A stretch of DNA of 64,000 bases from Sneathiella sp. HT1-7. GTDB taxonomy: Bacteria; Pseudomonadota; Alphaproteobacteria; Sneathiellales; Sneathiellaceae. The stretch is from the NCBI RefSeq assembly GCF_020731145.1, contig NZ_JAJFZN010000002.1, positions 806,001 to 870,000 of the forward strand, given 5' to 3'. A program made the position numbers and the translations under genes. This document shows positions 1 through 64,000 of the stretch, one piece after another. How positions within the stretch are numbered: the stretch's first letter is position 1; the number at the start of each line of letters is the position of its first letter. The notes under the pieces are model-generated. The model did no database searches and was not told where the DNA came from. It worked only from the letters and a program-made list of their open reading frames with translations.

Positions 1-1
1 T

Positions 2-223
2 TTTCGCTCTGCCGACGCGGCGGAGAAACAATGGTCAATGCTTTCTTCCAAGCATAAATCACTTCTCTCCGGCCTTAGCTATCGGGTGCAGGATGTCGAT
101 GTGAAGGACAAAGGCACATATTACCGTCTGCAACTCGGGGCTTATGGCAGCCGGGATAGTGCGAACAAGCTCTGTAATGATTTAAAGGCGCAAAAGCAGG
201 ATTGTCTCGTTGTCAGCGGCTGA
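2..223 (+). CDS. SPOR-domain protein, C-terminal fragment
   Basis: This is the 3' end of a gene that begins before the window; the frame is open from base 2. The visible 73 residues contain a SPOR-type domain, with the typical YYRLQLGAYGS strand followed by an A-x2-L-C-N-D-L helix and a final hydrophobic strand. SPOR domains bind denuded septal peptidoglycan, so the full protein is probably an envelope or division protein. Its stop overlaps the start of nagZ by 14 bases, which fits one transcription unit and the common alphaproteobacterial order SPOR-nagZ-scpAB. The N-terminal part, including any membrane anchor, cannot be seen. Confidence 0.8.
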   Translation, partial: FRSADAAEKQWSMLSSKHKSLLSGLSYRVQDVDVKDKGTYYRLQLGAYGSRDSANKLCNDLKAQKQDCLVVSG

Positions 224-1250
224 TCTATCAAAATGCCGCTCTGTCATTTTTGGCTGCGAGGGGACTAAACTTTCCGCGGCGGAGAAGAAATTTTTCAAGG
301 CGGAGCAGCCTTTCGGATTTATCCTTTTTGCCCGCAATGTGGAAACGCCGAAACAGCTCAGGAAACTGGTGAAAGCCCTGCGTACGGCGGTTGGCCGACC
401 CGATGCGCCGGTCCTGATCGATCAAGAAGGGGGGCGGGTGCAGCGCTTGCGCGGCCCCCACTGGTTCGAGGCGAAGCCCTTTGGGTATTTCGGCGAACTC
501 TATCAGAACAACCCGGAGAAGGCGATTGAGACCCTGCGCCTTACGACGCGGTTGATCGCGGCGGACTTGCAAGATGCGGGGATCACTGTTGATTGCACGC
601 CTTGTCTAGATCTTTCCCTGCCGGAAACGGTGGATGCTATCGGGAACCGCGCTTTTGCGGAGGATCCGCAAGTTGTTGCCCGCCTCGGTGCGGTAGTCGC
701 GGAAGAAATGCTGACCGCCGGGATCATTCCGGTGATCAAGCATATGCCGGGCCATGGCCGCGCAACGGTGGATAGTCACCACACGCTACCCCATGTCGAG
801 ACAGCACCGGAGACTTTGCAGGAAACCGATTTCCTCCCTTTCAAGGCGCTCTCTGTGTTACCGTGGGGAATGACCAGCCATATCGTGTTTGAGGCCATTG
901 ACGCGGACCATCCTGCGACCCAGTCAGCGAAGATTATCAAGGATATTATCCGGGGCGAGATAGGTTTCAATGGCCTGTTGCTAACCGATGACCTCAATAT
1001 GGAGGCTCTGTCGGGCAGTCTGCCAGAACGGGCTACTGCCGCGCTGGAGGCCGGAGTGGATATCGTGCTGCATTGTTCGGGCGTACTCGCGGAAATGCAG
1101 GACGTCGCGGCCGTTTGCCCGCCTTTGACGGAGGAAACGCAAACTCGCATTGCCCTTGGCAACCGTGTGTTCGATCACGCACCTGACAAGTTAGATGCAA
1201 TGGCGGACCTAGCACAGCTAAACAAACTTTTTGAAACGGACGCCGCCTGA
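210..1250 (+). CDS. nagZ: beta-N-acetylhexosaminidase NagZ (GH3)
   Basis: A cytoplasmic glycoside hydrolase family 3 enzyme that removes N-acetylglucosamine from anhydro-muropeptides during cell-wall recycling. The 346 residues show the family marks: FILFARNV near the N-terminus, DQEGGRVQRL, the KHMPGHGRATVDSH segment at about residues 177-190 that carries the catalytic Asp-His dyad, and the TDDLNM nucleophile region around residue 260. The start is taken as TTG at 210, because no in-frame ATG lies near the conserved N-terminus and an AGGA sequence sits upstream. It overlaps the SPOR gene upstream, and its stop overlaps the ATG of the next gene (TGATG). Confidence 0.95.
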   Translation: MSAADLSKCRSVIFGCEGTKLSAAEKKFFKAEQPFGFILFARNVETPKQLRKLVKALRTAVGRPDAPVLIDQEGGRVQRLRGPHWFEAKPFGYFGELYQNNPEKAIETLRLTTRLIAADLQDAGITVDCTPCLDLSLPETVDAIGNRAFAEDPQVVARLGAVVAEEMLTAGIIPVIKHMPGHGRATVDSHHTLPHVETAPETLQETDFLPFKALSVLPWGMTSHIVFEAIDADHPATQSAKIIKDIIRGEIGFNGLLLTDDLNMEALSGSLPERATAALEAGVDIVLHCSGVLAEMQDVAAVCPPLTEETQTRIALGNRVFDHAPDKLDAMADLAQLNKLFETDAA

Positions 1251-1936
1251 TGGATTTTGGCAATATTCTCTACCAGATTTCTGTCTGGATTATCCCGGCG
1301 CTTACCGCCATCACTCTGCATGAGGCTGCGCATGGCTTTGTTGCCTGGAAACTCGGCGATGATACGGCGAAGCGGCAGGGACGGGTGACTTTCAATCCAT
1401 TCAAACATATCGATCTTATGGGAACGATCATCATTCCGGGATTCCTGTTGTTGATCAAGGCTCCGTTCCTGTTTGGTTATGCGAAGCCGGTGCCGGTGAA
1501 CTTCGGCCGCTTGGGTAATCCACGCCGTGATATGATCTGGGTGGCGCTGGCCGGGCCGGGGATGAATTTTCTGCTCGCCTTCCTCTTTGCACTTGGGATT
1601 CATCTTCTGCCGCTTTTTCCGGGAGAAGTCGCTCAATGGCTCGCACATAACTGTAAAAATGGTATTATTCTCAATGTTGTATTGGGCGTTTTTAACCTAC
1701 TTCCGCTGCCGCCGCTCGATGGCGGGCGGGTCGCGGTTGGAATCCTGCCGGATAGTCTTGCCCTGCCACTCGCCCGGCTGGAACGCTATGGCTTCTTCAT
1801 CCTGATCGGCGTGATTTTTCTTCTTCCCATGATCACGCGTCAGCTCGGCATGGAGGTCGATTTGCTGAACTGGCTGTTCACCGGGCCCATCAGCTATGTG
1901 GTCAATCTGATTGCCAATCTGGCCGGTCTGGGATAG
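1250..1936 (+). CDS. site-2-protease-type membrane metalloprotease (M50)
   Basis: A polytopic inner-membrane zinc protease of the M50 family, short form without a PDZ domain (228 residues). The zinc motif HEAAH is at residues 24-28 in the first membrane helix, and the third ligand lies in the N-L-L-P-L-P-P-L-D-G motif (Asp about 157). Hydrophobic segments occur around residues 5-30, 60-80, 95-120, 135-155 and 175-200. The ATG overlaps the nagZ stop, so the two are probably translationally coupled. M50 proteases cleave within membranes, often releasing regulators. The substrate here is unknown, and this short subclass is frequently found beside scpAB. Confidence 0.88.
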   Translation: MDFGNILYQISVWIIPALTAITLHEAAHGFVAWKLGDDTAKRQGRVTFNPFKHIDLMGTIIIPGFLLLIKAPFLFGYAKPVPVNFGRLGNPRRDMIWVALAGPGMNFLLAFLFALGIHLLPLFPGEVAQWLAHNCKNGIILNVVLGVFNLLPLPPLDGGRVAVGILPDSLALPLARLERYGFFILIGVIFLLPMITRQLGMEVDLLNWLFTGPISYVVNLIANLAGLG

Positions 1937-1985
1937 GCTTTTGCAATGCTGACAGGCTCACAATTTGCAATAGAGGCGGCGCGCC

Positions 1986-2780
1986 GTGGATAAGGGATCC
2001 TTCGACGATGCGGGACAGAAAAACCCCGATGTTATCCCGCTTCCCACTCATGCGCTGCTAGTCGATCTCGACGGCTACGAAGGTCCGCTGGATGTGTTGC
2101 TTGTGCTGGCGCGGGACCAGAAGGTCGATCTCCTTAAAATTTCCATTTTGCAACTGGCCGAGCAATATCTCGCCTTTATCGAGCAGGCCCGCGCGCTACG
2201 GCTTGAGGTGGCGGCAGATTATCTGGTCATGGCGGCCTGGCTAGCCTATCTGAAATCGCGTCTGCTTCTCCCGGCGGAAGAGGATGATGGCCCAAGCGGG
2301 GAGGAACTGGCCGACCGGCTCGCCTTTCTATTGAAAAAGCTGGAGGCGATGCGAGAGGCGGCGGAAAAGCTGATGAACGGCACGGTTGTTGGGCGGGATC
2401 AGTTGCAGCGGGGCCGTCCGGAAGCCATCCGGATCACCCGCCATTCGAAATATGAATGTACGCTGCGTGAGTTGTTGCAGGCCTATGCTGCACAGAAGGA
2501 ACGCAAGGGCATTATCAACCCACTCCGGCTGATGCGGGACGCCGTCTTCTCGGTGGAGGAAGCGCTGGATCGGCTTGAAAAGATGCTCGGCACGCTGCCG
2601 GAATGGACGGATTTGATGGCCTATCTGCCAGAAAATATCTCAGATCCTTTCAGTCGCCGTTCGGCTCAGGCCTCGACCTTGCTGGCAAGTCTGCAGATGG
2701 CGAAAGAGGGGCAATTGGAGTTGCGACAGGGCGCAACGTTCGGCCCTATTCAGGTGAAAAAGAGGAAGAGCGAGAAATGA
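1986..2780 (+). CDS. scpA: segregation and condensation protein A
   Basis: ScpA is the kleisin subunit of the SMC-ScpAB condensin, bridging the SMC heads during chromosome compaction and segregation. The typical N-terminal signature is present (YEGPLDVLLVLARDQKVDLL), followed by the ILQLAEQYLAFI helix and the AAWLAYLKSRLLLP segment; the C-terminal winged-helix region follows. The 264 residues are normal for the family. The start is GTG at 1986, 49 bases after the protease gene. The end overlaps the scpB start by four bases (ATGA), so the two subunits are made in one operon. Confidence 0.95.
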   Translation: MDKGSFDDAGQKNPDVIPLPTHALLVDLDGYEGPLDVLLVLARDQKVDLLKISILQLAEQYLAFIEQARALRLEVAADYLVMAAWLAYLKSRLLLPAEEDDGPSGEELADRLAFLLKKLEAMREAAEKLMNGTVVGRDQLQRGRPEAIRITRHSKYECTLRELLQAYAAQKERKGIINPLRLMRDAVFSVEEALDRLEKMLGTLPEWTDLMAYLPENISDPFSRRSAQASTLLASLQMAKEGQLELRQGATFGPIQVKKRKSEK

Positions 2781-3385
2781 GTCTCGATCCCGAGCATGTC
2801 AGAATGGCGGAGGCGTTATTGTTCGCTTCGAAAGAACCGCTGGACGAGGCAGCGCTGGCTGAACGTCTGCCCGACGGCGCGGATATTCCGGCTATCCTTT
2901 CGACAATTGAGGAGCAATACCGCCATAAAGGCGTTAACCTCACTCGTCTCGCCGGGAAATGGACTTTCTTGACGGCACCGGATCTTTCCTGGTTGCTGGA
3001 GGAGGAACGAGAGACAACCCGCCGTCTCAGCCGCGCCGCGTTGGAGACATTGGCGATTATCGCCTATCATCAACCAGCGACCCGCGCCGAGATTGAGGAA
3101 ATTCGCGGAGTTGGCCTCAGTCGTGGCACCATGGATGTGTTGTTCGATGCGGGCTGGATACGCCCGCGTGGCCGCCGCCGTACGCCGGGGCGGCCGGTCA
3201 CCTACGGCGTGACAGAAGATTTTCTTATTCATTTCGGACTTGACGATATCAAGGACCTTCCGGGCTTTGACGAGATGAAAGCTGCGGGGCTTTTGAGTAC
3301 GGAGCCCACTGGTATTTTCAACGATCTTGCCCACCCAGGCGAAGAACTGGATGAAGTTGAGGATCCGGAGGAAGAGGAACTCTAG
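2777..3385 (+). CDS. scpB: segregation and condensation protein B
   Basis: ScpB dimerises through winged-helix domains and binds ScpA in the SMC condensin complex. The protein (202 residues from the ATG at 2777) has the usual MAEALLFASKEPL start, the LSRAALETLAIIAYHQPATRAEIEEIRGV core and the GRPVTYGVTEDFLIHFGL motif, then an acidic tail. The frame stays open further upstream inside scpA, but the ATG that overlaps the scpA stop gives the conserved N-terminus and is chosen. It is the last gene of the SPOR-nagZ-scpAB run; the next gene looks like an accessory insertion before tatA. Confidence 0.95.
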   Translation: MSLDPEHVRMAEALLFASKEPLDEAALAERLPDGADIPAILSTIEEQYRHKGVNLTRLAGKWTFLTAPDLSWLLEEERETTRRLSRAALETLAIIAYHQPATRAEIEEIRGVGLSRGTMDVLFDAGWIRPRGRRRTPGRPVTYGVTEDFLIHFGLDDIKDLPGFDEMKAAGLLSTEPTGIFNDLAHPGEELDEVEDPEEEEL

Positions 3386-3453
3386 GCGGGCATCGTCGCC
3401 ATCACGAATAACAAGAACAAGCCATCACAAGGCGACAAAACGAGGGAGTGGGG

Positions 3454-4299
3454 ATGTCAACACGCAAGGGATATGTCTTTATTCATGGGGCTTGGCATAA
3501 CAGTGAGACATGGGCCGAAATAAAGCCTCGCCTTGAAAGGCAAGGGCATCTCGTGCAGGCAGTTGATTTACCGGGGGCCGGGCCAAATGCGTCCGAACCG
3601 GCCTCGCTGACACGGCGACCTTTCGACGCCGACGCTTTTGCAACGGAACCTTCTCCAAATGCAGATGTCACGCAACGGGAACGAACAGATGCCGTTATCA
3701 AGGTGGTTCGCGACATCAATAGCCAAACCGGCGGCAAGACCATTCTGGTTGGGCATTCGCTTGGCGGCTTGACGGTGTCGCATGTGGCAGAAGAAATTCC
3801 AGAGGAAATCGGAGCGGTAGTTTATTTAACGGCCATGATGCTTCCGAACGGAATGTCCGCACTGGAAGTATCGAAACGCGACGCGAAACCGGATGAAATG
3901 CTCCCGTCCCTGATATGTGCAAATCCGTCTGTTGTTGGGGCGATGCGCCTGAATACCAGAAGTGAGGACGAAGGCTATCGCGCGCGGATGAAGGAATGTT
4001 TCTATGGCGATGTCGATCAGGAGACGTTTGATAGAGTGAGTAAAAGCCTGCATTGCGACGAACCGGCAGGGGTGCGGATAGAGCCGTCACCCATTACGGC
4101 TGGGAATTTCGGAACTGTTCCGAGACATTACATTGAATGTTTGGAAGATAACGCGATTCCCATTTATCGGCAGCGGTTTATGATCCAGGCCGTTGATGCC
4201 AACGTGCGGTCGAAAACAACCGTCCATACCCTCGAAAGCAGTCACTCGCCTTTTGCCTCAATGCCGGATGAACTTGGCGAGATTCTGTTGAACATTTGA
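3454..4299 (+). CDS. alpha/beta-hydrolase fold esterase-like protein
   Basis: A soluble alpha/beta hydrolase, 281 residues. Visible marks are the FIHGAW oxyanion segment at the N-terminus, the nucleophile elbow GHSLGG (Ser about 102), and SSHSPF near the C-terminus (His about 264) in the pattern seen in the salicylate esterase / hydroxynitrile-lyase-like branch. The acid residue is probably the Asp in ECLEDN. The substrate cannot be told from sequence. ATG at 3454 is preferred over the GTG six bases upstream because a GAGGGAGTGGGG ribosome-binding region precedes it. It separates scpB from the iron transporter and looks like an accessory gene. Confidence 0.85.
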   Translation: MSTRKGYVFIHGAWHNSETWAEIKPRLERQGHLVQAVDLPGAGPNASEPASLTRRPFDADAFATEPSPNADVTQRERTDAVIKVVRDINSQTGGKTILVGHSLGGLTVSHVAEEIPEEIGAVVYLTAMMLPNGMSALEVSKRDAKPDEMLPSLICANPSVVGAMRLNTRSEDEGYRARMKECFYGDVDQETFDRVSKSLHCDEPAGVRIEPSPITAGNFGTVPRHYIECLEDNAIPIYRQRFMIQAVDANVRSKTTVHTLESSHSPFASMPDELGEILLNI

Positions 4300-4327
4300 G
4301 GTTCAGACCCGTTTCGGTCGGCTGATA

Positions 4328-4350
4328 CGGCAAAACGCGGCGATTTGCCG
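4328..4350 (+). terminator. possible weak hairpin after the hydrolase gene
   Basis: Inverted repeat CGGCAAA / TTTGCCG with a 9-base loop, starting 29 bases after the hydrolase stop. No immediate U-tract follows; CCTTTTCT appears about 10 bases later. It may be a weak or factor-assisted terminator. Confidence 0.3.
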
Positions 4351-4375
4351 CTAACATCCGCCTTTTCTTATCCCT

Positions 4376-4396
4376 TGCAAATGATTATTATTTACC
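4376..4396 (+). promoter_or_regulatory. Fur-like palindrome upstream of the iron ABC transporter
   Basis: The 21-base stretch contains AAATGATTATTATTT, which is palindromic at 12 of its 14 paired positions and resembles Fur-family boxes (compare the A/T-rich GATAATGATAATCATTATC consensus). It lies about 58 bases upstream of the permease start, where an iron-responsive operator would be expected. This is motif resemblance only. RirA or Irr control cannot be excluded. Confidence 0.5.
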
Positions 4397-4453
4397 GATT
4401 GCGCCGGGTGGCTTAGATAAGCCCCTTCGCGTGAACTGGAATGAGGGATATCA

Positions 4454-6172
4454 TTGGCAGTACTGGAGTTTGAAAATCAGCAACCGCTTGCGCGGCAGGG
4501 GCGGCGGCGCAAGGGCGCGTCCCTTGCGACGGGCTTTGTGTTGCTGATTGCGCTCATCCTGTCGATCCCGGTACTAGCTGTCCTCGGCTATGTCTTTGTG
4601 CCCGCGCAGGACATATGGGCTCATCTCGCCAGTACGGTTCTGCCGACCTATCTCTATAACACGCTCCTGTTGACGCTCGGCGTTGCGGCCATGGTGTTAG
4701 TGATCGGAGTGGGGACAGCTTGGCTGGTCACCATGTGTGAATTTCCAGGGCGAAGGATATTCTCATGGGCACTGTTCCTGCCGCTTGCCATGCCCGCCTA
4801 TATCATTGCCTATACTTATACCGGCATGTTCGATTTTGCGGGGCCTATCCAGACAGCACTCCGTGAGACGTTTGGCTGGAGCCGGGCAGATTACTGGTTC
4901 CCGTCGATCCGGAGCCTTGGTGGTGCCATCACCATGCTCGGTCTTGTGCTCTATCCATATGTCTATCTGGTCAGCCGCGCAGCCTTTCTGGAGCAATCGA
5001 TCTGTGCGCTGGAAGTGGGGCGGACATTGGGGCGCGGGCCGTGGCGCGGTTTCTTCTCGATTGCGCTTCCGCTCGCCCGTCCGGCCATTGTCACAGGCCT
5101 TGCGTTGGCGCTGATGGAGACGTTGAGTGATTTCGGCACTGTTGAGTATTTCGCCGTTGATACCTTTACCACCGGCATCTACCGGACCTGGTTTGGCCTG
5201 GGGGAGCCGGCGGCAGCGGCGCAACTCGCGGCGATCCTGATGCTCTTTGTCTTTACCCTGATCCTGATCGAGCGATTTAATCGGGGAAAACGGAAATTCC
5301 ATCACACGACCGGGCGATATCAGAAAATCACCCGCTATTCTCTCCCCAAGGGGCGGCAAGGGTTTGCCATGCTGGCCTGCGCGCTTCCGATTATTCTCGG
5401 CTTTCTACTGCCGACCGGATGGCTCCTGAAAGACAGTATATCGCATTCCAGCAGCGCCTTTAACGCCCATTTTCCGCAGTTGGTGCTGAACAGCGTGACC
5501 GTGGCCCTGATCGCGGCGGGGCTGTCGCTATTGCTCGCATTGTTCTTGATCTACGGTCTGCGGCGGGAAAGCCGTGCGCCGTCCCGGCTGGAGCAGGGGG
5601 CGCTGCGCGTTGCCTCAATGGGCTACGCGGTGCCAGGCCCTGTGCTCGCCGTCGGGATCATGCTCCCCTTCGGATTTGTCGATAACGCGGTCGATAGCTG
5701 GATGCGTGACGCGTTTGGTATCTCGACCGGGTTGATTTTAAGTGGCACCATGGTTGCGCTCTTGTTTGCCTATATTGTGCGGTTCCTTGCAATTTCCCTC
5801 AATACGGTGGAGGCCGGGGTGGATACAGTTACGCCCAATATGGATCGTGCCGCACGAACCCTCGGTGTTACGGGACTGAAAAAGATGATCCGGGTGCATG
5901 TCCCGATAATTTCGGGCAGCCTGATGACGGCGGTCCTGCTTGTCTTTGTTGATGTGATGAAGGAGTTACCGGCGACCCTCGTTTTGCGGCCCTTTGGCTT
6001 TGACACATTGGCGATCCGTGCTTATGAAATGGCGAGTGACGAGCGGCTTGCCGATGCGGCGGGACCATCGTTGGCCATAGTTATTGTCGGTATCCTGCCG
6101 GTTATTATCCTCAGCCGGGCAATCGCTAAATCCCGGCCGGGACAGCATACAGCTTCGAGAAACGATTTTTGA
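4454..6172 (+). CDS. fbpB: Fe3+-type ABC transporter permease (two fused permease domains)
   Basis: An inner-membrane permease of the FbpB/AfuB family that would pass ferric iron from a periplasmic binding protein into the cytoplasm. The 572 residues hold two permease domains, each with about six membrane segments and an EAA-type loop: LEVGRTLGRGPWRGFFSIALP near residue 190 and DRAARTLGVTGLKKM near residue 460. The start is TTG at 4454, preceded by GAGGGA at suitable spacing. Its stop overlaps the ATG of the ATPase gene. No periplasmic binding-protein gene is adjacent, so the binding protein must be encoded elsewhere. The Fur-like box upstream supports iron as substrate; thiamine or phosphonate relatives are the alternatives. 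Confidence 0.88.
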   Translation: MAVLEFENQQPLARQGRRRKGASLATGFVLLIALILSIPVLAVLGYVFVPAQDIWAHLASTVLPTYLYNTLLLTLGVAAMVLVIGVGTAWLVTMCEFPGRRIFSWALFLPLAMPAYIIAYTYTGMFDFAGPIQTALRETFGWSRADYWFPSIRSLGGAITMLGLVLYPYVYLVSRAAFLEQSICALEVGRTLGRGPWRGFFSIALPLARPAIVTGLALALMETLSDFGTVEYFAVDTFTTGIYRTWFGLGEPAAAAQLAAILMLFVFTLILIERFNRGKRKFHHTTGRYQKITRYSLPKGRQGFAMLACALPIILGFLLPTGWLLKDSISHSSSAFNAHFPQLVLNSVTVALIAAGLSLLLALFLIYGLRRESRAPSRLEQGALRVASMGYAVPGPVLAVGIMLPFGFVDNAVDSWMRDAFGISTGLILSGTMVALLFAYIVRFLAISLNTVEAGVDTVTPNMDRAARTLGVTGLKKMIRVHVPIISGSLMTAVLLVFVDVMKELPATLVLRPFGFDTLAIRAYEMASDERLADAAGPSLAIVIVGILPVIILSRAIAKSRPGQHTASRNDF

Positions 6173-7257
6173 TGAGTAATCTGGTTTTCAGGAATGTCCG
6201 TCATCAGTATGACGGGGTAAATTCCGTCGATATCGAGCATCTGGAAGTGGGGGCGGGCAAGCTTGTCTGCCTGCTCGGGCCGTCAGGCTGCGGTAAATCG
6301 ACGACGTTACGCCTTGCCGCGGGGCTTGAAAGCCCGATGAGCGGTGAAATCAGCATTGAAGGCGAGGTGATGGCCGATGACCGCGTCTTTGTCGGGCCCG
6401 AGGATCGCCGCGTCGGGCTGATGTTTCAGGATTACGCCCTGTTTCCGCATCTGACTGTGGCGGATAATGTTGCATTCGGCCTCTCGTACCTCAGCGGGGA
6501 GGAAAGGCGCGCGCGGGCGCATGCGATGTTGAAGACCGTCGGCATGGCGTCCTCGGCACAGAAATACCCGCATATGCTCTCCGGTGGGGAGCAGCAGCGC
6601 GTGGCGCTTGCCCGGGCACTCGCCCCAAGCCCTCGTATCATGCTGATGGATGAGCCATTCTCCGGCCTCGACGCAGTTTTGCGTAATCGGGTGCGGGATG
6701 AGACGCTGGCCCTCTTGAAGGAAATGGGCACGACCGTGTTGATGGTCACCCATGATCCAGAAGAAGCTTTGCGCATGGCTGACGAAATTGTGTTGATGCG
6801 CGCTGGTAAAATCGTGCAGCAAGGTCCCGGCGGTGAGCTTTATAATCGTCCGGTTGATGCGTTTGTAGCGTCCTTCCTCGGCGATGTGAACCGGGTTCCG
6901 GCGCGCCGGAATGGTGATTTTTTCGAAACTGACCTCGGGCCGATACCCATTACTGCTGCTGCGACAGGTGACAAGGCGGCCGAGATCCTGATCCGCCCGG
7001 AGGCGATCCGATTCCTGCCCGTGGTCGACGTTAACGCGCCGACGGGGAAAGTGGTGCTATCGCGTAATCTTGGGGCCTATAGTCTGATCGACATCCAGTT
7101 TGAGAGCGGTTTTCGGGCGACTGCGCGCGTCGCGTCGATGTATCAGCCGAAGGTGGGGGAAAGCTGCTCTTTCTCGCTAAATTTAGGCGGCGTTTTCATT
7201 TTTCCGGAGCCTGGAAATGGCACATACGTCGATAAACACATATCAAACGCAAATTAA
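6172..7257 (+). CDS. fbpC: Fe3+-type ABC transporter ATP-binding protein
   Basis: The ATPase partner of the preceding permease (361 residues). Walker A GPSGCGKST is at residues 36-44, the Q-loop in MFQDYALFPHLT, the signature LSGGEQQR near residue 136, Walker B LMDEPFSGLD, and the H-loop VTHD. A C-terminal TOBE-like region of about 120 residues follows, as in FbpC. ATG at 6172 overlaps the permease stop (TGATG), so the two are coupled. The gene ends a two-gene iron-uptake unit inserted between scpB and tatA. Confidence 0.92.
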   Translation: MSNLVFRNVRHQYDGVNSVDIEHLEVGAGKLVCLLGPSGCGKSTTLRLAAGLESPMSGEISIEGEVMADDRVFVGPEDRRVGLMFQDYALFPHLTVADNVAFGLSYLSGEERRARAHAMLKTVGMASSAQKYPHMLSGGEQQRVALARALAPSPRIMLMDEPFSGLDAVLRNRVRDETLALLKEMGTTVLMVTHDPEEALRMADEIVLMRAGKIVQQGPGGELYNRPVDAFVASFLGDVNRVPARRNGDFFETDLGPIPITAAATGDKAAEILIRPEAIRFLPVVDVNAPTGKVVLSRNLGAYSLIDIQFESGFRATARVASMYQPKVGESCSFSLNLGGVFIFPEPGNGTYVDKHISNAN

Positions 7258-7405
7258 ATGTCGTATAAACGCCTATAGACCTTTATATAAAACGAAGGGA
7301 GAGCCGCAGAGTTCCTTGAAAAAGTCCAGGGTTGGAAACTTTTCGGTGTTTGCGGTCGTCATATAGATTTAAGATATTCTCGAGATGAGAACAGGAGCAT
7401 AGAAC

Positions 7406-7639
7406 ATGAGTATTGGTCCGTGGCAAATTATTCTAATTCTTGTCATCGTGCTCATTATTTTTGGTGCCGGCAAGCTGCCGCGCGTTGCCGGTGATCTGGC
7501 AAAGGGCATCAAGAATTTCAAAAGCGGGATGAACGAAGACGACAAGCCGGAGAAGGCTGAGGAGAGCAAGCCTGAAGTGCTTGAATCCGCCAGCAATAAT
7601 GACAAGGCCGATAGCAAGGACAAGGCGGCGCAAGGCTAA
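7406..7639 (+). CDS. tatA: Sec-independent translocase subunit TatA
   Basis: TatA oligomerises to form the twin-arginine translocation path for folded proteins across the inner membrane. The 77 residues show one N-terminal membrane helix (residues about 4-21), the FGAGKLPRVAGDLAKGIKNFKSGM hinge and amphipathic helix, and a charged tail. It begins the tatABC-serS-surE-pcm order common in alphaproteobacteria. A short self-complementary sequence (AAGGC-TAA-GCCTT) sits exactly at the stop codon and might slow readthrough to tatB. Confidence 0.95.
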   Translation: MSIGPWQIILILVIVLIIFGAGKLPRVAGDLAKGIKNFKSGMNEDDKPEKAEESKPEVLESASNNDKADSKDKAAQG

Positions 7640-7692
7640 GCCTTACGCGGCCTCATTCGTGAAACCCTTCAACCTGGACGAAGTGAATAGCC

Positions 7693-8181
7693 ATGTTTGA
7701 TATTGGCTGGACAGAAATGGCCTTTGTGCTGGTGATCGCTGTGCTGGTCATCGGACCAAAAGACCTGCCAAAGGCAATCTCGACCATCGGAAAATATGTT
7801 CGTAAGGCCCGCTCCATGGCGCGGGACTTTCAGTCCGGCATCGATGATCTTGCCCGGGAGACGGAACTGGATGAAATCAAGAAGGATATTCAGAAGGGGA
7901 CGGATTTCAATATCAAGAAGCAGATCGAGGATGCAGTCGACCCAACCGGTTCCAAAGAGAATATGTTCAACGATATCAAGCCGCAGATCCGTGATCCGCG
8001 CGACAGCGCCAATAACTATTCTGCCCCTCCAGTAAAAAGCGGGGAGGGGACGCAAAGCCCCGCCAAGGCCGACGCACCATCGGTCGCAGAGAAGCCCGCC
8101 CCCGCCAAACCCGCTGAGCCTGCCCCTGTCAAGACAGCGGATGCTCCGCCAGTGCCTAAATCGGAAACCAAAGCGTCGTGA
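7693..8181 (+). CDS. tatB: Sec-independent translocase subunit TatB
   Basis: TatB receives twin-arginine signal peptides together with TatC. It has the MFDIGWTEMAFVLVIAVLVIGPKDLP membrane segment and hinge (key residues Gly-Pro at the hinge), a long amphipathic helix, then a Pro/Ala/Lys-rich cytoplasmic tail ending at residue 162. The GPKDLP turn and length distinguish it from TatA. Its stop overlaps the tatC GTG start (GTGA), so translation is probably coupled. Confidence 0.94.
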   Translation: MFDIGWTEMAFVLVIAVLVIGPKDLPKAISTIGKYVRKARSMARDFQSGIDDLARETELDEIKKDIQKGTDFNIKKQIEDAVDPTGSKENMFNDIKPQIRDPRDSANNYSAPPVKSGEGTQSPAKADAPSVAEKPAPAKPAEPAPVKTADAPPVPKSETKAS

Positions 8182-9050
8182 ACGAAACGGAGATTGACGA
8201 GAGCAAGGCTCCCCTGATGGAGCATCTGATCGAGTTCCGCAATCGGCTGGTTTACTCGGTCATTGCGCTTCTCGTCGCGTTTATCCTTTGCTACGTCGTG
8301 GCGGAGGATCTGTTTGCCTTTCTCGTCCGACCGTTAGTGGAGGCGATGGGCGATGATATCGAAGGCCGCCGGATGATTTTCACCGGCCTGCACGAGGCCT
8401 TCTTCACTTATATCAAGATTGCCTTCTTCACGGCGATGTTTGTCTCTTTCCCGATTATTGCAACTCAGATCTGGATTTTTGTGGCACCAGGCCTTTACAA
8501 GAATGAAAAGAGCGCGTTTCTGCCCTTTCTTGTGGTGACGCCGATCCTGTTTTTCTTAGGTGGCGCATTAGCCTATGAAATTGTTATGCCACTGGCGTGG
8601 AAATTCCTGCTCAGCTTTGAAAGTAACGGCCAGGCCAGCCTCTATGCGCGGGCTGTTGCCGCAATTGTCGAGCATTACCCGACAATGGTGAATTACCTGC
8701 CCACGCCGTCCGAGCCGATGGCCCTGCCGATCCAGTCGGAGACGCGGGTCAGCGAGTATCTCAGCCTCTCCATGAAGCTGATCTTCGCCTTTGGTCTTTG
8801 CTTCCAGCTTCCGGTTTTGCTGACGCTGCTTGGGCGTGTTGGCATTGTCTCTTCTGCGGGGCTGAAGGCGAAATTCAAATATTCTATCGTTTTTGCCTTT
8901 ATCGCGGCGGCAATCCTGACACCGCCCGATCCCTTGAGCCAGATCACCCTCGCCATCCCGATCATCGTCCTCTACGCAATTTCAATCGTCAGCGTCCGTA
9001 TGGTCGAGAAAAAACGCGAAGCACGGGAAGCATTGGAAGACGAAGACTGA
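8178..9050 (+). CDS. tatC: Sec-independent translocase subunit TatC
   Basis: The six-helix core receptor of the Tat translocase. The N-terminal LMEHLIEFRNRLVYS motif and the VSEYLSLSMKLIFAFGLCFQLPV segment are diagnostic. The 290 residues include a periplasmic segment between these parts (about residues 145-180, SLYARAVAAIVEHYPTMVNY and onward) that looks longer than in most relatives I recall. GTG start at 8178 overlaps tatB. A gap of 137 bases with no evident gene separates it from serS. Confidence 0.95.
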   Translation: MNETEIDESKAPLMEHLIEFRNRLVYSVIALLVAFILCYVVAEDLFAFLVRPLVEAMGDDIEGRRMIFTGLHEAFFTYIKIAFFTAMFVSFPIIATQIWIFVAPGLYKNEKSAFLPFLVVTPILFFLGGALAYEIVMPLAWKFLLSFESNGQASLYARAVAAIVEHYPTMVNYLPTPSEPMALPIQSETRVSEYLSLSMKLIFAFGLCFQLPVLLTLLGRVGIVSSAGLKAKFKYSIVFAFIAAAILTPPDPLSQITLAIPIIVLYAISIVSVRMVEKKREAREALEDED

Positions 9051-9187
9051 TCTTTCATCGTCGCCTGTGGGCTGGTCACCACATTTTTGAGATAAATTTG
9101 AAAGACGGCGCAAAGCCCTCTGGACGTCGGGCGACCACGCCCTTATACACAGAACATCCATCCTTCAGAAACTGAAATGACGTATCA

Positions 9188-10459
9188 ATGCTCGATTTAA
9201 AATGGATCAGGGAAAATCCGGAAGCTTTTGACGCGGCTATGAAGCGGCGCGGCCTGCCACCGCAGTCCGGTGAATTGCTAAAATTGGACGCGGACAAGCG
9301 GAAAATTCAAACGGAAGTTCAGGAAGTTCAGGCCCGGCGCAATGCCGCCGCGAAGGAAATCGGCAAAGCGAAAGCGTCCGGCGCAGATGCAGAACCGCTG
9401 ATCCGTGAAGTAGCCGATCTTAAGGGGGCTGCGCAGGATCTGGAGACGCAGGAACGCGACCTGCAGGCGGAGCTTGATGCGGCGCTTGCTGGTCTGCCCA
9501 ATATCATGAAAGACGAAGTGCCGGATGGCGCGAGTGAGGACGACAATGTCGAGCTTCGCCGTGTCGGCGATATTTCGGCTTTTGATTTTGAGCCGAAAGA
9601 GCATTACGAGCTTGGCGAAGCCCTTGGCATGATGGATTTCGAGACGGCGGCGAAACTCTCCGGCTCGCGCTTCGTTGTCACCAGCGGCCAGATTGCCCGG
9701 CTGGAACGGGCGTTGGCGGCCTTTATGGTTGATGTGCATACGCTGGAAAAAGGCTATCTTGAAGTCTCCCCGCCGGTGATGGTGCGAGCAGATGCCATGT
9801 TTGGCACCGGGCAGCTCCCGAAGTTTGCAGAAGATGCGTACAGGACGGGGGAGGATCAATATATGATCCCGACTTCGGAAGTGCCGTTGACCAACCTCGT
9901 GCGCGAGAGCATCCTGAGTGAAGATGAACTGCCGAAGCGTTTTACCGCCCATACACTCTGCTTCCGGTCCGAGGCGGGATCTGCGGGCAAGGATACCGCC
10001 GGCATGCTGCGCCAGCATCAGTTCGCGAAGGTCGAAATGGTCTCAATCACCACGCCGGAGCAGTCTGACGACGAGCATGAGCGTATGACGGCTTGCGCAG
10101 AAGATATCCTCAAGCGCCTCGACCTGCCGTACCGGGTTGTCATGCTCTGTAGCGGCGATACCGGTTTCGGCGCGCGCAAGACATATGACATTGAAGTCTG
10201 GCTGCCGGGGCAGGATAGCTACCGGGAGATTTCAAGCTGCTCAACCTGCGGCGATTTCCAGGCTCGCCGTATGAAGGCACGCTATCGTCCCGAAGGAGAG
10301 AAGGGAACGCAATTCGTACATACGCTAAATGGCTCCGGCCTTGCTGTTGGGCGGACGTTGATCGCGGTGATGGAAAACTATCAACAGGCGGATGGATCAA
10401 TCAAGATACCGGAAGTACTCGTGCCTTATATGGGCGGAGTGACGGAAATCCGGGCCTAA
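9188..10459 (+). CDS. serS: serine-tRNA ligase
   Basis: Class II aminoacyl-tRNA synthetase charging tRNA-Ser and tRNA-Sec. The 423 residues have the N-terminal coiled-coil arm (about residues 28-100), motif 2 with [20 protein letters not shown] and motif 3 with [19 protein letters not shown]. Length is normal. ATG at 9188 gives the conserved [15 protein letters not shown] start. It follows tatC in the order seen in many alphaproteobacteria and is followed 27 bases later by surE. Confidence 0.97.
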
Positions 10460-10486
10460 AACCAAGAAGAACAAGGATTAAAGATT

Positions 10487-11242
10487 TTGCGAATTTTACT
10501 GAGTAATGATGACGGGTATAACGCACCCGGAATGGAAACCCTTCGGCGAATTGCGGCTGAACTGTCTGATGATATCTATGTAGTCGCCCCCGAAAAAGAA
10601 CAGAGCGGCGCCTCGCGGTCTCTTACCCTGCATGACCCCATCCGTATTAATAAATACAGTGACCGGGAATACTCGGTAGAGGGGACACCGACGGACTGCG
10701 TTATGATGGCGATGAATTATCTGTTCAAGGATAAACGCCCTGACTTGATCCTTTCCGGCGTCAACCGGGGCGGCAATCTTGGCGAAGATGTCCTCTATTC
10801 GGGCACGGTCGCGGCGGCAAGTGAAGGGTGCCTTCTGGGTGTTCCTTCTATCGCGATCAGCCAGTGCATTCTCGGGAGTGATATCTTCCATTGGGATACG
10901 GCAGCCGAACTTGCGCCTGATATTATTCGCAAGCTGATCAAGTTGGAATGGGGTCCGGACGTCCTGATCAACATCAACTTTCCCGCTATCACAACCGAAG
11001 AGGTTGAGGGCATTGATGTAACGCGGCAAGGAAAACGCGATTTATCCAATCTTTCCATTGATGACCGGGTCGATGCGCGCGGCCGTGAATATTTTTGGCT
11101 TGGCTATCGGCCATCACTCGGCGACCCGCCGAAGGGCACAGATCTATGGGCCGTTATCAACAAAAAAGTTTCCGTCACACCGCTCAAGCTGAACCTGACG
11201 AAAGTTGCACTTGCCGACAAGATCAAGAAGGCATTTGCGTGA
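10487..11242 (+). CDS. surE: 5'/3'-nucleotidase SurE
   Basis: Metal-dependent nucleoside monophosphatase linked to stationary-phase survival. The 251 residues carry the ILLSNDDGYNAPG metal site (Asp-Asp), the SGASRSLT loop, and the SGVNRGGNLGEDVLYSGTVAAA motif. The start is TTG at 10487, preceded by AAGGATTA; no ATG fits the conserved N-terminus. Its last codons overlap the GTG start of pcm (GTGA). Confidence 0.95.
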   Translation: MRILLSNDDGYNAPGMETLRRIAAELSDDIYVVAPEKEQSGASRSLTLHDPIRINKYSDREYSVEGTPTDCVMMAMNYLFKDKRPDLILSGVNRGGNLGEDVLYSGTVAAASEGCLLGVPSIAISQCILGSDIFHWDTAAELAPDIIRKLIKLEWGPDVLININFPAITTEEVEGIDVTRQGKRDLSNLSIDDRVDARGREYFWLGYRPSLGDPPKGTDLWAVINKKVSVTPLKLNLTKVALADKIKKAFA

Positions 11243-11880
11243 TTGACAATCCTGCCCAGAAAATCCGCCTGATTATGGAACTTCGTCGGCAGGGGATCAG
11301 CAATACGGAGGTCCTCTCGGCGATTGAGCGGGTATCGCGCGATGCTTTCGTGCCGAAGACCTTCCGGGACCGGGCGTATGAGAATATTGCCCTTCCCATC
11401 GCCAGTGGCCAAACTATCAGTCAACCCTATGTGGTTGCCTATATGACCCAGTTGCTTAACCTCGACAAACGGCGCAAGGTACTGGAAATCGGGACCGGAT
11501 CCGGATACCAGACGGCGATCCTTGCCCGCCTGTGCCGTCGTGTCTATTCAATCGAACGGTACCGAAACCTGCTGGAGCAGGCGGAGGCTGTATTCGAGGA
11601 ACTCAAAATCACCAATATTACCACGCGGCTCGGTGATGGATATAAGGGCTGGCCGGAGCAGGCGCCTTTTGATCGGATTATCGTAACCGCCGCAGCGGAA
11701 GAAGTGCCCGAGGCCTTGCTTGATCAACTCGGGCCAGATGGGGTTATGGTGCTCCCGGTGGGACGGGATTCCGCAAACCAGCATATCTTGCGGTTAATTA
11801 AGGACCAGCAGGGCAATGTCTCGGAAGAGGTCATGTTGCCTGTTCGATTCGTTCCCATGGTTCAAGGGGTTGCTGAATAA
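11239..11880 (+). CDS. pcm: protein-L-isoaspartate O-methyltransferase
   Basis: Repairs isoaspartyl residues in aged proteins by SAM-dependent methylation. The 213 residues include IALPIASGQTISQPYVVAYM (substrate-binding) and the VLEIGTGSGYQTAILA SAM motif, then the VTAAAEEVPEALLDQL region. The frame is open upstream inside surE, but GTG at 11239, overlapping the surE stop, yields a normal N-terminus. The surE-pcm-nlpD arrangement is conserved across proteobacteria. Confidence 0.95.
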   Translation: MIDNPAQKIRLIMELRRQGISNTEVLSAIERVSRDAFVPKTFRDRAYENIALPIASGQTISQPYVVAYMTQLLNLDKRRKVLEIGTGSGYQTAILARLCRRVYSIERYRNLLEQAEAVFEELKITNITTRLGDGYKGWPEQAPFDRIIVTAAAEEVPEALLDQLGPDGVMVLPVGRDSANQHILRLIKDQQGNVSEEVMLPVRFVPMVQGVAE

Positions 11881-11958
11881 TCTTAAATTAACACTACATC
11901 TTGTATGTGGTTAAATTTGTTGTGATTCGGAGCCAAATATGCTTAATATTGGAGCATT

Positions 11959-13131
11959 ATGGCGAGGTATGTATCTTTTTTCAGTCGCGTTGCCTGCGTA
12001 AGCCTGCTGCTCCCGATGTTGGCGGGCTGCCTTTATGACGACTATCTTCCGCGCTACAAAAGCGCCAAGATCGTGCGTGCGCCGAAACCGCAGCTGGTGA
12101 CCGCCAAAGTCGTTATGCCTGCTGATTTCTCGCCCTATTATCAGGATCTTTCCTACCAGTATGTGACCGTGCGCGGCGGGGATACGCTCTCTAAGCTGGC
12201 GGCGCGCAGCAATGTGCCGGTCAAATCGGTGATCGCCATGAATAATATGCGTGATCCATACTTGATTTACCCCGGTCAGCAATTGAAAGTGCCCGCGTTC
12301 CATACTCATTCTGTGCGGCCGGGGGAAACCCTTTACGCAATCTCTCGTGTGTATGATGTGGAAATGTCGGAAGTGGCGCATTTTAACTTTCTCGATGCGC
12401 CTTATACGCTGATGCCGGGAACGAAATTGAAAATTCCACTGAAGACAAAGGGGGAGGTTCGGGTTGCCTCCGCCGATATGTCCGCTTGGCCCGCACCAAA
12501 ACCTGCTGCTATAAATACGTCGACGCAACCCGTGAAACGGGTCGTGATCAATTCCCTGCCGCAGGTCGTTTCCGCCCCGCAAGCGTCGCCAAAGGCGACC
12601 CCGGCGGTCATGACGACTAAGGCCGCAGCGCCTAAATCAGTTCCGAAGGCAACTCCGGCACCGGCCAAGTCTGAACCCAGCTATCAGATGGCGAAGCTGG
12701 ATATTCCGCCCGTACCGACGCGCCAATATACAACGAAAGCGCCGCCCAAACGGAGCGGTAAATCCTTCAGCTGGCCAGTGAAGGGTCAGATTATTTCCGG
12801 CTTTGGCAAAAAGAAGACCGGTTTTCACAATGACGGTCTCAATATCGCCGTGAAGGAGGGGACGCCCATCCGCGCGGCGGAAAATGGAGTGGTTTCCTAT
12901 GTTGGAAATGAAATGCGCTCCTTCGGGAACCTCATCCTGGTGTCCCATGCGGACGGCTATGTCACCGCCTATGGCCATACGGAGCGGGCTGAGGTTGCCA
13001 AGGGCGATGCGGTTAAAAAGGGCGAGGTCATCGCCTATGCCGGATCTTCGGGGAGCGTGACGCGCAGCCAGTTGCATTTCGAAATTCGCAAAAAGGGCCG
13101 CGCGATCAATCCTGTAGCGATGCTGCAATAA
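11959..13131 (+). CDS. nlpD: LysM/M23 lipoprotein, NlpD/EnvC-like amidase activator
   Basis: A secreted lipoprotein with a lipobox (LAGC, Cys about 24), two LysM peptidoglycan-binding repeats (about residues 55-115, starting YVTVRGGDTLSKLAARS and HSVRPGETLYAISRVY), a Pro/Ala/Lys linker, and a C-terminal M23 (LytM) domain (about 270-390). In the M23 domain the first metal-binding stretch reads HNDGLNIA, where catalytic members have an Asp at the position of this Asn. YGHTE and QLHFEIR are kept. This suggests a degenerate LytM that activates amidases rather than cutting peptidoglycan itself. It follows pcm as nlpD does in many proteobacteria. Confidence 0.9.
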   Translation: MARYVSFFSRVACVSLLLPMLAGCLYDDYLPRYKSAKIVRAPKPQLVTAKVVMPADFSPYYQDLSYQYVTVRGGDTLSKLAARSNVPVKSVIAMNNMRDPYLIYPGQQLKVPAFHTHSVRPGETLYAISRVYDVEMSEVAHFNFLDAPYTLMPGTKLKIPLKTKGEVRVASADMSAWPAPKPAAINTSTQPVKRVVINSLPQVVSAPQASPKATPAVMTTKAAAPKSVPKATPAPAKSEPSYQMAKLDIPPVPTRQYTTKAPPKRSGKSFSWPVKGQIISGFGKKKTGFHNDGLNIAVKEGTPIRAAENGVVSYVGNEMRSFGNLILVSHADGYVTAYGHTERAEVAKGDAVKKGEVIAYAGSSGSVTRSQLHFEIRKKGRAINPVAMLQ

Positions 13132-13136
13132 TTTGA

Positions 13137-13550
13137 TCAGCCTCTCGGGCGCAGCACAGTCTGTGTCTGGGTGACCTTGCCGATCAGCTTCCCATCCGAA
13201 TTCCTGACTTCCGTCTCGATGACAATTGTCGAGCCACCGACATGGAGTGGTTTGGCTGTCGCTGTGACGCGCCCCTCCCGCACGGCACCGAGAAAGTTGG
13301 TCTTCGATTCAATGGTGGATGTTCCGCTCGCGCCTTCGGGCAGGTTGGCAAAGGCCGCCGCACCACCGGCACTATCGGCGAGCGCCATTATGGCCCCACC
13401 GTGGAGGATGCCCGCACTGGTACAAAGACCCGTCGTCCAATCGAGGGTCAGGATTACTTCATCGGCGGCTATTTTCTCGGCTTTCATCCCGAGGGTCGCA
13501 CAGAGGGGCATTCTGTCACGAATATAGGCGGTAAGATCAGTTTTCGTCAT
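13137..13550 (-). CDS. PaaI-family hotdog thioesterase
   Basis: A 137-residue single hotdog-fold protein of the PaaI/YiiD type, probably hydrolysing acyl-CoA thioesters. The helix-strand core ILHGGAIMALADSAGGAAA with the HGG motif is typical; TIESKTNFLGAVREGRV and the terminal TQTVLRPRG strand agree. It is convergent with the nlpD-like gene, only 5 bases between the ends. The physiological substrate cannot be read from sequence. Confidence 0.88.
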   Translation of the reverse strand: MTKTDLTAYIRDRMPLCATLGMKAEKIAADEVILTLDWTTGLCTSAGILHGGAIMALADSAGGAAAFANLPEGASGTSTIESKTNFLGAVREGRVTATAKPLHVGGSTIVIETEVRNSDGKLIGKVTQTQTVLRPRG

Positions 13551-13642
13551 CGGAGCGCTTCTTGTAAATTAAAGGAAACCCCATCCTGACTCACTCCCGT
13601 AGGATAATCAATTACGCCTGAGGTAAAGCAGCCTGAACAAGG

Positions 13643-14281
13643 TCAGGCCTTGTCGAGATGCCAAACGACCTCACTCGCGGGGATCTGCCCTTTAAACCCG
13701 CCGCGTATTTCTTTCTCTTCAAGCGAGGTAATGCGGTAGCTGCCGTTATAGAGGCTTTTCACTGTTTCGCCGTCAACAGAGAAGGGCGGACCCGGCATTT
13801 TGCTCTGATCATACTCGATTGTGATTAGCAGTTGTGAGACCGCGCCGGTGATTTCCCGCAGATGTCCCGCGTATCGTCTGCGCATCTCGTCGGGCAGGGC
13901 GATCAGGGCAGCCCGGTCATAAATTGCATCAACCGTACCCAGCAGATCGGCAGACAATTCAAAGATATCACCAACAAAGATATCGATATCCGGCGCGCTA
14001 TAGCGGGTGAGCTTGCCCGTCGGCGTAATGTCAGGGGTGACGCCCAATTCTTCAAATAGCTGTTTAACGGCATTTTCGCTGAGTTCTGCGCCGGCAACCC
14101 GATATCCGTTCGCAAGAAGCCAACCGATATCAAGCGTTTTGCCACAGAGCGGCAGAAAAATACGGCTTCCTTTTGGGAGAGCCAGCACCGCGAAATTTCT
14201 TTCAAGCAGGGCATTGGGTTTGGGTTGGTGAAACCCGATTTCGTTGGCGTTCCATCTGTCGTGCCAGAAACTTGCTTCCAT
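13643..14281 (-). CDS. tpm: thiopurine S-methyltransferase family protein
   Basis: SAM-dependent methyltransferase of the TPMT family (212 residues). In bacteria these enzymes methylate thiols and, in some cases, selenium or tellurium compounds. Recognisable parts are FWHDRWNANEIGFHQPKPN at the N-terminus, IFLPLCGKTLDIGWLLANGY (SAM site), VAGAELSENAV, and YDRAALIALPDEMRRRYAGH. It is transcribed towards the hotdog thioesterase and lies 35 bases downstream of the DUF815 ATPase gene, so the three may be co-transcribed. Confidence 0.93.
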   Translation of the reverse strand: MEASFWHDRWNANEIGFHQPKPNALLERNFAVLALPKGSRIFLPLCGKTLDIGWLLANGYRVAGAELSENAVKQLFEELGVTPDITPTGKLTRYSAPDIDIFVGDIFELSADLLGTVDAIYDRAALIALPDEMRRRYAGHLREITGAVSQLLITIEYDQSKMPGPPFSVDGETVKSLYNGSYRITSLEEKEIRGGFKGQIPASEVVWHLDKA

Positions 14282-14316
14282 ATCGCCGTCTTTCGTTTTT
14301 TATATTACTTTATCGA

Positions 14317-15177
14317 TCACTCGATGACGGTGCCGGTTCGTCCGGCGACGTCCTGAATATATTGCCAGGCGACACGGCCCGATCGGCTGCCGCGGGTGCG
14401 GGTCCATTCGATCGCCTCTCGCGTGAACTCTTCCTCGCTGATCGGGATGTTGTAATGTTTGAGGTATCTGCGAATCATCTCGAGATATTCATCCTGCGAA
14501 CAGCTATGGAAGCCGAGCCAGAGGCCGAACCGATCAGAGAGCGAAACTTTTTCCTCAATCGCTTCCGACGGCATGATGGCGGTGGAACGCTCATTTTCGA
14601 TCATGTCCCTGCGCATCATATGGCGGCGGTTTGATGTGGCGTAGAAGATCACATTCGCGGGCCGACCCTCCAGCCCACCATCGAGCACGGTTTTGAGGGA
14701 TTTATAAGTGGAATCGTCGCTGTCGAATGACAGATCATCGCAGAAGATGACAGAGCGCCGATCTGTTTTCTGAAGCTGTTGCATCAGGGTGGGGAGGGAA
14801 GGGATATCCTCCCGATGAATCTCGATCAATGCGAGCGTGTTCTCCATTTCCTCATTCACTTGCGCGTGGGATGCCTTGACGAGGGAGCTTTTCCCCATGC
14901 CGCGCGCGCCCCAGAGCAGCGCGTTATTGGCGGGCAGGCCCTTGGCGAAGCGTAGGGTGTTGTCATAGAGAATGTCGCGGACCCGGTCGATCCCATGCAG
15001 GATCGACATATCCACATGGTTGACCTTTGGAATAACACGCAAGTGATTGCTTTCGGCTTCCCAGACAAAAGCGTCGCCGTTGTCGAGATCAACAGGAGTC
15101 GTTGCGGGTGGCGCCAGACGGTCAAGGCTGTCGGCGATGCGCGTCAGCTGCGCGAGGATTTTATCGTTACTCATATT
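14317..15177 (-). CDS. DUF815-family AAA ATPase
   Basis: A cytoplasmic P-loop ATPase (286 residues from ATG at 15177; a GTG two codons upstream is also possible). Walker A GARGMGKSS follows NALLWG, Walker B is VIFCDDLSFD, and arginine-rich sensor regions follow (ATSNRRHMM, DRFGLWLGFH). This is the DUF815 family, related to AAA+ proteins. Its cellular role is not established. The start faces yajC across a 244-base divergent gap. Confidence 0.88.
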   Translation of the reverse strand, partial: NMSNDKILAQLTRIADSLDRLAPPATTPVDLDNGDAFVWEAESNHLRVIPKVNHVDMSILHGIDRVRDILYDNTLRFAKGLPANNALLWGARGMGKSSLVKASHAQVNEEMENTLALIEIHREDIPSLPTLMQQLQKTDRRSVIFCDDLSFDSDDSTYKSLKTVLDGGLEGRPANVIFYATSNRRHMMRRDMIENERSTAIMPSEAIEEKVSLSDRFGLWLGFHSCSQDEYLEMIRRYLKHYNIPISEEEFTREAIEWTRTRGSRSGRVAWQYIQDVAGRTGTVIE

Positions 15178-15316
15178 CACCAATTGAAATCAGAAGGGGC
15201 AGACCCCAATTTACGGGACAGGCAACATAAATGCCACCATACGGCGGAATGTTCAAGCGCCCGTTCGTCAGGCAGCCCCAAGGATCCTCCAATTAACGGA
15301 GATTTCCGATTGCGGC

Positions 15317-15344
15317 TTGCATTGCGCGGCAGGAACAATATAAA
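15317..15344 (+). promoter_or_regulatory. candidate sigma-70-type promoter for yajC-secD-secF
   Basis: TTGCAT and TATAAA separated by 16 bases, about 78 bases upstream of the yajC ATG, in the 244-base divergent gap between the DUF815 ATPase gene and yajC. The rest of the gap shows no gene. Support is motif resemblance and position only. Confidence 0.35.
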
Positions 15345-15421
15345 AGTCGTTCAGTATTTCCACGGGGAGGGCAGAGCGCTGTCATCCCTTCGTCACGAAT
15401 TGTACCAAAGGACCTATTACG

Positions 15422-15787
15422 ATGGACCAAGGACTAACCCAACTTTTGCCGCTCGTACTGATCGGTGTCGTGTTTTACTTTCTTCTTATTCGTCCGCAGC
15501 AGAAACGGGCAAAGGAACACCGCGCCATGATTGAGGCGGTTCGCCGCGGCGACAATGTTGTCACCGCCGGTGGCATCATGGGTAAAGTGACCAAAGTGCG
15601 TGACGATAATGTCGTCCAGATTGAAGTTGCACCGGAAGTTCGCATCGATGTTGTGAAATCGACCCTGACGGAAGTCAAGACCAAGGGTGAGCCTGCGCCT
15701 GCCGCGCCGAAAGATGGTGGTGACGATAAGGCCGAAGGGGATAAGCCCGCGGGCGGCAATCCGGTTAGCAAGTTTTTCAAGAAATAA
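15422..15787 (+). CDS. yajC: preprotein translocase accessory subunit YajC
   Basis: Small membrane protein of the SecDF-YajC complex that assists Sec-dependent export. The 121 residues show one membrane helix (LLPLVLIGVVFYFLLIRPQQKR), then the conserved IRRGDNVVTAGGI-type cytoplasmic domain (here VRRGDNVVTAGGIMGKVTKV) and a charged, Gly/Ala/Pro-rich tail. It heads the yajC-secD-secF operon; secD starts 12 bases after its stop. Confidence 0.95.
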   Translation: MDQGLTQLLPLVLIGVVFYFLLIRPQQKRAKEHRAMIEAVRRGDNVVTAGGIMGKVTKVRDDNVVQIEVAPEVRIDVVKSTLTEVKTKGEPAPAAPKDGGDDKAEGDKPAGGNPVSKFFKK

Positions 15788-15799
15788 CGGCCAACCCTC

Positions 15800-17380
15800 A
15801 TGAACCGCTTCCCCACGTGGAAGATTATCGTTGTGGCGATCGTTTGCGCCTTCGGGATACTCTACACGCTTCCTAATTTCGTTGGTAAATCGGCACTCAG
15901 TGGATTGCCGGACTGGATGCCGACGAAACAGGTTAATCTCGGGCTTGATCTGCAAGGGGGGTCCCACCTTCTGTTGCAGATTGATGCCGACACCGTAAAA
16001 ACCAAGATGATGGATAGCCTTGTCGATGGCGTGCGCGACAGCTTGCGACAACAGGGCGATAATGTCGGGTATCGCGATCTTGGGCATGACGGCGAAGTGG
16101 TGTCCTTCACCCTTCGGGATCCGGCGGATGAGGAAAAAGCGCGAGAACGGCTTTCGGATTTATCGAATATCATGGCGAACGGACAGCGCGATGTCGTGAT
16201 CGCCTCCGATGAAGGCCGCGTTACCCTGACGCCAAGTGAATCGGCGATTACCGCGCGGCTCAGTGCTGCTGTTGATCAGTCTATTGAGATTGTCCGCCGC
16301 CGTGTCGATGAGACGGGCGTGAATGAGCCCGCAATCCAGCGACAAGGAACCGATCGTATTCTGGTGCAATTGCCGGGGATCGATGATCCGGACCGGATTA
16401 AGCGCCTTCTGGGCGAAACGGCGCAGCTTACCTTTCACCTAGTTGACCTGACTTCCGATGTTGGCGCGGCTGGTCGGGTGCCGCCGGGCTCCAAACGGCT
16501 TCCGTCGATTCAAGAAGATGGTCGGACATACATTATCAAGAGCCGGACCATGGTCTCTGGTGAGAATCTGGAAGATGCGCAGGCCACTTTTCAGCAGGGT
16601 CAGCCGGTCGTCTCTATCCGTTTTGACGGGCTGGGGGCGAAGCAGTTTGGCCGGGCAACGACCGACAATGTCGGCAAGCCTTTCGCAATTGTTCTCGATA
16701 ACAAGGTCGTCAGTGCACCGCGCATTAATGAGCCGATTTTGGGTGGCTCCGCTGTCATCAGCGGTGGTTTCAATGTAGCGGGGGCGCAGGACCTTGCGTT
16801 GCTCCTCCGGGCGGGCGCGCTTCCGGCGCCGCTTGATATTCTGGAAGAACGTTCCGTTGGGCCTGACTTGGGCGCGGACAGTATTGCCGCCGGTGAGATC
16901 GCCGGTATTATCGGTATTATCGCTGTCGCGGTCTTCATGATCGCAAGCTATGGCCTGTTCGGCATTTTTGCCAATGTGGCGCTGGCAATGAATATATTCC
17001 TGATCATGGCGGTTCTTTCTGTTCTGGGAGCAACGCTGACGCTGCCTGGTATTGCGGGTATCGTTCTTACCATCGGTATGGCGGTGGATGCTAACGTCCT
17101 GATTTTTGAGCGTATCCGCGAAGAAATTAGAGTGGGTAAGACGCCGTTGAATGCGGTTAATTCCGGATTTGCGCGGGCTTTTACAACGATTATCGACGCC
17201 AACGTCACCACCGGTATTGCCGCCGTTATCCTGTTCGTGATGGGCTCCGGGCCGGTCAAGGGCTTTGCGGTGACGCTGCTGATCGGGATTATCAGTTCCA
17301 TGTTCACGGCGATTATGCTCTCGCGCATGCTTATTTCCTTCTGGATGCAGCGCAAGCGCCCGAAGACACTCGAGATTTAG
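15800..17380 (+). CDS. secD: protein translocase subunit SecD
   Basis: Proton-motive-force-driven helper of the Sec translocon, pulling substrates on the periplasmic side. The 526 residues have an N-terminal helix, the conserved LGLDLQGGSHLLLQID motif, a large periplasmic domain, and five C-terminal membrane helices containing GMAVDANVLIFERIREE. It lies between yajC and secF with short spacing. Confidence 0.97.
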   Translation: MNRFPTWKIIVVAIVCAFGILYTLPNFVGKSALSGLPDWMPTKQVNLGLDLQGGSHLLLQIDADTVKTKMMDSLVDGVRDSLRQQGDNVGYRDLGHDGEVVSFTLRDPADEEKARERLSDLSNIMANGQRDVVIASDEGRVTLTPSESAITARLSAAVDQSIEIVRRRVDETGVNEPAIQRQGTDRILVQLPGIDDPDRIKRLLGETAQLTFHLVDLTSDVGAAGRVPPGSKRLPSIQEDGRTYIIKSRTMVSGENLEDAQATFQQGQPVVSIRFDGLGAKQFGRATTDNVGKPFAIVLDNKVVSAPRINEPILGGSAVISGGFNVAGAQDLALLLRAGALPAPLDILEERSVGPDLGADSIAAGEIAGIIGIIAVAVFMIASYGLFGIFANVALAMNIFLIMAVLSVLGATLTLPGIAGIVLTIGMAVDANVLIFERIREEIRVGKTPLNAVNSGFARAFTTIIDANVTTGIAAVILFVMGSGPVKGFAVTLLIGIISSMFTAIMLSRMLISFWMQRKRPKTLEI

Positions 17381-17392
17381 GGGACCGGAAAC

Positions 17393-18361
17393 ATGTATAA
17401 AATCAAGCTTGTGCCGGATAATACCGCCATCCCCTTCCTGAAATACCGGATGATCGCCTTTATTCTGTCGGCGGTGTTGATCCTTGGATCAATCGGGGCC
17501 TTCCTGACAATCGGGTTTAACAAGGGTATCGATTTCGAAGGTGGTATCCTGATTGAGGTCGGGACGGAAACCGCGCCGGATCTCGGTGATATGCGTGGCT
17601 CTCTCGGCGGGCTGGGCTTGGGCCAGGTGGCGCTTCAGACTTTCGGCAGCGATACAGATATCCTGATCCGCGTACAGCGACAGGAAGGTGATGCCTCCGC
17701 CCAGCAGGAAGCGGTGACCGTGATCAAACAGCAGTTGGCATCAGATTTCGGTGATGAAATTTCCTACCGTCGCGTGGAATTCGTCGGGCCGACGGTCTCG
17801 GAAGAATTGGTTATCGCCGCGACGGAGGCGGTCGTCGTCGCCGTGCTGGCCATGCTGGTTTATATCTGGCTGCGGTTTGAGTGGCATTATTCTGTCGGTG
17901 CAGTTATCGCGCTGGTCCATGACGTTATTCTGACCATCGGCATGTTCGCCATCACACGGATCGAGTTTAATCTCGCCTCCGTTGCGGCTATCCTGACGAT
18001 TGTCGGCTATTCAATCAACGATACCGTGGTGGTCTATGACCGGATTCGCGAGAACTTCCGCCGTTACAAGAAGCTGTCGGTCGCGGAGCTGATCAATCTT
18101 TCCATCAACGAAACCCTGACCCGGACGGTCATGACCTCGGTCACGACGTTACTGGCCCTAGTTGCCCTTTATATTTTCGGGGGCGAAGTGATCCGCGGCT
18201 TCGCGACGGCCATGATTTTTGGTGTCATTGTCGGTACTTATTCGTCGATCTTTGTTGCCGCACCGGTTCTACTTCATATCGGCCTGACGCATCAGAAAGA
18301 GGAAGAAGACGGTTTCGCTGGCGCGGAACGTGCCGATGGGGATGCAGAAGAAAAAAGCTAA
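17393..18361 (+). CDS. secF: protein translocase subunit SecF
   Basis: Partner of SecD. The 322 residues show the N-terminal membrane helix, FNKGIDFEGGILIEV, and the C-terminal helices with VGYSINDTVVVYDRIRENFR and NETLTRTVMTS. The start is 12 bases after the secD stop. A Mth938-like gene follows 29 bases downstream, an arrangement known from other alphaproteobacteria. Confidence 0.97.
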   Translation: MYKIKLVPDNTAIPFLKYRMIAFILSAVLILGSIGAFLTIGFNKGIDFEGGILIEVGTETAPDLGDMRGSLGGLGLGQVALQTFGSDTDILIRVQRQEGDASAQQEAVTVIKQQLASDFGDEISYRRVEFVGPTVSEELVIAATEAVVVAVLAMLVYIWLRFEWHYSVGAVIALVHDVILTIGMFAITRIEFNLASVAAILTIVGYSINDTVVVYDRIRENFRRYKKLSVAELINLSINETLTRTVMTSVTTLLALVALYIFGGEVIRGFATAMIFGVIVGTYSSIFVAAPVLLHIGLTHQKEEEDGFAGAERADGDAEEKS

Positions 18362-18390
18362 CGCTTCGCGATCCAACAACAGGAGACGTC

Positions 18391-18768
18391 ATGCAGGACA
18401 TATCCGGCCTACCCCAGGAAGGACAGCAGCTCATCAATGGCTACGGCGATGGCGGCTTCCGGGTGAGCGGTGTGTGGTATGAAGGATCTGTCCTGATCTT
18501 GCCTGAAAAGACGGAGAACTGGTCTCTTGCGGATATCGACGGGATCAGCCTCGACAGTCTCGCCAGTCTGATTGAGAAGAGCGATGAGATTGAAATCCTG
18601 CTGATCGGATGTGGCGACGGGATGGCCTATATCGAGGATGATATCCGTAACGCTCTCAGAGAAAAAGGCATTGTCATCGACGCCATGGGCACAGGCGCAG
18701 CGGTCCGGACCTATAATGTCCTGCTGCTGGAGCGGCGTCGGGTCGCCGCGGCGCTGATCGCTATTTGA
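18391..18768 (+). CDS. Mth938-like (DUF498/NDUFAF3-type) protein
   Basis: A 125-residue protein of the Mth938-like fold (PF04430), with the characteristic INGYGDGGFRVSG start, EILLIGCGDGMAYI middle and IDAMGTGAAVRTYNVLLLERRRVAAALI end. The human homologue NDUFAF3 is a complex I assembly factor, and bacterial members are often encoded beside secDF. Its position directly after secF supports membership of that operon. The molecular role in bacteria is not established. Confidence 0.88.
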   Translation: MQDISGLPQEGQQLINGYGDGGFRVSGVWYEGSVLILPEKTENWSLADIDGISLDSLASLIEKSDEIEILLIGCGDGMAYIEDDIRNALREKGIVIDAMGTGAAVRTYNVLLLERRRVAAALIAI

Positions 18769-18895
18769 ACTACCCTTATATATTACAGACTTTACATGAA
18801 TGGCTTTCCGGCTTTATGATTCGCGCACATATCCTCCCGGCGTAGAAAACTCATAACGGAGCCGGGCAGGATTATCCTCAAGGGGAGGGAAAGTC

Positions 18896-19510
18896 ATGTC
18901 CAGTATCTTATCAAATCTCAGAAATACTGTTATCGCCGGGATTGTCCTGACCATCATTATGGTTGTGATTGTCACCGCGGTTACCGGGGGCGGCTTCGAC
19001 ATGGGCGGTCATGCCTATAGCAGTTTTGTCATGCGCTGGTTTCATGTGTTGAGCGGAGTGATGTGGGTGGGTCTTTTGTATTATTTCAACTTTGTGCAAA
19101 TTCCGAACATGCCCAATATCCCGGATGAGCAGAAGCCTGCGATCGGTAAGGTGATTGCACCCGCTGCGCTTTGGTGGTTCCGCTGGGCCGCAATGGCGAC
19201 CATCGTTACCGGCCTGCTGTTGGCATGGATGAACGGCTATATCGTGGATGCCTTAACCCTAGGTGCGAAAGAGGGCTTCGCTGTTGACAAGAGCTTTGCC
19301 ATCGGGATTGGCATGTGGCTCGGCATCATTATGTGGTTCAATGTATGGTTCGTGATCTGGCCCAACCAGAAGAAAGCACTCGGCATTGTCGATGCGAATG
19401 CGGAAGCCAAGGCGGCGTCGGCCCGGACGGCAATGCTCTTTTCCCGGACGAATACGATGCTATCGTTCCCAATGCTTTACGCAATGGTTTCGGCGCAGAA
19501 TTTATTCTAG
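18896..19510 (+). CDS. PuuD-like (urate hydroxylase N-terminal family) membrane protein
   Basis: An integral membrane protein of 204 residues with helices at about residues 9-31, 46-66, 93-115 and 132-155. The segments MRWFHVLSGVMWVGLLYYF and IAPAALWWFRWAAMATI, rich in Trp and with a membrane His, match the short proteins usually labelled urate hydroxylase PuuD-like. Full-length PuuD is about twice as long and has a C-terminal cytochrome c domain; no CxxCH is present here, so urate oxidation is doubtful. The gene ends in a strong bidirectional terminator shared with sodB. GGGGAGGG precedes the ATG. Confidence 0.7.
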   Translation: MSSILSNLRNTVIAGIVLTIIMVVIVTAVTGGGFDMGGHAYSSFVMRWFHVLSGVMWVGLLYYFNFVQIPNMPNIPDEQKPAIGKVIAPAALWWFRWAAMATIVTGLLLAWMNGYIVDALTLGAKEGFAVDKSFAIGIGMWLGIIMWFNVWFVIWPNQKKALGIVDANAEAKAASARTAMLFSRTNTMLSFPMLYAMVSAQNLF

Positions 19511-19514
19511 ATAC

Positions 19515-19548
19515 AAAAAAGGCGCTTCCCGAAAGAAGCGCCTTTTTT
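19515..19548. terminator. bidirectional rho-independent terminator
   Basis: A perfect 14-base inverted repeat (AAAAAAGGCGCTTC / GAAGCGCCTTTTTT) with a 6-base loop sits between the convergent ends of the PuuD-like gene and sodB. A-runs on one side and T-runs on the other make it work in both directions. Confidence 0.93.
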
Positions 19549-19565
19549 GATGTATATGGTAGCCG

Positions 19566-20153
19566 TTAGCCGAGATTTTCGTTCGCGAAATCCCAGTTCA
19601 CAAGGCTTGCCAGAAATGTCTCCATATATTTTGGACGCGCATTCTGATAGTCGAGATAGTAAGCGTGTTCCCAGACATCCATGGTCAGGATCGGCTTTGC
19701 GCCGTCAGTGAGCGGGCAGGCCGCGTTAGGGGTCTTTGTGACCTTCAGCTTGCCGCCGTCGAGAACCAGCCAGGCCCAGCCGCTGCCAAATTGGGTTGCG
19801 CCGGCAGTCTTGAATTCTTCGGCGAATTTCTCATAGGAGCCAAAGTCTTCATCAATCTTTGCCGCAATGGCACCTGTTGGCTTGCCGCCGCCGTTCGGCT
19901 TCATGGAGTGCCAGTAGAAAGTGTGGTTCCAGACCTGCGCGGCATTGTTGAAAACACCGGCTTTGCTCGCGTCGCCAGCAGTATCTTTCATAATCTCTTC
20001 CAGTGAGCGGCTGTCGGCGTCATCCAGGAGACCATTCAAATTCGTCACATAGGCGTTGTGATGCTTTCCATAGTGAAAATCGAGAGTATTTTCCGAAATA
20101 TGGGGGGCCAAAGCATCTTTTGCGTAAGGAAGGGGGGGAAGTTCAAAAGCCAT
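19566..20153 (-). CDS. sodB: superoxide dismutase, Fe type
   Basis: Cytoplasmic Fe/Mn-family superoxide dismutase of 195 residues. Metal ligands appear in the expected places: His in LDFHYGKHHNAYV, His in AQVWNHTFYW, and Asp and His in TMDVWEHAYYLDYQN. GGGKPTGAI and FGSGWAWLV favour the iron type. An AGAGGATAAT sequence upstream of the ATG serves as ribosome-binding site. It is convergent with the PuuD-like gene and divergent from the phytoene-synthase-like gene. Confidence 0.95.
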   Translation of the reverse strand: MAFELPPLPYAKDALAPHISENTLDFHYGKHHNAYVTNLNGLLDDADSRSLEEIMKDTAGDASKAGVFNNAAQVWNHTFYWHSMKPNGGGKPTGAIAAKIDEDFGSYEKFAEEFKTAGATQFGSGWAWLVLDGGKLKVTKTPNAACPLTDGAKPILTMDVWEHAYYLDYQNARPKYMETFLASLVNWDFANENLG

Positions 20154-20322
20154 AATTATCCTCTTGCCATTTTTGTGGTCAATTTTTCAGTTCTTAATTC
20201 CGTGAAAATTCAAGCCCCTGATCGGGGAAAGAACTCGCATATCTCTACGCATACAGATATATACCAAATTATGTGCGCTTCCAGTTTTTTATAATGATTC
20301 TACATAAAAGTTGAGACAGTTG

Positions 20323-21156
20323 GTGAGTGAAGAAGGCCAGAATAGCTATCTATCCGATGAAGTGAAGCGGTATGACTATGATCGCTGGCTGACGGTTCTG
20401 TTCGCGCCGCCCACCGCTCGGGACGGGGTGTTCGCCCTGTTGGCCTTTCATGCGGAAATTGCGCGGATACGCGAAACGGTGAGCGAGCCAATGCTCGGTG
20501 ACATCCGCCTTCAATGGTGGCGCGATGCGCTGAATTCGATTGCCGCCGGAAAAGTGCCTGCCCATCCTGTGGCGGAAGCGCTGGCGCACACTATCCCGGC
20601 TCATGGTCTTGATGTCGGTGATTTTCAGAATATTATCGATGCCCGGGCTTATGATCTTGATCCACAGCCGTTTCAACGCATATCAGAACTGCTCTCCTAT
20701 GCGGATCAGACGGGAGGCATATTGAACAGCCTTTTCATGCGAATAATGGGCGTGACAGATGCGGGCGGTCTTGCCGCCGCACGTCAGGTCGGCAAGGCCT
20801 ACGCGCTCGTAGGTATTCTTCGAGCCGTGCCCTATCACGTTGCGCAAGATGTGTTGCGTATTCCGTCCGAGATGATTGACGCGCATGGCCTTAACGCTGA
20901 TACGCTCTTTACGTCAAAAAACCGGGAAGTATTTTTCGGACTTATGCAAGAGTTGACGGACCTTGCCGAGAGCGAACAGAGTGCCGCGCGAAAATTGATA
21001 ACAGGTCGGCCTAAATCGGAAAAAAATGTCTATCGCCTTTCCGCGCTTAGCACGCTTTACCTCAGTCGGCTCCGTAAGTCGGGGTTTGATCCGGCGCATG
21101 AGAAAATGGATATCGGGGGATTGCGTAAAATTTCTGCGCTTTTCTTCGGGCGCTGA
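20323..21156 (+). CDS. squalene/phytoene synthase family protein (NDUFAF6-like)
   Basis: A 277-residue protein of the trans-isoprenyl diphosphate synthase family. VSEPMLGDIRLQWWRDALNSI and FALLAFHAEIARIRE are the signatures of the NDUFAF6-like branch. The Asp-rich catalytic motifs expected of true phytoene synthases (DxxxD) are not obvious, so carotenoid synthesis is unlikely. The human homologue is a complex I assembly factor. No strong ribosome-binding site marks the start; GTG at 20323 is chosen, with TTG at 20311 or 20320 as alternatives. Its closeness to the Mth938-like gene may be meaningful. Confidence 0.83.
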   Translation: MSEEGQNSYLSDEVKRYDYDRWLTVLFAPPTARDGVFALLAFHAEIARIRETVSEPMLGDIRLQWWRDALNSIAAGKVPAHPVAEALAHTIPAHGLDVGDFQNIIDARAYDLDPQPFQRISELLSYADQTGGILNSLFMRIMGVTDAGGLAAARQVGKAYALVGILRAVPYHVAQDVLRIPSEMIDAHGLNADTLFTSKNREVFFGLMQELTDLAESEQSAARKLITGRPKSEKNVYRLSALSTLYLSRLRKSGFDPAHEKMDIGGLRKISALFFGR

Positions 21157-21166
21157 AGAGGGTTGG

Positions 21167-22105
21167 CTAAACGCCGCCCAACCGCCAGCTTTGTGACTGC
21201 ATATAATTGCGGGCAAGAAACTGGTATGTATCCCGTAAAAGCCGTTCAATCTCGGAGCTTTCGTCGATAATCATCCCATCCCATTTTTCCACCATATTTC
21301 GCCAAACCATGAAATGCTGATGCAACTCGTCCCGTGTTTTGCGGATAATATCGACAGTCGGCTGGAAATTTTTGAGGATGACCATAACTTCGCATGTCTG
21401 GGCATCGATATCGATAAATTCCCTGTCGAATCTTCGAATGACAGGATCGATGAGAATCTGCATCCGGTTTATTTCTTCGGATGTCGCCCGATCACGCTTG
21501 TAAATATTGGCAATCCGACCGAGATTAGTGCTAATTTTCTTGATCTTTGAATAATGGTCGCGCAAGGCTTCAATATAAGCGAGTTCGCGAATAATTTCAT
21601 CGATCTTTGCCACCACATCATCGCGCTGCACACCAAGCTTTTCAGCAATTTCGCGGAAAGCCTCCTGAACTTTTTCCTTGGTATCCGGGTCATTGGCAAT
21701 CGCTTCGAGTTCGCTGATATTCAGGACAATTTCCTCGTCCCCTTGCAGCCACGATATGATTTGTGCCGTAATACGACCGCGCGCGATTTCTTTGTGCGAG
21801 TCGTCTATCGACCAGGAAGCGGAACCATCAAGCAGTTCTTTCGGGATCGAATCATTAGGCCGGATTTCTTCGACATATTTAAGTGCACGCCCAATGGTGG
21901 ACAGTAGATCAGAATCCGAGCTTTCGTCATCGATACCGAATTCCCGGCAAAGGGATTTCGTTGGGATTGCACCCTTAACATCACCAATTTTGACAAAAAA
22001 ACAGGGTTCTTTCGTGTCGTGAGTCAGGCTGAAATAAGCCCCCTCGACGGTGAAGATTTTATGGTCAAATGCGAAAAAGACGCTTGGATCCTGCTTTTCT
22101 TCCAT
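21167..22105 (-). CDS. unknown protein with coiled-coil region
   Basis: I do not recognise this 312-residue protein. There is no signal peptide or membrane segment. The N-terminal 80 residues look like a small beta-rich domain (VFFAFDHKIFTVEGAYFSL, then CFFVKIGDVKGAIPTKSL). The rest is mainly helical and charged, with likely coiled coil from about residue 120 to 290. The gene is convergent with the NDUFAF6-like gene (10 bases apart) and has a 178-base gap upstream. It looks somewhat more A+T-rich than its neighbours. A cytoplasmic scaffolding or regulatory role is possible but unsupported. Confidence 0.75.
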   Translation of the reverse strand: MEEKQDPSVFFAFDHKIFTVEGAYFSLTHDTKEPCFFVKIGDVKGAIPTKSLCREFGIDDESSDSDLLSTIGRALKYVEEIRPNDSIPKELLDGSASWSIDDSHKEIARGRITAQIISWLQGDEEIVLNISELEAIANDPDTKEKVQEAFREIAEKLGVQRDDVVAKIDEIIRELAYIEALRDHYSKIKKISTNLGRIANIYKRDRATSEEINRMQILIDPVIRRFDREFIDIDAQTCEVMVILKNFQPTVDIIRKTRDELHQHFMVWRNMVEKWDGMIIDESSEIERLLRDTYQFLARNYMQSQSWRLGGV

Positions 22106-22283
22106 AGAAATGTCCGCTGTACCTTATGCATTAAGTTATTCTGATCCAACCGCATATACCCTGTCCGTTCCCCCGATTTTCCGTCATCGTTGCAGATCGG
22201 GGCAGTCAAAATAAATGCCTGCGTCAGATAATAAATAAACATCGTATACAAATGGTTACCAGATCACGCAGTTTTCCGGCTCT

Positions 22284-23621
22284 TTAAGGTAGCGACTTTT
22301 GAAGCCAGCCGGAGAAGTCCTGCGCTGCGCGGGATGTATAGGCCTGTTTGCGCTCCTTTTTCTTGATCCGGCCTTCCGGGGGCGGGAACAGGCCGAAGTT
22401 GACATTCATCGGCTGGAATGACTTGGCGTCGGCCCCGCCTGTGATATGGCTCAGGATCGCACCCATGGCCGTGGTGACCGGCGGCAGGGCGAAAGCGCTC
22501 CCCGCGACATCAGCGGCGGCGAACCGTCCGGCGATCAGCCCGATCGCGGTGCTTTCCACATATCCCTCGACCCCGGTTATCTGACCCGCAAAGCGGATAT
22601 GAGGATGATTCTTGAGGCGGAGTTGTTCGTCCAGGACTTCCGGGCTGTTGATAAAGGTATTTCGGTGCAGACCGCCAAGGCGGGCGAATTCAGCCTTCTC
22701 CAGCCCGGGGATGGTCTGGAAAATCCGCTTCTGCTCGCCATAGGTGAGCTTGGTCTGGAAGCCGACCATATTGTAAAGCGTGCCGAGCTTGTTATCTTGC
22801 CGGAGCTGGACAACGGCGTAGGGCTTCTCGTCGGAATTCGGGTTGGTCAGGCCAACGGGTTTCATTGGCCCGAATCGCAGGGTTTCCGGTCCGCGTTCCG
22901 CCATTACTTCGATCGGCAGGCATCCATCGAAATAGGGAGTGTTCTTTTCCCATTCCTTGAACTCCGTCTTGCCGCCCTCATTCAGCGCTTGAATGAACTC
23001 CCGGTACTGCGTCTCGGTCATCGGGCAGTTGATATAATCCGACCCGTCGCCCTTGTCATAGCGGGACTGGAACCAGGCGATATCAAAATTAATACTGTCT
23101 TTATAGACAATCGGGGCAATCGCATCAAAAAAGGCGAGGGCATCGGCGCCAGTTGCCGCATGGATTTTTTCGGCGAGCGCACCGGAGGTGAGGGGGCCCG
23201 TGGCGATTATTACCTGTTCCCAGTCGGCGGGGGGCAGGTCCGTGACTTCTTCCCGTTCCAGCGTGACCAGGGGATGAGTCTCGATTTTATCCTGTACATA
23301 GGCGGAGAAACCATCCCGGTCGACCGCAAGTGCGCCACCCGCCGGAACCCGGTTGATATCGGCACTCTCCATGATCAGCGAGCCCATATCTCGCATTTCC
23401 CGATGAAGGAGTCCAACAGCATTATTTTCCGCATCATCAGAGCGGAAGGAGTTGGAGCAGACAAGTTCCGCGAGACCATCGGTCAAATGCGCATCGGTCC
23501 CGCGAACGGGGCGCATTTCATGGAGGATGACGGGTACACCCGCCGTAACGAGCTGCCAGGTGGCTTCGCTTCCGGCAAGACCGCCGCCGATAATATGTAC
23601 GGGTTTTTGATCTGCACTCAT
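22284..23621 (-). CDS. trmFO: methylenetetrahydrofolate-tRNA-(uracil-5-)-methyltransferase TrmFO
   Basis: Folate- and FAD-dependent enzyme that forms 5-methyluridine at position 54 of tRNAs. The 445 residues begin with the dinucleotide-binding motif [16 protein letters not shown] and contain [25 protein letters not shown], then [19 protein letters not shown] and [14 protein letters not shown]. All are family hallmarks (GidA-like small form). It starts five bases after the uvrA stop on the same strand, so the two are probably co-transcribed. Confidence 0.96.
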
Positions 23622-23626
23622 GGATA

Positions 23627-26521
23627 TTACGCAGCCTTCGTTTTCTTGGTCTTTTTCGCCGTGCCTTCGGCCGGCTTGACCGCGGGTCGTTTGGCGAGAA
23701 TGTCTTTCAGATACCGTCCGGTATAGCTTTCCGGTACCTTGGCAACCTCTTCCGGTGTCCCTTCGGCCACCAGATAGCCGCCTGCATCGCCGCCATCTGG
23801 GCCCATATCGACAACCCAGTCGGCCGTCTTGATAACCTCAAGGTTATGCTCGATCACGAGGACGCTGTTGCCCGCATCGACAAGGGCCTGCAGCACTTCC
23901 ATCAATTTGCGCACATCCTCGAAATGCAGGCCGGTTGTCGGTTCGTCGAGGATATAGAGCGTGCGACCCGTCGCCCGGCGGGAGAGTTCCTTCGCCAGCT
24001 TGACGCGCTGCGCCTCACCGCCCGACAGGGTCGTCGCCTGCTGTCCCACATGGATATAGCCGAGACCGACCTGTTGCAGGGTTTCGAATTTCTCGCGGAC
24101 GTTTGGCACGGCCTTGAAGAAGACCGCCGCATCATCGACGGTCATGTTCAGCACGTCGGAGATGGATTTGTCCTTGAACTTAATCTCCAGCGTCTCGCGG
24201 TTATAACGCTCCCCCTTGCAGACGTCGCATTGCACATAGACGTCGGGCAGGAAATGCATCTCGATTTTAATGACGCCGTCGCCCTTGCAGGCCTCGCAAC
24301 GGCCGCCCTTGACGTTGAAGGAGAATCGCCCGGATTTATAGCCGCGGGCTTTCGCTTCAGGCAGGCCCGCAAACCATTCGCGGATTGGCGTGAAAGCGCC
24401 GGTATAGGTCGCGGGGTTGGACCGCGGTGTCCGCCCGATGGGAGACTGGTCGATATCGACGATCTTGTCGAGCCACTCAATCCCCTCGATCCGGTCATGC
24501 GGCCCCGGGTGGTTGCGGTTGTTGTTGAGCTTCTTCGCGATGGCCTTGTACAGCGTCTCGATAATTAACGACGACTTGCCGCCACCTGAAACACCGGTCA
24601 CGCAGGTAAAGGTACCAAGCGGGATGTTGACATTCACACGCTTCAGATTGTTATGGCGCGCACCGATGATATGAATCTGGCGCGATTCCTGGATACGGCG
24701 GCGCTGCTTGGGAAGCGGAACCTCCATTTCGCCGGAAAGATACTTGCCGGTGATGCTTTCCGGCTCCTTCATAATATCGTCCGGAGAGCCTTGCGCGATC
24801 AGGCGACCACCATGGCGACCGGCGCGCGGGCCCATATCGACCACATGATCGGCTGTCATAATCGCTTCTTCGTCATGCTCGACCACGATCACGGAATTGC
24901 CCTGATCACGCAGATTAACGAGAGTTTTAAGAAGCCTTGCGTTGTCCCGTTGATGCAATCCGATGGAGGGCTCGTCCAGCACATAGAGTACACCGGTCAG
25001 GCCCGAGCCGATCTGGGAGGCGAGGCGGATACGCTGGCTTTCCCCGCCGGAGAGCGTGCCGGAGCCACGTGATAATGTCAGATATTCAAGCCCGACATCG
25101 ACAAGGAAGCCAAGCCGTTCATTGATTTCCTTGAGAACCCGCTCGGCGATGGAATTGTCTTTTTTCGACAGGGCTCCGGAAAGTTCTTCGAACCATTTGC
25201 GGGCATCGAGGATGGATTTTGCGCAGACCTCGCCGATATGATGGCCATTGATGCGGATGGCGAGGCTTTCTTCCTTGAGCCGGTGACCCCCGCATTTACT
25301 GCAGGCGGTTTTATCCTGATATTTTTCCAGATCTTCGCGGACCCAACTGCTATCAGTTTCGCGCCAGCGCCGCTCGATATTCGGAATAACCCCTTCGAAC
25401 GGCTTGTTGGTCTTATAGGTGCGCAAGCCATCATCGAAGGTGATCTGGATTTTGGTTTCTCCTGTGCCGAACAGGACAGCCTTTTGCGCCTCCTCATCGA
25501 TTTCCTCCCAAGGCTCCGTCGTCATAAAGCCGTAATGCTTGGCGAGGGCTTCCAGCGTCTGCATATAGTATGGCGCTGGCGTTTGGGAGCGGGACCATGG
25601 GGCAATCGCGCCATCGCGCATGGATAGCGTGACATCGGGCACAATCTGGTCAGGATCAAAGAACATTTCCGTCCCCAATCCGCCGCAGGATGTACAGGCG
25701 CCGTAAGGGTTATTGAAGGAGAATATGCGCGGCTCGATTTCCTCAATCGTGAAGCCCGACACAGGGCAGGCAAATTTGGAGGAAAACATCGTTCGTTCCT
25801 GCGTGTCGGCATCTTCCACAGCGAACAAACCGTCGGCGAGGTCGAGCGCGGTCTCGATGGAATCAGCGAGGCGGCCCTGGATATCCTCATTCAATACAAC
25901 GCGGTCCACGACGACGTCGATATGATGCTTGATCTGCATGTCGAGTTCGGGGGTGTCCTCAATGTCGTAAATCTCGCCATCGACCTTGACCCGTTGAAAG
26001 CCGCGCTTGCGCAGATCCAGAAATTCCTTGCGATATTCGCCCTTGCGGCCGCGTACAATGGGGGCGAGCAGATAAAGGCGCTTGCCTTCACCCTTAGCCA
26101 TCACCTGATCGACCATCTGGCTGACAGTCTGACTGGCGATGGGTAGTCCTGTTGCCGGAGAATAAGGCACACCGATACGCGCATAGAGCAGACGCAGATA
26201 GTCATAGATTTCTGTCACCGTACCGACTGTGGAGCGCGGGTTTTTCGACGTTGTCTTCTGTTCAATCGAGATGGCGGGGCTGAGTCCGTCGATATGGTCC
26301 ACATCCGGCTTCTGCATCATTTCCAGGAATTGGCGCGCGTAGGCCGACAGGCTTTCGACGTAACGACGCTGCCCCTCCGCATAGATGGTGTCGAAGGCGA
26401 GCGAGGACTTGCCGGACCCGGAAAGACCGGTGATCACCACCAATTGATCGCGGGGGATATCGATATTAACATTCTGCAAGTTGTGTTCGCGGGCGCCGCG
26501 GATGCTGAGAATTTTCTGCAT
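23627..26521 (-). CDS. uvrA: excinuclease ABC subunit A
   Basis: Damage-recognition ATPase of nucleotide excision repair. The 964 residues have two ABC ATPase modules (Walker [10 protein letters not shown] and GVSGGGKSS; signatures [12 protein letters not shown] and [12 protein letters not shown]) and zinc-finger regions, CSKCGGHRL and [12 protein letters not shown] with [12 protein letters not shown]. The first CxxC of one finger reads CPVSGF, a variant I recall as usual in alphaproteobacteria. It is divergent from ssb across a 205-base gap, a classic arrangement. No alphaproteobacterial LexA box (GTTC-N7-GTTC) was seen there. Confidence 0.97.
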
Positions 26522-26648
26522 TCGGATATTATACCTGACATGTGCTTAAAACTGTGCCGGAATTTATAGGTTAATATGGGAAAAGGCCAGACTTATCGGC
26601 AAAAAGTGTTTTCATTTTGTTCACGGTCGACATTATGGTCGAAAAGCA

Positions 26649-26686
26649 CTGGCCAGAGGCGCTATTGCACGTTATTGTCTGGCCAG
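26649..26686. repeat. paired CTGGCCAG palindromes in the uvrA-ssb gap
   Basis: Two copies of the 8-base palindrome CTGGCCAG lie exactly 30 bases apart (26649-26656 and 26679-26686), about three helical turns. Their flanks also pair as CTGGCCAGA / TCTGGCCAG. They sit 41-78 bases upstream of the ssb ATG. They may be an operator for either divergent gene or a hairpin. No known regulator was matched. Confidence 0.45.
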
Positions 26687-26726
26687 AATTTTTTAAGAGA
26701 ATACAGAATCGAAAGCGGAACACACC

Positions 26727-27233
26727 ATGGCGGGCAGCGTTAATAAAGTCATTCTTGTTGGAAATCTGGGCGCGGATCCTGAGGTTCGCTATATGAATAA
26801 TGGCAAGCCCGTCTGCAACCTGCGTATAGCGACGAGCGAATCCTGGAAGGACCGGGACAGCGGAGAGCGGCGTGAGCGCACGGAGTGGCACCGGGTTGTG
26901 ATTTTCAATGAAGGACTTTGCAAGATAGCCGAGCAGTTTCTCAAGAAAGGCTCGAAGGTTTATTTGGAGGGTCAATTGCAGACCCGCCAGTATGAGCAGG
27001 ACGGCATCACCAAATATTCAACAGAAATCGTGCTGCAGGGCTTTAACTCTGCCCTCACCATGCTTGATAGTGCTGGCGGTGGTCAGGGACAGGGTGCCGG
27101 TGGCTATGGCGGTGGCACACAGAAGGGCGGCAATGACTATGGCGGCGGCGGTGCCCCGAGTGGGGATCGCAGTTATGGCGGTCCGGCTGGAAGCGGCATG
27201 GGCGGCGATTTCGATGATGACATTCCCTTCTAA
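26727..27233 (+). CDS. ssb: single-stranded DNA-binding protein
   Basis: OB-fold protein that coats single-stranded DNA in replication and repair. The 168 residues have the typical MAGSVNKVILVGNLGADPEVRY start, the OB core (TEWHRVVIFNEGLCKIAEQFLKKG), a Gly-rich flexible linker, and the acidic DDDIPF tip that docks partner proteins. It is divergent from uvrA and followed by a hairpin terminator. Confidence 0.97.
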   Translation: MAGSVNKVILVGNLGADPEVRYMNNGKPVCNLRIATSESWKDRDSGERRERTEWHRVVIFNEGLCKIAEQFLKKGSKVYLEGQLQTRQYEQDGITKYSTEIVLQGFNSALTMLDSAGGGQGQGAGGYGGGTQKGGNDYGGGGAPSGDRSYGGPAGSGMGGDFDDDIPF

Positions 27234-27259
27234 GGGCGTGAACATCTCGGTGAAATGAG

Positions 27260-27290
27260 AAAAAGGCTGTCCGTCGCGGGCGGCCTTTTT
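27260..27290 (+). terminator. rho-independent terminator after ssb
   Basis: AAAAAGGCTGTCC pairs with GGGCGGCCTTTTT around a 5-base loop (13 pairs including two G-U). It ends in a T run 57 bases after the ssb stop. Confidence 0.8.
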
Positions 27291-27327
27291 TATTGGAGTG
27301 AGGTTGAAGGCGGAGGAGGAAAGAAAA

Positions 27328-27711
27328 ATGGCGCTAGACCACATTTCCATAGCTGTACAGGATCTTGAAAAAGCAGGGCAGTTTTATGATGCTGTCTTTG
27401 GGCTTTTGGGTATGACGCGGATTGCTGATCGCCCGGGAACTGTCGGGTATGGCAAGAAATTTCCCGAATTCTGGATTAATGCGCGTCCTGACATGGCGCC
27501 GGTGCCCGCCGATACCGGCGTTCATATCGCGCTCCGAGCCATAAGTGAAGATACGGTTCTTGAATGTTATCAGGCTGCGCTTGCGAATGGCGGTACAGAT
27601 GCAGGTTTGCCGGGGGCGCGGCAGGCGGCACTCACGACATACTTCGGTGCCTTTTTCAAGGATCCGGATGGCAACAAGGTCGAAATCGTGACCTTTCCCA
27701 AAACAGAATAA
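27328..27711 (+). CDS. glyoxalase/bleomycin-resistance (VOC) family protein
   Basis: A 127-residue single VOC-fold protein. LDHISIAVQDLEKAGQFYDAVF at the start and FFKDPDGNKVEIVTF at the end are the two conserved beta-alpha-beta motifs; a His (DHISI) and a Glu (KVEIV) could bind metal. The substrate is unknown. ATG at 27328 is chosen over an in-frame GTG 30 bases upstream because GGAGGAAAG precedes it. The hydantoinase-like gene starts 20 bases downstream, so the pair may be an operon. Confidence 0.85.
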   Translation: MALDHISIAVQDLEKAGQFYDAVFGLLGMTRIADRPGTVGYGKKFPEFWINARPDMAPVPADTGVHIALRAISEDTVLECYQAALANGGTDAGLPGARQAALTTYFGAFFKDPDGNKVEIVTFPKTE

Positions 27712-27731
27712 CCAGTGGGCGTGGGAAATTA

Positions 27732-29729
27732 ATGTCGTTACTGTTGGGGATTGATACCGGCGGGACCTACACGGACGCAGTGTTGTTCGATGAAGAAAAG
27801 GGCGTGATCGCGAGCGCCAAATCCCTCACGACACGGCGTGATTATGCCATTGGCATCGGTAAGTCGGTTGCTTCCGTGATCGGCTCGGCTGAAGTTTCCA
27901 CTTCCGATATCGGTCTTGTCTCCCTTTCAACGACGCTTGCGACCAACGCGCTGGTGGAAGGGCAGGGCGGGCGTATCTGCCTGATCCTGATTGGCTTCGA
28001 CGAGACAGCGCTGGAGCGCAATGGCCTGCGCGATGCCTTGAAGGGTGATCCGGTCATATTCCTCTCCGGTGGTCATAATGGGCAGGGGGAGGCGGAAGCT
28101 CCGCTCGATGAAGCGGCGCTCAATTCCGGGTTAGATGCAGCAGGCACTATCACCGCCTTTGCCGTCGCGGGCCTTTTCGCCATTCGCAACCCGGAGCATG
28201 AACTTCGCGCGCGGGAAATCATCCTCGCGCGCTCTGAAAACAACAGTGTGACCTGCAGCCATGAACTATCGAGTAAGCTCGATGGGCCGCGCCGGGCGCT
28301 GACCTCCGTTCTCAATGCGCGGCTGATTAACCTGATTCATCATCTGATTGCCTCCAGTGAAGCGCTGTTCGCGGATATGAAGATCGATGCGCCGCTCATG
28401 GTCGTGCAGGGAGATGGCGCGCTGATCTCGGCAGAGGTTGCGAAACTCAAACCGATTGAGACAATTCTCTCCGGTCCGGCAGCAAGTCTTGTCGGCGCGG
28501 CGTATCTAAGTGGTGAGGAAGATGCCATCGTCTCGGATATTGGCGGCACGACAACGGATATTGCGATACTTGAAAACGGCAGCCCGCGTCTCGATGCGGA
28601 TGGCGCAACCGTCGGCGGTTGGCGCACCATGGTGGAGGCCGTGGCAATCCATACCGTCGGCCTTGGCGGCGATAGCGAGGTGGCGGCGGTGAAATCCGGC
28701 TTCGGTCTTGCACTTACGCTCGGGCCGCGACGACTGGTGCCGGTTAGTCTGCTTGCCACGGAGCATCCCGGCCTTGTGCATGACGCGCTGGATGCACAGT
28801 TGTTGCGCGACAGGTGGCAGGAGAATTTTGGCCGCTTCGCTTTCGCCGTTGGGCGGGAGAGTGCGCATCTCGCGGCCCTGTCCGAATTGGAGGCGGCACT
28901 TTTCGCAGAGTTGGAGAGCGGCCCAAAGCCGTTGGAGAAACTGATCACGCGGCGGCGGCAACTCTCGGCGCTCGAAAGATTGGTCTCAACCGGTCTTGTG
29001 ATGATCGCCGGGCTGACCCCCTCTGACTCGGCACATATTCTGGGGTTACAGGAGGGCTGGGACAGAGAGGCGGCGGAAAAGGCGGCGCTTCTCTTTGGGC
29101 GGCAGAAGGATACGCGCGGTGTGCCGCTGTCCAATACGGCAGAAGAGGTGAGCCGGATGATTTTTAGCGCTCTGGTTAACATCTCCAGTGAGACCTTGCT
29201 CGCGGCGGTGCTGGGGGACGACTCGCTTCTAACCCCGGCGGAGGCGGTGACGATGCTTCGGGCTTCCCATCAAGAAGCCACCCATCCGCTGATCAAGCTG
29301 GATATCGGTCTTCAATTGCCGGTGATCGGGCTTGGTGCCTCCGCCCATATTTATTATCCGGATGTCGCGACGCAGCTCGGCACCATTGCCATAATTCCCG
29401 ATCATGCCGCCGTCGCCAATGCGGTGGGCGCGGTGGTGGGGCAGGTTCGCACGAGTGCCCATGGTAATATACTGCCGACAGATAATGACGGCTTTCGCCT
29501 CTATCACAGCGGGGAGCCGATGGATTTTGAGAGCATCGACGCGGCGGTGGCGGCAGCGGAAAAGTTGTTGAAAAGCGAGACCCGGACCCTCGCGACGGAG
29601 TCGGGCGCGGCGGAGGTACACACGAAATTCGTCCGACAGGACAATGTCGCTCATATCGGCGGGCGAGAGATGTTTATTGAGAGCGTTCTGGAGGCCACCG
29701 CTTTCGGCCGACCGCGTATCACCCGCTAA
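27732..29729 (+). CDS. hydantoinase/oxoprolinase family protein (A-subunit-like), standalone
   Basis: An ATP-dependent amidohydrolase-like protein of the HyuA/OplA family (665 residues). The N-terminal LGIDTGGTYTDAVLFD is the Hydant_A_N motif. VSDIGGTTTDIAIL around residues 265-280 and GPAASLVGA mark the ATPase core, which is related to the actin/ASKHA fold. No HyuB-type partner follows; the next gene is a convergent AsnC regulator whose stop overlaps by four bases. It could act on a cyclic amide such as hydantoin or 5-oxoproline, but the substrate is inference. Confidence 0.85.
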   Translation: MSLLLGIDTGGTYTDAVLFDEEKGVIASAKSLTTRRDYAIGIGKSVASVIGSAEVSTSDIGLVSLSTTLATNALVEGQGGRICLILIGFDETALERNGLRDALKGDPVIFLSGGHNGQGEAEAPLDEAALNSGLDAAGTITAFAVAGLFAIRNPEHELRAREIILARSENNSVTCSHELSSKLDGPRRALTSVLNARLINLIHHLIASSEALFADMKIDAPLMVVQGDGALISAEVAKLKPIETILSGPAASLVGAAYLSGEEDAIVSDIGGTTTDIAILENGSPRLDADGATVGGWRTMVEAVAIHTVGLGGDSEVAAVKSGFGLALTLGPRRLVPVSLLATEHPGLVHDALDAQLLRDRWQENFGRFAFAVGRESAHLAALSELEAALFAELESGPKPLEKLITRRRQLSALERLVSTGLVMIAGLTPSDSAHILGLQEGWDREAAEKAALLFGRQKDTRGVPLSNTAEEVSRMIFSALVNISSETLLAAVLGDDSLLTPAEAVTMLRASHQEATHPLIKLDIGLQLPVIGLGASAHIYYPDVATQLGTIAIIPDHAAVANAVGAVVGQVRTSAHGNILPTDNDGFRLYHSGEPMDFESIDAAVAAAEKLLKSETRTLATESGAAEVHTKFVRQDNVAHIGGREMFIESVLEATAFGRPRITR

Positions 29730-30184
29730 AGCATTTGCAGCGGCAGCGCGGTGGTGAATTTAATCTCCTCCATTGCGAAGTTTGAACTTACATCGGAGAG
29801 GTCAATCTCCCGGATCAGGCGATGATAGAACTTGTCATAGGCCGCGACGTCCGGGACCACCACTTTCAGCAGATAATCGATATCACCGCTCATCCGGTAG
29901 AATTCCATGATCTCGGGGAATTTATCCACTGTCTCGGCAAACTTGCGGAGCCATTCCGCATCATGGCGGCTGGTCTTGATGGCGACAAAAACAGTGACCG
30001 GCAGGTTGAGCTTGGTCCGATCAAGCAGGGTGACCTGTGCCCTGATGACACCTATCTCCTCTAGCGATTTGATGCGCCGCCAGCAGACCGTGCGGGAGCA
30101 GCCGACTTTCTCAGCCAGTTCCGCCACGGCGATAGAACTATCTTCCTGCAGATGGGCGAGTATTTTTCGATCTACGGCGTCCAT
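29726..30184 (-). CDS. Lrp/AsnC-family transcriptional regulator
   Basis: A DNA-binding regulator with an N-terminal helix-turn-helix (MDAVDRKILAHLQ, then AVAELAEKVGCSRTVCWRRIKSLEEIGVI) and a C-terminal RAM ligand domain (FRMSGDIDYLLKVVV type, here YRMSGDIDYLLKVVVPD). The start ATG at 30184 gives the usual MDxxDRKIL beginning, with GGGA upstream; ATG at 30199 would add five residues. The upstream gap holds repeated CCCATA/TATGGG half-sites that may be its operator. It may respond to an amino acid. Confidence 0.92.
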   Translation of the reverse strand: MDAVDRKILAHLQEDSSIAVAELAEKVGCSRTVCWRRIKSLEEIGVIRAQVTLLDRTKLNLPVTVFVAIKTSRHDAEWLRKFAETVDKFPEIMEFYRMSGDIDYLLKVVVPDVAAYDKFYHRLIREIDLSDVSSNFAMEEIKFTTALPLQML

Positions 30185-30194
30185 AGAATTTTTT

Positions 30195-30309
30195 CCCATA
30201 TTTTACGATAATATCGAAATATATGTTTCATTATATGAGAATTATGGGTTAATAAAAGGCAAATATTCCGGGAATTGCCGTTATGATTATCCCATATTAA
30301 AGCTATGGG
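30195..30309. promoter_or_regulatory. candidate AsnC operator: alternating CCCATA/TATGGG half-sites
   Basis: The very A+T-rich gap between the AsnC regulator and the DUF6356 gene carries CCCATA at 30195 and 30291 and TATGGG at 30243 and 30304. The first three are spaced exactly 48 bases apart, and the last two form the inverted repeat CCCATA-N7-TATGGG. Lrp-family octamers bind such phased sites around DNA. Assignment to this regulator is inference. Confidence 0.4.
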
Positions 30310-30334
30310 TTTAGATAGATGACGGAAAAAGACC

Positions 30335-30598
30335 ATGACTATTCAGAAACTGTTTACTGATCATCCCGCGTCCGTGAATGAAAGTTATGTCGAGCATATG
30401 GAAATGTCCGGCTCCTTTGCCTTCTGGCTTTTCGTTGCCGGATTCTGTGCGACGGTTCACGCTGTTCTCCCTTTCTTGTTCGAGAAAACGGGAAGCCGGA
30501 TCATAACAAGGTTGCATCGGCGGATGGTGGCGGGGCGGGTGACGAAGCCGGTGTCCGCGTCTCTAGCTCACCAGGCCCTTGACAGTGCGGCGCTTTAG
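30335..30598 (+). CDS. DUF6356 family small membrane protein
   Basis: An 87-residue protein. The N-terminal LFTDHPASVNESYVEHM and the membrane segment FAFWLFVAGFCATVHAVLPFLF followed by EKTGSRIITRLHRRM match the small DUF6356 family as I remember it. It has one membrane helix or a hairpin. Function is unknown. It is divergent from the AsnC regulator and could be a target of it. A 176-base gap separates it from gyrA. Confidence 0.75.
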   Translation: MTIQKLFTDHPASVNESYVEHMEMSGSFAFWLFVAGFCATVHAVLPFLFEKTGSRIITRLHRRMVAGRVTKPVSASLAHQALDSAAL

Positions 30599-30774
30599 GG
30601 GCGCTTCTTGGCTAAAAAGGCGCGGTTTTTGGCCCGCTAAAGGTTGCTTATGAGGCGGATATCTTGTAGAACAGGCCAACCTTGACGGTCGCTGATATCG
30701 GCAGGGGAGTTTAATGGTTTTTTCTGTGCCCGACCAATGTCTGGCATACTCAAGTTTATTCAGGAACCCCTGCC

Positions 30775-33501
30775 TTGAATGATGTAACAATACCTCCTTC
30801 CGATAACCATATCGTACCGGTCACTATCGAAGAGGAAATGCGGCGGTCGTATCTCGACTATGCCATGAGCGTGATTGTCTCTCGCGCACTTCCCGATGCC
30901 CGTGATGGGCTCAAGCCGGTACACCGGCGTATCATTTATGCCATGTATGAAAATGGCTATACTTCGGACAAGGCTTTCCGGAAATCTGCCCGCGTCGTCG
31001 GTGATGTGATGGGTCGTTATCACCCCCATGGCGATAGCGCGATTTATGACGCCATGGTGCGTCTCGCACAGGATTTCTCTATGAGCCTCAAGCTGGTGGA
31101 AGGGCAGGGTAACTTTGGGTCCATGGACGGCGATAAAGCTGCCGCCATGCGCTATACCGAGGCGCGTCTGCAAAAGGCCGCTGAGAGCCTGATCGATGAT
31201 ATCGACAAGGACACCGTCGACTTTGTTAACAACTATGATGACAGCGAGCGCGAACCTTCGGTTTTGCCGGCGCGTTATCCCAATCTTCTGGTTAATGGTG
31301 CCGGTGGTATTGCTGTCGGCATGGCGACTAATATCCCGCCGCATAACCTCGGCGAAGTAGTTGATGGCGCGCTTGCGCTTCTTGAGAAGCCGGAAATGGC
31401 AGTTGAAGAGCTGGTCGACTTTATTCCCGGACCGGATTTCCCGACAGGCGGCACGATCCTCGGTCGGAGCGGCTCGATCAGCGGCCTTACCACCGGGCGC
31501 GGTTCGGTCATTATGCGCGCCAAGGTCGATATCGAGGAAATTCGCAAAGATCGGCAGGCGCTGATCGTGACCGAAATTCCCTACCAGATTAACAAGGCCC
31601 GCCTTGTGGAGCAGATTGCCGATCTGGTGCGCGCCAAGAAAATTGAGGGGATCGGTGATCTTCGCGATGAATCTGATCGCCATGGGGTGCGTGTCGTTAT
31701 CGAGATCAAGCGTGATGCGATGGCGGAGGTGGTGTTGAACCAGCTTTTCCGTTTCACGTCTCTTCAGACGTCCTTTGGTGTGAATATGCTGGCGCTTAAT
31801 CGCGGCAAGCCAGAACTTCTGAATGTCAAGGAATTGCTGGAAGCCTTTCTGGATTTCCGCGAAGAAGTGATCTCCCGGCGGACCAAGTTCCTGCTCAGTA
31901 AGGCGCGCGAACGGGCCCATGTGTTGATCGGTCTAGCGATTGCGGTCGCCAATATCGATGAAGTGATCAAGCTGATCCGCGCCGCGCCAGATCCGGCGAC
32001 AGCGCGCGCCCAGTTGATGGAGCGTGACTGGAATGCTTCCTCGGTGGAACCGCTGATCCGGCTGGTGGATGATCCGGAATATGCAATTACGGAGAAGGGC
32101 ACTTATCGCCTTTCGGAGGCACAGGCCCGGGCGATCCTCGATCTTCGTCTGCAACGCCTGACAGCGCTTGGCCAGAATGAAATCGGCGATGAACTCAAAG
32201 ATCTCGGTGAGAAAATTCTCGATTATCTCGATATTCTTTCAAGCCGTCCGCGCCTGATTAGCATCATCCGCGACGAACTTCTCGAGATGAAGGAAAAATA
32301 TGCGGTTCCGCGCCGGACTCAGATCGAAGAAAGCGAGTTCGAGCATGATATCGAGGACTTGATCCAGCGTGAGGATATGGTGCTGACGGTCAGTCACAAG
32401 GGCTATATCAAGCGCGTACCGCTCTCGACCTACAAGCCACAGCGCCGGGGCGGTAAGGGACGTGCTGGCATGCAGACCCGCGATGAGGATTTTGTCACGC
32501 AGCTATTTGTCGTGAATACACATACACCGGTGCTGTTCTTCTCGACCTTTGGGCGGGTTTATAAGATGAAGGTCTATCGTCTGCCGCTCGGGTCACCACA
32601 AAGCCTCGGCAAGGCGATTATCAATCTTCTGCCACTGGAAGAAGGGGAAGTGATTTACACCCTGATGCCACTGCCGGAGGAAGAGGAAAGCTGGTCCGAA
32701 CTGGAAGTAATGTTCGCGACAGCCAAGGGCAATGTGCGCCGCAACCTGCTCAGTGATTTCTCTAACGTGAAGGCCAATGGTAAGATCGCCATGAAGCTTG
32801 ATGAGGATGATCAGCTTGTCGATGTCCGGATTTGTACGCCGGATTCTGACGTATTCCTGGCCGCCAAGGGCGGTAAATGCATCCGCTTCCGCGCGACCGA
32901 TGTGCGGCTCTTCAAGGGGCGGGATTCCAGCGGTGTCCGTGGCATGAAGCTCGGCAAAGGTGACAGTGTTATTGGGATGTCGATCCTCAAATCCGTTGAG
33001 GCGGATACGGAAACCCGGGATGCGTATCTCAGGGCGCGCAAATCCATCGATGAGGCCGGGAACGTCACGGAATATGGCATTCTCTCGCCGGAACAGTATG
33101 AGGCTCTCCTGCAGGATGAGGAGGTATTGCTTGCCATTACCGAAAATGGCTATGGCAAGCGGACGAACGCCTTTGAATATCGTGTCACCAATCGTGGTGG
33201 GCAAGGGATCATCAATATTGAAACCTCCGATCGGAATGGCAATGTGGTTGCCACTTTCCCAATCACCGAAGATGAGCAGATCATGCTGGTGACCAATGGC
33301 GGTAAGGTCATCCGGACACCGGTCACAGATATCCGAATTGCCGGGCGGAATACGCAGGGCGTGACCCTTTTCAAGACCTCAAAAGGGGAGCAGGTTGTTT
33401 CTGTGACTGCGCTTGCCGATGACAAGTCCGAGGGTGAGAATGGGGAAGTTGATGACAATGCGGATGATGCCGGGCCCACAGATGAAGATGCGAACGGCTA
33501 A
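30775..33501 (+). CDS. gyrA: DNA gyrase subunit A
   Basis: Catalytic breakage-reunion subunit of gyrase (908 residues). The active-site Tyr is about residue 127 in [10 protein letters not shown]. The GyrA box QRRGGKGR begins near residue 556, followed by the six-bladed C-terminal pinwheel and an acidic tail. The quinolone-determining stretch reads [12 protein letters not shown], so the Ser and Asp equivalent to E. coli Ser83 and Asp87 are both present. The start is TTG at 30775, which gives MNDVTIPP. The gene is followed by coaD 62 bases later. Confidence 0.97.
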
Positions 33502-33563
33502 AACGGTGCGCATAAAATATCAAGCTAACAAATAGAAGTAGCGAAGAAAAGAAAGGGAAATTC

Positions 33564-34076
33564 ATGTCCAAAAATCGCGTAGGATTGTATCCGGGGACCT
33601 TTGATCCGATAACGGTGGGTCACTATGACATTATCCGCCGCGCATCGAAGCTGGTTGATACATTGGTGATCGGTGTGGCAATGAATCCCGGGAAAAACCC
33701 TCTCTTTACCGTGGATGAACGGGTCGAGATGGTTGAAAAAATGACAGAGGAATTTCCAGGCACCAATTTCGTAGTGAAACCCTTCAACAACCTGTTGATG
33801 CATTTCGCCGAGCAGGTTGGCGCAGCCATCATTATCCGTGGCCTGCGCGCGGTATCCGACTTTGAGTATGAATTTCAGATGGTTGGTATGAACCGGCGCC
33901 TGAATTCAGAGATTGAGACGGTTTTCCTGATGGCCTCTGACCAGCATCAGTTCATTGCCTCCAGCCTGGTCAAGGAAATTGCCCTGCTGAATGGTGATAT
34001 CACAAAATTTGTTTCGGCGACGACGGCGCAGAAAATTGTCGATCGGGTCGAACTTATTCAAAGAAATTCGAAATAG
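33564..34076 (+). CDS. coaD: phosphopantetheine adenylyltransferase
   Basis: Fourth step of coenzyme A synthesis, joining ATP and 4'-phosphopantetheine. The 170 residues carry GLYPGTFDPITVGHYDIIRRA with the T-x-GH nucleotide site, IIIRGLRAVSDFEYEFQM, and the ASSLVKE phosphate-binding motif. Length is normal. An AAAGGGAAA ribosome-binding site precedes the ATG. The gyrA-coaD-ppi order is a common alphaproteobacterial arrangement. Confidence 0.97.
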   Translation: MSKNRVGLYPGTFDPITVGHYDIIRRASKLVDTLVIGVAMNPGKNPLFTVDERVEMVEKMTEEFPGTNFVVKPFNNLLMHFAEQVGAAIIIRGLRAVSDFEYEFQMVGMNRRLNSEIETVFLMASDQHQFIASSLVKEIALLNGDITKFVSATTAQKIVDRVELIQRNSK

Positions 34077-34127
34077 TTGAAATTTTAAACCGCGTGCGTC
34101 TTCGTGCGCGGAAGACAGGAGAAAATA

Positions 34128-34610
34128 ATGGCACGAGACCTTGAAAACACCCTCTATCTTGAAACAAAGGATGGTCGTGTCATCATTGAGATGCGCCCCG
34201 ATCTTGCGCCGAACCACGTCGCACGGATCAAGGAACTGGCGCGTGAAGGCTTTTATGACGGCATTGTCTTTCATCGGGTGATTGATGGCTTCATGGCACA
34301 GACGGGCTGTCCGCAAGGCACTGGCACGGGCGGATCGGGACAGAATCTCTCATCCGAATTTTCCGACGAAGACCATATCGAAGGCACATGTTCAATGGCT
34401 CGCGCCGGTCATCCCGATAGTGCAGATAGCCAGTTTTTCATTATGTTCGACCGTGCGCCGCATCTGGATGGCCAATATTCTATCTGGGGTCAGGTAGTCG
34501 AAGGCATGGATGCCGTCCATAAGATAAAAAAGGGCAGCAGCATGGACAATGGCTCTGTTTCTGATCCGGACAAGATCATCAGCCTTAAAGTCGCGGTTGA
34601 CGTCGAGTAA
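34128..34610 (+). CDS. ppiB: cyclophilin-type peptidyl-prolyl isomerase
   Basis: A cytoplasmic single-domain cyclophilin (160 residues, no signal peptide) that catalyses proline isomerisation. FYDGIVFHRVIDGFMAQTGC, GTGTGGSGQN and SMARAGHPDSADSQFFIM are the active-site motifs. ATG at 34128 follows AGGAGAAA; an upstream in-frame start is not needed. A stable hairpin ends the unit before queA. Confidence 0.94.
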   Translation: MARDLENTLYLETKDGRVIIEMRPDLAPNHVARIKELAREGFYDGIVFHRVIDGFMAQTGCPQGTGTGGSGQNLSSEFSDEDHIEGTCSMARAGHPDSADSQFFIMFDRAPHLDGQYSIWGQVVEGMDAVHKIKKGSSMDNGSVSDPDKIISLKVAVDVE

Positions 34611-34629
34611 CATTTTAATATTTCTGGGC

Positions 34630-34659
34630 ACGAACGGCTTGGGTATCCAAGTCGTTCGT
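34630..34659 (+). terminator. hairpin between ppi and queA
   Basis: ACGAACGGCTTGG pairs with CCAAGTCGTTCGT (13 pairs, one G-U) around a 4-base loop, then TTGCGTTTT. The hairpin ends only 14 bases before the queA ATG, so it could also act as an attenuator or occlude part of the leader. The U-tract is interrupted. Confidence 0.65.
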
Positions 34660-34673
34660 TTGCGTTTTAGATC

Positions 34674-35705
34674 ATGAAAGTTGACGCATTTGACTTTATC
34701 TTGCCGACGGAGCTGATCGCCGATCGCCCGGCGGTTCCGCGTGAGGCGGCAAAGCTGTTAGTGGTTGGGGAAACGCTCAGCGATTTCACTGTCGCCGATC
34801 TGCCGGATCTCTTACGCGAAGGGGATCTGCTTGTCTTTAATGACACCAAGGTGATCCCGGCGCGTCTGCGGGGCACGCGGCGCACGGCAAAGATTGAGGT
34901 GACGCTGCACAAGAATGTTTCCGCCGATAGCTGGCATGCTTTTGCAAAACCGGCGAAGAAGCTAAAGACAAGCGATATCATAGAGTTCGCCGATGGTTTT
35001 ACGGCGCTGGTGACAGATAAATTTGATGGCGGGGAGGTGGCACTTGCCTTCTCTACCTCTGGTCCTCAGCTGATGGAAAAGCTTATGGAGCATGGGGAAA
35101 TTCCACTCCCGCCCTATATCAGCAGCCTGCGCGCTGTTGATGAGCAGGACAAGAGCGATTACCAGACAATCTTTGCGAAAGACGAGGGCGCGGTGGCGGC
35201 ACCAACGGCGGGGCTTCACTTCACCGAAGCACTTCTGAAGAAATTTGCCACAAAAAAGATCGATATGGTGACAACGACCCTGCATGTCGGAGCGGGAACC
35301 TTTCTGCCCGTTAAGGTCGATGATACCGATGATCATAAAATGCATGCAGAGCGCGGATTTCTGGACGAGGAAACAGTTCAAAAAATAAATGAAACACGTA
35401 GACGTGGTGGCCGCATCGTCGCGGTCGGAACAACCAGCCTTCGCCTGCTTGAGAGCGCGGCAGATGACGCAGGCGTCCTACATCCCTTTGAAGGGGAGAC
35501 GGATATCTTTATCACGCCCGGCTATCGCTTCAAGGCGATTGATCTGCTGATCACCAATTTCCATCTTCCGAAATCGACGTTGTTTATGCTCGTCTCGGCT
35601 TTTTCCGGCCTTGAGACCATGCAGGGGGCCTATGCTCATGCGATCGCAGAAAAATACCGTTTTTATTCCTATGGCGACTGTTCGCTGCTATATCCGAAAT
35701 CATGA
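34674..35705 (+). CDS. queA: S-adenosylmethionine:tRNA ribosyltransferase-isomerase
   Basis: Transfers the ribosyl group of SAM to preQ1 in tRNA to make epoxyqueuosine. The 343 residues show [18 protein letters not shown] at the start, [33 protein letters not shown] and [16 protein letters not shown], all diagnostic. The stop overlaps the tgt start by four bases (ATGA), coupling two successive steps of queuosine synthesis. Confidence 0.97.
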
Positions 35706-36832
35706 CAAACGCATTTGACTTCAATATTTCCGCCACCGATGGCGCAGCCCGGCGCGGGACCCTGAAAACCGCCCATGGGGAAATCCGCACACCGGCCTTC
35801 ATGCCGGTTGGGACGGCGGCGACGGTGAAGGGGATGACACCCGAAGCGGTGCGCGAGACCGGGGCGGATATCCTGCTCGGTAACACCTATCACCTGATGC
35901 TGCGCCCGGGGTCGGAACGGGTAAAGCGCCTCGGCGGCCTACATAAATTCATGAACTGGGAACGGCCGATCCTGACCGATAGCGGCGGCTTTCAGGTGAT
36001 GTCTCTGAATGAACTCCGCAAGATCGACGAGAATGGCGTAACCTTCAAGTCGCATATCGATGGGCAGCGGTTCGAGTTGACGCCGGAACGTTCCATGCAG
36101 ATCCAGAATGATCTCGACGCTACGATCACCATGGCCTTCGACGAATGCACGCCTTATCCGGCGACAGAGGATGTGGCGGCAAGTTCCATGCGCCGATCCA
36201 TGCGTTGGGCTGAACGCTCCCGCGAGGCTTATGAGCAACGGTCCGGCTATGGCCTGTTCGGCATTGTGCAGGGTTCGACATATGAAGACTTACGCCTTGA
36301 ATCCATTGCGGCGCTGACCGGCATCGGGTTTGAGGGATACGCGGTCGGCGGCTTGGCTGTGGGCGAGGGGCAGGCGGAAATGTTTCGCACGCTGGAGTTT
36401 ACGACGCCAGCACTGCCGCAGGACAAGCCCCGATATCTTATGGGGGTTGGCAAGCCTGATGATCTTGTCGGGGCAGTGATGCGTGGGATTGATATGTTTG
36501 ACTGTGTGTTGCCAACACGCTCAGGGCGCAACGCACAAGGATTCACGCGCTATGGCACAGTGAATATCCGTAATGCCCGCCATGCGGATGATCCACGCCC
36601 GCTGGATGAACGTTGCGGCTGCCCGGCTTGCCGGAATTACAGCCGCGGATATCTCCATCACTTGTTCAAGGCGAAGGAGATGCTGGGATCTATGCTGCTC
36701 ACCTGGCATAACCTGCATTACTATCAAGAAGTTATGGCCGGAATGCGTGGTGCAATTGAAGAAGGCGCTCTCGCGGATTTTGCGCTTGATTTCTTTGCCA
36801 TGCAGGCGGCCGGCGATATCGAGCCGATCTAG
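35702..36832 (+). CDS. tgt: tRNA-guanine transglycosylase
   Basis: Exchanges guanine for preQ1 at the wobble position of GUN anticodons. The 376 residues contain [10 protein letters not shown], the nucleophile region [12 protein letters not shown], and the zinc site CGCPACRNY with the distal His in TWHNLHYY. It is the second gene of the queA-tgt pair. A gap of 301 bases follows. Confidence 0.97.
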
Positions 36833-37133
36833 TTTTGATACGTCGGGGAAGGATGGTAATCGAAGCCATCTCTGCCTTTGAGGGGAGGGGGTGGAATCGG
36901 CAAAAATAGCTTCGATCAACCTTGGACAGCTTTATCATCCGCCTCGAACTCTTAACATTGCGTTAACAAGTAACCGAGCCGGACAAATGGACGCAAAGAT
37001 GACGATTTTCGTCAATTTTTTATGCAATTTAGCTGTTTTTTTGACGTTTTTAGGATGAAAGCCACCCTGAAACGGCGTGATCGGTAAGAAGTTTCTACAT
37101 ATACGAGGCGATTCTTGTTACGGGAATCTACCG
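36833..37133. other. 301-base intergenic region between convergent genes, with a perfect CtrA box
   Basis: The gap lies between the 3' ends of tgt and of an unknown membrane-protein gene, so no neighbouring gene needs a promoter here. It nevertheless holds the perfect CtrA box TTAA-N7-TTAA at 36952-36966. A small hairpin with a T run (TGACGA-TTT-TCGTCA-ATTTTTT, 37000-37021) follows. A 23-codon reading frame with a hydrophobic stretch (36987-37058) overlaps that hairpin, without a clear ribosome-binding site. A small RNA or micropeptide is possible. Confidence 0.4.
36952..36966. promoter_or_regulatory. CtrA box (perfect), orphan
   Basis: TTAACATTGCGTTAA matches the CtrA consensus TTAA-N7-TTAA at all eight fixed bases. 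It sits between convergent gene ends rather than in front of a recognised gene. Confidence 0.5.
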
Positions 37134-38438
37134 TTAAGTGCCTGTGGGTTTGGCGGGTTTCGAAGAAGAAGACATCTTCATCGGCTGATGTGGCTTGATG
37201 GCCGTTGCGGTCGAGCGGGAGGTCGTCACTGTGGAAATGATCTTATCAATCACATAGAAAATAAGCTCTACGCTATAGCCCGCAAGAAAAGCGATGGCGA
37301 GAGGACTGAAATTTGCGAGGCTGGACGAGCCGAGCTTGATCGTCGCGAAGGCGGAGGTGTTAGAGGTGAGGGAATAGAGCTTGCTGGGTGCTTCGGTAAA
37401 AAAGAAGCTGGCCATGATTCCGGCAAGTGGGCCTTGCGTAATCCGAAGGCTGTAGTCGATATGGCTATTCATCGAAAAAGTCAGGTTTTCGATATCCTTT
37501 GGCAACTGTCGCAGAACATAGAAAGACGCCCCCAGCAGGCCGTAGAGTATCGGCAAAAAGTAAACTGAAATGGCATGCAGCACATATTGGGCGGACACAT
37601 AATGAACATGAATTTTTGATTCCGGTGACAATTCACTATAGCCCGGCTTTTCCCATGTTTGCGCGCTGAAAAAGATGATCCGTCCCCAGAAACGATTCCA
37701 GTTCTTAAGCTCAATTATCTCTGCGCTGCGCCATGCGATATATTCGTCGATCTGGCGATTGAGAGTTTGTATATCGACGGGATTTGGCGAAGTTTTCGCA
37801 GTGATACCTACAGTCGATCCAGTTGCCGCATCACTATCAGACAGGGGCTTTCCTCCTGCCTCTATTTCGTTCTTATTTGAAAGACTGTTGAGATTGCTCG
37901 ACCGATTAGTGCCATTTTCATTGAATAGTTGATATTCCAGTTCATTGATCCGGTCAGACTGATATTTGATATCAAAGACAAGTGTATTCCCGATGGCCCA
38001 GAAAACCTGCAGCGCGATAAGGCTTAGCAAGGTGGTCAGCGATAGCATTTTGTAGCGAAAGGCCGATTTTCTGGAAAAGGACACATATGTACGCCCTTGC
38101 AAATATCCCCAGATGCCTGAGCGCAAACCGCGCATGTCATGGGTTGCGCGGACACTATCGATGGTAATCGGACTTAGCGTGCGCGAGAGGGTCTCGTAGG
38201 CGTGCCAGAAGCTATTGATAACATCAGATGTGAGAATGGCTTTGTCGAAGGCGTCGCTCGTCTCCAGAATGGTTCGGGTCACGTCCTCATCAATCTCTAT
38301 GCCACGCTCAGCCGCCGTCATCATCAAGAGTTGGGAATCGACGAGGGATTTCTGCAGGATGGTTGAGGCGAGGGTCTGCCCCGGCGTTTCGCCATCCTGC
38401 GACTCATCCGCTGCTGAATTTTTTGAGAAATGACCCAT
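37134..38438 (-). CDS. unknown integral membrane protein
   Basis: I do not recognise this 434-residue protein. It has no cleavable signal. A soluble N-terminal region of about 120 residues (helical, acidic) is followed by a membrane segment near residues 131-155 (LLSLIALQVFWAIGNTLVF), a probably periplasmic, Ser/Asn-rich region, a second segment near 290-315 (YFLPILYGLLGASFYVL), and further hydrophobic stretches near 345 and 385-400. A short basic tail ends it. The ATG at 38438 is preceded by GGAAGGAGCG. It stands alone between tgt and an ArsC-like gene. No function can be inferred. Confidence 0.8.
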   Translation of the reverse strand: MGHFSKNSAADESQDGETPGQTLASTILQKSLVDSQLLMMTAAERGIEIDEDVTRTILETSDAFDKAILTSDVINSFWHAYETLSRTLSPITIDSVRATHDMRGLRSGIWGYLQGRTYVSFSRKSAFRYKMLSLTTLLSLIALQVFWAIGNTLVFDIKYQSDRINELEYQLFNENGTNRSSNLNSLSNKNEIEAGGKPLSDSDAATGSTVGITAKTSPNPVDIQTLNRQIDEYIAWRSAEIIELKNWNRFWGRIIFFSAQTWEKPGYSELSPESKIHVHYVSAQYVLHAISVYFLPILYGLLGASFYVLRQLPKDIENLTFSMNSHIDYSLRITQGPLAGIMASFFFTEAPSKLYSLTSNTSAFATIKLGSSSLANFSPLAIAFLAGYSVELIFYVIDKIISTVTTSRSTATAIKPHQPMKMSSSSKPAKPTGT

Positions 38439-38605
38439 TTAACGCTCCTTCCTAGCTGTGACGACAGTGAATGGCGGCCTGTGACTGAAAATCCCTGTTT
38501 TTGTGGCTTTTTAGGCGAAGAAAAAGAATTCACGCCGGAGGGTTGCCCCGCTTTGCCGTGGCACGCTACAAAGAGACCAGATCGATTTTGAGGGAGACGC
38601 GCACC

Positions 38606-38956
38606 GTGATTATGTATGGGATTAAAAACTGCGATACCTGCAGAAAAGCGCTCAAATGGCTACAGGAAGAGGGGATAGCCAGCAAGTTTCACGATTTGCG
38701 AGCTGATGGGCTGCCGCCGGATGAGCTGGCGCAGTGGCTTGCCGCAATTGATCGCAATGTCCTGATTAACAAGCGCGGAACGACATATCGTCAACTTGAC
38801 GATGCGGCGAAAGCGGCACTGGAAGGTGATGATCCATCAACGGCGATCCTCGCTCAACCGACCTTACTGAAACGACCAATTTTTTCAGATAACGGCCGAT
38901 ATCTGGTCGGCTTCAAGGAGCCAGAGAAAGAAACGCTGAAAAGCTGGGTGGATTAA
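38606..38956 (+). CDS. ArsC/Spx-family protein (YffB-like)
   Basis: A 116-residue thioredoxin-fold protein of the ArsC/Spx superfamily. MYGIKNCDTCRKALKWLQ carries a CxxC pair, and TLLKRPIF followed by LVGFKE is the conserved C-terminal segment. YffB-like members have no proven arsenate reductase activity, so redox or glutathione-linked roles are possible. GTG at 38606 is chosen because GAGGGAG lies nine bases upstream; ATG at 38612 is close by. The stop overlaps the end of the convergent PAS_5-like gene by four bases. Confidence 0.87.
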   Translation: MIMYGIKNCDTCRKALKWLQEEGIASKFHDLRADGLPPDELAQWLAAIDRNVLINKRGTTYRQLDDAAKAALEGDDPSTAILAQPTLLKRPIFSDNGRYLVGFKEPEKETLKSWVD

Positions 38957-39795
38957 TCCAACTTTTGTACATAGCAAAGAACATGATCGACATCGACCTG
39001 GTTCTCACTGAGTGGCAGGGCGATCACGCGGAGCGGAATTTCATCGAAGGTGGACGGGAAGTGTTCGGTCCCGTGGGTTGGCTTGCCTGAATTGGCGACA
39101 TCCCTTGCAAGGCCTAGGACCCAATCAACCACCATCGGTGTAAACTCAATATCCGAGGTGTATTTCTGATGTGGGTTCTCTGCCTGCGTAGCCTGCCGAA
39201 CTTCACTTGCGAAACCATTTTCCAGCTGTAGACGACCGGCGACCCGATCGCAATGAACTAAGGTACAGTTTGGCCAGTATTTTCCGATCTTGGCTGTGTC
39301 CAGCTTCCGCCAGGTTGGGTATCGATTGCCGTCGCGTATCTCCATCCAATAAGAGAGAATATCCGGGGCGGCCGGCTTTTTCTTCTGCCATCCGGAGGTG
39401 GCGGCGGGACGGGCCCAATGCGCCCGACGAGGCGGGACGGCGGAAACGGGTTTGGGCTCAACGACGACTTCCTCGGCTACAGGAGGAGATGGCTTTTTCG
39501 CCTTTACTTGTTTTTTCGGGGAGGTCGCGCGGGGTTTTGCTTTTTTGCGAGACGGCGGCGGGGTGGCCTCTTCCACTTTCTGCGTGAAAACAGCCTCGGA
39601 TGCGGATGCGGATGGGGAGGGCTTGCTGGCCTCCAATTCCTCTGAAAGTGCCTGCAAACGGTCAGTAATATCGCCGGATTTCACCTTGCGTGGCGATGCA
39701 GCTTTATCTGTAGACCGTCGTACCTTGATCCGTGACAGTGAAGCTGCGTTAAGGCCGATTTCCAGCTCCTTGTTTTCATCAATATTTTCACGCAT
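38953..39795 (-). CDS. PAS_5-like domain protein with basic/Pro-rich N-terminus
   Basis: A 280-residue cytoplasmic protein. The first 140 residues are low-complexity and Lys/Pro/Ser-rich (KKAKPRATSPKKQVKAKKPS). From about residue 145, ILSYWMEIRDGNRYPTWRKLD begins a domain resembling PAS_5 (PF07310), an alphaproteobacteria-specific family of unknown function, and PLRVIALPLSEN fits its end. It is the third gene of the parA-RHH operon, 16 bases downstream. ATG at 39795 is chosen; the frame stays open upstream into the preceding gene. The basic region could bind DNA or a partner; that is inference. Confidence 0.7.
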   Translation of the reverse strand: MRENIDENKELEIGLNAASLSRIKVRRSTDKAASPRKVKSGDITDRLQALSEELEASKPSPSASASEAVFTQKVEEATPPPSRKKAKPRATSPKKQVKAKKPSPPVAEEVVVEPKPVSAVPPRRAHWARPAATSGWQKKKPAAPDILSYWMEIRDGNRYPTWRKLDTAKIGKYWPNCTLVHCDRVAGRLQLENGFASEVRQATQAENPHQKYTSDIEFTPMVVDWVLGLARDVANSGKPTHGTEHFPSTFDEIPLRVIALPLSENQVDVDHVLCYVQKLD

Positions 39796-39811
39796 GACTG
39801 AATACTTCCAC

Positions 39812-40456
39812 TCAGAGGGACGACTTGTCCAAAACACAATTACAGGATTGCGGGAGGATCGCCGTTCCATGATTGGCGACATACTCTTCCAGAGCGGTTT
39901 CAAAGATCGACTGCGCAGACATCTGTGTATGCGCCGCGATAAGTTTGAGCTGCAAATGATCCTTGGGCGTCATGCGAACAGAAATCCGGATGCGGCCCAG
40001 GCCATCTTTCTTTAATTTTGAGACTTCTGCAGCAATTTCCTGCACCTTTTCATCCCCAATCGGCGTGATTTCCCGACGGCTAGACACTCCGTTTGTGGAG
40101 GGGCGGGAGATATTTGCCTGTTGATAGGATGGCGTGCCATTGCTGTCTGTCACGGCCTTTTTCGGCGTCGCGGTTTCCCGTGTCATGAAGGCCGGGACAC
40201 TATCGTCAGAATCGAATTCGGGTGTCTCAGTGATGGTATCGGAGATGTCCTGCTCCGGTGTATCCGATGCTTCCTGCTCTGGCTCTGTATTATGCGGTTC
40301 GGCATACTCGCGCACCCTGTCATAGATGCGAGATACATGGCTGTTGCCGTCTTTTTTGTCGTCGTCGAGAAGGTTTTTCGGCGTCAGACGCGGCGAAGCC
40401 GGGGCGGCCTTACCCTTGGAGGCAATCAATGAACTGGATAGAAAAGCAGCTTTCAT
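39812..40456 (-). CDS. protein with C-terminal ribbon-helix-helix-like domain, ParA partner candidate
   Basis: A 214-residue protein. The N-terminal 130 residues are disordered-looking and acidic (DSDDSVPAFMT, EPEQEASDTPEQD). The last 70 contain RIRISVRMTPKDHLQLKLIA, then SAQSIFETALEEYVANHG: a strand followed by two helices, as in ribbon-helix-helix proteins. Small RHH proteins often serve as the DNA-binding partner of ParA-type ATPases. It lies 34 bases downstream of the parA-like gene on the same strand. The opening residues MKAAFLSSSLIASKGK resemble a short ParA-interaction peptide, which is speculative. Confidence 0.7.
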   Translation of the reverse strand: MKAAFLSSSLIASKGKAAPASPRLTPKNLLDDDKKDGNSHVSRIYDRVREYAEPHNTEPEQEASDTPEQDISDTITETPEFDSDDSVPAFMTRETATPKKAVTDSNGTPSYQQANISRPSTNGVSSRREITPIGDEKVQEIAAEVSKLKKDGLGRIRISVRMTPKDHLQLKLIAAHTQMSAQSIFETALEEYVANHGTAILPQSCNCVLDKSSL

Positions 40457-40490
40457 GACAAATCTTCTTCTTGTAGATGGCCGTCAGATA

Positions 40491-41186
40491 TTAGTTGTAT
40501 GCCGCACGATTGCTAGCGGGAGAGGCGGAAATATGATGTGCAGTCGGCATCGCGTGGTTGGTTTCCATGCGCGATAAACGCTCATCGATATAGGCCCAGA
40601 GCTTGGTGATCTCGTCACTTGAGCGCGAACCGGGATTCAGTTCCATGGTCGTTCGGCCATCGATCATGCTGGAGGCGAAATCGACGCGCTGATGAATGAT
40701 TGCCGGAGCAAGCGTCCCATGCTGGGAAAGCGCAATTGCGGCCTCGCTGGTGATCCGGGCGCGTGGGGTTGCGCCATTGACGACGAAAATCAACGGGGTA
40801 TTCAGCCCTTCGGCCAGTTCCACTGTCGCCCCGACAGCCCGAAGGTCATGCGGACTGGGCCGGGTTGGAATGATAAGCAAGTCCGATAGCCCAATCACAT
40901 TGGCAATTGTTGAGGTGATGGCGGGCGGCGTATCAACAAACAGCAATTTGATGCCCATCTTTTTCATCCGGCCAATATCCGCCTCAAGGCGTTCTACGGT
41001 CGTCCGTGCGAACAGCGGGGTTTCCGCCTCGCGTTCGTTCCACCATTCCGACAGGCTACCCTGGGGGTCTGTATCAACAAGCGCCACTGGGCCGCCGCCG
41101 GCCATTTCGGCCTGAACAGCTAGATGTCCGGCAAGTGTAGTCTTACCTGAACCACCCTTTTGTGATGCAACTGCAATAACCTTCAT
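40491..41186 (-). CDS. orphan ParA-family ATPase
   Basis: A deviant-Walker ATPase of 231 residues. KGGSGKTT at residues 10-17 has the signature Lys. VDTDPQGSLSEWW is the Walker A' region and LLFVDTPPA the Walker B. No ParB gene or parS-like site is seen nearby, so this is not the chromosomal ParAB locus. It differs from MipZ by its shorter length. Such orphan ParAs position cargo such as chemoreceptor arrays, storage granules or flagella over the nucleoid. The two downstream genes (RHH-like and PAS_5-like) are likely partners. A 191-base gap separates its start from the end of nadK. Confidence 0.88.
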   Translation of the reverse strand: MKVIAVASQKGGSGKTTLAGHLAVQAEMAGGGPVALVDTDPQGSLSEWWNEREAETPLFARTTVERLEADIGRMKKMGIKLLFVDTPPAITSTIANVIGLSDLLIIPTRPSPHDLRAVGATVELAEGLNTPLIFVVNGATPRARITSEAAIALSQHGTLAPAIIHQRVDFASSMIDGRTTMELNPGSRSSDEITKLWAYIDERLSRMETNHAMPTAHHISASPASNRAAYN

Positions 41187-41377
41187 CAGAACTCTCCTGC
41201 ACGGTTCTTTAAAACTGGAGAGGAAGAAACCGGTTTTTACAATCGGTTTTTCGCTCCAGCTGTTGTCTCATGGAGAAAAATTACCGATTAAAAATTAAGG
41301 AAGATTTACGAACTACGCCAAATCTTAGTCAAAAATTAGTAAAATTTTATAAAGCGTTAAGGCGCACGTCTTATCCG

Positions 41378-42136
41378 TTACAGAATGAACTGTTCGTCGA
41401 GGATCCGCTTTTCCAGATTATGCTCCGGATCGAACAGGAGACGCATGGTGATATCGCGCTTTTCCTCAACGGTAACTGTTGAAACATCCCGTACCTCCAC
41501 GGCGTCCGCAACGGCACTGACCGGTCTTTTTGCGGCTTCGAGAACTTCCAACTCAATCCGCGCTTCCCGCGGGAGAATGGCGCCGCGCCACCTTCTGGGG
41601 CGAAAGGCGCTGATCGGTGTGAGGGCGAGAACACCGGCATTTACCGGCAGGATCGGGCCATGGGCGGAATAGTTATAGGCGGTGCTGCCCGCTGGCGTTG
41701 CCACCAACACTCCGTCACAGGTGAGCTCCGCGACCTTGACATGCCCATCGATTGATATGCGTATCTTAGCAGTCTGGCGGCTCTCTCGCAGCAGGGATAC
41801 TTCATTGATGGCAAGGGCTTGTGTCTCTTTCCCATGCATATCAACAGCGACCATTTGGAGGGGATGAAGCTTGGTGATTTCACCCGCCTTTAACCGTTCG
41901 ATCAGGCCTTCTTCGCGGTAGGTATTGAGTAGAAATCCGACAGTTCCCTTGTTCATGCCGTAGATGGCAAGATTGGAGTCCATAAACGCATGCATGGTTT
42001 CCAACATGAACCCGTCCCCGCCAAGAGCGACAATAATTTCAGCATCTTTGGCAGGAATATCGCCATAGCGGGCTATCAGGCTTTCGCAGGCACTTTGCGC
42101 ATCTTCCGATTCGCTCGCAGTAAAATGTATTTTCAT
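41378..42136 (-). CDS. nadK: NAD kinase
   Basis: Phosphorylates NAD to NADP. The 252 residues contain the [18 protein letters not shown] motif (GGDG), the [12 protein letters not shown] region and [17 protein letters not shown]. Length is slightly short but usual for alphaproteobacterial NadK. It starts six bases after the moaA stop on the same strand, so the two are probably co-transcribed. Confidence 0.95.
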
Positions 42137-42142
42137 CTGCCG

Positions 42143-43141
42143 TTAGCCGCCCGTCACGCTCATATGGCGGGGAACCGCCGGGCGATCATCGGATTGCCGG
42201 TCGATAACGAAATCATGGCCCTTGGGCTTGCGACCAATGGCTTCATCAATTGCGGCGTCCAGAGCTTTAAGGCCGTTTTCGCCGCGCAGGACAGTTTTCA
42301 GGTTCGCGCTATCCTCCTGCCCGAGACACATATAGAGCATGCCAGTGCAGGTCAGACGGACCCGGTTGCAGCTTTCGCAGAAGTTATGGGTGAGCGGCGT
42401 GATAAAGCCGATCCGGCCACCGGTCTCCGCCACATCGACATAGTCAGACGGGCCGCCGGTGCGGTAGGTGGATGGCGTCAGGGTCCAACGCTCTGCGAGC
42501 TGTTTTTTCACTTGCGAGAGGGGGAGATACTGATCTGAGCGTTGTCCGTCGATAGTCCCCATGGGCATGGTCTCGATAAAGGTGATATCCATGCCCTCAT
42601 CGCCAACCCATTGGATCATATCATTGAATTCATTGTCATTAAATCCCTTGAGCGCGACCGTGTTGATCTTGATTTTAAGCCCGGCATTCTTGGCGATGCG
42701 GATACTTTCCATCACCTTTTCAAAGTTGCCCCAGCGGGTGATATCCTGAAATTGATAGGGATTAAGGGTGTCGAGTGAGACATTCAGCCGCCGCACGCCA
42801 GCATCATATAATTCCGCGGCATACTTCCCAAGCTGGCTGCCGTTGGTGGTGAGGGTCAGTTCATCCAATTCGCCACTTTTAATATAGAGGCCCAAATTTC
42901 GGAACAGCTCCATAATTCCCTTGCGGACCAGTGGCTCCCCGCCGGTAATACGGATTTTGCGCACGCCTTTGCGGATAAAGGCGGCGGAGACCATCTCCAG
43001 TTCTTCCAGGCTGAGAACGTCCTTTTTTGGCAGGAAGGTCATATTTTCCGACATGCAGTATTTGCAGCGGAAATCGCACCGATCCGTCACCGATACGCGG
43101 AGATAGTCGATTTTTCTGCCAAAGGGATCAATCACATTCAT
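42143..43141 (-). CDS. moaA: GTP 3',8-cyclase MoaA
   Basis: Radical-SAM enzyme for the first step of molybdenum cofactor synthesis. The 332 residues (from ATG at 43141) show the radical-SAM cluster [21 protein letters not shown], and the C-terminal cluster [14 protein letters not shown] with a later Cys. The protein ends in the Gly-Gly pair needed for catalysis. The frame extends 11 codons upstream, but [15 protein letters not shown] is the conserved start. No moaC or other moa gene lies nearby. Confidence 0.95.
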
Positions 43142-43232
43142 ATTCCAGTCAAGAAGAGACGCGAAGCTTCTCATCTAAAAATATATTTTTAAATATGTTT
43201 TGCAAGCAATCATGGAAAAGAAGCGATGTCGA

Positions 43233-44351
43233 CTAGGATATCTCGGCGTATCTGATTTTTCCAGACATGAAGTCTGCATTTTTAAGGGCGGCTTTGGCGG
43301 ACTCTTGTGTCAGCAGATCGTAGAAATCCATCGACACCGATTTAGCAGGCGAAAGAATGGAGGCATTTTGTTCGCGAATGGAGGCGGTAAGGTCGTAAAT
43401 TGATTTGAAAATGACCCGGTCAATGTCCAGGCTGCGGCTGGCAACGGCGAGGATCTCCGGATTGTCTGCATAGATAATATTACGGATATCATCGCTTTCA
43501 CCTTCCAAACCAAGCAGTTTTGCAAAGGAAAATTCAAATAGATCTATTTCCCCCTGATGTAGTGACTTGATCATAAAGCGAGGAGAGAGATCGCCGGACC
43601 TGTGGAGTTTTTCGACGAGGCGATAGGAGGGATCGCTATCCTTGGAGATGGCGTCGATGGTATCGTTGCGGTCATCGATATTAATCTCAAGGGCACGGAC
43701 ATCCACGTCAAAATTCTCGGCAATATACTCTCGTAAGGACATAGAGACCCAACGGTACATTTTCTCAGCGATTGGTTTGGGCAAGAAAGGTCGCTCCAGA
43801 AGTGGACGCTGATATTCTGGTATAAATTCTGACTGTTCTCCCAGATAGCTGAGCGTAAGGAGCGGCATCTGCGCGCTGTGATTCTTGAGCAGGGTGACGG
43901 TTATGTCCGGATCATTTATCTCGCAAAGCGCTGTGCAGAGATCTTCTCCAATATTGTCCCGCGCAGCAACGGCGAGCTGATGCTGATTGGAACGATGTTT
44001 GACAATATCCAGAAGATCACGCTCTGCCAGCAGGCCGCACCCCTGAAGGATCGGGAGCGCAACCTCTATCTCGTCATTGGCCAGAAACACCAGAAGGCTT
44101 TTCGGGATGTCCTCCCTAGGGGCCAATGTTTTCGCAAATTTTGCGCGGATCGATTTTTCGACATCACTGGTTATCCGACAGATGATATCGGCCATGATGT
44201 CTTTTTCAGAGTCGGAAAATTTCAGATGATCTTCAATGAGGAATTCACTGATCCGATTGTACAGGAATTCGCGCTTCTGCCGTGAGCTTGTCTCTGCTAG
44301 GTCGACAAGCATATTTAACGTTTCGATTTTTTCCTGAGCAGAAGCGGCCAT
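43233..44351 (-). CDS. DUF2336 protein (copy 1)
   Basis: A 372-residue cytoplasmic, helical protein of the alphaproteobacterial DUF2336 family. VFLANDEIEVALPILQGCGLLAERDL and the following HEAT-like repeats (HQLAVAARDNI) are typical. The whole protein is parallel to copy 2 at 46136-47287; both share FLANDEIEVA / LLANDEIEVA, EKMYRWVSMSLR / HKMFWWVSAALR and a matching C-terminal half. Function is unknown. A perfect CtrA box lies 53 bases upstream, suggesting cell-cycle or motility-linked expression. Confidence 0.85.
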   Translation of the reverse strand: MAASAQEKIETLNMLVDLAETSSRQKREFLYNRISEFLIEDHLKFSDSEKDIMADIICRITSDVEKSIRAKFAKTLAPREDIPKSLLVFLANDEIEVALPILQGCGLLAERDLLDIVKHRSNQHQLAVAARDNIGEDLCTALCEINDPDITVTLLKNHSAQMPLLTLSYLGEQSEFIPEYQRPLLERPFLPKPIAEKMYRWVSMSLREYIAENFDVDVRALEINIDDRNDTIDAISKDSDPSYRLVEKLHRSGDLSPRFMIKSLHQGEIDLFEFSFAKLLGLEGESDDIRNIIYADNPEILAVASRSLDIDRVIFKSIYDLTASIREQNASILSPAKSVSMDFYDLLTQESAKAALKNADFMSGKIRYAEIS

Positions 44352-44403
44352 AAAAACTTGTCCAAAGATTAGGATATTACAACCTTAGGATAAGTAGTTA
44401 TTG

Positions 44404-44418
44404 TTAAAACTCTGTTAA
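44404..44418 (-). promoter_or_regulatory. CtrA box (perfect) upstream of DUF2336 copy 1
   Basis: TTAAAACTCTGTTAA fits TTAA-N7-TTAA at all eight fixed positions and lies 53 bases before the ATG of the DUF2336 gene. Confidence 0.6.
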
Positions 44419-44459
44419 TTAGAGAGCTAAGATGACATATGAATCAGATAAAGAGGGGC

Positions 44460-46076
44460 TTAATGGGCGAGGGGCAGGCGAACCTTGAAGCGGCTGCCGT
44501 CTGACAAGCTGCTCTTCACTGAAATGTTCCCGCCCATGAGCCGCGCGAGTTTTAGCGAAAGCGTCAGGCCGAGGCCGACACCGTCTGTGCCTCGGCTGTA
44601 AACGCCTTCATGAGCCTGCTTAAAGGCTTCGAAGATTTTTTCCTGATCTTCCTCGGCAATGCCCGGCCCAGTATCCCAAACTGTTATGTCCACAAAGGCA
44701 TCATCAATAATGTCATATTCGATACCAATTGTACCGCCGCGCGGCGTAAATTTCACCGCATTGCCGATAATATTGACAAGAATTTGCAGGCAGCGGGTCG
44801 GATCAACCGCGAGTTTGATGTCCTCCGTGATTCGAGTGCCGATCATCTCGAGATTCTTCTCTTGCGCATGATTTTGTATCAGAACATAGGCGTCGGCCAC
44901 CATGCCGGCGAGGGGGGTAGGCACAATCTCGATCGGGATTTTATCGCTCTCGATGCGGGCGATATCCAGAATGTCTTCGATTAGGCTCAACAGATGCTTA
45001 CCGGAATTCAGGATGTCACCGACATACTCCCGGTATTTATCACTGATCGGACCAAAGGTTTCAAGGCCAATGACTTCGGCAAAACCGATAATGGCGTTGA
45101 GCGGCGTGCGCAGTTCATGACTCATATTGGCAAGGAATGTATCCTTGGCTTTTGCAGATTCTAGTGCTTTCTTAGCAGTTACTTCCAACTGCATGTTTTT
45201 CTTGGTAATTTCGTTAATCGCCTGTTCCAGGTCGGCTTTCGAGGACATAGCCTCGTCCTCCGCGAGAAGGCGCGCAGTGATATCGTCGCTCGTCCCGCGA
45301 TAGCCGACAAATCGACCTTTGTCATCGAAAACGGGAACACCGGACATATTGAAAATCTTGTAAGCGCCGCTGGTGTCCTGAATTTCAAGCGGGATCGAGC
45401 GGAATGGCACATGCTGTTTCATGGCGCTCTCGGCCCGATTACTACCATCTGCCTCCGGTTTGAACACGCCTAGATCGGCAAGGCTCTTGCCTTTCAGCAA
45501 CATCGGCGGCAGGCCCACGGCCTGTACGGCCCGGTCAGAAACAAATGTTAATTGTCCATCCGCATTTGTTTCCCAGATCCAGTCAGAGGCCGCGCGGGTA
45601 ATGTCAAGAAACCGTCGCTTTTCTTCTCTCAATTTGGCTTCCGCATTAACCTGGCGGGTGGAATTGATGAAGCTGCCGCAAATGGCGATCAATTGATCAT
45701 CGTCATCAAAAATCGGGAAATGACGGGAAAGAAAATATTCAGGTTCTTTCCCGGTCATGAGCGCGAGCTGCCGGGTTTCGGTTTCATGCGTCTCGGCGAT
45801 ACGGATGACGATGTCGAGATGATCCTGCGGCAGGGTCGGGAGGATTTTATCCTCTACTCGCTGCGCGGCACCGGGGCGAAAATGTGTACGATATCCGCTG
45901 TTGGCGTATATAACAGTCCCATCCGGGCGTGCCATATACATCGGGGGGGCTTGTTCGAAAACAGCGTCAAAAAACTCCCGGCTGATAATACCCTGCATCG
46001 ACGAGTTATCTGAGCCGTTGTTGTTTTTGGCATCGGTATGAAGCGATACAACGCTTCCTTGCCCCCGTTCCGTCAT
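44460..46076 (-). CDS. soluble PAS-PAS hybrid-type sensor histidine kinase
   Basis: A 538-residue histidine kinase without membrane segments. Two PAS domains (about residues 30-145 and 155-280) are followed by a coiled-coil linker, the HisKA motif NMSHELRTPLNAIIGF (phospho-acceptor His near residue 320), and an HATPase domain with the N box NIIGNAVKFT, DTGPGI and GVGLGLTLS. There is no receiver domain and no adjacent response regulator, so its partner must be encoded elsewhere. The PleC/DivJ-like HATPase style is common in alphaproteobacterial cell-cycle kinases. It lies between two DUF2336 genes on the same strand. Confidence 0.92.
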   Translation of the reverse strand: MTERGQGSVVSLHTDAKNNNGSDNSSMQGIISREFFDAVFEQAPPMYMARPDGTVIYANSGYRTHFRPGAAQRVEDKILPTLPQDHLDIVIRIAETHETETRQLALMTGKEPEYFLSRHFPIFDDDDQLIAICGSFINSTRQVNAEAKLREEKRRFLDITRAASDWIWETNADGQLTFVSDRAVQAVGLPPMLLKGKSLADLGVFKPEADGSNRAESAMKQHVPFRSIPLEIQDTSGAYKIFNMSGVPVFDDKGRFVGYRGTSDDITARLLAEDEAMSSKADLEQAINEITKKNMQLEVTAKKALESAKAKDTFLANMSHELRTPLNAIIGFAEVIGLETFGPISDKYREYVGDILNSGKHLLSLIEDILDIARIESDKIPIEIVPTPLAGMVADAYVLIQNHAQEKNLEMIGTRITEDIKLAVDPTRCLQILVNIIGNAVKFTPRGGTIGIEYDIIDDAFVDITVWDTGPGIAEEDQEKIFEAFKQAHEGVYSRGTDGVGLGLTLSLKLARLMGGNISVKSSLSDGSRFKVRLPLAH

Positions 46077-46135
46077 TTACTCAATACATGCAATCCGACA
46101 TGTTCCCTTGTACGCATTTACACCACACGCGAAAA

Positions 46136-47287
46136 TCATAAGTAAACCCGGTCGTCATCAAGATCGGCATCGAGTTGTTCAACAATTTCCGTATAGTCAC
46201 GCTCCAACTGCCAGAAGCGTAACGTCATTTTCGCGTTCTTTGTAGAAATTTTATCATAAAATTTCATAATAATCTCTACTTCTTCCGGTCGTGTTGACTT
46301 TTTTATTGTTTTATTGTGGGAAATATTGCGGGTTAGAAGGTAAATAGTGGAAAAAGAGTTTCGGCTGAACTCCAGCGCCTTGAGGACGACGATCAAAGCC
46401 TCGGCATTGGGATCATAGATAAATCGGCTGATTTTCCGGTAATCCAGCCCGGAAAGTTCTGCAAGGCCGATCACAAACAGCCGTATCTGACGACCGCGCA
46501 AGGATTGCACCAGAAATTTCTCGTTCAGCTCTTTGCGTTTCGATAGTTCAGCAATCAGTTTGTCCGCGTTGGAACTTTTCTCATCGATATCATAGCGATA
46601 TTCAGTTTTCGCCGCCGCGACGATCTTCTCATTGAGCTCCAACTCGTCAATCTCGAAATTCTCCAGGATATGTCGGCGCAGCGCCGCCGATACCCACCAG
46701 AACATCTTATGGGCAAGATCCGAGGGGATGTCGTGCCGCGCGATCAACGGTTCCTGAAAGCGGTCAATACGGCGGGATTCCTCGACCAGATATTCCATGC
46801 TGTCGCGGGAGATCTTGGCGTCACCATTTTCGATCAGATGAGAAATCACATCCTCGTCGCCGTGGCTGATGAGCATATCGCTTAGCGTCGTGTTCAGGTC
46901 GTCCCGCTCGGCAATGGCGAGCATATGCTCCTTCCCGCGGTTCTGGATAATTTCGATCAGGTCGGGTTCCGCCAGGAGATGACTCTTGAACAGAATAGGG
47001 CGGGCAACTTCAATTTCGTCATTAGCTAGCAGCGTAATCAACCCATGGGGCACATTCTCATGATCTGCCAGTTCCTCTGCCAAATTCTGGCGCAGCGTTG
47101 TTTCAATCTCAGTGAGAAGCTTTGTCAGAATGCTGACAATGAGCGCATGTTCTTGCTCGCTCAAACGCTCTTCGTCCTGCATGAACAGATCGCTGATGTT
47201 ATTGAAGAGCTGATGGCGGCCGCGCTTGCTACTGTCTTTCGACAGAGCAACCAATCTGGCGAGCTCATCATCGTGACCTTCAGTCAT
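46136..47287 (-). CDS. DUF2336 protein (copy 2)
   Basis: A 383-residue helical protein of the DUF2336 family, paralogous to copy 1. LLANDEIEVARPILFKSHLLAEPDL and HMLAIAERDDLNTTLSDMLI show HEAT-like repeats; the C-terminal half is acidic. ATG at 47287 is chosen; a TTG 19 codons upstream is possible. It is followed by the PAS kinase (59-base gap), suggesting a unit copy 2 - kinase - copy 1, although copy 1 has its own CtrA box. Function is unknown. Confidence 0.85.
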   Translation of the reverse strand: MTEGHDDELARLVALSKDSSKRGRHQLFNNISDLFMQDEERLSEQEHALIVSILTKLLTEIETTLRQNLAEELADHENVPHGLITLLANDEIEVARPILFKSHLLAEPDLIEIIQNRGKEHMLAIAERDDLNTTLSDMLISHGDEDVISHLIENGDAKISRDSMEYLVEESRRIDRFQEPLIARHDIPSDLAHKMFWWVSAALRRHILENFEIDELELNEKIVAAAKTEYRYDIDEKSSNADKLIAELSKRKELNEKFLVQSLRGRQIRLFVIGLAELSGLDYRKISRFIYDPNAEALIVVLKALEFSRNSFSTIYLLTRNISHNKTIKKSTRPEEVEIIMKFYDKISTKNAKMTLRFWQLERDYTEIVEQLDADLDDDRVYL

Positions 47288-47594
47288 GTTAATTCCGTTT
47301 CCATCTTTTGATACCGGCCCATCGTGATCACCGGTTTTGTCCAAGACGGGTTAATTCAGGCAGGCCCGACATACCCGGCAGGACGATTTTTTTGCCCGTA
47401 CAAGTCGATATTAACGTGTCAACATGCGGCATTGACATTAAATTCCCGTTAATTGCGCGACCCATTCCGCCAAAAAGTGGTGACGTTTCCATAATTTTGC
47501 CGTGAACAGAAGTATTATTCTATCTCACTTTGGCATTGATGAAAGCTGTGCAATGATTGAAATCACCATAAAAACGATGATTTTCGGAGGATTT
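47288..47594. other. 307-base divergent regulatory region
   Basis: This gap separates DUF2336 copy 2 (minus) from the small ORF and LdtR-like gene (plus). It contains the CtrA box at 47438-47452 and further TTAA half-sites (near 47411). No gene is evident in it. Confidence 0.6.
47438..47452. promoter_or_regulatory. CtrA box (perfect) in the DUF2336/LdtR-like divergent gap
   Basis: TTAAATTCCCGTTAA fits the CtrA consensus at all eight fixed bases. It is 151 bases from the DUF2336 copy 2 start and 143 bases from the small ORF, so either direction may be controlled. Confidence 0.55.
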
Positions 47595-47729
47595 ATGTCG
47601 ATATCTCCTCTAGTTCGTCAAGAATTTTTAACATTTTACAATTCGTTAAGATTGTCAGGGCAGAATAAGCCAGATTTCCGAGAGCATAATTTTTCAATAA
47701 TGCGTATACCCGTTGATTTAAGGAAATAA
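47595..47729 (+). CDS. possible small ORF (44 residues) leading the LdtR-like gene
   Basis: ATG at 47595 follows a strong CGGAGGATTT ribosome-binding site, and the frame ends one base before the GTG of the regulator gene. The peptide (MSISPLVRQEFLTFYNSLRL, then an Asn/Arg-rich half) has no recognisable domain. The good ribosome-binding site and end-to-start spacing suggest either a real small protein or a leader ORF that couples translation to the regulator. Chance is still possible. Confidence 0.4.
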   Translation: MSISPLVRQEFLTFYNSLRLSGQNKPDFREHNFSIMRIPVDLRK

Positions 47730-47730
47730 T

Positions 47731-48183
47731 GTGACTGAAGAATATCATGAGCTCACCAGGTTGATTGAGCGGCTCCACCGCCGCTTTCTCGATGTTTTAC
47801 GGACAGAGCTGACACTTATGGAGATTACGGACATCAACGCCGTTCAGGCCCTGCTTCTTGCCAATATTGGCGATGAGGAAATCAATGTCCGCGAGCTTAT
47901 GTCCCGCGGATATTACCAGGGATCTAATGCGTCCTACAATCTGAAAAAGCTTGTTGAAATGGGCTATCTTCTTCAGGAAAAATCGGAACGTGACCGGCGC
48001 GCTACAATGATTAAGCTCTCTGAAAAGGGGCTTGATATGGTCGAAAAACTAACTTTGGTGGAACAGAAGCAGTCGGACCTTCTCGCGCGTTCCAATCCGG
48101 CGCCCGACATTGCCGAAACCCGCAAGCATTTGCGGCAGATTGAGCGAATCTGGACGGATTATATACAGTATGGCGCCCAGTAG
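47731..48183 (+). CDS. LdtR-like MarR-family regulator
   Basis: A winged-helix regulator of 150 residues. ITDINAVQALLLANIGDEEINVRELMSRGYYQGSNASYNLKKLVEMGYLLQEKS with DRR wing matches the LdtR branch of MarR-family proteins, known from Liberibacter and rhizobia for control of envelope and motility genes. GTG at 47731 is preceded by AAGGA, and it follows a small ORF by one base. Its place at the edge of the flagellar cluster supports a motility link. Confidence 0.85.
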   Translation: MTEEYHELTRLIERLHRRFLDVLRTELTLMEITDINAVQALLLANIGDEEINVRELMSRGYYQGSNASYNLKKLVEMGYLLQEKSERDRRATMIKLSEKGLDMVEKLTLVEQKQSDLLARSNPAPDIAETRKHLRQIERIWTDYIQYGAQ

Positions 48184-48269
48184 CAGCCTCATCTCTTCCC
48201 ATTTTAATACCGATTAACGCCCGATTTTTCTCCTATTAGAACTACCTAAGGTGGGATGGGTGGTGGGCG

Positions 48270-48284
48270 TTAACTTTTTGTTAA
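48270..48284 (+). promoter_or_regulatory. CtrA box (perfect) upstream of the FlaG-like gene
   Basis: TTAACTTTTTGTTAA fits TTAA-N7-TTAA at all eight fixed positions and lies 86 bases before the FlaG-like ATG. Confidence 0.6.
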
Positions 48285-48370
48285 GAAATTTCAGCTAGCT
48301 TTGTGACTTGCGGTTCGCCGTGAATAGAATATTTGAGTTTATTTAAGCCCTGAAGGAGAGGAGTTGCGTT

Positions 48371-48739
48371 ATGGACGTAACCCCATTCGGAAAACAAAAC
48401 GCGATACTTTCCACGCCGCAGACCGGTGCTTCCGCTGCGAACCATAATACTTTGGCCAAGTCTACGCGCGATGATAGGTCTCTGTCGCTGGCGTCAGATG
48501 CTAACGTTACGGACCCCGTAAAGCGTGCGGAAGAGGCCATTGGCGGTTTCTTCGCTGATTCGAATTACCCTTCCGGTCGCTTTTCGATTGATCAGGACAA
48601 AGAAAGCGGCAGATATGTTTATCGTCTTATCGATCGCAATACGGACGAAGTGTTGAAGCAGTTCCCCGGTGATTACGTGCTGCGACGCGTTGCCTATTAT
48701 CGCGAATTGCAGGGTCTCGCCGTTAACAGCGAAGTCTGA
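48371..48739 (+). CDS. FlaG-like flagellar protein
   Basis: A 122-residue protein. The C-terminal 65 residues, GRFSIDQDKESGRYVYRLIDRNTDEVLKQFPGDYVLRRV, match the FlaG pattern (beta strands followed by the I-x-Q-x-P-x-x-V-L helix). The N-terminal half is Ser/Ala/Thr-rich and unordered. FlaG proteins influence filament length or assembly in several bacteria. A ribosome-binding AAGGAGAGGAG precedes the ATG and a CtrA box lies upstream. It is convergent with the flgN-like gene. Confidence 0.75.
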   Translation: MDVTPFGKQNAILSTPQTGASAANHNTLAKSTRDDRSLSLASDANVTDPVKRAEEAIGGFFADSNYPSGRFSIDQDKESGRYVYRLIDRNTDEVLKQFPGDYVLRRVAYYRELQGLAVNSEV

Positions 48740-48758
48740 AAGCCGCCCCATTTCCCTC

Positions 48759-49232
48759 TCAAATAACCTGATTGATGGCAATCGCGCCGTTTATTGTGCG
48801 CGCGTTCCTGTTCGATAAAGGATTGGCAACGCTTGCGCGGGACGTATAGGCGCTTGGCGGCGCTTTTTTCTTTGCCACCTCATCCGCGACTGACTTAACC
48901 AGACCTTCCGTGACTGTTCTGGCGGTAGAGAGTTTCCTGAAATGGCGATCAAGAATGCCATAGAAGATTTCGCTCGTCTGCTTGAGGTGGTCGATGTCTG
49001 CCTTGGGAAACGCCTTGAAGGCATCCGGGTTCTTTTTCACGAGAGACATCTGCTGGTTATAGATCGCGATTAGGCGGGTTTTTTCATTCAGTGTTGCCTT
49101 GAAGCCATCCGGATTATTCTCATGGAGGAGCTTGTTCTCTTGCTCAAGAATGTCACTCAGCCGCGCGATTAGGCGGGCCAATGCTTCGGGGCTCATCAGA
49201 ATTGGGCCGCTGGTTTGGGTGTCTACGGTCAT
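48759..49232 (-). CDS. FlgN-like flagellar chaperone
   Basis: A 157-residue helical protein in the position where alphaproteobacterial flgI clusters carry a FlgN/FlbY-type chaperone. LARLIARLSDILEQENKLLHENN, then KTRLIAIYNQQM and DIDHLKQTSEIFYGILDRH, show the long alpha-hairpin of FlgN proteins. These keep hook-associated proteins soluble before export. It is the last gene of the flgI-flgJ operon, starting four bases after flgJ. Confidence 0.75.
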   Translation of the reverse strand: MTVDTQTSGPILMSPEALARLIARLSDILEQENKLLHENNPDGFKATLNEKTRLIAIYNQQMSLVKKNPDAFKAFPKADIDHLKQTSEIFYGILDRHFRKLSTARTVTEGLVKSVADEVAKKKAPPSAYTSRASVANPLSNRNARTINGAIAINQVI

Positions 49233-49235
49233 CTT

Positions 49236-49544
49236 TTATACCTCCTGCAGTGCCAGCATTTCGCGATAAACAGCATCGGCAATGCCGACGCTGCTATTGC
49301 GGCTCATGGACTTGGCATGTTCATCGTTGAGCATGGAACGGAACATCTTTTCGGATTCGCCGCCACCAAAGGTCTTGTCTACCTCCAGTCCTGAGGACAT
49401 GGAGTTCAGAACCTGACTAAGAAAGAAGGCCTCAAACTCGATGGCGGTTTGCCTTATCTTCTCGTTTTCTCCTGCGCCGCCATTTTTGCCGTTCGCGCCG
49501 GTATCGACGATAAAGTTCGGATTCGTAGCTTGAATATTGGTCAT
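49236..49544 (-). CDS. flgJ: rod-binding protein FlgJ (N-terminal domain only)
   Basis: A 102-residue protein corresponding to the rod-binding domain of FlgJ. AIEFEAFFLSQVLNSMSSGLE and SEKMFRSMLNDEHAKSMSR are the conserved parts. The muramidase domain found in gammaproteobacterial FlgJ is absent, as is usual in alphaproteobacteria, so a separate enzyme must open the cell wall. Its ATG overlaps the stop of flgI. Confidence 0.9.
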   Translation of the reverse strand: MTNIQATNPNFIVDTGANGKNGGAGENEKIRQTAIEFEAFFLSQVLNSMSSGLEVDKTFGGGESEKMFRSMLNDEHAKSMSRNSSVGIADAVYREMLALQEV

Positions 49545-50704
49545 TACATTAACTCGATATCAGCCTGCAGAGCACCTGCGGCCTTGATTGCCTGAAGGAT
49601 GGAGATCATATCTCGCGGACCAATGCCGAGTGCGTTCAGTCCGTCAACAAGATCCTGAAGGCGGACACCTTCTTTCAGGATGGTTAGCTTTTTGTCACTG
49701 TCATCATCCACCTCGATATTGGTCCGCGGGACAACAACAGTTTCGCCTGTTTCAGAGAAGGGGGCCGGTTGCGAGACTTGCGGTGTCTCGGTAATACGCA
49801 CCGTCAGGTTCCCCTGGGCGATAGCGACTGTATCTACCTTGACCTCGCTGCCGATCACGATAATGCCGGATTGTTCGTCAATGACGACACGGGCGGTCTG
49901 GTCGGGGTTGACCTGCAATTGTTCAATATCCGCCAGCAAATCGACCATATTATCGCGCTCACTGCCCGCAAGATTAAGGACAACCGTTGACGGATCAGTT
50001 GGTTCCGCGACCGGCTTGCCAATATATTTATTAATCGCGCCGGCGATCCGGCGGGAGGTGGTCAGATCCGGATTACGAAGAGAAATACGCAGGCTTGTCA
50101 GAGACGCGAGATCAAAGCCGAGTTCGCGTTCAACGATCGCCCCGTTTACAACGCGGGCTGTCGTCGGGACACCACGGGTAATGCTTTCCGCTGCGCCACC
50201 GGCGGCAAATCCGGCAACGGTCAGCGTGCCTTGCGCGACCGCATAAACTTCACCATCAGCTGCCATCAGAGGTGTTACGACCAGCGTTCCGCCCATCAGG
50301 TTTGTGGCGTCGCCCAAGGAGCTGACAACGATATCGATTTTCGTACCCTGACGCTGAAACGGGGGCAGGGTGGCCGTTACAACCACCGCCGCAACGTTCT
50401 TCGTCTTTAGCGTTTCACCACTTGTGTTTACGCCGAGGCGCTCCAGCATGGCGGTTAGGCTTTGCTCGGTAAACGGTGAGTTGGACAGAGAGTCTCCTGT
50501 TCCGTTCAGCCCGACAACTAGACCGTAACCAACCAGGATGTTGTCTCGAATACCTTCGAATTCGGCGATATCTTTTACGCGCGAAGCGGCATTGGCCGCG
50601 TCAAACGACCAGAATAGGCAGCTAAGTGCGACAAAAACGGCCGTCAAATGCCGTGATTTTACCTTCAACTGAGCTGAGATATGTTGGACTAATTTCAAGG
50701 CCAT
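49544..50704 (-). CDS. flgI: flagellar P-ring protein FlgI
   Basis: Periplasmic P-ring protein that surrounds the rod as a bushing. The 386 residues (ATG at 50704; a TTG nine codons upstream is less likely) start with a signal peptide ending near ANAA, then SRVKDIAEFEGIRDNILVGYGLVVGLNGTGDS and NVAAVVVTATLPPF, and end in the usual LNALGIGPRDMISILQAIK. It leads the flgI-flgJ-flgN-like operon, and a good sigma-54 promoter lies 53 bases upstream. Confidence 0.96.
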   Translation of the reverse strand: MALKLVQHISAQLKVKSRHLTAVFVALSCLFWSFDAANAASRVKDIAEFEGIRDNILVGYGLVVGLNGTGDSLSNSPFTEQSLTAMLERLGVNTSGETLKTKNVAAVVVTATLPPFQRQGTKIDIVVSSLGDATNLMGGTLVVTPLMAADGEVYAVAQGTLTVAGFAAGGAAESITRGVPTTARVVNGAIVERELGFDLASLTSLRISLRNPDLTTSRRIAGAINKYIGKPVAEPTDPSTVVLNLAGSERDNMVDLLADIEQLQVNPDQTARVVIDEQSGIIVIGSEVKVDTVAIAQGNLTVRITETPQVSQPAPFSETGETVVVPRTNIEVDDDSDKKLTILKEGVRLQDLVDGLNALGIGPRDMISILQAIKAAGALQADIELM

Positions 50705-50756
50705 CAATAAATTCCGTTCTTCGATATCCAAAATTTTCTAATTTCAGGATTAGTAA

Positions 50757-50772
50757 AGCGAAAAACGTGCCA
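50757..50772 (-). promoter_or_regulatory. sigma-54 promoter for flgI-flgJ-flgN-like
   Basis: On the minus strand the sequence reads TGGCACGTTTTTCGCT. The -24 element TGGCACG is perfect, the spacing GG-N10-GC is exact, and the -12 element TCGC differs by one base from TTGC. It lies 53 bases before the flgI ATG. Confidence 0.8.
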
Positions 50773-50938
50773 GTTTCTTTGTTGATTAATATGTTGATTT
50801 ATATGGATAAAATTACAATACTCTTGCAAAGTCGGGAAAACGGGGCAATATCTTCCCCTTGACCGGGAAAGAATGTCCCTTGAGAATGGAATTCGGCAAT
50901 ATTTGTCATTTCAGAAGTGACGGGGTAACGGTTCTAAT

Positions 50939-51358
50939 ATGAAAGTGGGCGGATCAGGTCGGGCAACTGCGGCATCCGGCAGCAAAGGCGGCAAGGCGTC
51001 GCAAAAATCCGGCGAAAAATTTTCGGTTGAAAGTGACGCGGTGGAAGCTGCGGTTGGCGGTGGTGTCTCTTCATCTTCTCCTATTGGCTCAATTGACGCA
51101 TTGGTCGCCCTGCAAGGGGTTGATGACAGATTGCCGAAAGGGAACAAGAGAGCGCTGGACAAGGGGCATGATCTTCTTGAAAAACTGGAATCCATTCGCG
51201 ATGGACTGCTGATGGGGACTTTATCTGCGGACAAACTCAAGCAGCTGCAGGAAACCCTGTCCGGTTATAATGTCTCCGATGCCGATCCGGCATTGCAGCA
51301 GATTGTCAAGGATATCGAGGTGCGGGCCGCGGTTGAACTCGCCAAATTCGGCTATTGA
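50939..51358 (+). CDS. fliX: flagellar assembly regulator FliX
   Basis: FliX is an alphaproteobacterial protein that, in Caulobacter, couples early flagellar assembly to sigma-54 activation through FlbD. The 139 residues have a Gly/Ser-rich N-terminus (MKVGGSGRAT) and a conserved helical half: ALDKGHDLLEKLESIRDGLL, and LKQLQETLSGY ending in AAVELAKFGY. It is divergent from flgI, as in Caulobacter. The flbD gene is not in the window. Confidence 0.9.
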   Translation: MKVGGSGRATAASGSKGGKASQKSGEKFSVESDAVEAAVGGGVSSSSPIGSIDALVALQGVDDRLPKGNKRALDKGHDLLEKLESIRDGLLMGTLSADKLKQLQETLSGYNVSDADPALQQIVKDIEVRAAVELAKFGY

Positions 51359-51543
51359 GGTTTTTTTCAAGTCGGATGATGTATTTTTATTTGATAACCC
51401 ATTGATTTTCATAAGCCCTTCATAAATATTTTATCACTATCGAATAGGTTGTTGCTAATAAAGCCGCGATCTTATATTTATTGCCGTTAATTTTTTAGAT
51501 GTCCGTGTTGAGACATTTGATATATGGGAACTGGAGTCGCTTA

Positions 51544-51960
51544 ATGAACGTTCAAATTCCTGATGACTATCGCCCGTCCGAGGACGAGCCCTTCATGAAT
51601 TCTCGCCAGCAAGAGTATTTTCGCGCCAAATTATTGAAATGGCGGAATGAAATACTTGCTGATGCGAACCAGACAATCCTGAGTTTGCAGGAAGAAACTG
51701 TGAAAGAGCCAGATATCGCAGATCGCGCCTCTACGGAGTCGGAACGGACGCTGGAACTACGCACTCGTGACCGGCAGCGAAAACTTATCGGCAAGATTGA
51801 TTCAGCGCTGAGGCGGATTGACGAAGGTCAGTATGGCTATTGCGTGGAGACGGGTGAGCCGATCTCCCTCAAACGGCTGGAAGCCCGTCCGGTTGCAACA
51901 CTCAGCCTGGAAGCACAGGAGCGGCATGAACGCCGTGAGAAAAGTTATCGCGACGACTAA
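51544..51960 (+). CDS. dksA: DksA/TraR-family RNA polymerase-binding regulator
   Basis: Binds the secondary channel of RNA polymerase and works with ppGpp. The 138 residues have the long coiled coil (FRAKLLKWRNEILADA, then ADRASTESERTLELRTRDRQRKL, with the Asp-Ala-type tip motif) and the C-terminal globular part. The zinc finger is degenerate: only one Cys (YGYCVETGEPI) remains of four, a form I recall from other alphaproteobacteria. ATG at 51544 is chosen. A bidirectional terminator follows. Confidence 0.93.
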   Translation: MNVQIPDDYRPSEDEPFMNSRQQEYFRAKLLKWRNEILADANQTILSLQEETVKEPDIADRASTESERTLELRTRDRQRKLIGKIDSALRRIDEGQYGYCVETGEPISLKRLEARPVATLSLEAQERHERREKSYRDD

Positions 51961-51986
51961 GCCTCCTTCAGCCAGGATAAGACAAC

Positions 51987-52019
51987 AAAAAAGCCGGTTC
52001 GATATGAACCGGCTTTTTC
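51987..52019. terminator. bidirectional terminator between dksA and flgH
   Basis: AAAAAAGCCGGTTC and GAACCGGCTTTTT form a 13-base stem with a 5-base loop. A-run and T-run flanks let it serve both dksA (plus) and the flgF-G-A-H operon (minus). Confidence 0.92.
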
Positions 52020-52035
52020 TGTTTCAGGGTCTTCC

Positions 52036-52794
52036 TTAGAAGGGGAAGATGATGTCAAAGAGTTGCTGACCATAACGTCCCTGCTGGACATCGGTCAGAT
52101 GACCACGGCCACCGTAGGCAATACGGGCTTCAGCAATCTTCGCCGACTCAATCGTGTTGGAAGATGTAATATCCTCCGGCCGGACAACGCCTGTCACAGA
52201 TAGATCACGGCTTTCGAAGTTCACACGAACTTCCTGACGGCCAACAATGACCATATTCCCGTTGGGGAGAATTTGGGTGACGATGGCGGCAATCTCCATA
52301 TTGATGGTTTCGTTCCGGTTGACAGCGCCGGATCCACTAACGCTATGATCACTGCCAAGATCGATCAGGGCGCTGGCGTCGGTTCCTTCAGGAAGAATTT
52401 TGGTCACCTGTGATTCTAACCCGAGAAATCCGGCAAAACCAGCTTCCTCAGAGCTTGCCCGCGTCGTATCAGTGGAATTATTTAGCGTGGCCTTGTCCTC
52501 AATCTCAACAAGCACGGTCACGATATCGCCGACCTGGTTTGCCCGCTGGTCCTTGAAGAAGGCCTTTGAGCCGGGCCGCCAGAGGGAGTTGGCCTGTTGC
52601 AACACGGGTTCTGGGCGAGGCATCGGCATAGAGACCGGCTGATAGCCTTTCTGGGTGACTGGGTTCTCGATTTGGGAAAGCGGCGGCTCGCTGCCGATAT
52701 TTGCGAGGCGAGTAAAGAAGTTACAGCCCGAAAGAGCGACCCCAAGACCAACCACTATAAGGAGGCGAATAATCGTTGTCATATAGTTCGTCAT
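52036..52794 (-). CDS. flgH: flagellar L-ring protein FlgH
   Basis: Outer-membrane lipoprotein forming the L-ring. The 252 residues begin with a lipoprotein signal peptide (LLIVVGLGVALSGC, Cys about 24), then SLWRPGSKAFFKDQRANQVGDIVTVLV, a Ser/Thr-rich centre, and the conserved end VVRPEDITSSNTIESAKIAEARIAYGGRGH. It is the last gene of the flgF-flgG-flgA-flgH operon. Confidence 0.96.
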   Translation of the reverse strand: MTNYMTTIIRLLIVVGLGVALSGCNFFTRLANIGSEPPLSQIENPVTQKGYQPVSMPMPRPEPVLQQANSLWRPGSKAFFKDQRANQVGDIVTVLVEIEDKATLNNSTDTTRASSEEAGFAGFLGLESQVTKILPEGTDASALIDLGSDHSVSGSGAVNRNETINMEIAAIVTQILPNGNMVIVGRQEVRVNFESRDLSVTGVVRPEDITSSNTIESAKIAEARIAYGGRGHLTDVQQGRYGQQLFDIIFPF

Positions 52795-52805
52795 GGAACG
52801 TTCCT

Positions 52806-53792
52806 CTAGTTCTTGATGCTGCTGGCGGAGGCCAACTGCGGCTGGCGGGTGATGATACGTACTTCCTGTGCGCTTATCACCTGGGCCTGAATAACCTTGC
52901 GGCTGTTAATGTTTTCAACTCGGATCACGTCCTCTTCCCCGCCGGATTCCAGGGTGCGACCTGTAACGGTGAGATACATGCCTCCCTGTTGCAGGATGAC
53001 GGCAACCAACTTGCCTTTTTCCACGAGCACCGGATCACCTAGGTTGCTCATGCTAATGGGCAGGCCAGAGCGAACGGAGCGCCGAGGACTCTTACCGATC
53101 AGCAGCGCGGCATCGGTAACAATTTGTCGGCCTATTTTGCTGCTGCGCTCTGCTTTATAGTCGATGTCGCTTTCGCGGATTTCTTCACCTGCGGATTTGA
53201 AACGCTTGAGGACCGGTACCATCATCTGTGCATGCACCTGTCCGCTCAACCGGATACGCTGACCGTTCTCGGAATGGGCGGGCGCGAGGATTTCGACTAC
53301 GAACTGACCGCTATCGCGATTGATGAAAAGATTCTCAACTGAGACCGTCTGCTGTTCATCCGCCGCAATCTGGATATTCAGATTTTGTGTTGCCAGGTTC
53401 ATTTCGAAAAGATCCAGATCCAGTTCATACTCAAGTGCAGCACGAATTTGATCGGAAATGACCTGTTGCGGAATGCTGGAGCCGACGCGGCGGACAGTTA
53501 TTCGACGGATCGGATTTGCCGGGCGCCATTCAAGTCCTTCTGCATGAACATAACGTGCAACCGAGATAGCCTTGAACACCGTTGATTTTCCGGGCGCAGG
53601 TGCGGGCGCGATAACTTGGTCGGCCTTTTCGCCGGTGCCGAGGAAAAGATCGCCAAGGGTAATCTGTTCCCCTTCAACCGCGATGTCGCGGCGGAGGGTG
53701 ATCGTCTCTCCGGCAACTGAAACGGCCGGAGCAGTGAGTGCGATCGTCAAGGTAAGTATGAGTGCAATGTATTTCATAGCGATTTCTTTCAT
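52806..53792 (-). CDS. flgA: flagellar P-ring chaperone FlgA
   Basis: Periplasmic chaperone required for P-ring assembly. The 328 residues have a signal peptide (IALILTLTIALTAPAVSVAG), an extended N-terminal region, and the C-terminal SAF-like domain with RSVRSGLPISMSNLGDPVLVEKGKLVAVILQQGGMYLTV. A second Met at residue 6 is an equally possible start. It lies 12 bases downstream of flgG. In alphaproteobacteria flgA often sits in this operon rather than alone. Confidence 0.93.
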   Translation of the reverse strand: MKEIAMKYIALILTLTIALTAPAVSVAGETITLRRDIAVEGEQITLGDLFLGTGEKADQVIAPAPAPGKSTVFKAISVARYVHAEGLEWRPANPIRRITVRRVGSSIPQQVISDQIRAALEYELDLDLFEMNLATQNLNIQIAADEQQTVSVENLFINRDSGQFVVEILAPAHSENGQRIRLSGQVHAQMMVPVLKRFKSAGEEIRESDIDYKAERSSKIGRQIVTDAALLIGKSPRRSVRSGLPISMSNLGDPVLVEKGKLVAVILQQGGMYLTVTGRTLESGGEEDVIRVENINSRKVIQAQVISAQEVRIITRQPQLASASSIKN

Positions 53793-53804
53793 TCTAGAAA
53801 GTTT

Positions 53805-54593
53805 CTATCGACCAAGCTGGTTGGTAACCGACATCATTTCATCGGCGGCAGTAATGGTTTTCGAGTTCATCTCATAGGCACGCTGCGCACTGATGAGCTG
53901 GGTGATTTCCTGCACCGCGTTTACGTTGGACATTTCAAGATATCCCTGACGCAGGGTGCCAAAACCGGTGGAGCCAGGAACACCAATTGTCGGCGCGCCG
54001 GAGGCCGTGCTTTCCTGATAAAGGCTATCACCAAGAGGTTGCAGACCGCCTTCGTTGAAGAAGATGGCGAGATCAAGCTGCCCTACGGTCTGCAGGTTTA
54101 CCTGACCGTCGATCTGCACTTCCACTTCACCGCTTGGGTTAATGGTCACGCTGGTGGCGTCTTGCGGGATAGTGACACTGGGAATGACGGAAAAGCCATC
54201 CTGCGTCACGATTTCACCTGTGGGGCTCAGCTGAAAGGAACCCGCACGACTATAGGCTTCATCTCCGCTCGGGAGTAGGACACGAAAGTAACCTTCGCCC
54301 TGAACCGCAAGATCATAAGTATTGCCCGTTGATTCCAGGCCGCCCTGTTCGGTGATGCGGTAGACCGACGCAGTTTTCACGCCAACACCGATCTGGATAC
54401 CGGCGGGAACAATCGTTCCTGCGTCGGAGGATGCCGCGCCGGCACGTTCCATGTCCTGATAGAGTAGGTCCTGAAATTCCGCGCGTTGGCGCTTAAAGGC
54501 GGTTGTCGTCATGTTTGCGATGTTATTGGAGATAACATCCACGTTAAGCTGCTGGGCCAACATACCTGTGGCGGCAATACCGAGTGCTCGCAT
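53805..54593 (-). CDS. flgG: flagellar distal rod protein FlgG
   Basis: Distal rod subunit of 262 residues. MRALGIAATGMLAQQLNVDVISNNIANMTTTAFKRQRAEFQDLLYQ is the conserved rod-protein N-terminus, and the C-terminus has LEMSNVNAVQEITQLISAQRAYEMNSKTI. These N- and C-terminal helices form the D0 coiled coil. It lies between flgF and flgA in one operon. Confidence 0.97.
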   Translation of the reverse strand: MRALGIAATGMLAQQLNVDVISNNIANMTTTAFKRQRAEFQDLLYQDMERAGAASSDAGTIVPAGIQIGVGVKTASVYRITEQGGLESTGNTYDLAVQGEGYFRVLLPSGDEAYSRAGSFQLSPTGEIVTQDGFSVIPSVTIPQDATSVTINPSGEVEVQIDGQVNLQTVGQLDLAIFFNEGGLQPLGDSLYQESTASGAPTIGVPGSTGFGTLRQGYLEMSNVNAVQEITQLISAQRAYEMNSKTITAADEMMSVTNQLGR

Positions 54594-54608
54594 TATCGTC
54601 TTCCTTCT

Positions 54609-55331
54609 TTACTGTAGTGTTGGCATTTCTTCGATGGTTTTCATCTGCAGGTCATGTTCAGAATCCAGCAGTTGTTGGGCCGACTGATAGGCACGCATGA
54701 TGTCGATCATCGCGGTCATTTCCAGAATGGGCTGGACGTTCGACTTTTCCAATGTGCGCTGCATGATGTTGACATCAACCGCGGCCTCAGGCCGGAAATC
54801 TTCCGCATCATAAAGGCCGTTACCGACCTGTTTCAGAATTTGCGGATTTTCGAAATTGACCAGACCGATCTTTGCTGTCTGTCCTGGGGCTGTCGTGACC
54901 GTACCATCCGGTGCGATGGAAACTTCCTGGAATTGGAGGTCTATGGTGATTTTACGATTGTTCTCATCCAGCAGGGCCTCATTATTGATGGTGACAACAT
55001 TTCCGTCGGGATCAAGGCGGAAGCTGCCATTGCGTGTATAGCGAATGCCTTCAGCTGTTTCGATGGAGAAATATCCCTCGCCGCTGATGGCAAGATCAAG
55101 CGGCCGTCCAGTATGTGTGAACTCGCCTTCGCGCAAATCACGATAGCTGCCGTAATCCTGAACATAAGAGACGTCGTCCTGGTTCGCGCGCTCTACAAGG
55201 AACTCCTCAAAAAGGGGATGTTCACTCTTGAAGGCCGTCGTATTGACGTTTGCAAGGTTGTTTGCGGTCATGTCGAGGCGCCGTTTCAGCGCCATCTGCT
55301 GTGACAATCCAATAAAAACTGCGTTTTCCAT
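54609..55331 (-). CDS. flgF: flagellar proximal rod protein FlgF
   Basis: Proximal rod subunit (240 residues from ATG at 55331, which follows GGCAGAG; an upstream in-frame codon is not needed). MENAVFIGLSQQMALKRRLDMTANNLANVNTTAFKSE is the rod N-terminus, and LEKSNVQPILEMTAMIDIMRAYQSAQQLL the C-terminal helix. It leads the flgF-flgG-flgA-flgH operon. A near-consensus sigma-54 promoter lies about 41 bases upstream. Confidence 0.95.
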   Translation of the reverse strand: MENAVFIGLSQQMALKRRLDMTANNLANVNTTAFKSEHPLFEEFLVERANQDDVSYVQDYGSYRDLREGEFTHTGRPLDLAISGEGYFSIETAEGIRYTRNGSFRLDPDGNVVTINNEALLDENNRKITIDLQFQEVSIAPDGTVTTAPGQTAKIGLVNFENPQILKQVGNGLYDAEDFRPEAAVDVNIMQRTLEKSNVQPILEMTAMIDIMRAYQSAQQLLDSEHDLQMKTIEEMPTLQ

Positions 55332-55371
55332 ATCTCTGCCTTTCTGGCACAAATTGATCTGCCCAGTTATA

Positions 55372-55387
55372 TGCAGACCCCATGCCA
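55372..55387 (-). promoter_or_regulatory. sigma-54 promoter for flgF-flgG-flgA-flgH
   Basis: On the minus strand the sequence reads TGGCATGGGGTCTGCA. It has TGGC at -24, TGC at -12 and exact GG-N10-GC spacing, 41 bases before the flgF ATG. Confidence 0.85.
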
Positions 55388-55563
55388 GAAAAAAATACTA
55401 ATAAAAACAATATGTTGAGTTTGAGTTTGGCGGTATTGGCAGGCAGTCTGGGGTGTAAATACGACCACCATCGGCAATTTTTTCCCCCTAAATAAGGTTG
55501 AGGCACACCGGATTGGCATTTTCCCATATAAATTGCGATTTTCCGTAAAAGATTTGGCTAATC

Positions 55564-55578
55564 TCAACCTCTTGTTAA
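55564..55578 (+). promoter_or_regulatory. CtrA box (7 of 8) upstream of fliL
   Basis: TCAACCTCTTGTTAACC fits TTAA-N7-TTAA with one mismatch, 64 bases before the fliL ATG. Caulobacter controls fliLM through CtrA in the same way. Confidence 0.6.
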
Positions 55579-55641
55579 CCAAAGCGGCCTACTCTGTGAC
55601 CTGTTATTAAAGGTCTAATTCGTTGAGGGTAAAAACGAACA

Positions 55642-56169
55642 ATGGTTGACGAGACAGAAGAAGAGGCGCTGGACGCCGATCAGGAAGAAGACGGCGAGCC
55701 GAAGAAAAAGAAGAAATTTAGCGGTAAGGTTCTGGTTCTGTTTGTTCTGCTTCCCTTGCTGGTCGTCGGTGGCGGCGCGGGTGGTGCCTATTTCGCAGGT
55801 GTATTCGATACGCCGGAACCAACGGAAGAGGAAATCGCCGCAGAGGCCGTTGAGGTCAACAAGAAAGTGGTTTTCTACGATCTGCCAGAAATGCTTGTCA
55901 ATCTTAACTCCGCTAATTCATCAAGCAGCTTTTTGAAGCTTGGTGTTTCGCTGGAACTGGAAGATGAAACCACGATTCCGGATCTGGAACTTTTGATTCC
56001 GCGGATCATGGATAATTTTCAGGTTTACCTGCGTGAACTCCGGAAAGAAGACCTGAACGGCTCTCAGGGCGTATTCCGCCTGAAGGAAGAATTGCTGATG
56101 CGGATCAATAGTTCGGTCGCGCCAGTCAAAGTGAACGACGTGTTGTTTAAAGAAATGCTGGTGCAGTAG
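55642..56169 (+). CDS. fliL: flagellar basal-body protein FliL
   Basis: Inner-membrane protein that surrounds stator units and supports torque. The 175 residues have an acidic and then basic N-terminal segment, one membrane helix (about residues 31-58, VLVLFVLLPLLVVGGGAGGA), and the periplasmic stomatin-like domain (VVFYDLPEMLVNLNS, FLKLGVSLELED), ending in VNDVLFKEMLVQ. It is followed by fliM eight bases later. Confidence 0.94.
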   Translation: MVDETEEEALDADQEEDGEPKKKKKFSGKVLVLFVLLPLLVVGGGAGGAYFAGVFDTPEPTEEEIAAEAVEVNKKVVFYDLPEMLVNLNSANSSSSFLKLGVSLELEDETTIPDLELLIPRIMDNFQVYLRELRKEDLNGSQGVFRLKEELLMRINSSVAPVKVNDVLFKEMLVQ

Positions 56170-56177
56170 GAAAATTT

Positions 56178-57338
56178 ATGTCTGATCAAGACGACGAAAT
56201 GGATATGGCCGCTGCGATGGCCGCTGAAGACGACGGTGAGATGGACATGGCCGCCGCGATGGCCGCCGATGATGACGGCGAAATGGATATGGCCGCGGCA
56301 ATGGGCGGTGATGACGATATGGCCGCTGCGATGGAGGGAGGCGACGACGCGTCCTCCGCTGCCGAAATGAGTGGCCACAGCACACGTGTTCTTAACCAGG
56401 ACGAAATCGACAGCCTGCTTGGCTTTGACATGGACGGCGGCGAGGGGGGTGAAAACTCTGGCATCAAGGCCATCATCAACTCTGCGCTGGTCAATTATGA
56501 ACGTCTCCCCATGCTGGAGGTTGTGTTTGATCGTCTAGTCCGGATGATGACGACGTCGCTGCGCAACTTTACATCTGATAACGTGGAAGTCAGTCTTGAT
56601 AACATCACCTCCATCCGGTTTGGTGATTATCTCAACTCTATTCCGCTTCCCGCAATTTTGAGCGTTTTCCGCGCCGAAGAGTGGGATAACTTTGGCCTGA
56701 TCATGGTCGAAAGCTCCCTGATTTACTCAATCGTTGACGTACTGCTCGGCGGGCGTCGCGGTACGGCGGCAATGCGGATTGAAGGTCGCCCCTATACGAC
56801 GATTGAGCGCAACCTGGTCGAGCGGATGATATCTGTTGTTCTTAACGACATGACCGGCGCGTTTGAACCTCTAAGCCCAGTAACCTTCCGTCATGAGCGG
56901 ATTGAGACCAACCCACGCTTCGCGACGATTGCGCGCCCGGCGAATGCAGCGATCCTGATCAAGCTCCGTATTGATATGGAAGATCGCGGCGGACGCATTG
57001 AAATGCTTTTGCCCTATGCCACACTTGAACCGGTTCGTGAGTTGCTTCTGCAGATGTTTATGGGGGAGAAATTCGGCCGTGACAGCATTTGGGAAAACCA
57101 TCTGGCCACCGAGCTTTGGTCAACCGAGGTAGATATCCAGGCTGTTCTTGATGAGAAAAAGATGTCTCTCAGTGAGGTTTTGAATCTCGGTATTGGCGAT
57201 ACGGTCATGTTTAATGCGTCGCCAGACAGCCCGACGACCCTACGATGCGGTGGCATTTCGATGGTCTCAGGCAAGATGGGTCGATCCGGCCAAAATATCG
57301 CCGTTAAGGTTGATAAGTCACTCAGACCTATGGGTTAG
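56178..57338 (+). CDS. fliM: flagellar motor switch protein FliM, with repeated N-terminal extension
   Basis: Switch-complex protein of the C-ring (386 residues). The middle domain (LVNYERLPMLEVVFDRLVRM, then FGDYLNSIPLPAILSVF) and C-terminal SpoA domain (VLNLGIGDTVMFNAS) are typical. The CheY-binding motif LNQDEIDSLLGF, normally at the extreme N-terminus, begins only at about residue 72. It is preceded by a tandem 14-residue repeat, EMDMAAAMAAxDDG, rich in Met, Ala and Asp. The repeat is nearly exact at DNA level (56196-56348). Confidence 0.95.
   Translation: MSDQDDEMDMAAAMAAEDDGEMDMAAAMAADDDGEMDMAAAMGGDDDMAAAMEGGDDASSAAEMSGHSTRVLNQDEIDSLLGFDMDGGEGGENSGIKAIINSALVNYERLPMLEVVFDRLVRMMTTSLRNFTSDNVEVSLDNITSIRFGDYLNSIPLPAILSVFRAEEWDNFGLIMVESSLIYSIVDVLLGGRRGTAAMRIEGRPYTTIERNLVERMISVVLNDMTGAFEPLSPVTFRHERIETNPRFATIARPANAAILIKLRIDMEDRGGRIEMLLPYATLEPVRELLLQMFMGEKFGRDSIWENHLATELWSTEVDIQAVLDEKKMSLSEVLNLGIGDTVMFNASPDSPTTLRCGGISMVSGKMGRSGQNIAVKVDKSLRPMG
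56196..56348 (+). repeat. 42-base tandem repeat inside fliM
   Basis: Three units, GAAATGGATATGGCC and onward, start at 56196, 56238 and 56280. The first two are 42 bases long; the third is 39 bases and is followed by a half unit to 56348. Each full unit encodes EMDMAAAMAA(E/D)DDG. Most differences between units are synonymous, so the protein repeat appears selected. Slippage could change the copy number. Confidence 0.9.
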
Positions 57339-57342
57339 AATA

Positions 57343-57825
57343 ATGATGGATAATATGCCCCTCGATTTTCTGCTTAACTTGTTTCTAGTCGGCTTGCTGC
57401 TGGCGACAATCGCTTACTGCGCCATGTTGAACAAGCGATTGTCCAATATGCGTGATGCCCATTCGGAATTGCGTCAATTGACGGAAGAGTTTGACAAAGC
57501 GCTTGTTCGATCGAAAAGCGGCGTGGATGAGCTGAAACTGCAGGCGGCGACAACCGGGAAACAGTTTAATGCCGAAATCAAGCAGGCCAAGGAACTCATA
57601 GAAGAATTACAACTTATCAATGCGTCCAGCACGCGTATTGCGGACCGTCTTCAGAAGGGCGTGGAATCCTCGTCCAAGCGGGAAATAACCGGCATTTATG
57701 ACGATGATCCCGCCGGTCTTTTCGACGATGAAGATGTCGTGCCTGCGCGTCCGGCAGAAGAACCGGCGAAGTTCCGCACTGAGGCGGAAAAAGAGCTTTT
57801 TGACATGCTGACTAAGTCGAAGTGA
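57343..57825 (+). CDS. DUF6468 flagellar-cluster protein
   Basis: A 160-residue protein with an N-terminal membrane helix (LDFLLNLFLVGLLLATIAYCAML), a coiled coil (LRQLTEEFDKALVRSKSGVDELKL), and a disordered acidic tail ending in EKELFDMLTKSK. It matches DUF6468, a family I know as encoded between fliM and motE in alphaproteobacteria. Its role is unknown. ATG at 57343 is chosen (a second ATG is one codon later). It starts five bases after fliM. Confidence 0.75.
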   Translation: MMDNMPLDFLLNLFLVGLLLATIAYCAMLNKRLSNMRDAHSELRQLTEEFDKALVRSKSGVDELKLQAATTGKQFNAEIKQAKELIEELQLINASSTRIADRLQKGVESSSKREITGIYDDDPAGLFDDEDVVPARPAEEPAKFRTEAEKELFDMLTKSK

Positions 57826-57839
57826 GACAGGGTTTTTTC

Positions 57840-58541
57840 ATGATGAAACATATTCGCATATTGCCGATAACAGTCGTTGCACTGGTTCTGATATTCGGTC
57901 TCAAGCTGAGCGCTGTCTGGACGGGCGCGCAGGGCGTTCTCTTCGACGTTGATGTGGCAACGGCTCAAGCCAGTGACAAGACCGAGGAGGCTGAACCAGA
58001 AGAAGCAGCCGCAGTGGAAGATGAGAAAATGGACGCGGCTGAAGAAAGTGCACCGACCGTCGAGCCTGTGAAAGAGGCGACGGTTGCCTCAGCCGACCCG
58101 AACGGCTCACAGCAGTTTTCAAAGAGTGAAATTGAGGTTCTAGAGCGTCTGGTTGACCGCCGGGCGGAGTTGGACCGTCGCGGTGAAGAACTGGATATGC
58201 GTGATAATCTGCTCAAGGCGACAGAATCTCGCATTGACGAAAAAATCAGTGAATTGAAAGAGATGGAGACAACTCTTAAATCTCTTCTTCAAATGCATGA
58301 CGAGCAGGAAAAGGCCCAAATGGAGAGCCTGGTCAAGATCTATGAGAAAATGAAGCCCAAAGACGCAGCGCGCATTTTCAACGAGCTTGAAATGGATATC
58401 CTCATCGATGTTGCGAGTAGCATCAAGGAATCAAAAATGGCGCCAATTCTTGCGGCGATGAACAGTAAACGGGCGAATATGCTGACCGTTGAACTGGCCA
58501 CCCGCCGCCAGCTTCCCGGGGAGGAAGAAGGTAAGAGCTAA
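57840..58541 (+). CDS. motE: MotE-family protein (MgtE N-domain-like)
   Basis: A 233-residue protein of the COG3334 type named after MotE, a periplasmic chaperone for MotC in Sinorhizobium. It has an N-terminal membrane anchor or signal (ILPITVVALVLIFGLKLSAVW), an acidic linker, a coiled coil (VDRRAELDRRGEELDMRDNLL), and the conserved MKPKDAARIFNELEMDILIDVASSI domain. ATG at 57840 follows CAGGG; a GTG overlapping the upstream stop is the alternative. If the homology implies function, its client may be the large periplasmic protein encoded downstream. Confidence 0.83.
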   Translation: MMKHIRILPITVVALVLIFGLKLSAVWTGAQGVLFDVDVATAQASDKTEEAEPEEAAAVEDEKMDAAEESAPTVEPVKEATVASADPNGSQQFSKSEIEVLERLVDRRAELDRRGEELDMRDNLLKATESRIDEKISELKEMETTLKSLLQMHDEQEKAQMESLVKIYEKMKPKDAARIFNELEMDILIDVASSIKESKMAPILAAMNSKRANMLTVELATRRQLPGEEEGKS

Positions 58542-58597
58542 TCCGTCGGCTAAGTACTTTTTATCATTATTGAAATTCGTGAGAATTAGTTCTCCTC

Positions 58598-58612
58598 TTT
58601 ACCGCTGATTAA
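58598..58612 (+). promoter_or_regulatory. CtrA box (7 of 8) upstream of the MotB-like pair
   Basis: TTTACCGCTGATTAACC fits TTAA-N7-TTAA with one mismatch, 73 bases before the GTG of the first MotB-like gene. It suggests the pair has its own promoter apart from fliL. Confidence 0.5.
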
Positions 58613-58684
58613 CCATTGCCGGGTAAAATTTGCCTATCTTGAAGCGCTAATGATGCGCAGCCGTAAGAATAGGCAGGAAACCGG

Positions 58685-59398
58685 GTGACTGGAACGGACA
58701 ATAAAATATCGGTGGAAATCGACATGGGTGAGCCGATGACAGGCCCGGCGATTGAGAAAAACGCCAATGCCGTCGTCTTTGTGTCGCTCTATCTGCTGTT
58801 GCTCGCCTTCTTCATTTTCCTGCACTCCGTCTCTGTTCTGCAAGAAGAACGTGTCCGGACAGTTCTTGGCAGTGTGAATATCGCCTTTGCAGGCTTGTCC
58901 CGTGATACCCCGGCGGATCGGCAGAAGAAACTTTCCGGCGAAGAACAGGGCACGCAAGACTTTCACGCAAAACTCAAAAATGTATTTGAAACGGCGGTCC
59001 CACTTGTTGAATCCCGTTTTACAAAGGGCGGCACGCGGCTTCAATTCTCTGTTCCCGTTCGTCAACTGTTTGGCTATCGCAGTCTGGAGTTGCGCGACAC
59101 ACTTGGCTCTTTTCTCGATGATGTTGCCGCGACATTGATTGCACGTAACAATAACGTTTCGACTGATCTTGAAATTCTTATCGGCTCCGGCGTTGATCTG
59201 CCGAAGCTTGCGAATGTTTCCGATGACATCGCCGCGCAGCGGGTCAGCCATCTTTCTCAGGTTTTGATGGAGGCGGGGGTGCCCTCTCGCAATATATCGA
59301 TTGGTGTGGCCGCAGGAGATGCAGGGCTAATTCATTTCAGCTTTTTTCTGCGGCCGTCGCTTACCTTTCAGTTCCGGCCGGAGGAAGGTGCACCATGA
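58685..59398 (+). CDS. MotB-like protein lacking the proton-binding Asp
   Basis: A 237-residue protein with one N-terminal membrane helix (FVSLYLLLLAFFIFLHSVS) that aligns with the plug-helix region of MotB, and a C-terminal half with a weak OmpA-like pattern (LEILIGSGVDLP and QRVSHLSQVLMEAGVPSRNISIGV). The helix has Ser (residue 34) where MotB carries its essential Asp, so it cannot by itself conduct protons. It overlaps the true MotB gene by four bases (ATGA). It may be a structural partner or a specialised stator subunit. GTG start at 58685. Confidence 0.75.
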   Translation: MTGTDNKISVEIDMGEPMTGPAIEKNANAVVFVSLYLLLLAFFIFLHSVSVLQEERVRTVLGSVNIAFAGLSRDTPADRQKKLSGEEQGTQDFHAKLKNVFETAVPLVESRFTKGGTRLQFSVPVRQLFGYRSLELRDTLGSFLDDVAATLIARNNNVSTDLEILIGSGVDLPKLANVSDDIAAQRVSHLSQVLMEAGVPSRNISIGVAAGDAGLIHFSFFLRPSLTFQFRPEEGAP

Positions 59399-60117
59399 CT
59401 ATTATCGGCCTGAGTTATGAAAAATCACCGACCACCAGCACGGCCTGGATGACGTCGCTCGCCGATTTGTTGGCGCTGCTGCTCGCATTTTTCGTGCTGA
59501 TGTTTTCGATGAGTGAAATCAAGGTCGACCGTTGGCAGACCTTGACCGAAACTTTCGGTAACAAGATGAGCGACGTTACTGATCTGGTCACCAAGACAGG
59601 CGAAGCTGAAAAAAACATGTCGATGATCAATGAGCCCAAGGCTATTGATCTTGCCTATCTTGAGCATATTTTGAACGGTAAAAAGCAGCAGAGCGAGCTT
59701 CTCGCGAATGTTGATATTTTTCGTGCCGACGATCGTCTGGTCATTTCTCTTGCCGGCTGGGATTTCTTCAAGCCGGGAACCGAAAAGGAAGGCGGCGAGG
59801 TTGTTGAAGTGATCGACATGATCGGCAGTACGCTCCATCACGTTAATAATCAGGTCGAGGTTTATGGGCATACGGATCCGGACCCGATCACTTCTCCGAC
59901 GGCAAAATATTCGAATAACTGGGCGCTGTCGCTGGCCCGTGCGCTGTCGGTGGCAAATGAGTTGGAACGCTCCGGATATGATTATCCGATCCGGGTTTAC
60001 GGCATGGCGGATTCCCGCTTTAGTGAACTAATTTTTGTGGACGACAAGGTTAAAAAATATGCTTTGGCGCGACGTGTGGACATCGTTGTGCGTGAAGCTG
60101 AGGGTCGAGGGAAGTAA
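59395..60117 (+). CDS. motB: flagellar motor protein MotB-like, with conserved Asp
   Basis: A 240-residue stator-type protein. TAWMTSLADLLALLLAFFVLMFSMS contains Asp 24 in the position of the MotB proton-binding Asp. The C-terminal OmpA-like domain has VEVYGHTDPDP and NNWALSLARALSVANELERSGY, as needed to bind peptidoglycan. No motA is nearby, so its partner must be elsewhere. It is preceded by an Asp-less paralogue and followed four bases later by a large repeat protein. Confidence 0.88.
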   Translation: MTIIGLSYEKSPTTSTAWMTSLADLLALLLAFFVLMFSMSEIKVDRWQTLTETFGNKMSDVTDLVTKTGEAEKNMSMINEPKAIDLAYLEHILNGKKQQSELLANVDIFRADDRLVISLAGWDFFKPGTEKEGGEVVEVIDMIGSTLHHVNNQVEVYGHTDPDPITSPTAKYSNNWALSLARALSVANELERSGYDYPIRVYGMADSRFSELIFVDDKVKKYALARRVDIVVREAEGRGK

Positions 60118-60121
60118 GATT

Positions 60122-63100
60122 ATGAACCGCGTTATCAATCATGGATTTAAGCATCGTCTGGGACAATCATTGTTACTGGCTACGCTGGTTATCGCGTTTC
60201 TGATGAGCGATGCCATGGCCGCCGCCCCGGTGACAGTGACGGCGGCAGATAAGGAAAATGTCGGTCGGCTTGTTTTCAACTGGGAGGCCGCGCCGGAATT
60301 CACGACAGAACAGGAAGAGGGATATCTTTATATCCGCTTCACGAAGCCTTTTGATACGGATCTTTCTGCAGCCTCTGCTGCGCTTGCGCAGTATGTTGGC
60401 AAAGGGGAGATACTGGAAGGAAAGCAGTCGCTTCGTTTTCCGCTCAAAGGTGCTCTGAGCATTGTCACGCGGCAGGAAACCAACGCCATTATTGTCGAAC
60501 TTAAGAAAACCACCGAGACGGCAAAGAAGAAAACCGAGAGTGGTACCACAGCTGTTCGCCTGAGAAGCGGCGATCATGCAGATTTCAGCCGCCTCGTGTT
60601 TGACTGGCCGACAGCAAAAATCGGCTATAGCAGCCGCACAATCGGAGATAGCTTGATCATTACCTTCGATGCACCGGCGAAGATGGACGTAAAAGCGTTT
60701 AACCAGGATCCGCTCGATTTTGCAAAATCTATCTCCCTTTCGTATGTGGATGGCAAGACGGAAGTTTCCGTCCAGATGTCTCCCGATAGCGTCACGTCCA
60801 ATTTCCGCAATGAGAACAGCATCGTTTTTGATATTAAAAAGGGGAAGGTGACGGCGAAGCCTGCGCCTGAGAAAGTTCAAGCTGCGAAAGTCAGTGACCC
60901 GGTAAAGAAAGAGCAACCTGTCAAGGCCGCAACGGTGGCAGTAAAACCCACAAACCTTGCACAAGAAGAAAAATCCGCCCAAAAAGCGCCGGTCATAGAA
61001 TTGCCAGTAGTCAATCTGGAACCGAAAAAAGTAAAAACGGCTCCTGTGTCCACGATGACACCGACGAAAAAGGCTTTGGAAAAAGTCGCGCTTAAAGAAG
61101 ATACGGCGCAAGAACTGCCTGCGCCGAAACCGATTGCCGGCTCTAATGTGGTTCAGCTAAAAACACTGGAGAGCGATGAGGCGCTAAACAATGTCTCTCC
61201 GTCCTCTGGCAAGGGATCTGGTTCAGCAATTGTTGCCATCAGCCCGACAATTATTCTAGATCCGGTCGTTAAGGAAGTGGACGTCGCGAAAGCTGACGTG
61301 CCAAAAGCGGCGCCTCTTGTCATCAAGGATGTCAAAGAAGAACCTGTTAAGAAGGTAGAAGCGAAGCTGGTTGTCTCGGAGCCACTTGCTGAGCCTGAAG
61401 GGCGCGGCCTAAAAGTTAAAATTGCTAATTTGAAGGACGGCTTTCGCCTTATTTTTCCGTGGGATAAGCCATCTGCAATGGCTATGTTTGAAGCCGGTGG
61501 TGCGCATTGGGTCGTTTTTGACAAAAAATCCAAGGCGAATTTTGAGAATCTTTCTGGACCATACAAATTCCTTGTTCCCAGTGCTCGCCAGATAGATCAT
61601 GACGGCGCGACAGTGCTCCGTTTCAATTTCCGTGCTGGATATGCACCCAAGGTTCATAAGGTAAACGAAGAATGGTATGTGGATTTCCAGCTTGATGCGC
61701 CGCCGGTGATAACCCATCCGCTCGGTGTCCAGACGCAAGGGATCTCTGCTTCTGAATTTCGGGCCTTTATTCCAGCCGTGAATAATGGCAAAGAAGTCCG
61801 TTTCAATATTCCTGACAGTAAAGAGGAGCTTGTGGTGATGCCGCTGCGGGGTTCGGGCTGGGGGATCGCAGCGGAGCAAATTTTTAACAGTATTACCGTC
61901 CTGTCTACGGTGCAGGGGATCGCGCTTAATTCTACGGCCGCCGAGATCCGGATTGGTCATGAACAGAACGGACTGGCGGTCACGGCTGTCTCCAATGAAT
62001 TCGCGGCCCCTCTCGTACCGAAGGAAGTTCCCAAAAAGCCGGGCGAAGAAATCTATCCGACACCGGAAATCGGGAAAGCGCAGTTTGTTCGCCTGAAGGA
62101 GTGGCAGCAGGTAAACCCGCTTCTTTTCACGATCAGGAAGCAGGAACTGCAGAACGCAGCGGCCGCGGCGGAGAAAAAGGACAAGCGTGCTGCTAAAATG
62201 ACGCTTGCAAAATTTTTCATCGCGCATAACCAATTTGCCGAAGCGTCTGGTGTGCTGGCGGAGCTGCTCCGGAGTTATCCAAAAATTGAGAAAGACCGTG
62301 AGTACCGGCTTCTGACCGGACTGGCGGATCTTGGGATGCATCGCTATGAGGCGGCGGCGCGTAACTTATATCATGAAGATTTTGAAGGTGATGTAGAGGT
62401 GGCTCCCTGGCGCGGAGTGGTTTCGGCAAGCCTCGGGAATTGGAAACGGGCGGCGCAGGAACTCAACTATTCCGCGCCAGCTTTTGATGTGTATGAGAAA
62501 GAGCAGCGCGATCATTTTCGCTTGCTTCAGGCGCGCGCGGCACTCGAGAATGTGGATGTAAATAAGGCGAAACAGGCGCTTGATCTGGTGAAGTCGCCCG
62601 AGGAGAAAAAACAAAAAGCTGAAAAGGCCTATCTGGAAGGTGTCCTTGCATTGCAACTTAGCGATTTTCCTACGGCGTCGGCGAAATTTACCGAGGCAGT
62701 GAAACTCAATTACCGGCCCGTGTCGGAGAAGGCGCGCTTTAACAAGATCAATGTCGATCTGGTGGCCAAGCTGATCACGCCAGAGCAGGCCATTGCTGAA
62801 TTTGAAAAACTCGATTTTTCATGGCGTGGGGATGCACAAGAGGTTGAGGTGCAGAAACGTCTTGGGGATCTCTATGTGGCAACGGGCCAAATTGGCAACG
62901 GGCTTGAAACGTATAAGCGGATTGTCCAGCATTTCCCGAAGTCGCCCTATTCGCGCGATCTGGGCCGCAAGATGAATAACCTGTTTGCGGAGCTGTTCCT
63001 GGATGGTGCCGCCGATGAGCTTCCGCCGATCAAGGCGCTTGCGATCTATTATCAGTATCGTGAACTGACGCCCGTCGGAGATCGCGGAGATAAAATGATC

Positions 63101-63787
63101 CAGATACTGGCGGATCGTCTGACACGGGTAGACCTTCTGGAGCAGGCCGCGCAGTTACTCGAGCATCAGGTCAATTTCCGGCTCAAAGGGCTAGCCAAGG
63201 CTCAGGCAGGCACGAAGCTGGCGATTGTTCATCTATGGAACGGCAAACCGCAAGAGGCCATGCGAGTTCTCTATGATACGCGTTGGCGCCAGCTGTCGCC
63301 CGAGGAGAAGAAAGAGCGTATCCATATTGAAGCACGGGCACAGGCGGGACTACAGAATTATGATGAGGCACTGCAGTTGATCGCGAGTGACGGCAGCATT
63401 GAGGCTGACGAACTTCGCGCCGAAATTCACTGGAAATCGCGTAAATGGGCCCGGGCTATCCCGGCAATTGAAAAGCTGATCGGCAATGGCGACAGCAAGG
63501 GTGAAGACTCCACTCGGCTTGATCGGCAGCGGGTCATGCAGATGGCCGTTGCCCATAATCTTTCCAACGATAAGAACGGCATCCGAAATTTGCGGCAGAA
63601 ATACGCCAGCTTGATGGAAGGGACGCCCGATCAGGCCGCCTTTGATCTTATCACGGAGCAGAATGATCCGTCAGAAACAGAATTTCGGGAGCGGGCAACA
63701 GTTATCGCCAGAGTTGGCCAGTTGGAATCTTTTATGGCGGGCTATCGCGAAAAGCTTGAAAATGGTGAATTCTGGGCCGCGTTTTAG
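60122..63787 (+). CDS. large secreted protein with AMIN-like repeats and TPR region
   Basis: A 1221-residue protein with a signal peptide (LLLATLVIAFLMSDAMAA). Three related beta-rich segments start with similar strands: RLVFNW near residue 48, RLVFDW near 156, and FRLIFPW near 441. They are like AMIN domains, which bind the cell wall. A long Lys/Pro/Ala-rich linker separates the second and third. From about residue 690 the protein is helical, with TPR-like repeats (AKFFIAHNQFAEASGVLAEL, then MRYEAAARNLY-type units). I know no described family for the whole. The stop overlaps the convergent dehydratase gene. Its place after motB suggests a periplasmic motor or stator accessory. Confidence 0.8.
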   Translation: MNRVINHGFKHRLGQSLLLATLVIAFLMSDAMAAAPVTVTAADKENVGRLVFNWEAAPEFTTEQEEGYLYIRFTKPFDTDLSAASAALAQYVGKGEILEGKQSLRFPLKGALSIVTRQETNAIIVELKKTTETAKKKTESGTTAVRLRSGDHADFSRLVFDWPTAKIGYSSRTIGDSLIITFDAPAKMDVKAFNQDPLDFAKSISLSYVDGKTEVSVQMSPDSVTSNFRNENSIVFDIKKGKVTAKPAPEKVQAAKVSDPVKKEQPVKAATVAVKPTNLAQEEKSAQKAPVIELPVVNLEPKKVKTAPVSTMTPTKKALEKVALKEDTAQELPAPKPIAGSNVVQLKTLESDEALNNVSPSSGKGSGSAIVAISPTIILDPVVKEVDVAKADVPKAAPLVIKDVKEEPVKKVEAKLVVSEPLAEPEGRGLKVKIANLKDGFRLIFPWDKPSAMAMFEAGGAHWVVFDKKSKANFENLSGPYKFLVPSARQIDHDGATVLRFNFRAGYAPKVHKVNEEWYVDFQLDAPPVITHPLGVQTQGISASEFRAFIPAVNNGKEVRFNIPDSKEELVVMPLRGSGWGIAAEQIFNSITVLSTVQGIALNSTAAEIRIGHEQNGLAVTAVSNEFAAPLVPKEVPKKPGEEIYPTPEIGKAQFVRLKEWQQVNPLLFTIRKQELQNAAAAAEKKDKRAAKMTLAKFFIAHNQFAEASGVLAELLRSYPKIEKDREYRLLTGLADLGMHRYEAAARNLYHEDFEGDVEVAPWRGVVSASLGNWKRAAQELNYSAPAFDVYEKEQRDHFRLLQARAALENVDVNKAKQALDLVKSPEEKKQKAEKAYLEGVLALQLSDFPTASAKFTEAVKLNYRPVSEKARFNKINVDLVAKLITPEQAIAEFEKLDFSWRGDAQEVEVQKRLGDLYVATGQIGNGLETYKRIVQHFPKSPYSRDLGRKMNNLFAELFLDGAADELPPIKALAIYYQYRELTPVGDRGDKMIQILADRLTRVDLLEQAAQLLEHQVNFRLKGLAKAQAGTKLAIVHLWNGKPQEAMRVLYDTRWRQLSPEEKKERIHIEARAQAGLQNYDEALQLIASDGSIEADELRAEIHWKSRKWARAIPAIEKLIGNGDSKGEDSTRLDRQRVMQMAVAHNLSNDKNGIRNLRQKYASLMEGTPDQAAFDLITEQNDPSETEFRERATVIARVGQLESFMAGYREKLENGEFWAAF

Positions 63788-64000
63788 CCAGTTTCCTTCA
63801 GGATATCACAGTAGAGTGCCGGGTCGACATTGCCGCCGGAAGCGATTGCCACAACCGTCTTGCCCTGAATATCGATTTTCCCTTCAAGAAACGCAGCGAG
63901 GGCAACTGCGCCCCCCGGTTCAATAACGCATTTGAAATAATGAAAGGCCGTGCGCATGGCCGCGCGGGTCTCATCGTCCGTCACTACCAAGCCGCCCGAG
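63784..64000 (-). CDS. threonine/serine dehydratase-like protein, C-terminal fragment
   Basis: The last 71 residues of a gene that begins beyond the window. ETRAAMRTAFHYFKCVIEPGGAVALAAFLEGK and VVAIASGGNVDP match the C-terminal part of PLP-dependent threonine ammonia-lyases (the EPGG and SGGN phosphate-loop motifs). No regulatory ACT domain follows, so it is probably the catabolic type. The stop overlaps the end of the large secreted protein gene. Confidence 0.85.
   Translation of the reverse strand, partial: SGGLVVTDDETRAAMRTAFHYFKCVIEPGGAVALAAFLEGKIDIQGKTVVAIASGGNVDPALYCDILKETG

Follow-up and report, generated by a model that had tools for sequence, protein, structure and literature searches.

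Two overlapping genes of Sneathiella sp. HT1-7 encode MotB-like proteins, here called B1 and B2, of which only the second carries the ion-binding Asp. B1 and B2 probably sit together in one flagellar stator as its two unlike B-subunits, giving a MotA5:B1:B2 unit with a single ion site. The genes lie in a window of 64,000 nucleotides, the whole stretch of DNA that was analysed (Table 1). Adjacent B genes with and without the Asp are found in many alphaproteobacteria, where they hint at a motor power unit that works with one ion site in place of two. The parts are known relatives of MotB; the asymmetry of the B pair is new to us.

Table 1. The B1-B2 pair and the genes around it, in coordinates of the window
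Feature	Position	Strand	Remarks
fliL	55642..56169	+	
fliM	56178..57338	+	named by eye
DUF6468 protein, PflI-like by position	57346..57825	+	start codon approximate
MotE-like protein	57822..58541	+	MgtE_N and FlbB-collar matches, both under cut-off
B1, Asp-less MotB/PomB paralogue	58685..59398	+	GTG start, 237 aa; helix VFVSLYLLLLAFFIFL with ion-site Ser34; plug-like helix at about 54-71; OmpA-like domain at about 109-222
ATGA overlap, B1 stop/B2 start	59395..59398	+	4 bases
B2, PomB-like MotB	59395..60117	+	ATG start, 240 aa; ion-site Asp24 in SLADLLALLLAFF; intact GHTD ... LSLARA peptidoglycan motif
MotK-like protein	60122..63787	+	TPR repeats in C-terminal part, signal-peptide-like start by eye; named by position and architecture

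The earlier note had described two consecutive, overlapping MotB-like genes, and both were recovered, with an overlap of four bases that would be expected to couple the translation of B1 and B2. B2 has the features of MotB/PomB, namely the ion-site Asp, the plug and an OmpA-like domain with GHTD and LS..RA. It matched Pfam MotB_plug with 45.5 bits (cut-off 24) and OmpA with 32.1 bits (cut-off 27.2), its NCBIfam matches were all under their cut-offs, and its structure model had a mean pLDDT of 84.7. B1 matched MotB_plug with 20 bits and OmpA with 12.9 bits, both under the cut-off. The two OmpA scores, together with the counts of the peptidoglycan Asp given below, agree with the note's description of a weaker OmpA-like domain in B1.

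The homology of B1 was examined by comparison of profiles and of folds. Alignment with hhalign of a profile of 62 B1 relatives (A3) against a B2 profile of 48 rows (A4) gave a probability of 99.2 and an E value of 2.9e-19. The helix was gap-free and Ser34 of B1 lay opposite Asp24 of B2, which confirms the residues that had been assigned to the site from the letters alone. Against PDB sequences, the top matches of the B1 profile were 8bri, a flagellar motor protein (E 8.2e-12), and PomB 8zyv (E 8.6e-12); further MotB sequences were matched as well. For B1, AlphaFold2 gave a model (mean pLDDT 83.9) with a membrane helix at 27-50, a second helix at 54-71 and the OmpA-like domain; the second helix sits at the place of the plug, with a low pLDDT of 51-54. 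Foldseek with this model returned PA0833, the MotB-like DVU_2228, and the periplasmic domains of Salmonella MotB, MotS and PomB. Profile alignment, PDB sequences and folds thus make B1 homologous to MotB/PomB across the helix, the plug and the OmpA-like domain, and a B1 unrelated to MotB, which the note had named as a refutation, was not what hhalign, the PDB sequences or Foldseek returned. Because the ion-carrying Asp is absent (Ser34), we file B1 as a MotB-derived paralogue and not as an ion-conducting MotB.

The ion site was then compared across relatives, in an enlarged set where uniqueness was judged by the last 150 residues and each protein was labelled B1 or B2 by the higher-scoring profile. 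Among 149 unique B1 relatives the residue was Ser in 86, Ala in 32, Gly in 24, Asp in 3 and Asn in 1, with 3 uncovered; among 147 unique B2 relatives it was Asp in 144, with 3 uncovered. A small residue (Ser, Ala or Gly) therefore stands in 142 of the 146 covered unique B1 proteins, against Asp in 144/144 covered unique B2 proteins. A smaller first set (L041-L129), in which rows were not made unique, had S 48, A 27 and G 13 among 88 B1 rows and D in 87/87 B2 rows. A misaligned Asp was considered and rejected on the basis of an independent profile alignment and of a fixed spacing to a conserved Phe pair, found at D+8 in 144/146 and at D+9 in 143/146 B1 proteins. The second refutation named in the note, an acidic residue at the site on proper alignment, likewise did not appear in B1. 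The plug helix of the B1 relatives is also kept, with Lys/Arg in 141/145, Ser in 125/144 and Phe in 138/144. In the OmpA-like domain the peptidoglycan Asp of GHTD was present in 104/131 covered B2 but only 11/120 covered B1 proteins, as read from a profile-aligned column within a gappy region; the partner Arg was present in 123/146 B1 and 126/135 B2 proteins.

B1 is under purifying selection. Its dN/dS against four relatives was 0.068, 0.074, 0.054 and 0.104, at synonymous distances of 0.6 to 2 of which the wider ones are near saturation, and that of B2 against the same four was 0.044, 0.080, 0.056 and 0.073. A quick tree built from 138 representatives plus a canonical MotB placed B1 and B2 on the two sides of one starred branch (SH-aLRT 97). 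A smaller tree, from which the rows of 27 mostly long-branched loci were left out, had B2 starred (99) and B1 at 82. Many inner branches of both trees are weakly separated.

Not every first copy has a dead site, since three carry the Asp (L146, L188 and L198) and one has Asn (L160). Two of the Asp-bearing copies were basal to B1 in one tree and nested in the other; their Asp may be ancestral or regained. The B1 and B2 profiles gave almost equal scores (85 and 73 bits) for the first copy of L198 (L198:1408-2846), as would suit gene conversion of its first half from B2. L169, which has the same family code as L198, has Ser at the site.

B1 matches were found in 23 of the 25 genomes of the order. 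In a sample of 387 genomes of the class, which we take to be Alphaproteobacteria, 95 matched the B1 profile (E<=1e-5) and 78 the B2 profile (E<=1e-18), with 99 in the union, and the loci of all 99 were inspected. B1 and B2 stand in tandem on one strand in 96/99, a count that includes the frame-broken G275 and also G348, where a contig end truncates the first copy. They are apart in one genome, and contig ends interrupt the pair in two others: G115, with B1 and B2 at the ends of two contigs, and G171, whose contig starts at B2. The sole class genome with a separated pair, G137 (L193:1970-8768), has the genes on opposite strands, separated by about 5 kb. Among 149 ordered pairs, of which the broken locus L123 contributes three combinations, a B2 start overlaps the end of B1 by 4 bases in 92 and by 1 base in 25, and is placed elsewhere in 32; overlaps of 4 bases and 1 base suit equal synthesis of B1 and B2. 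No fused B1-B2 protein was seen among the loci inspected, and plasmid records gave no match to two B1 queries.

The genome has a lone PomA-like MotA, encoded away from the pair (G000:C7:213422-214207) near genes that by eye resemble fliG, fliH and flbD. Its best NCBIfam match is PomA, at 228 bits against a cut-off of 341. In the class sample a PomA-like MotA at E<=1e-25 was present in 94/99 pair genomes (absent in G071, G127, G129, G171 and G348). Conversely, the pair was present in 94/101 genomes with a PomA-like MotA at E<=1e-55 (absent in G059, G095, G128, G242, G257, G268 and G383). This co-occurrence has a Fisher p of 1.5e-74, a value that ignores relatedness, and it points to the PomA-like MotA as the cognate partner of B1-B2. 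Two stretches around this MotA, from genomes with no pair hit (L200 and L201), held no B1 or B2, and the pair is not expected at that place.

A canonical MotA-MotB pair is also encoded in this genome (C4:578-580 kb). A canonical MotB query found a match at E<=1e-15 in 92/99 pair genomes, the weaker ones possibly being other types of MotB, and because of this match B1 could serve another role in those 92. In the other seven pair genomes, each of which also has the PomA-like MotA, a MotB_plug search found 12 matches, every one of them located at the pair. Completeness of these genomes is 91-99%, with 6% contamination in one, so that a canonical MotB could have been missed in each. In these seven genomes the B1-B2 pair should be the stator.

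The pair is embedded in an operon that resembles one in Cereibacter sphaeroides. On the plus strand the order is fliL, fliM, DUF6468, MotE-like, B1, B2, MotK-like. Among 59 named loci a motK-like gene was found in 57 (by tblastn), a motE-like gene in 53, in each case upstream of the pair, fliM in 51, fliL in 49 and DUF6468 in 30, counts in which some loci are too short for all the genes and TPR repeats may inflate the motK-like matches. The equivalent operon of C. sphaeroides is reported as fliL-pflI-motE-motA2-motK, and its MotE and MotK as periplasmic rotation factors that are required for rotation and bind MotB2 (PMC10954123). The gene order fliL-pflI-motE-...-motK is the same in the Fla2 system of that report, where motA2 stands between motE and motK (PMC10954123); in this genome the B1-B2 pair takes that place.

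Tandem MotB genes were also found in another group of the phylum. Of 299 genomes searched, 113 matched the B1 profile A3 (E<=1e-7), many of them probably through ordinary MotB. Thirty of these loci were inspected, of which 6 belong to our own class and 22, all of the family code f165, have a tandem B pair (L208-L231 except L220 and L227). The first copy of the f165 pairs has Glu in 21/22 and Gln in one (L216), and the second copy has Asp. Three opened f165 loci have a PomA-like motA, the first B, the second B and a FliL-like gene in that order (MotA by Pfam in L210, the rest by eye). Of two further loci, L227 has two Asp-bearing copies and L220 shows one MotB. A common origin of the f165 first copies and B1 had a tree support of 72 and was not starred. 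These Glu/Asp pairs may have an asymmetry related to that of B1:B2.

We favour a stator in which one B-subunit is active and the other inactive, on the near-constant pairing, the co-occurrence with the PomA-like MotA, the genomes where no other MotB was found, and the kept pore and plug helices. In this stator a pentamer of the PomA-like MotA would surround a B1:B2 heterodimer. B2 would provide the sole ion-carrying Asp and the main peptidoglycan anchor, and B1 the other helix of the pore, its Asp place taken by a small neutral residue, plus its well-kept plug helix. In the turnstile model of 5:2 stators both B-subunit Asp residues work alternately. The current 5:2 cycle moves 36 degrees per ion and uses ten ions per turn (PMC9389320). 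Since a B1:B2 axle has one site, a turn would take five steps of 72 degrees and five ions, at half the maximum torque. That B1:B2 turns in MotA5 in this way, with B2 alone carrying the ion, is a serious possibility that we put forward tentatively. We infer the heterodimer, the 5:1:1 stoichiometry, the single-site stepping and the type of ion; the last is likely Na+, judged only from the resemblance to PomA/PomB.

The heterodimer is favoured by the pairing of the genes, their coupling, the A-subunit that both would share, and side-chain sizes at the interface. The dimer-interface positions of E. coli MotB are A31, M34, M38, F41 and W45 (PMC10659934). Mean side-chain volumes in B1 and B2 are 158 v 97 at D-1, 189 v 149 at D+2 and 124 v 188 at D+13; they are alike at D+6 and D+9, and a large difference at D+3 lies outside the core. 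A mutual-information test on the helices of 138 B1-B2 pairs, with an effective number of 83 at 60% identity, gave no support for the heterodimer, the expected coiled-coil register ranking 20 of 49. Also counting against it are the alike positions D+6 and D+9, the first copies with Asp or Asn, the five pair genomes with no PomA-like hit, the seven genomes with a strong PomA-like hit and no pair hit, and the lack of a fused B1-B2 protein among the loci inspected. The one-active, one-inactive stator raised in the earlier note is partly supported: it gains from pairing, co-occurrence and kept helices, and draws nothing from coevolution.

The same note had wondered whether B1 is a structural adaptor. 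B1 would then be an accessory outside the MotA pore, either a membrane-anchored periplasmic protein that joins a B2 homodimer stator to MotE, the MotK-like protein and FliL, or a recruiter. The position of B1 between the motE-like and motK-like genes fits such a role, given that MotE and MotK of C. sphaeroides are reported to bind MotB2 (PMC10954123), as does the C-terminal domain of B1, which diverges more than the rest of the protein and seldom retains the peptidoglycan Asp. An adaptor would have no need of a pore motif, yet the helix and the Phe pair are among the best-conserved parts of B1 and a small residue occupies the ion site in 142/146. In f165, moreover, the first copy with its Glu or Gln lies directly downstream of motA in the three opened loci. 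The kept pore helix and the small residue weaken the adaptor, which we consider rather unlikely while still giving it some weight.

B1 might also enter the pore by itself, as homodimers in MotA pentamers that would form ion-dead units and compete with B2 units, tuning torque or holding places at the motor. The elements expected to enter the pore are retained in B1, and the genome has a sole PomA-like MotA at E<=1e-25, and the two proteins would therefore draw on the same A-subunits if each enters the pore. The bulky Leu/Val at D-1 in B1 (158 against 97 in B2) nevertheless looks ill suited to a homodimer; E. coli MotB with A31I, at the D-1 place, is non-motile (PMC10659934). Coupled translation would also be expected to spend half of the A-subunits on dead units, and we give this reading a small chance of being right. 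A functionless, decaying duplicate, to which the Pfam scores of B1 under threshold might point, is almost certainly wrong, as it is already contradicted by dN/dS values of 0.05-0.10 in four comparisons. No internal stop was seen among the B1 class-search matches listed, where one locus (G275) is broken into pieces. A pseudogene was rejected by the low dN/dS and the wide distribution.

Two other A-B-B loci resembling motors were observed in the same genome. In L014:3783-5371 (G000:C6, about 361.8-363.4 kb) an ExbB is encoded with two ExbD proteins, the first with Asp (TSLIDVIFLLLLFF) and the second with Asn at the same place (IALINVVFLMLIFF). This ExbD D/N pair was found in 7 of the 9 genomes with a match among the 25 of the order that were searched, that is, this genome and six relatives. 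It may be another case, independent of B1-B2, in which an active B-subunit is paired with a neutral one, and an ExbB-ExbD1-ExbD2 motor of the same bacteria may have a related Asp/Asn asymmetry. In L013:2211-7153 (G000:C5, about 114-119 kb) a MotA/ExbB-like protein is followed, by eye, by two vWA-like proteins with an Asp-bearing helix (SFLDIMSCGLGAAVL, SFLDLVSCGFGAVVL). This unfamiliar A-B-B motor-like cluster comes after a formylglycine-enzyme-like protein, also by eye.

Among the papers listed by searches of an open-licence library, judged by titles and the openings of abstracts, none described an Asp-less MotB paired with a normal MotB, and the terms 'Asp', 'aspart' and 'tandem' are absent from the main text of a 2025 survey of MotAB evolution (PMC12505986). 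How many ions pass per turn, and whether alternating B-subunit Asp residues are needed, is an open question. A 2022 review gives ten ions per MotAB turn as the prediction, concedes that five might still be accommodated given errors in the torque data, and states that this lower number would call for an entirely new model (PMC9389320). If our reading is true, a widespread one-site stator would make the question of ions per turn directly testable, and would show that the B axle can do without two-fold symmetry.

In the stators known so far the two B-subunits are identical, each with an ion-site Asp. The nearest are the Na+-driven PomA/PomB and MotP/MotS, with five A- and two B-subunits: B2 shares the PomB-type helix, the plug region and the OmpA-like domain, and for the likely partner MotA the best-scoring NCBIfam model is PomA. 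Unlike in those systems, an Asp-less second B gene adjoins the first in 96/99 genomes, and motA lies elsewhere in this genome. The ExbB-ExbD1-ExbD2 proteins of Ton systems also combine one A-type gene with two B-type genes; they belong to another family and have no flagellar role. AglR/AglQ/AglS of Myxococcus gliding has, as here, one A-type and two MotB-like proteins, and the formation of an AglQ/AglS heterodimer has been named as an open question (PMC9389320, PMC9120999). Unlike B1, AglQ and AglS are both predicted with the Asp (PMC9389320), and they are gliding proteins and not flagellar stators.
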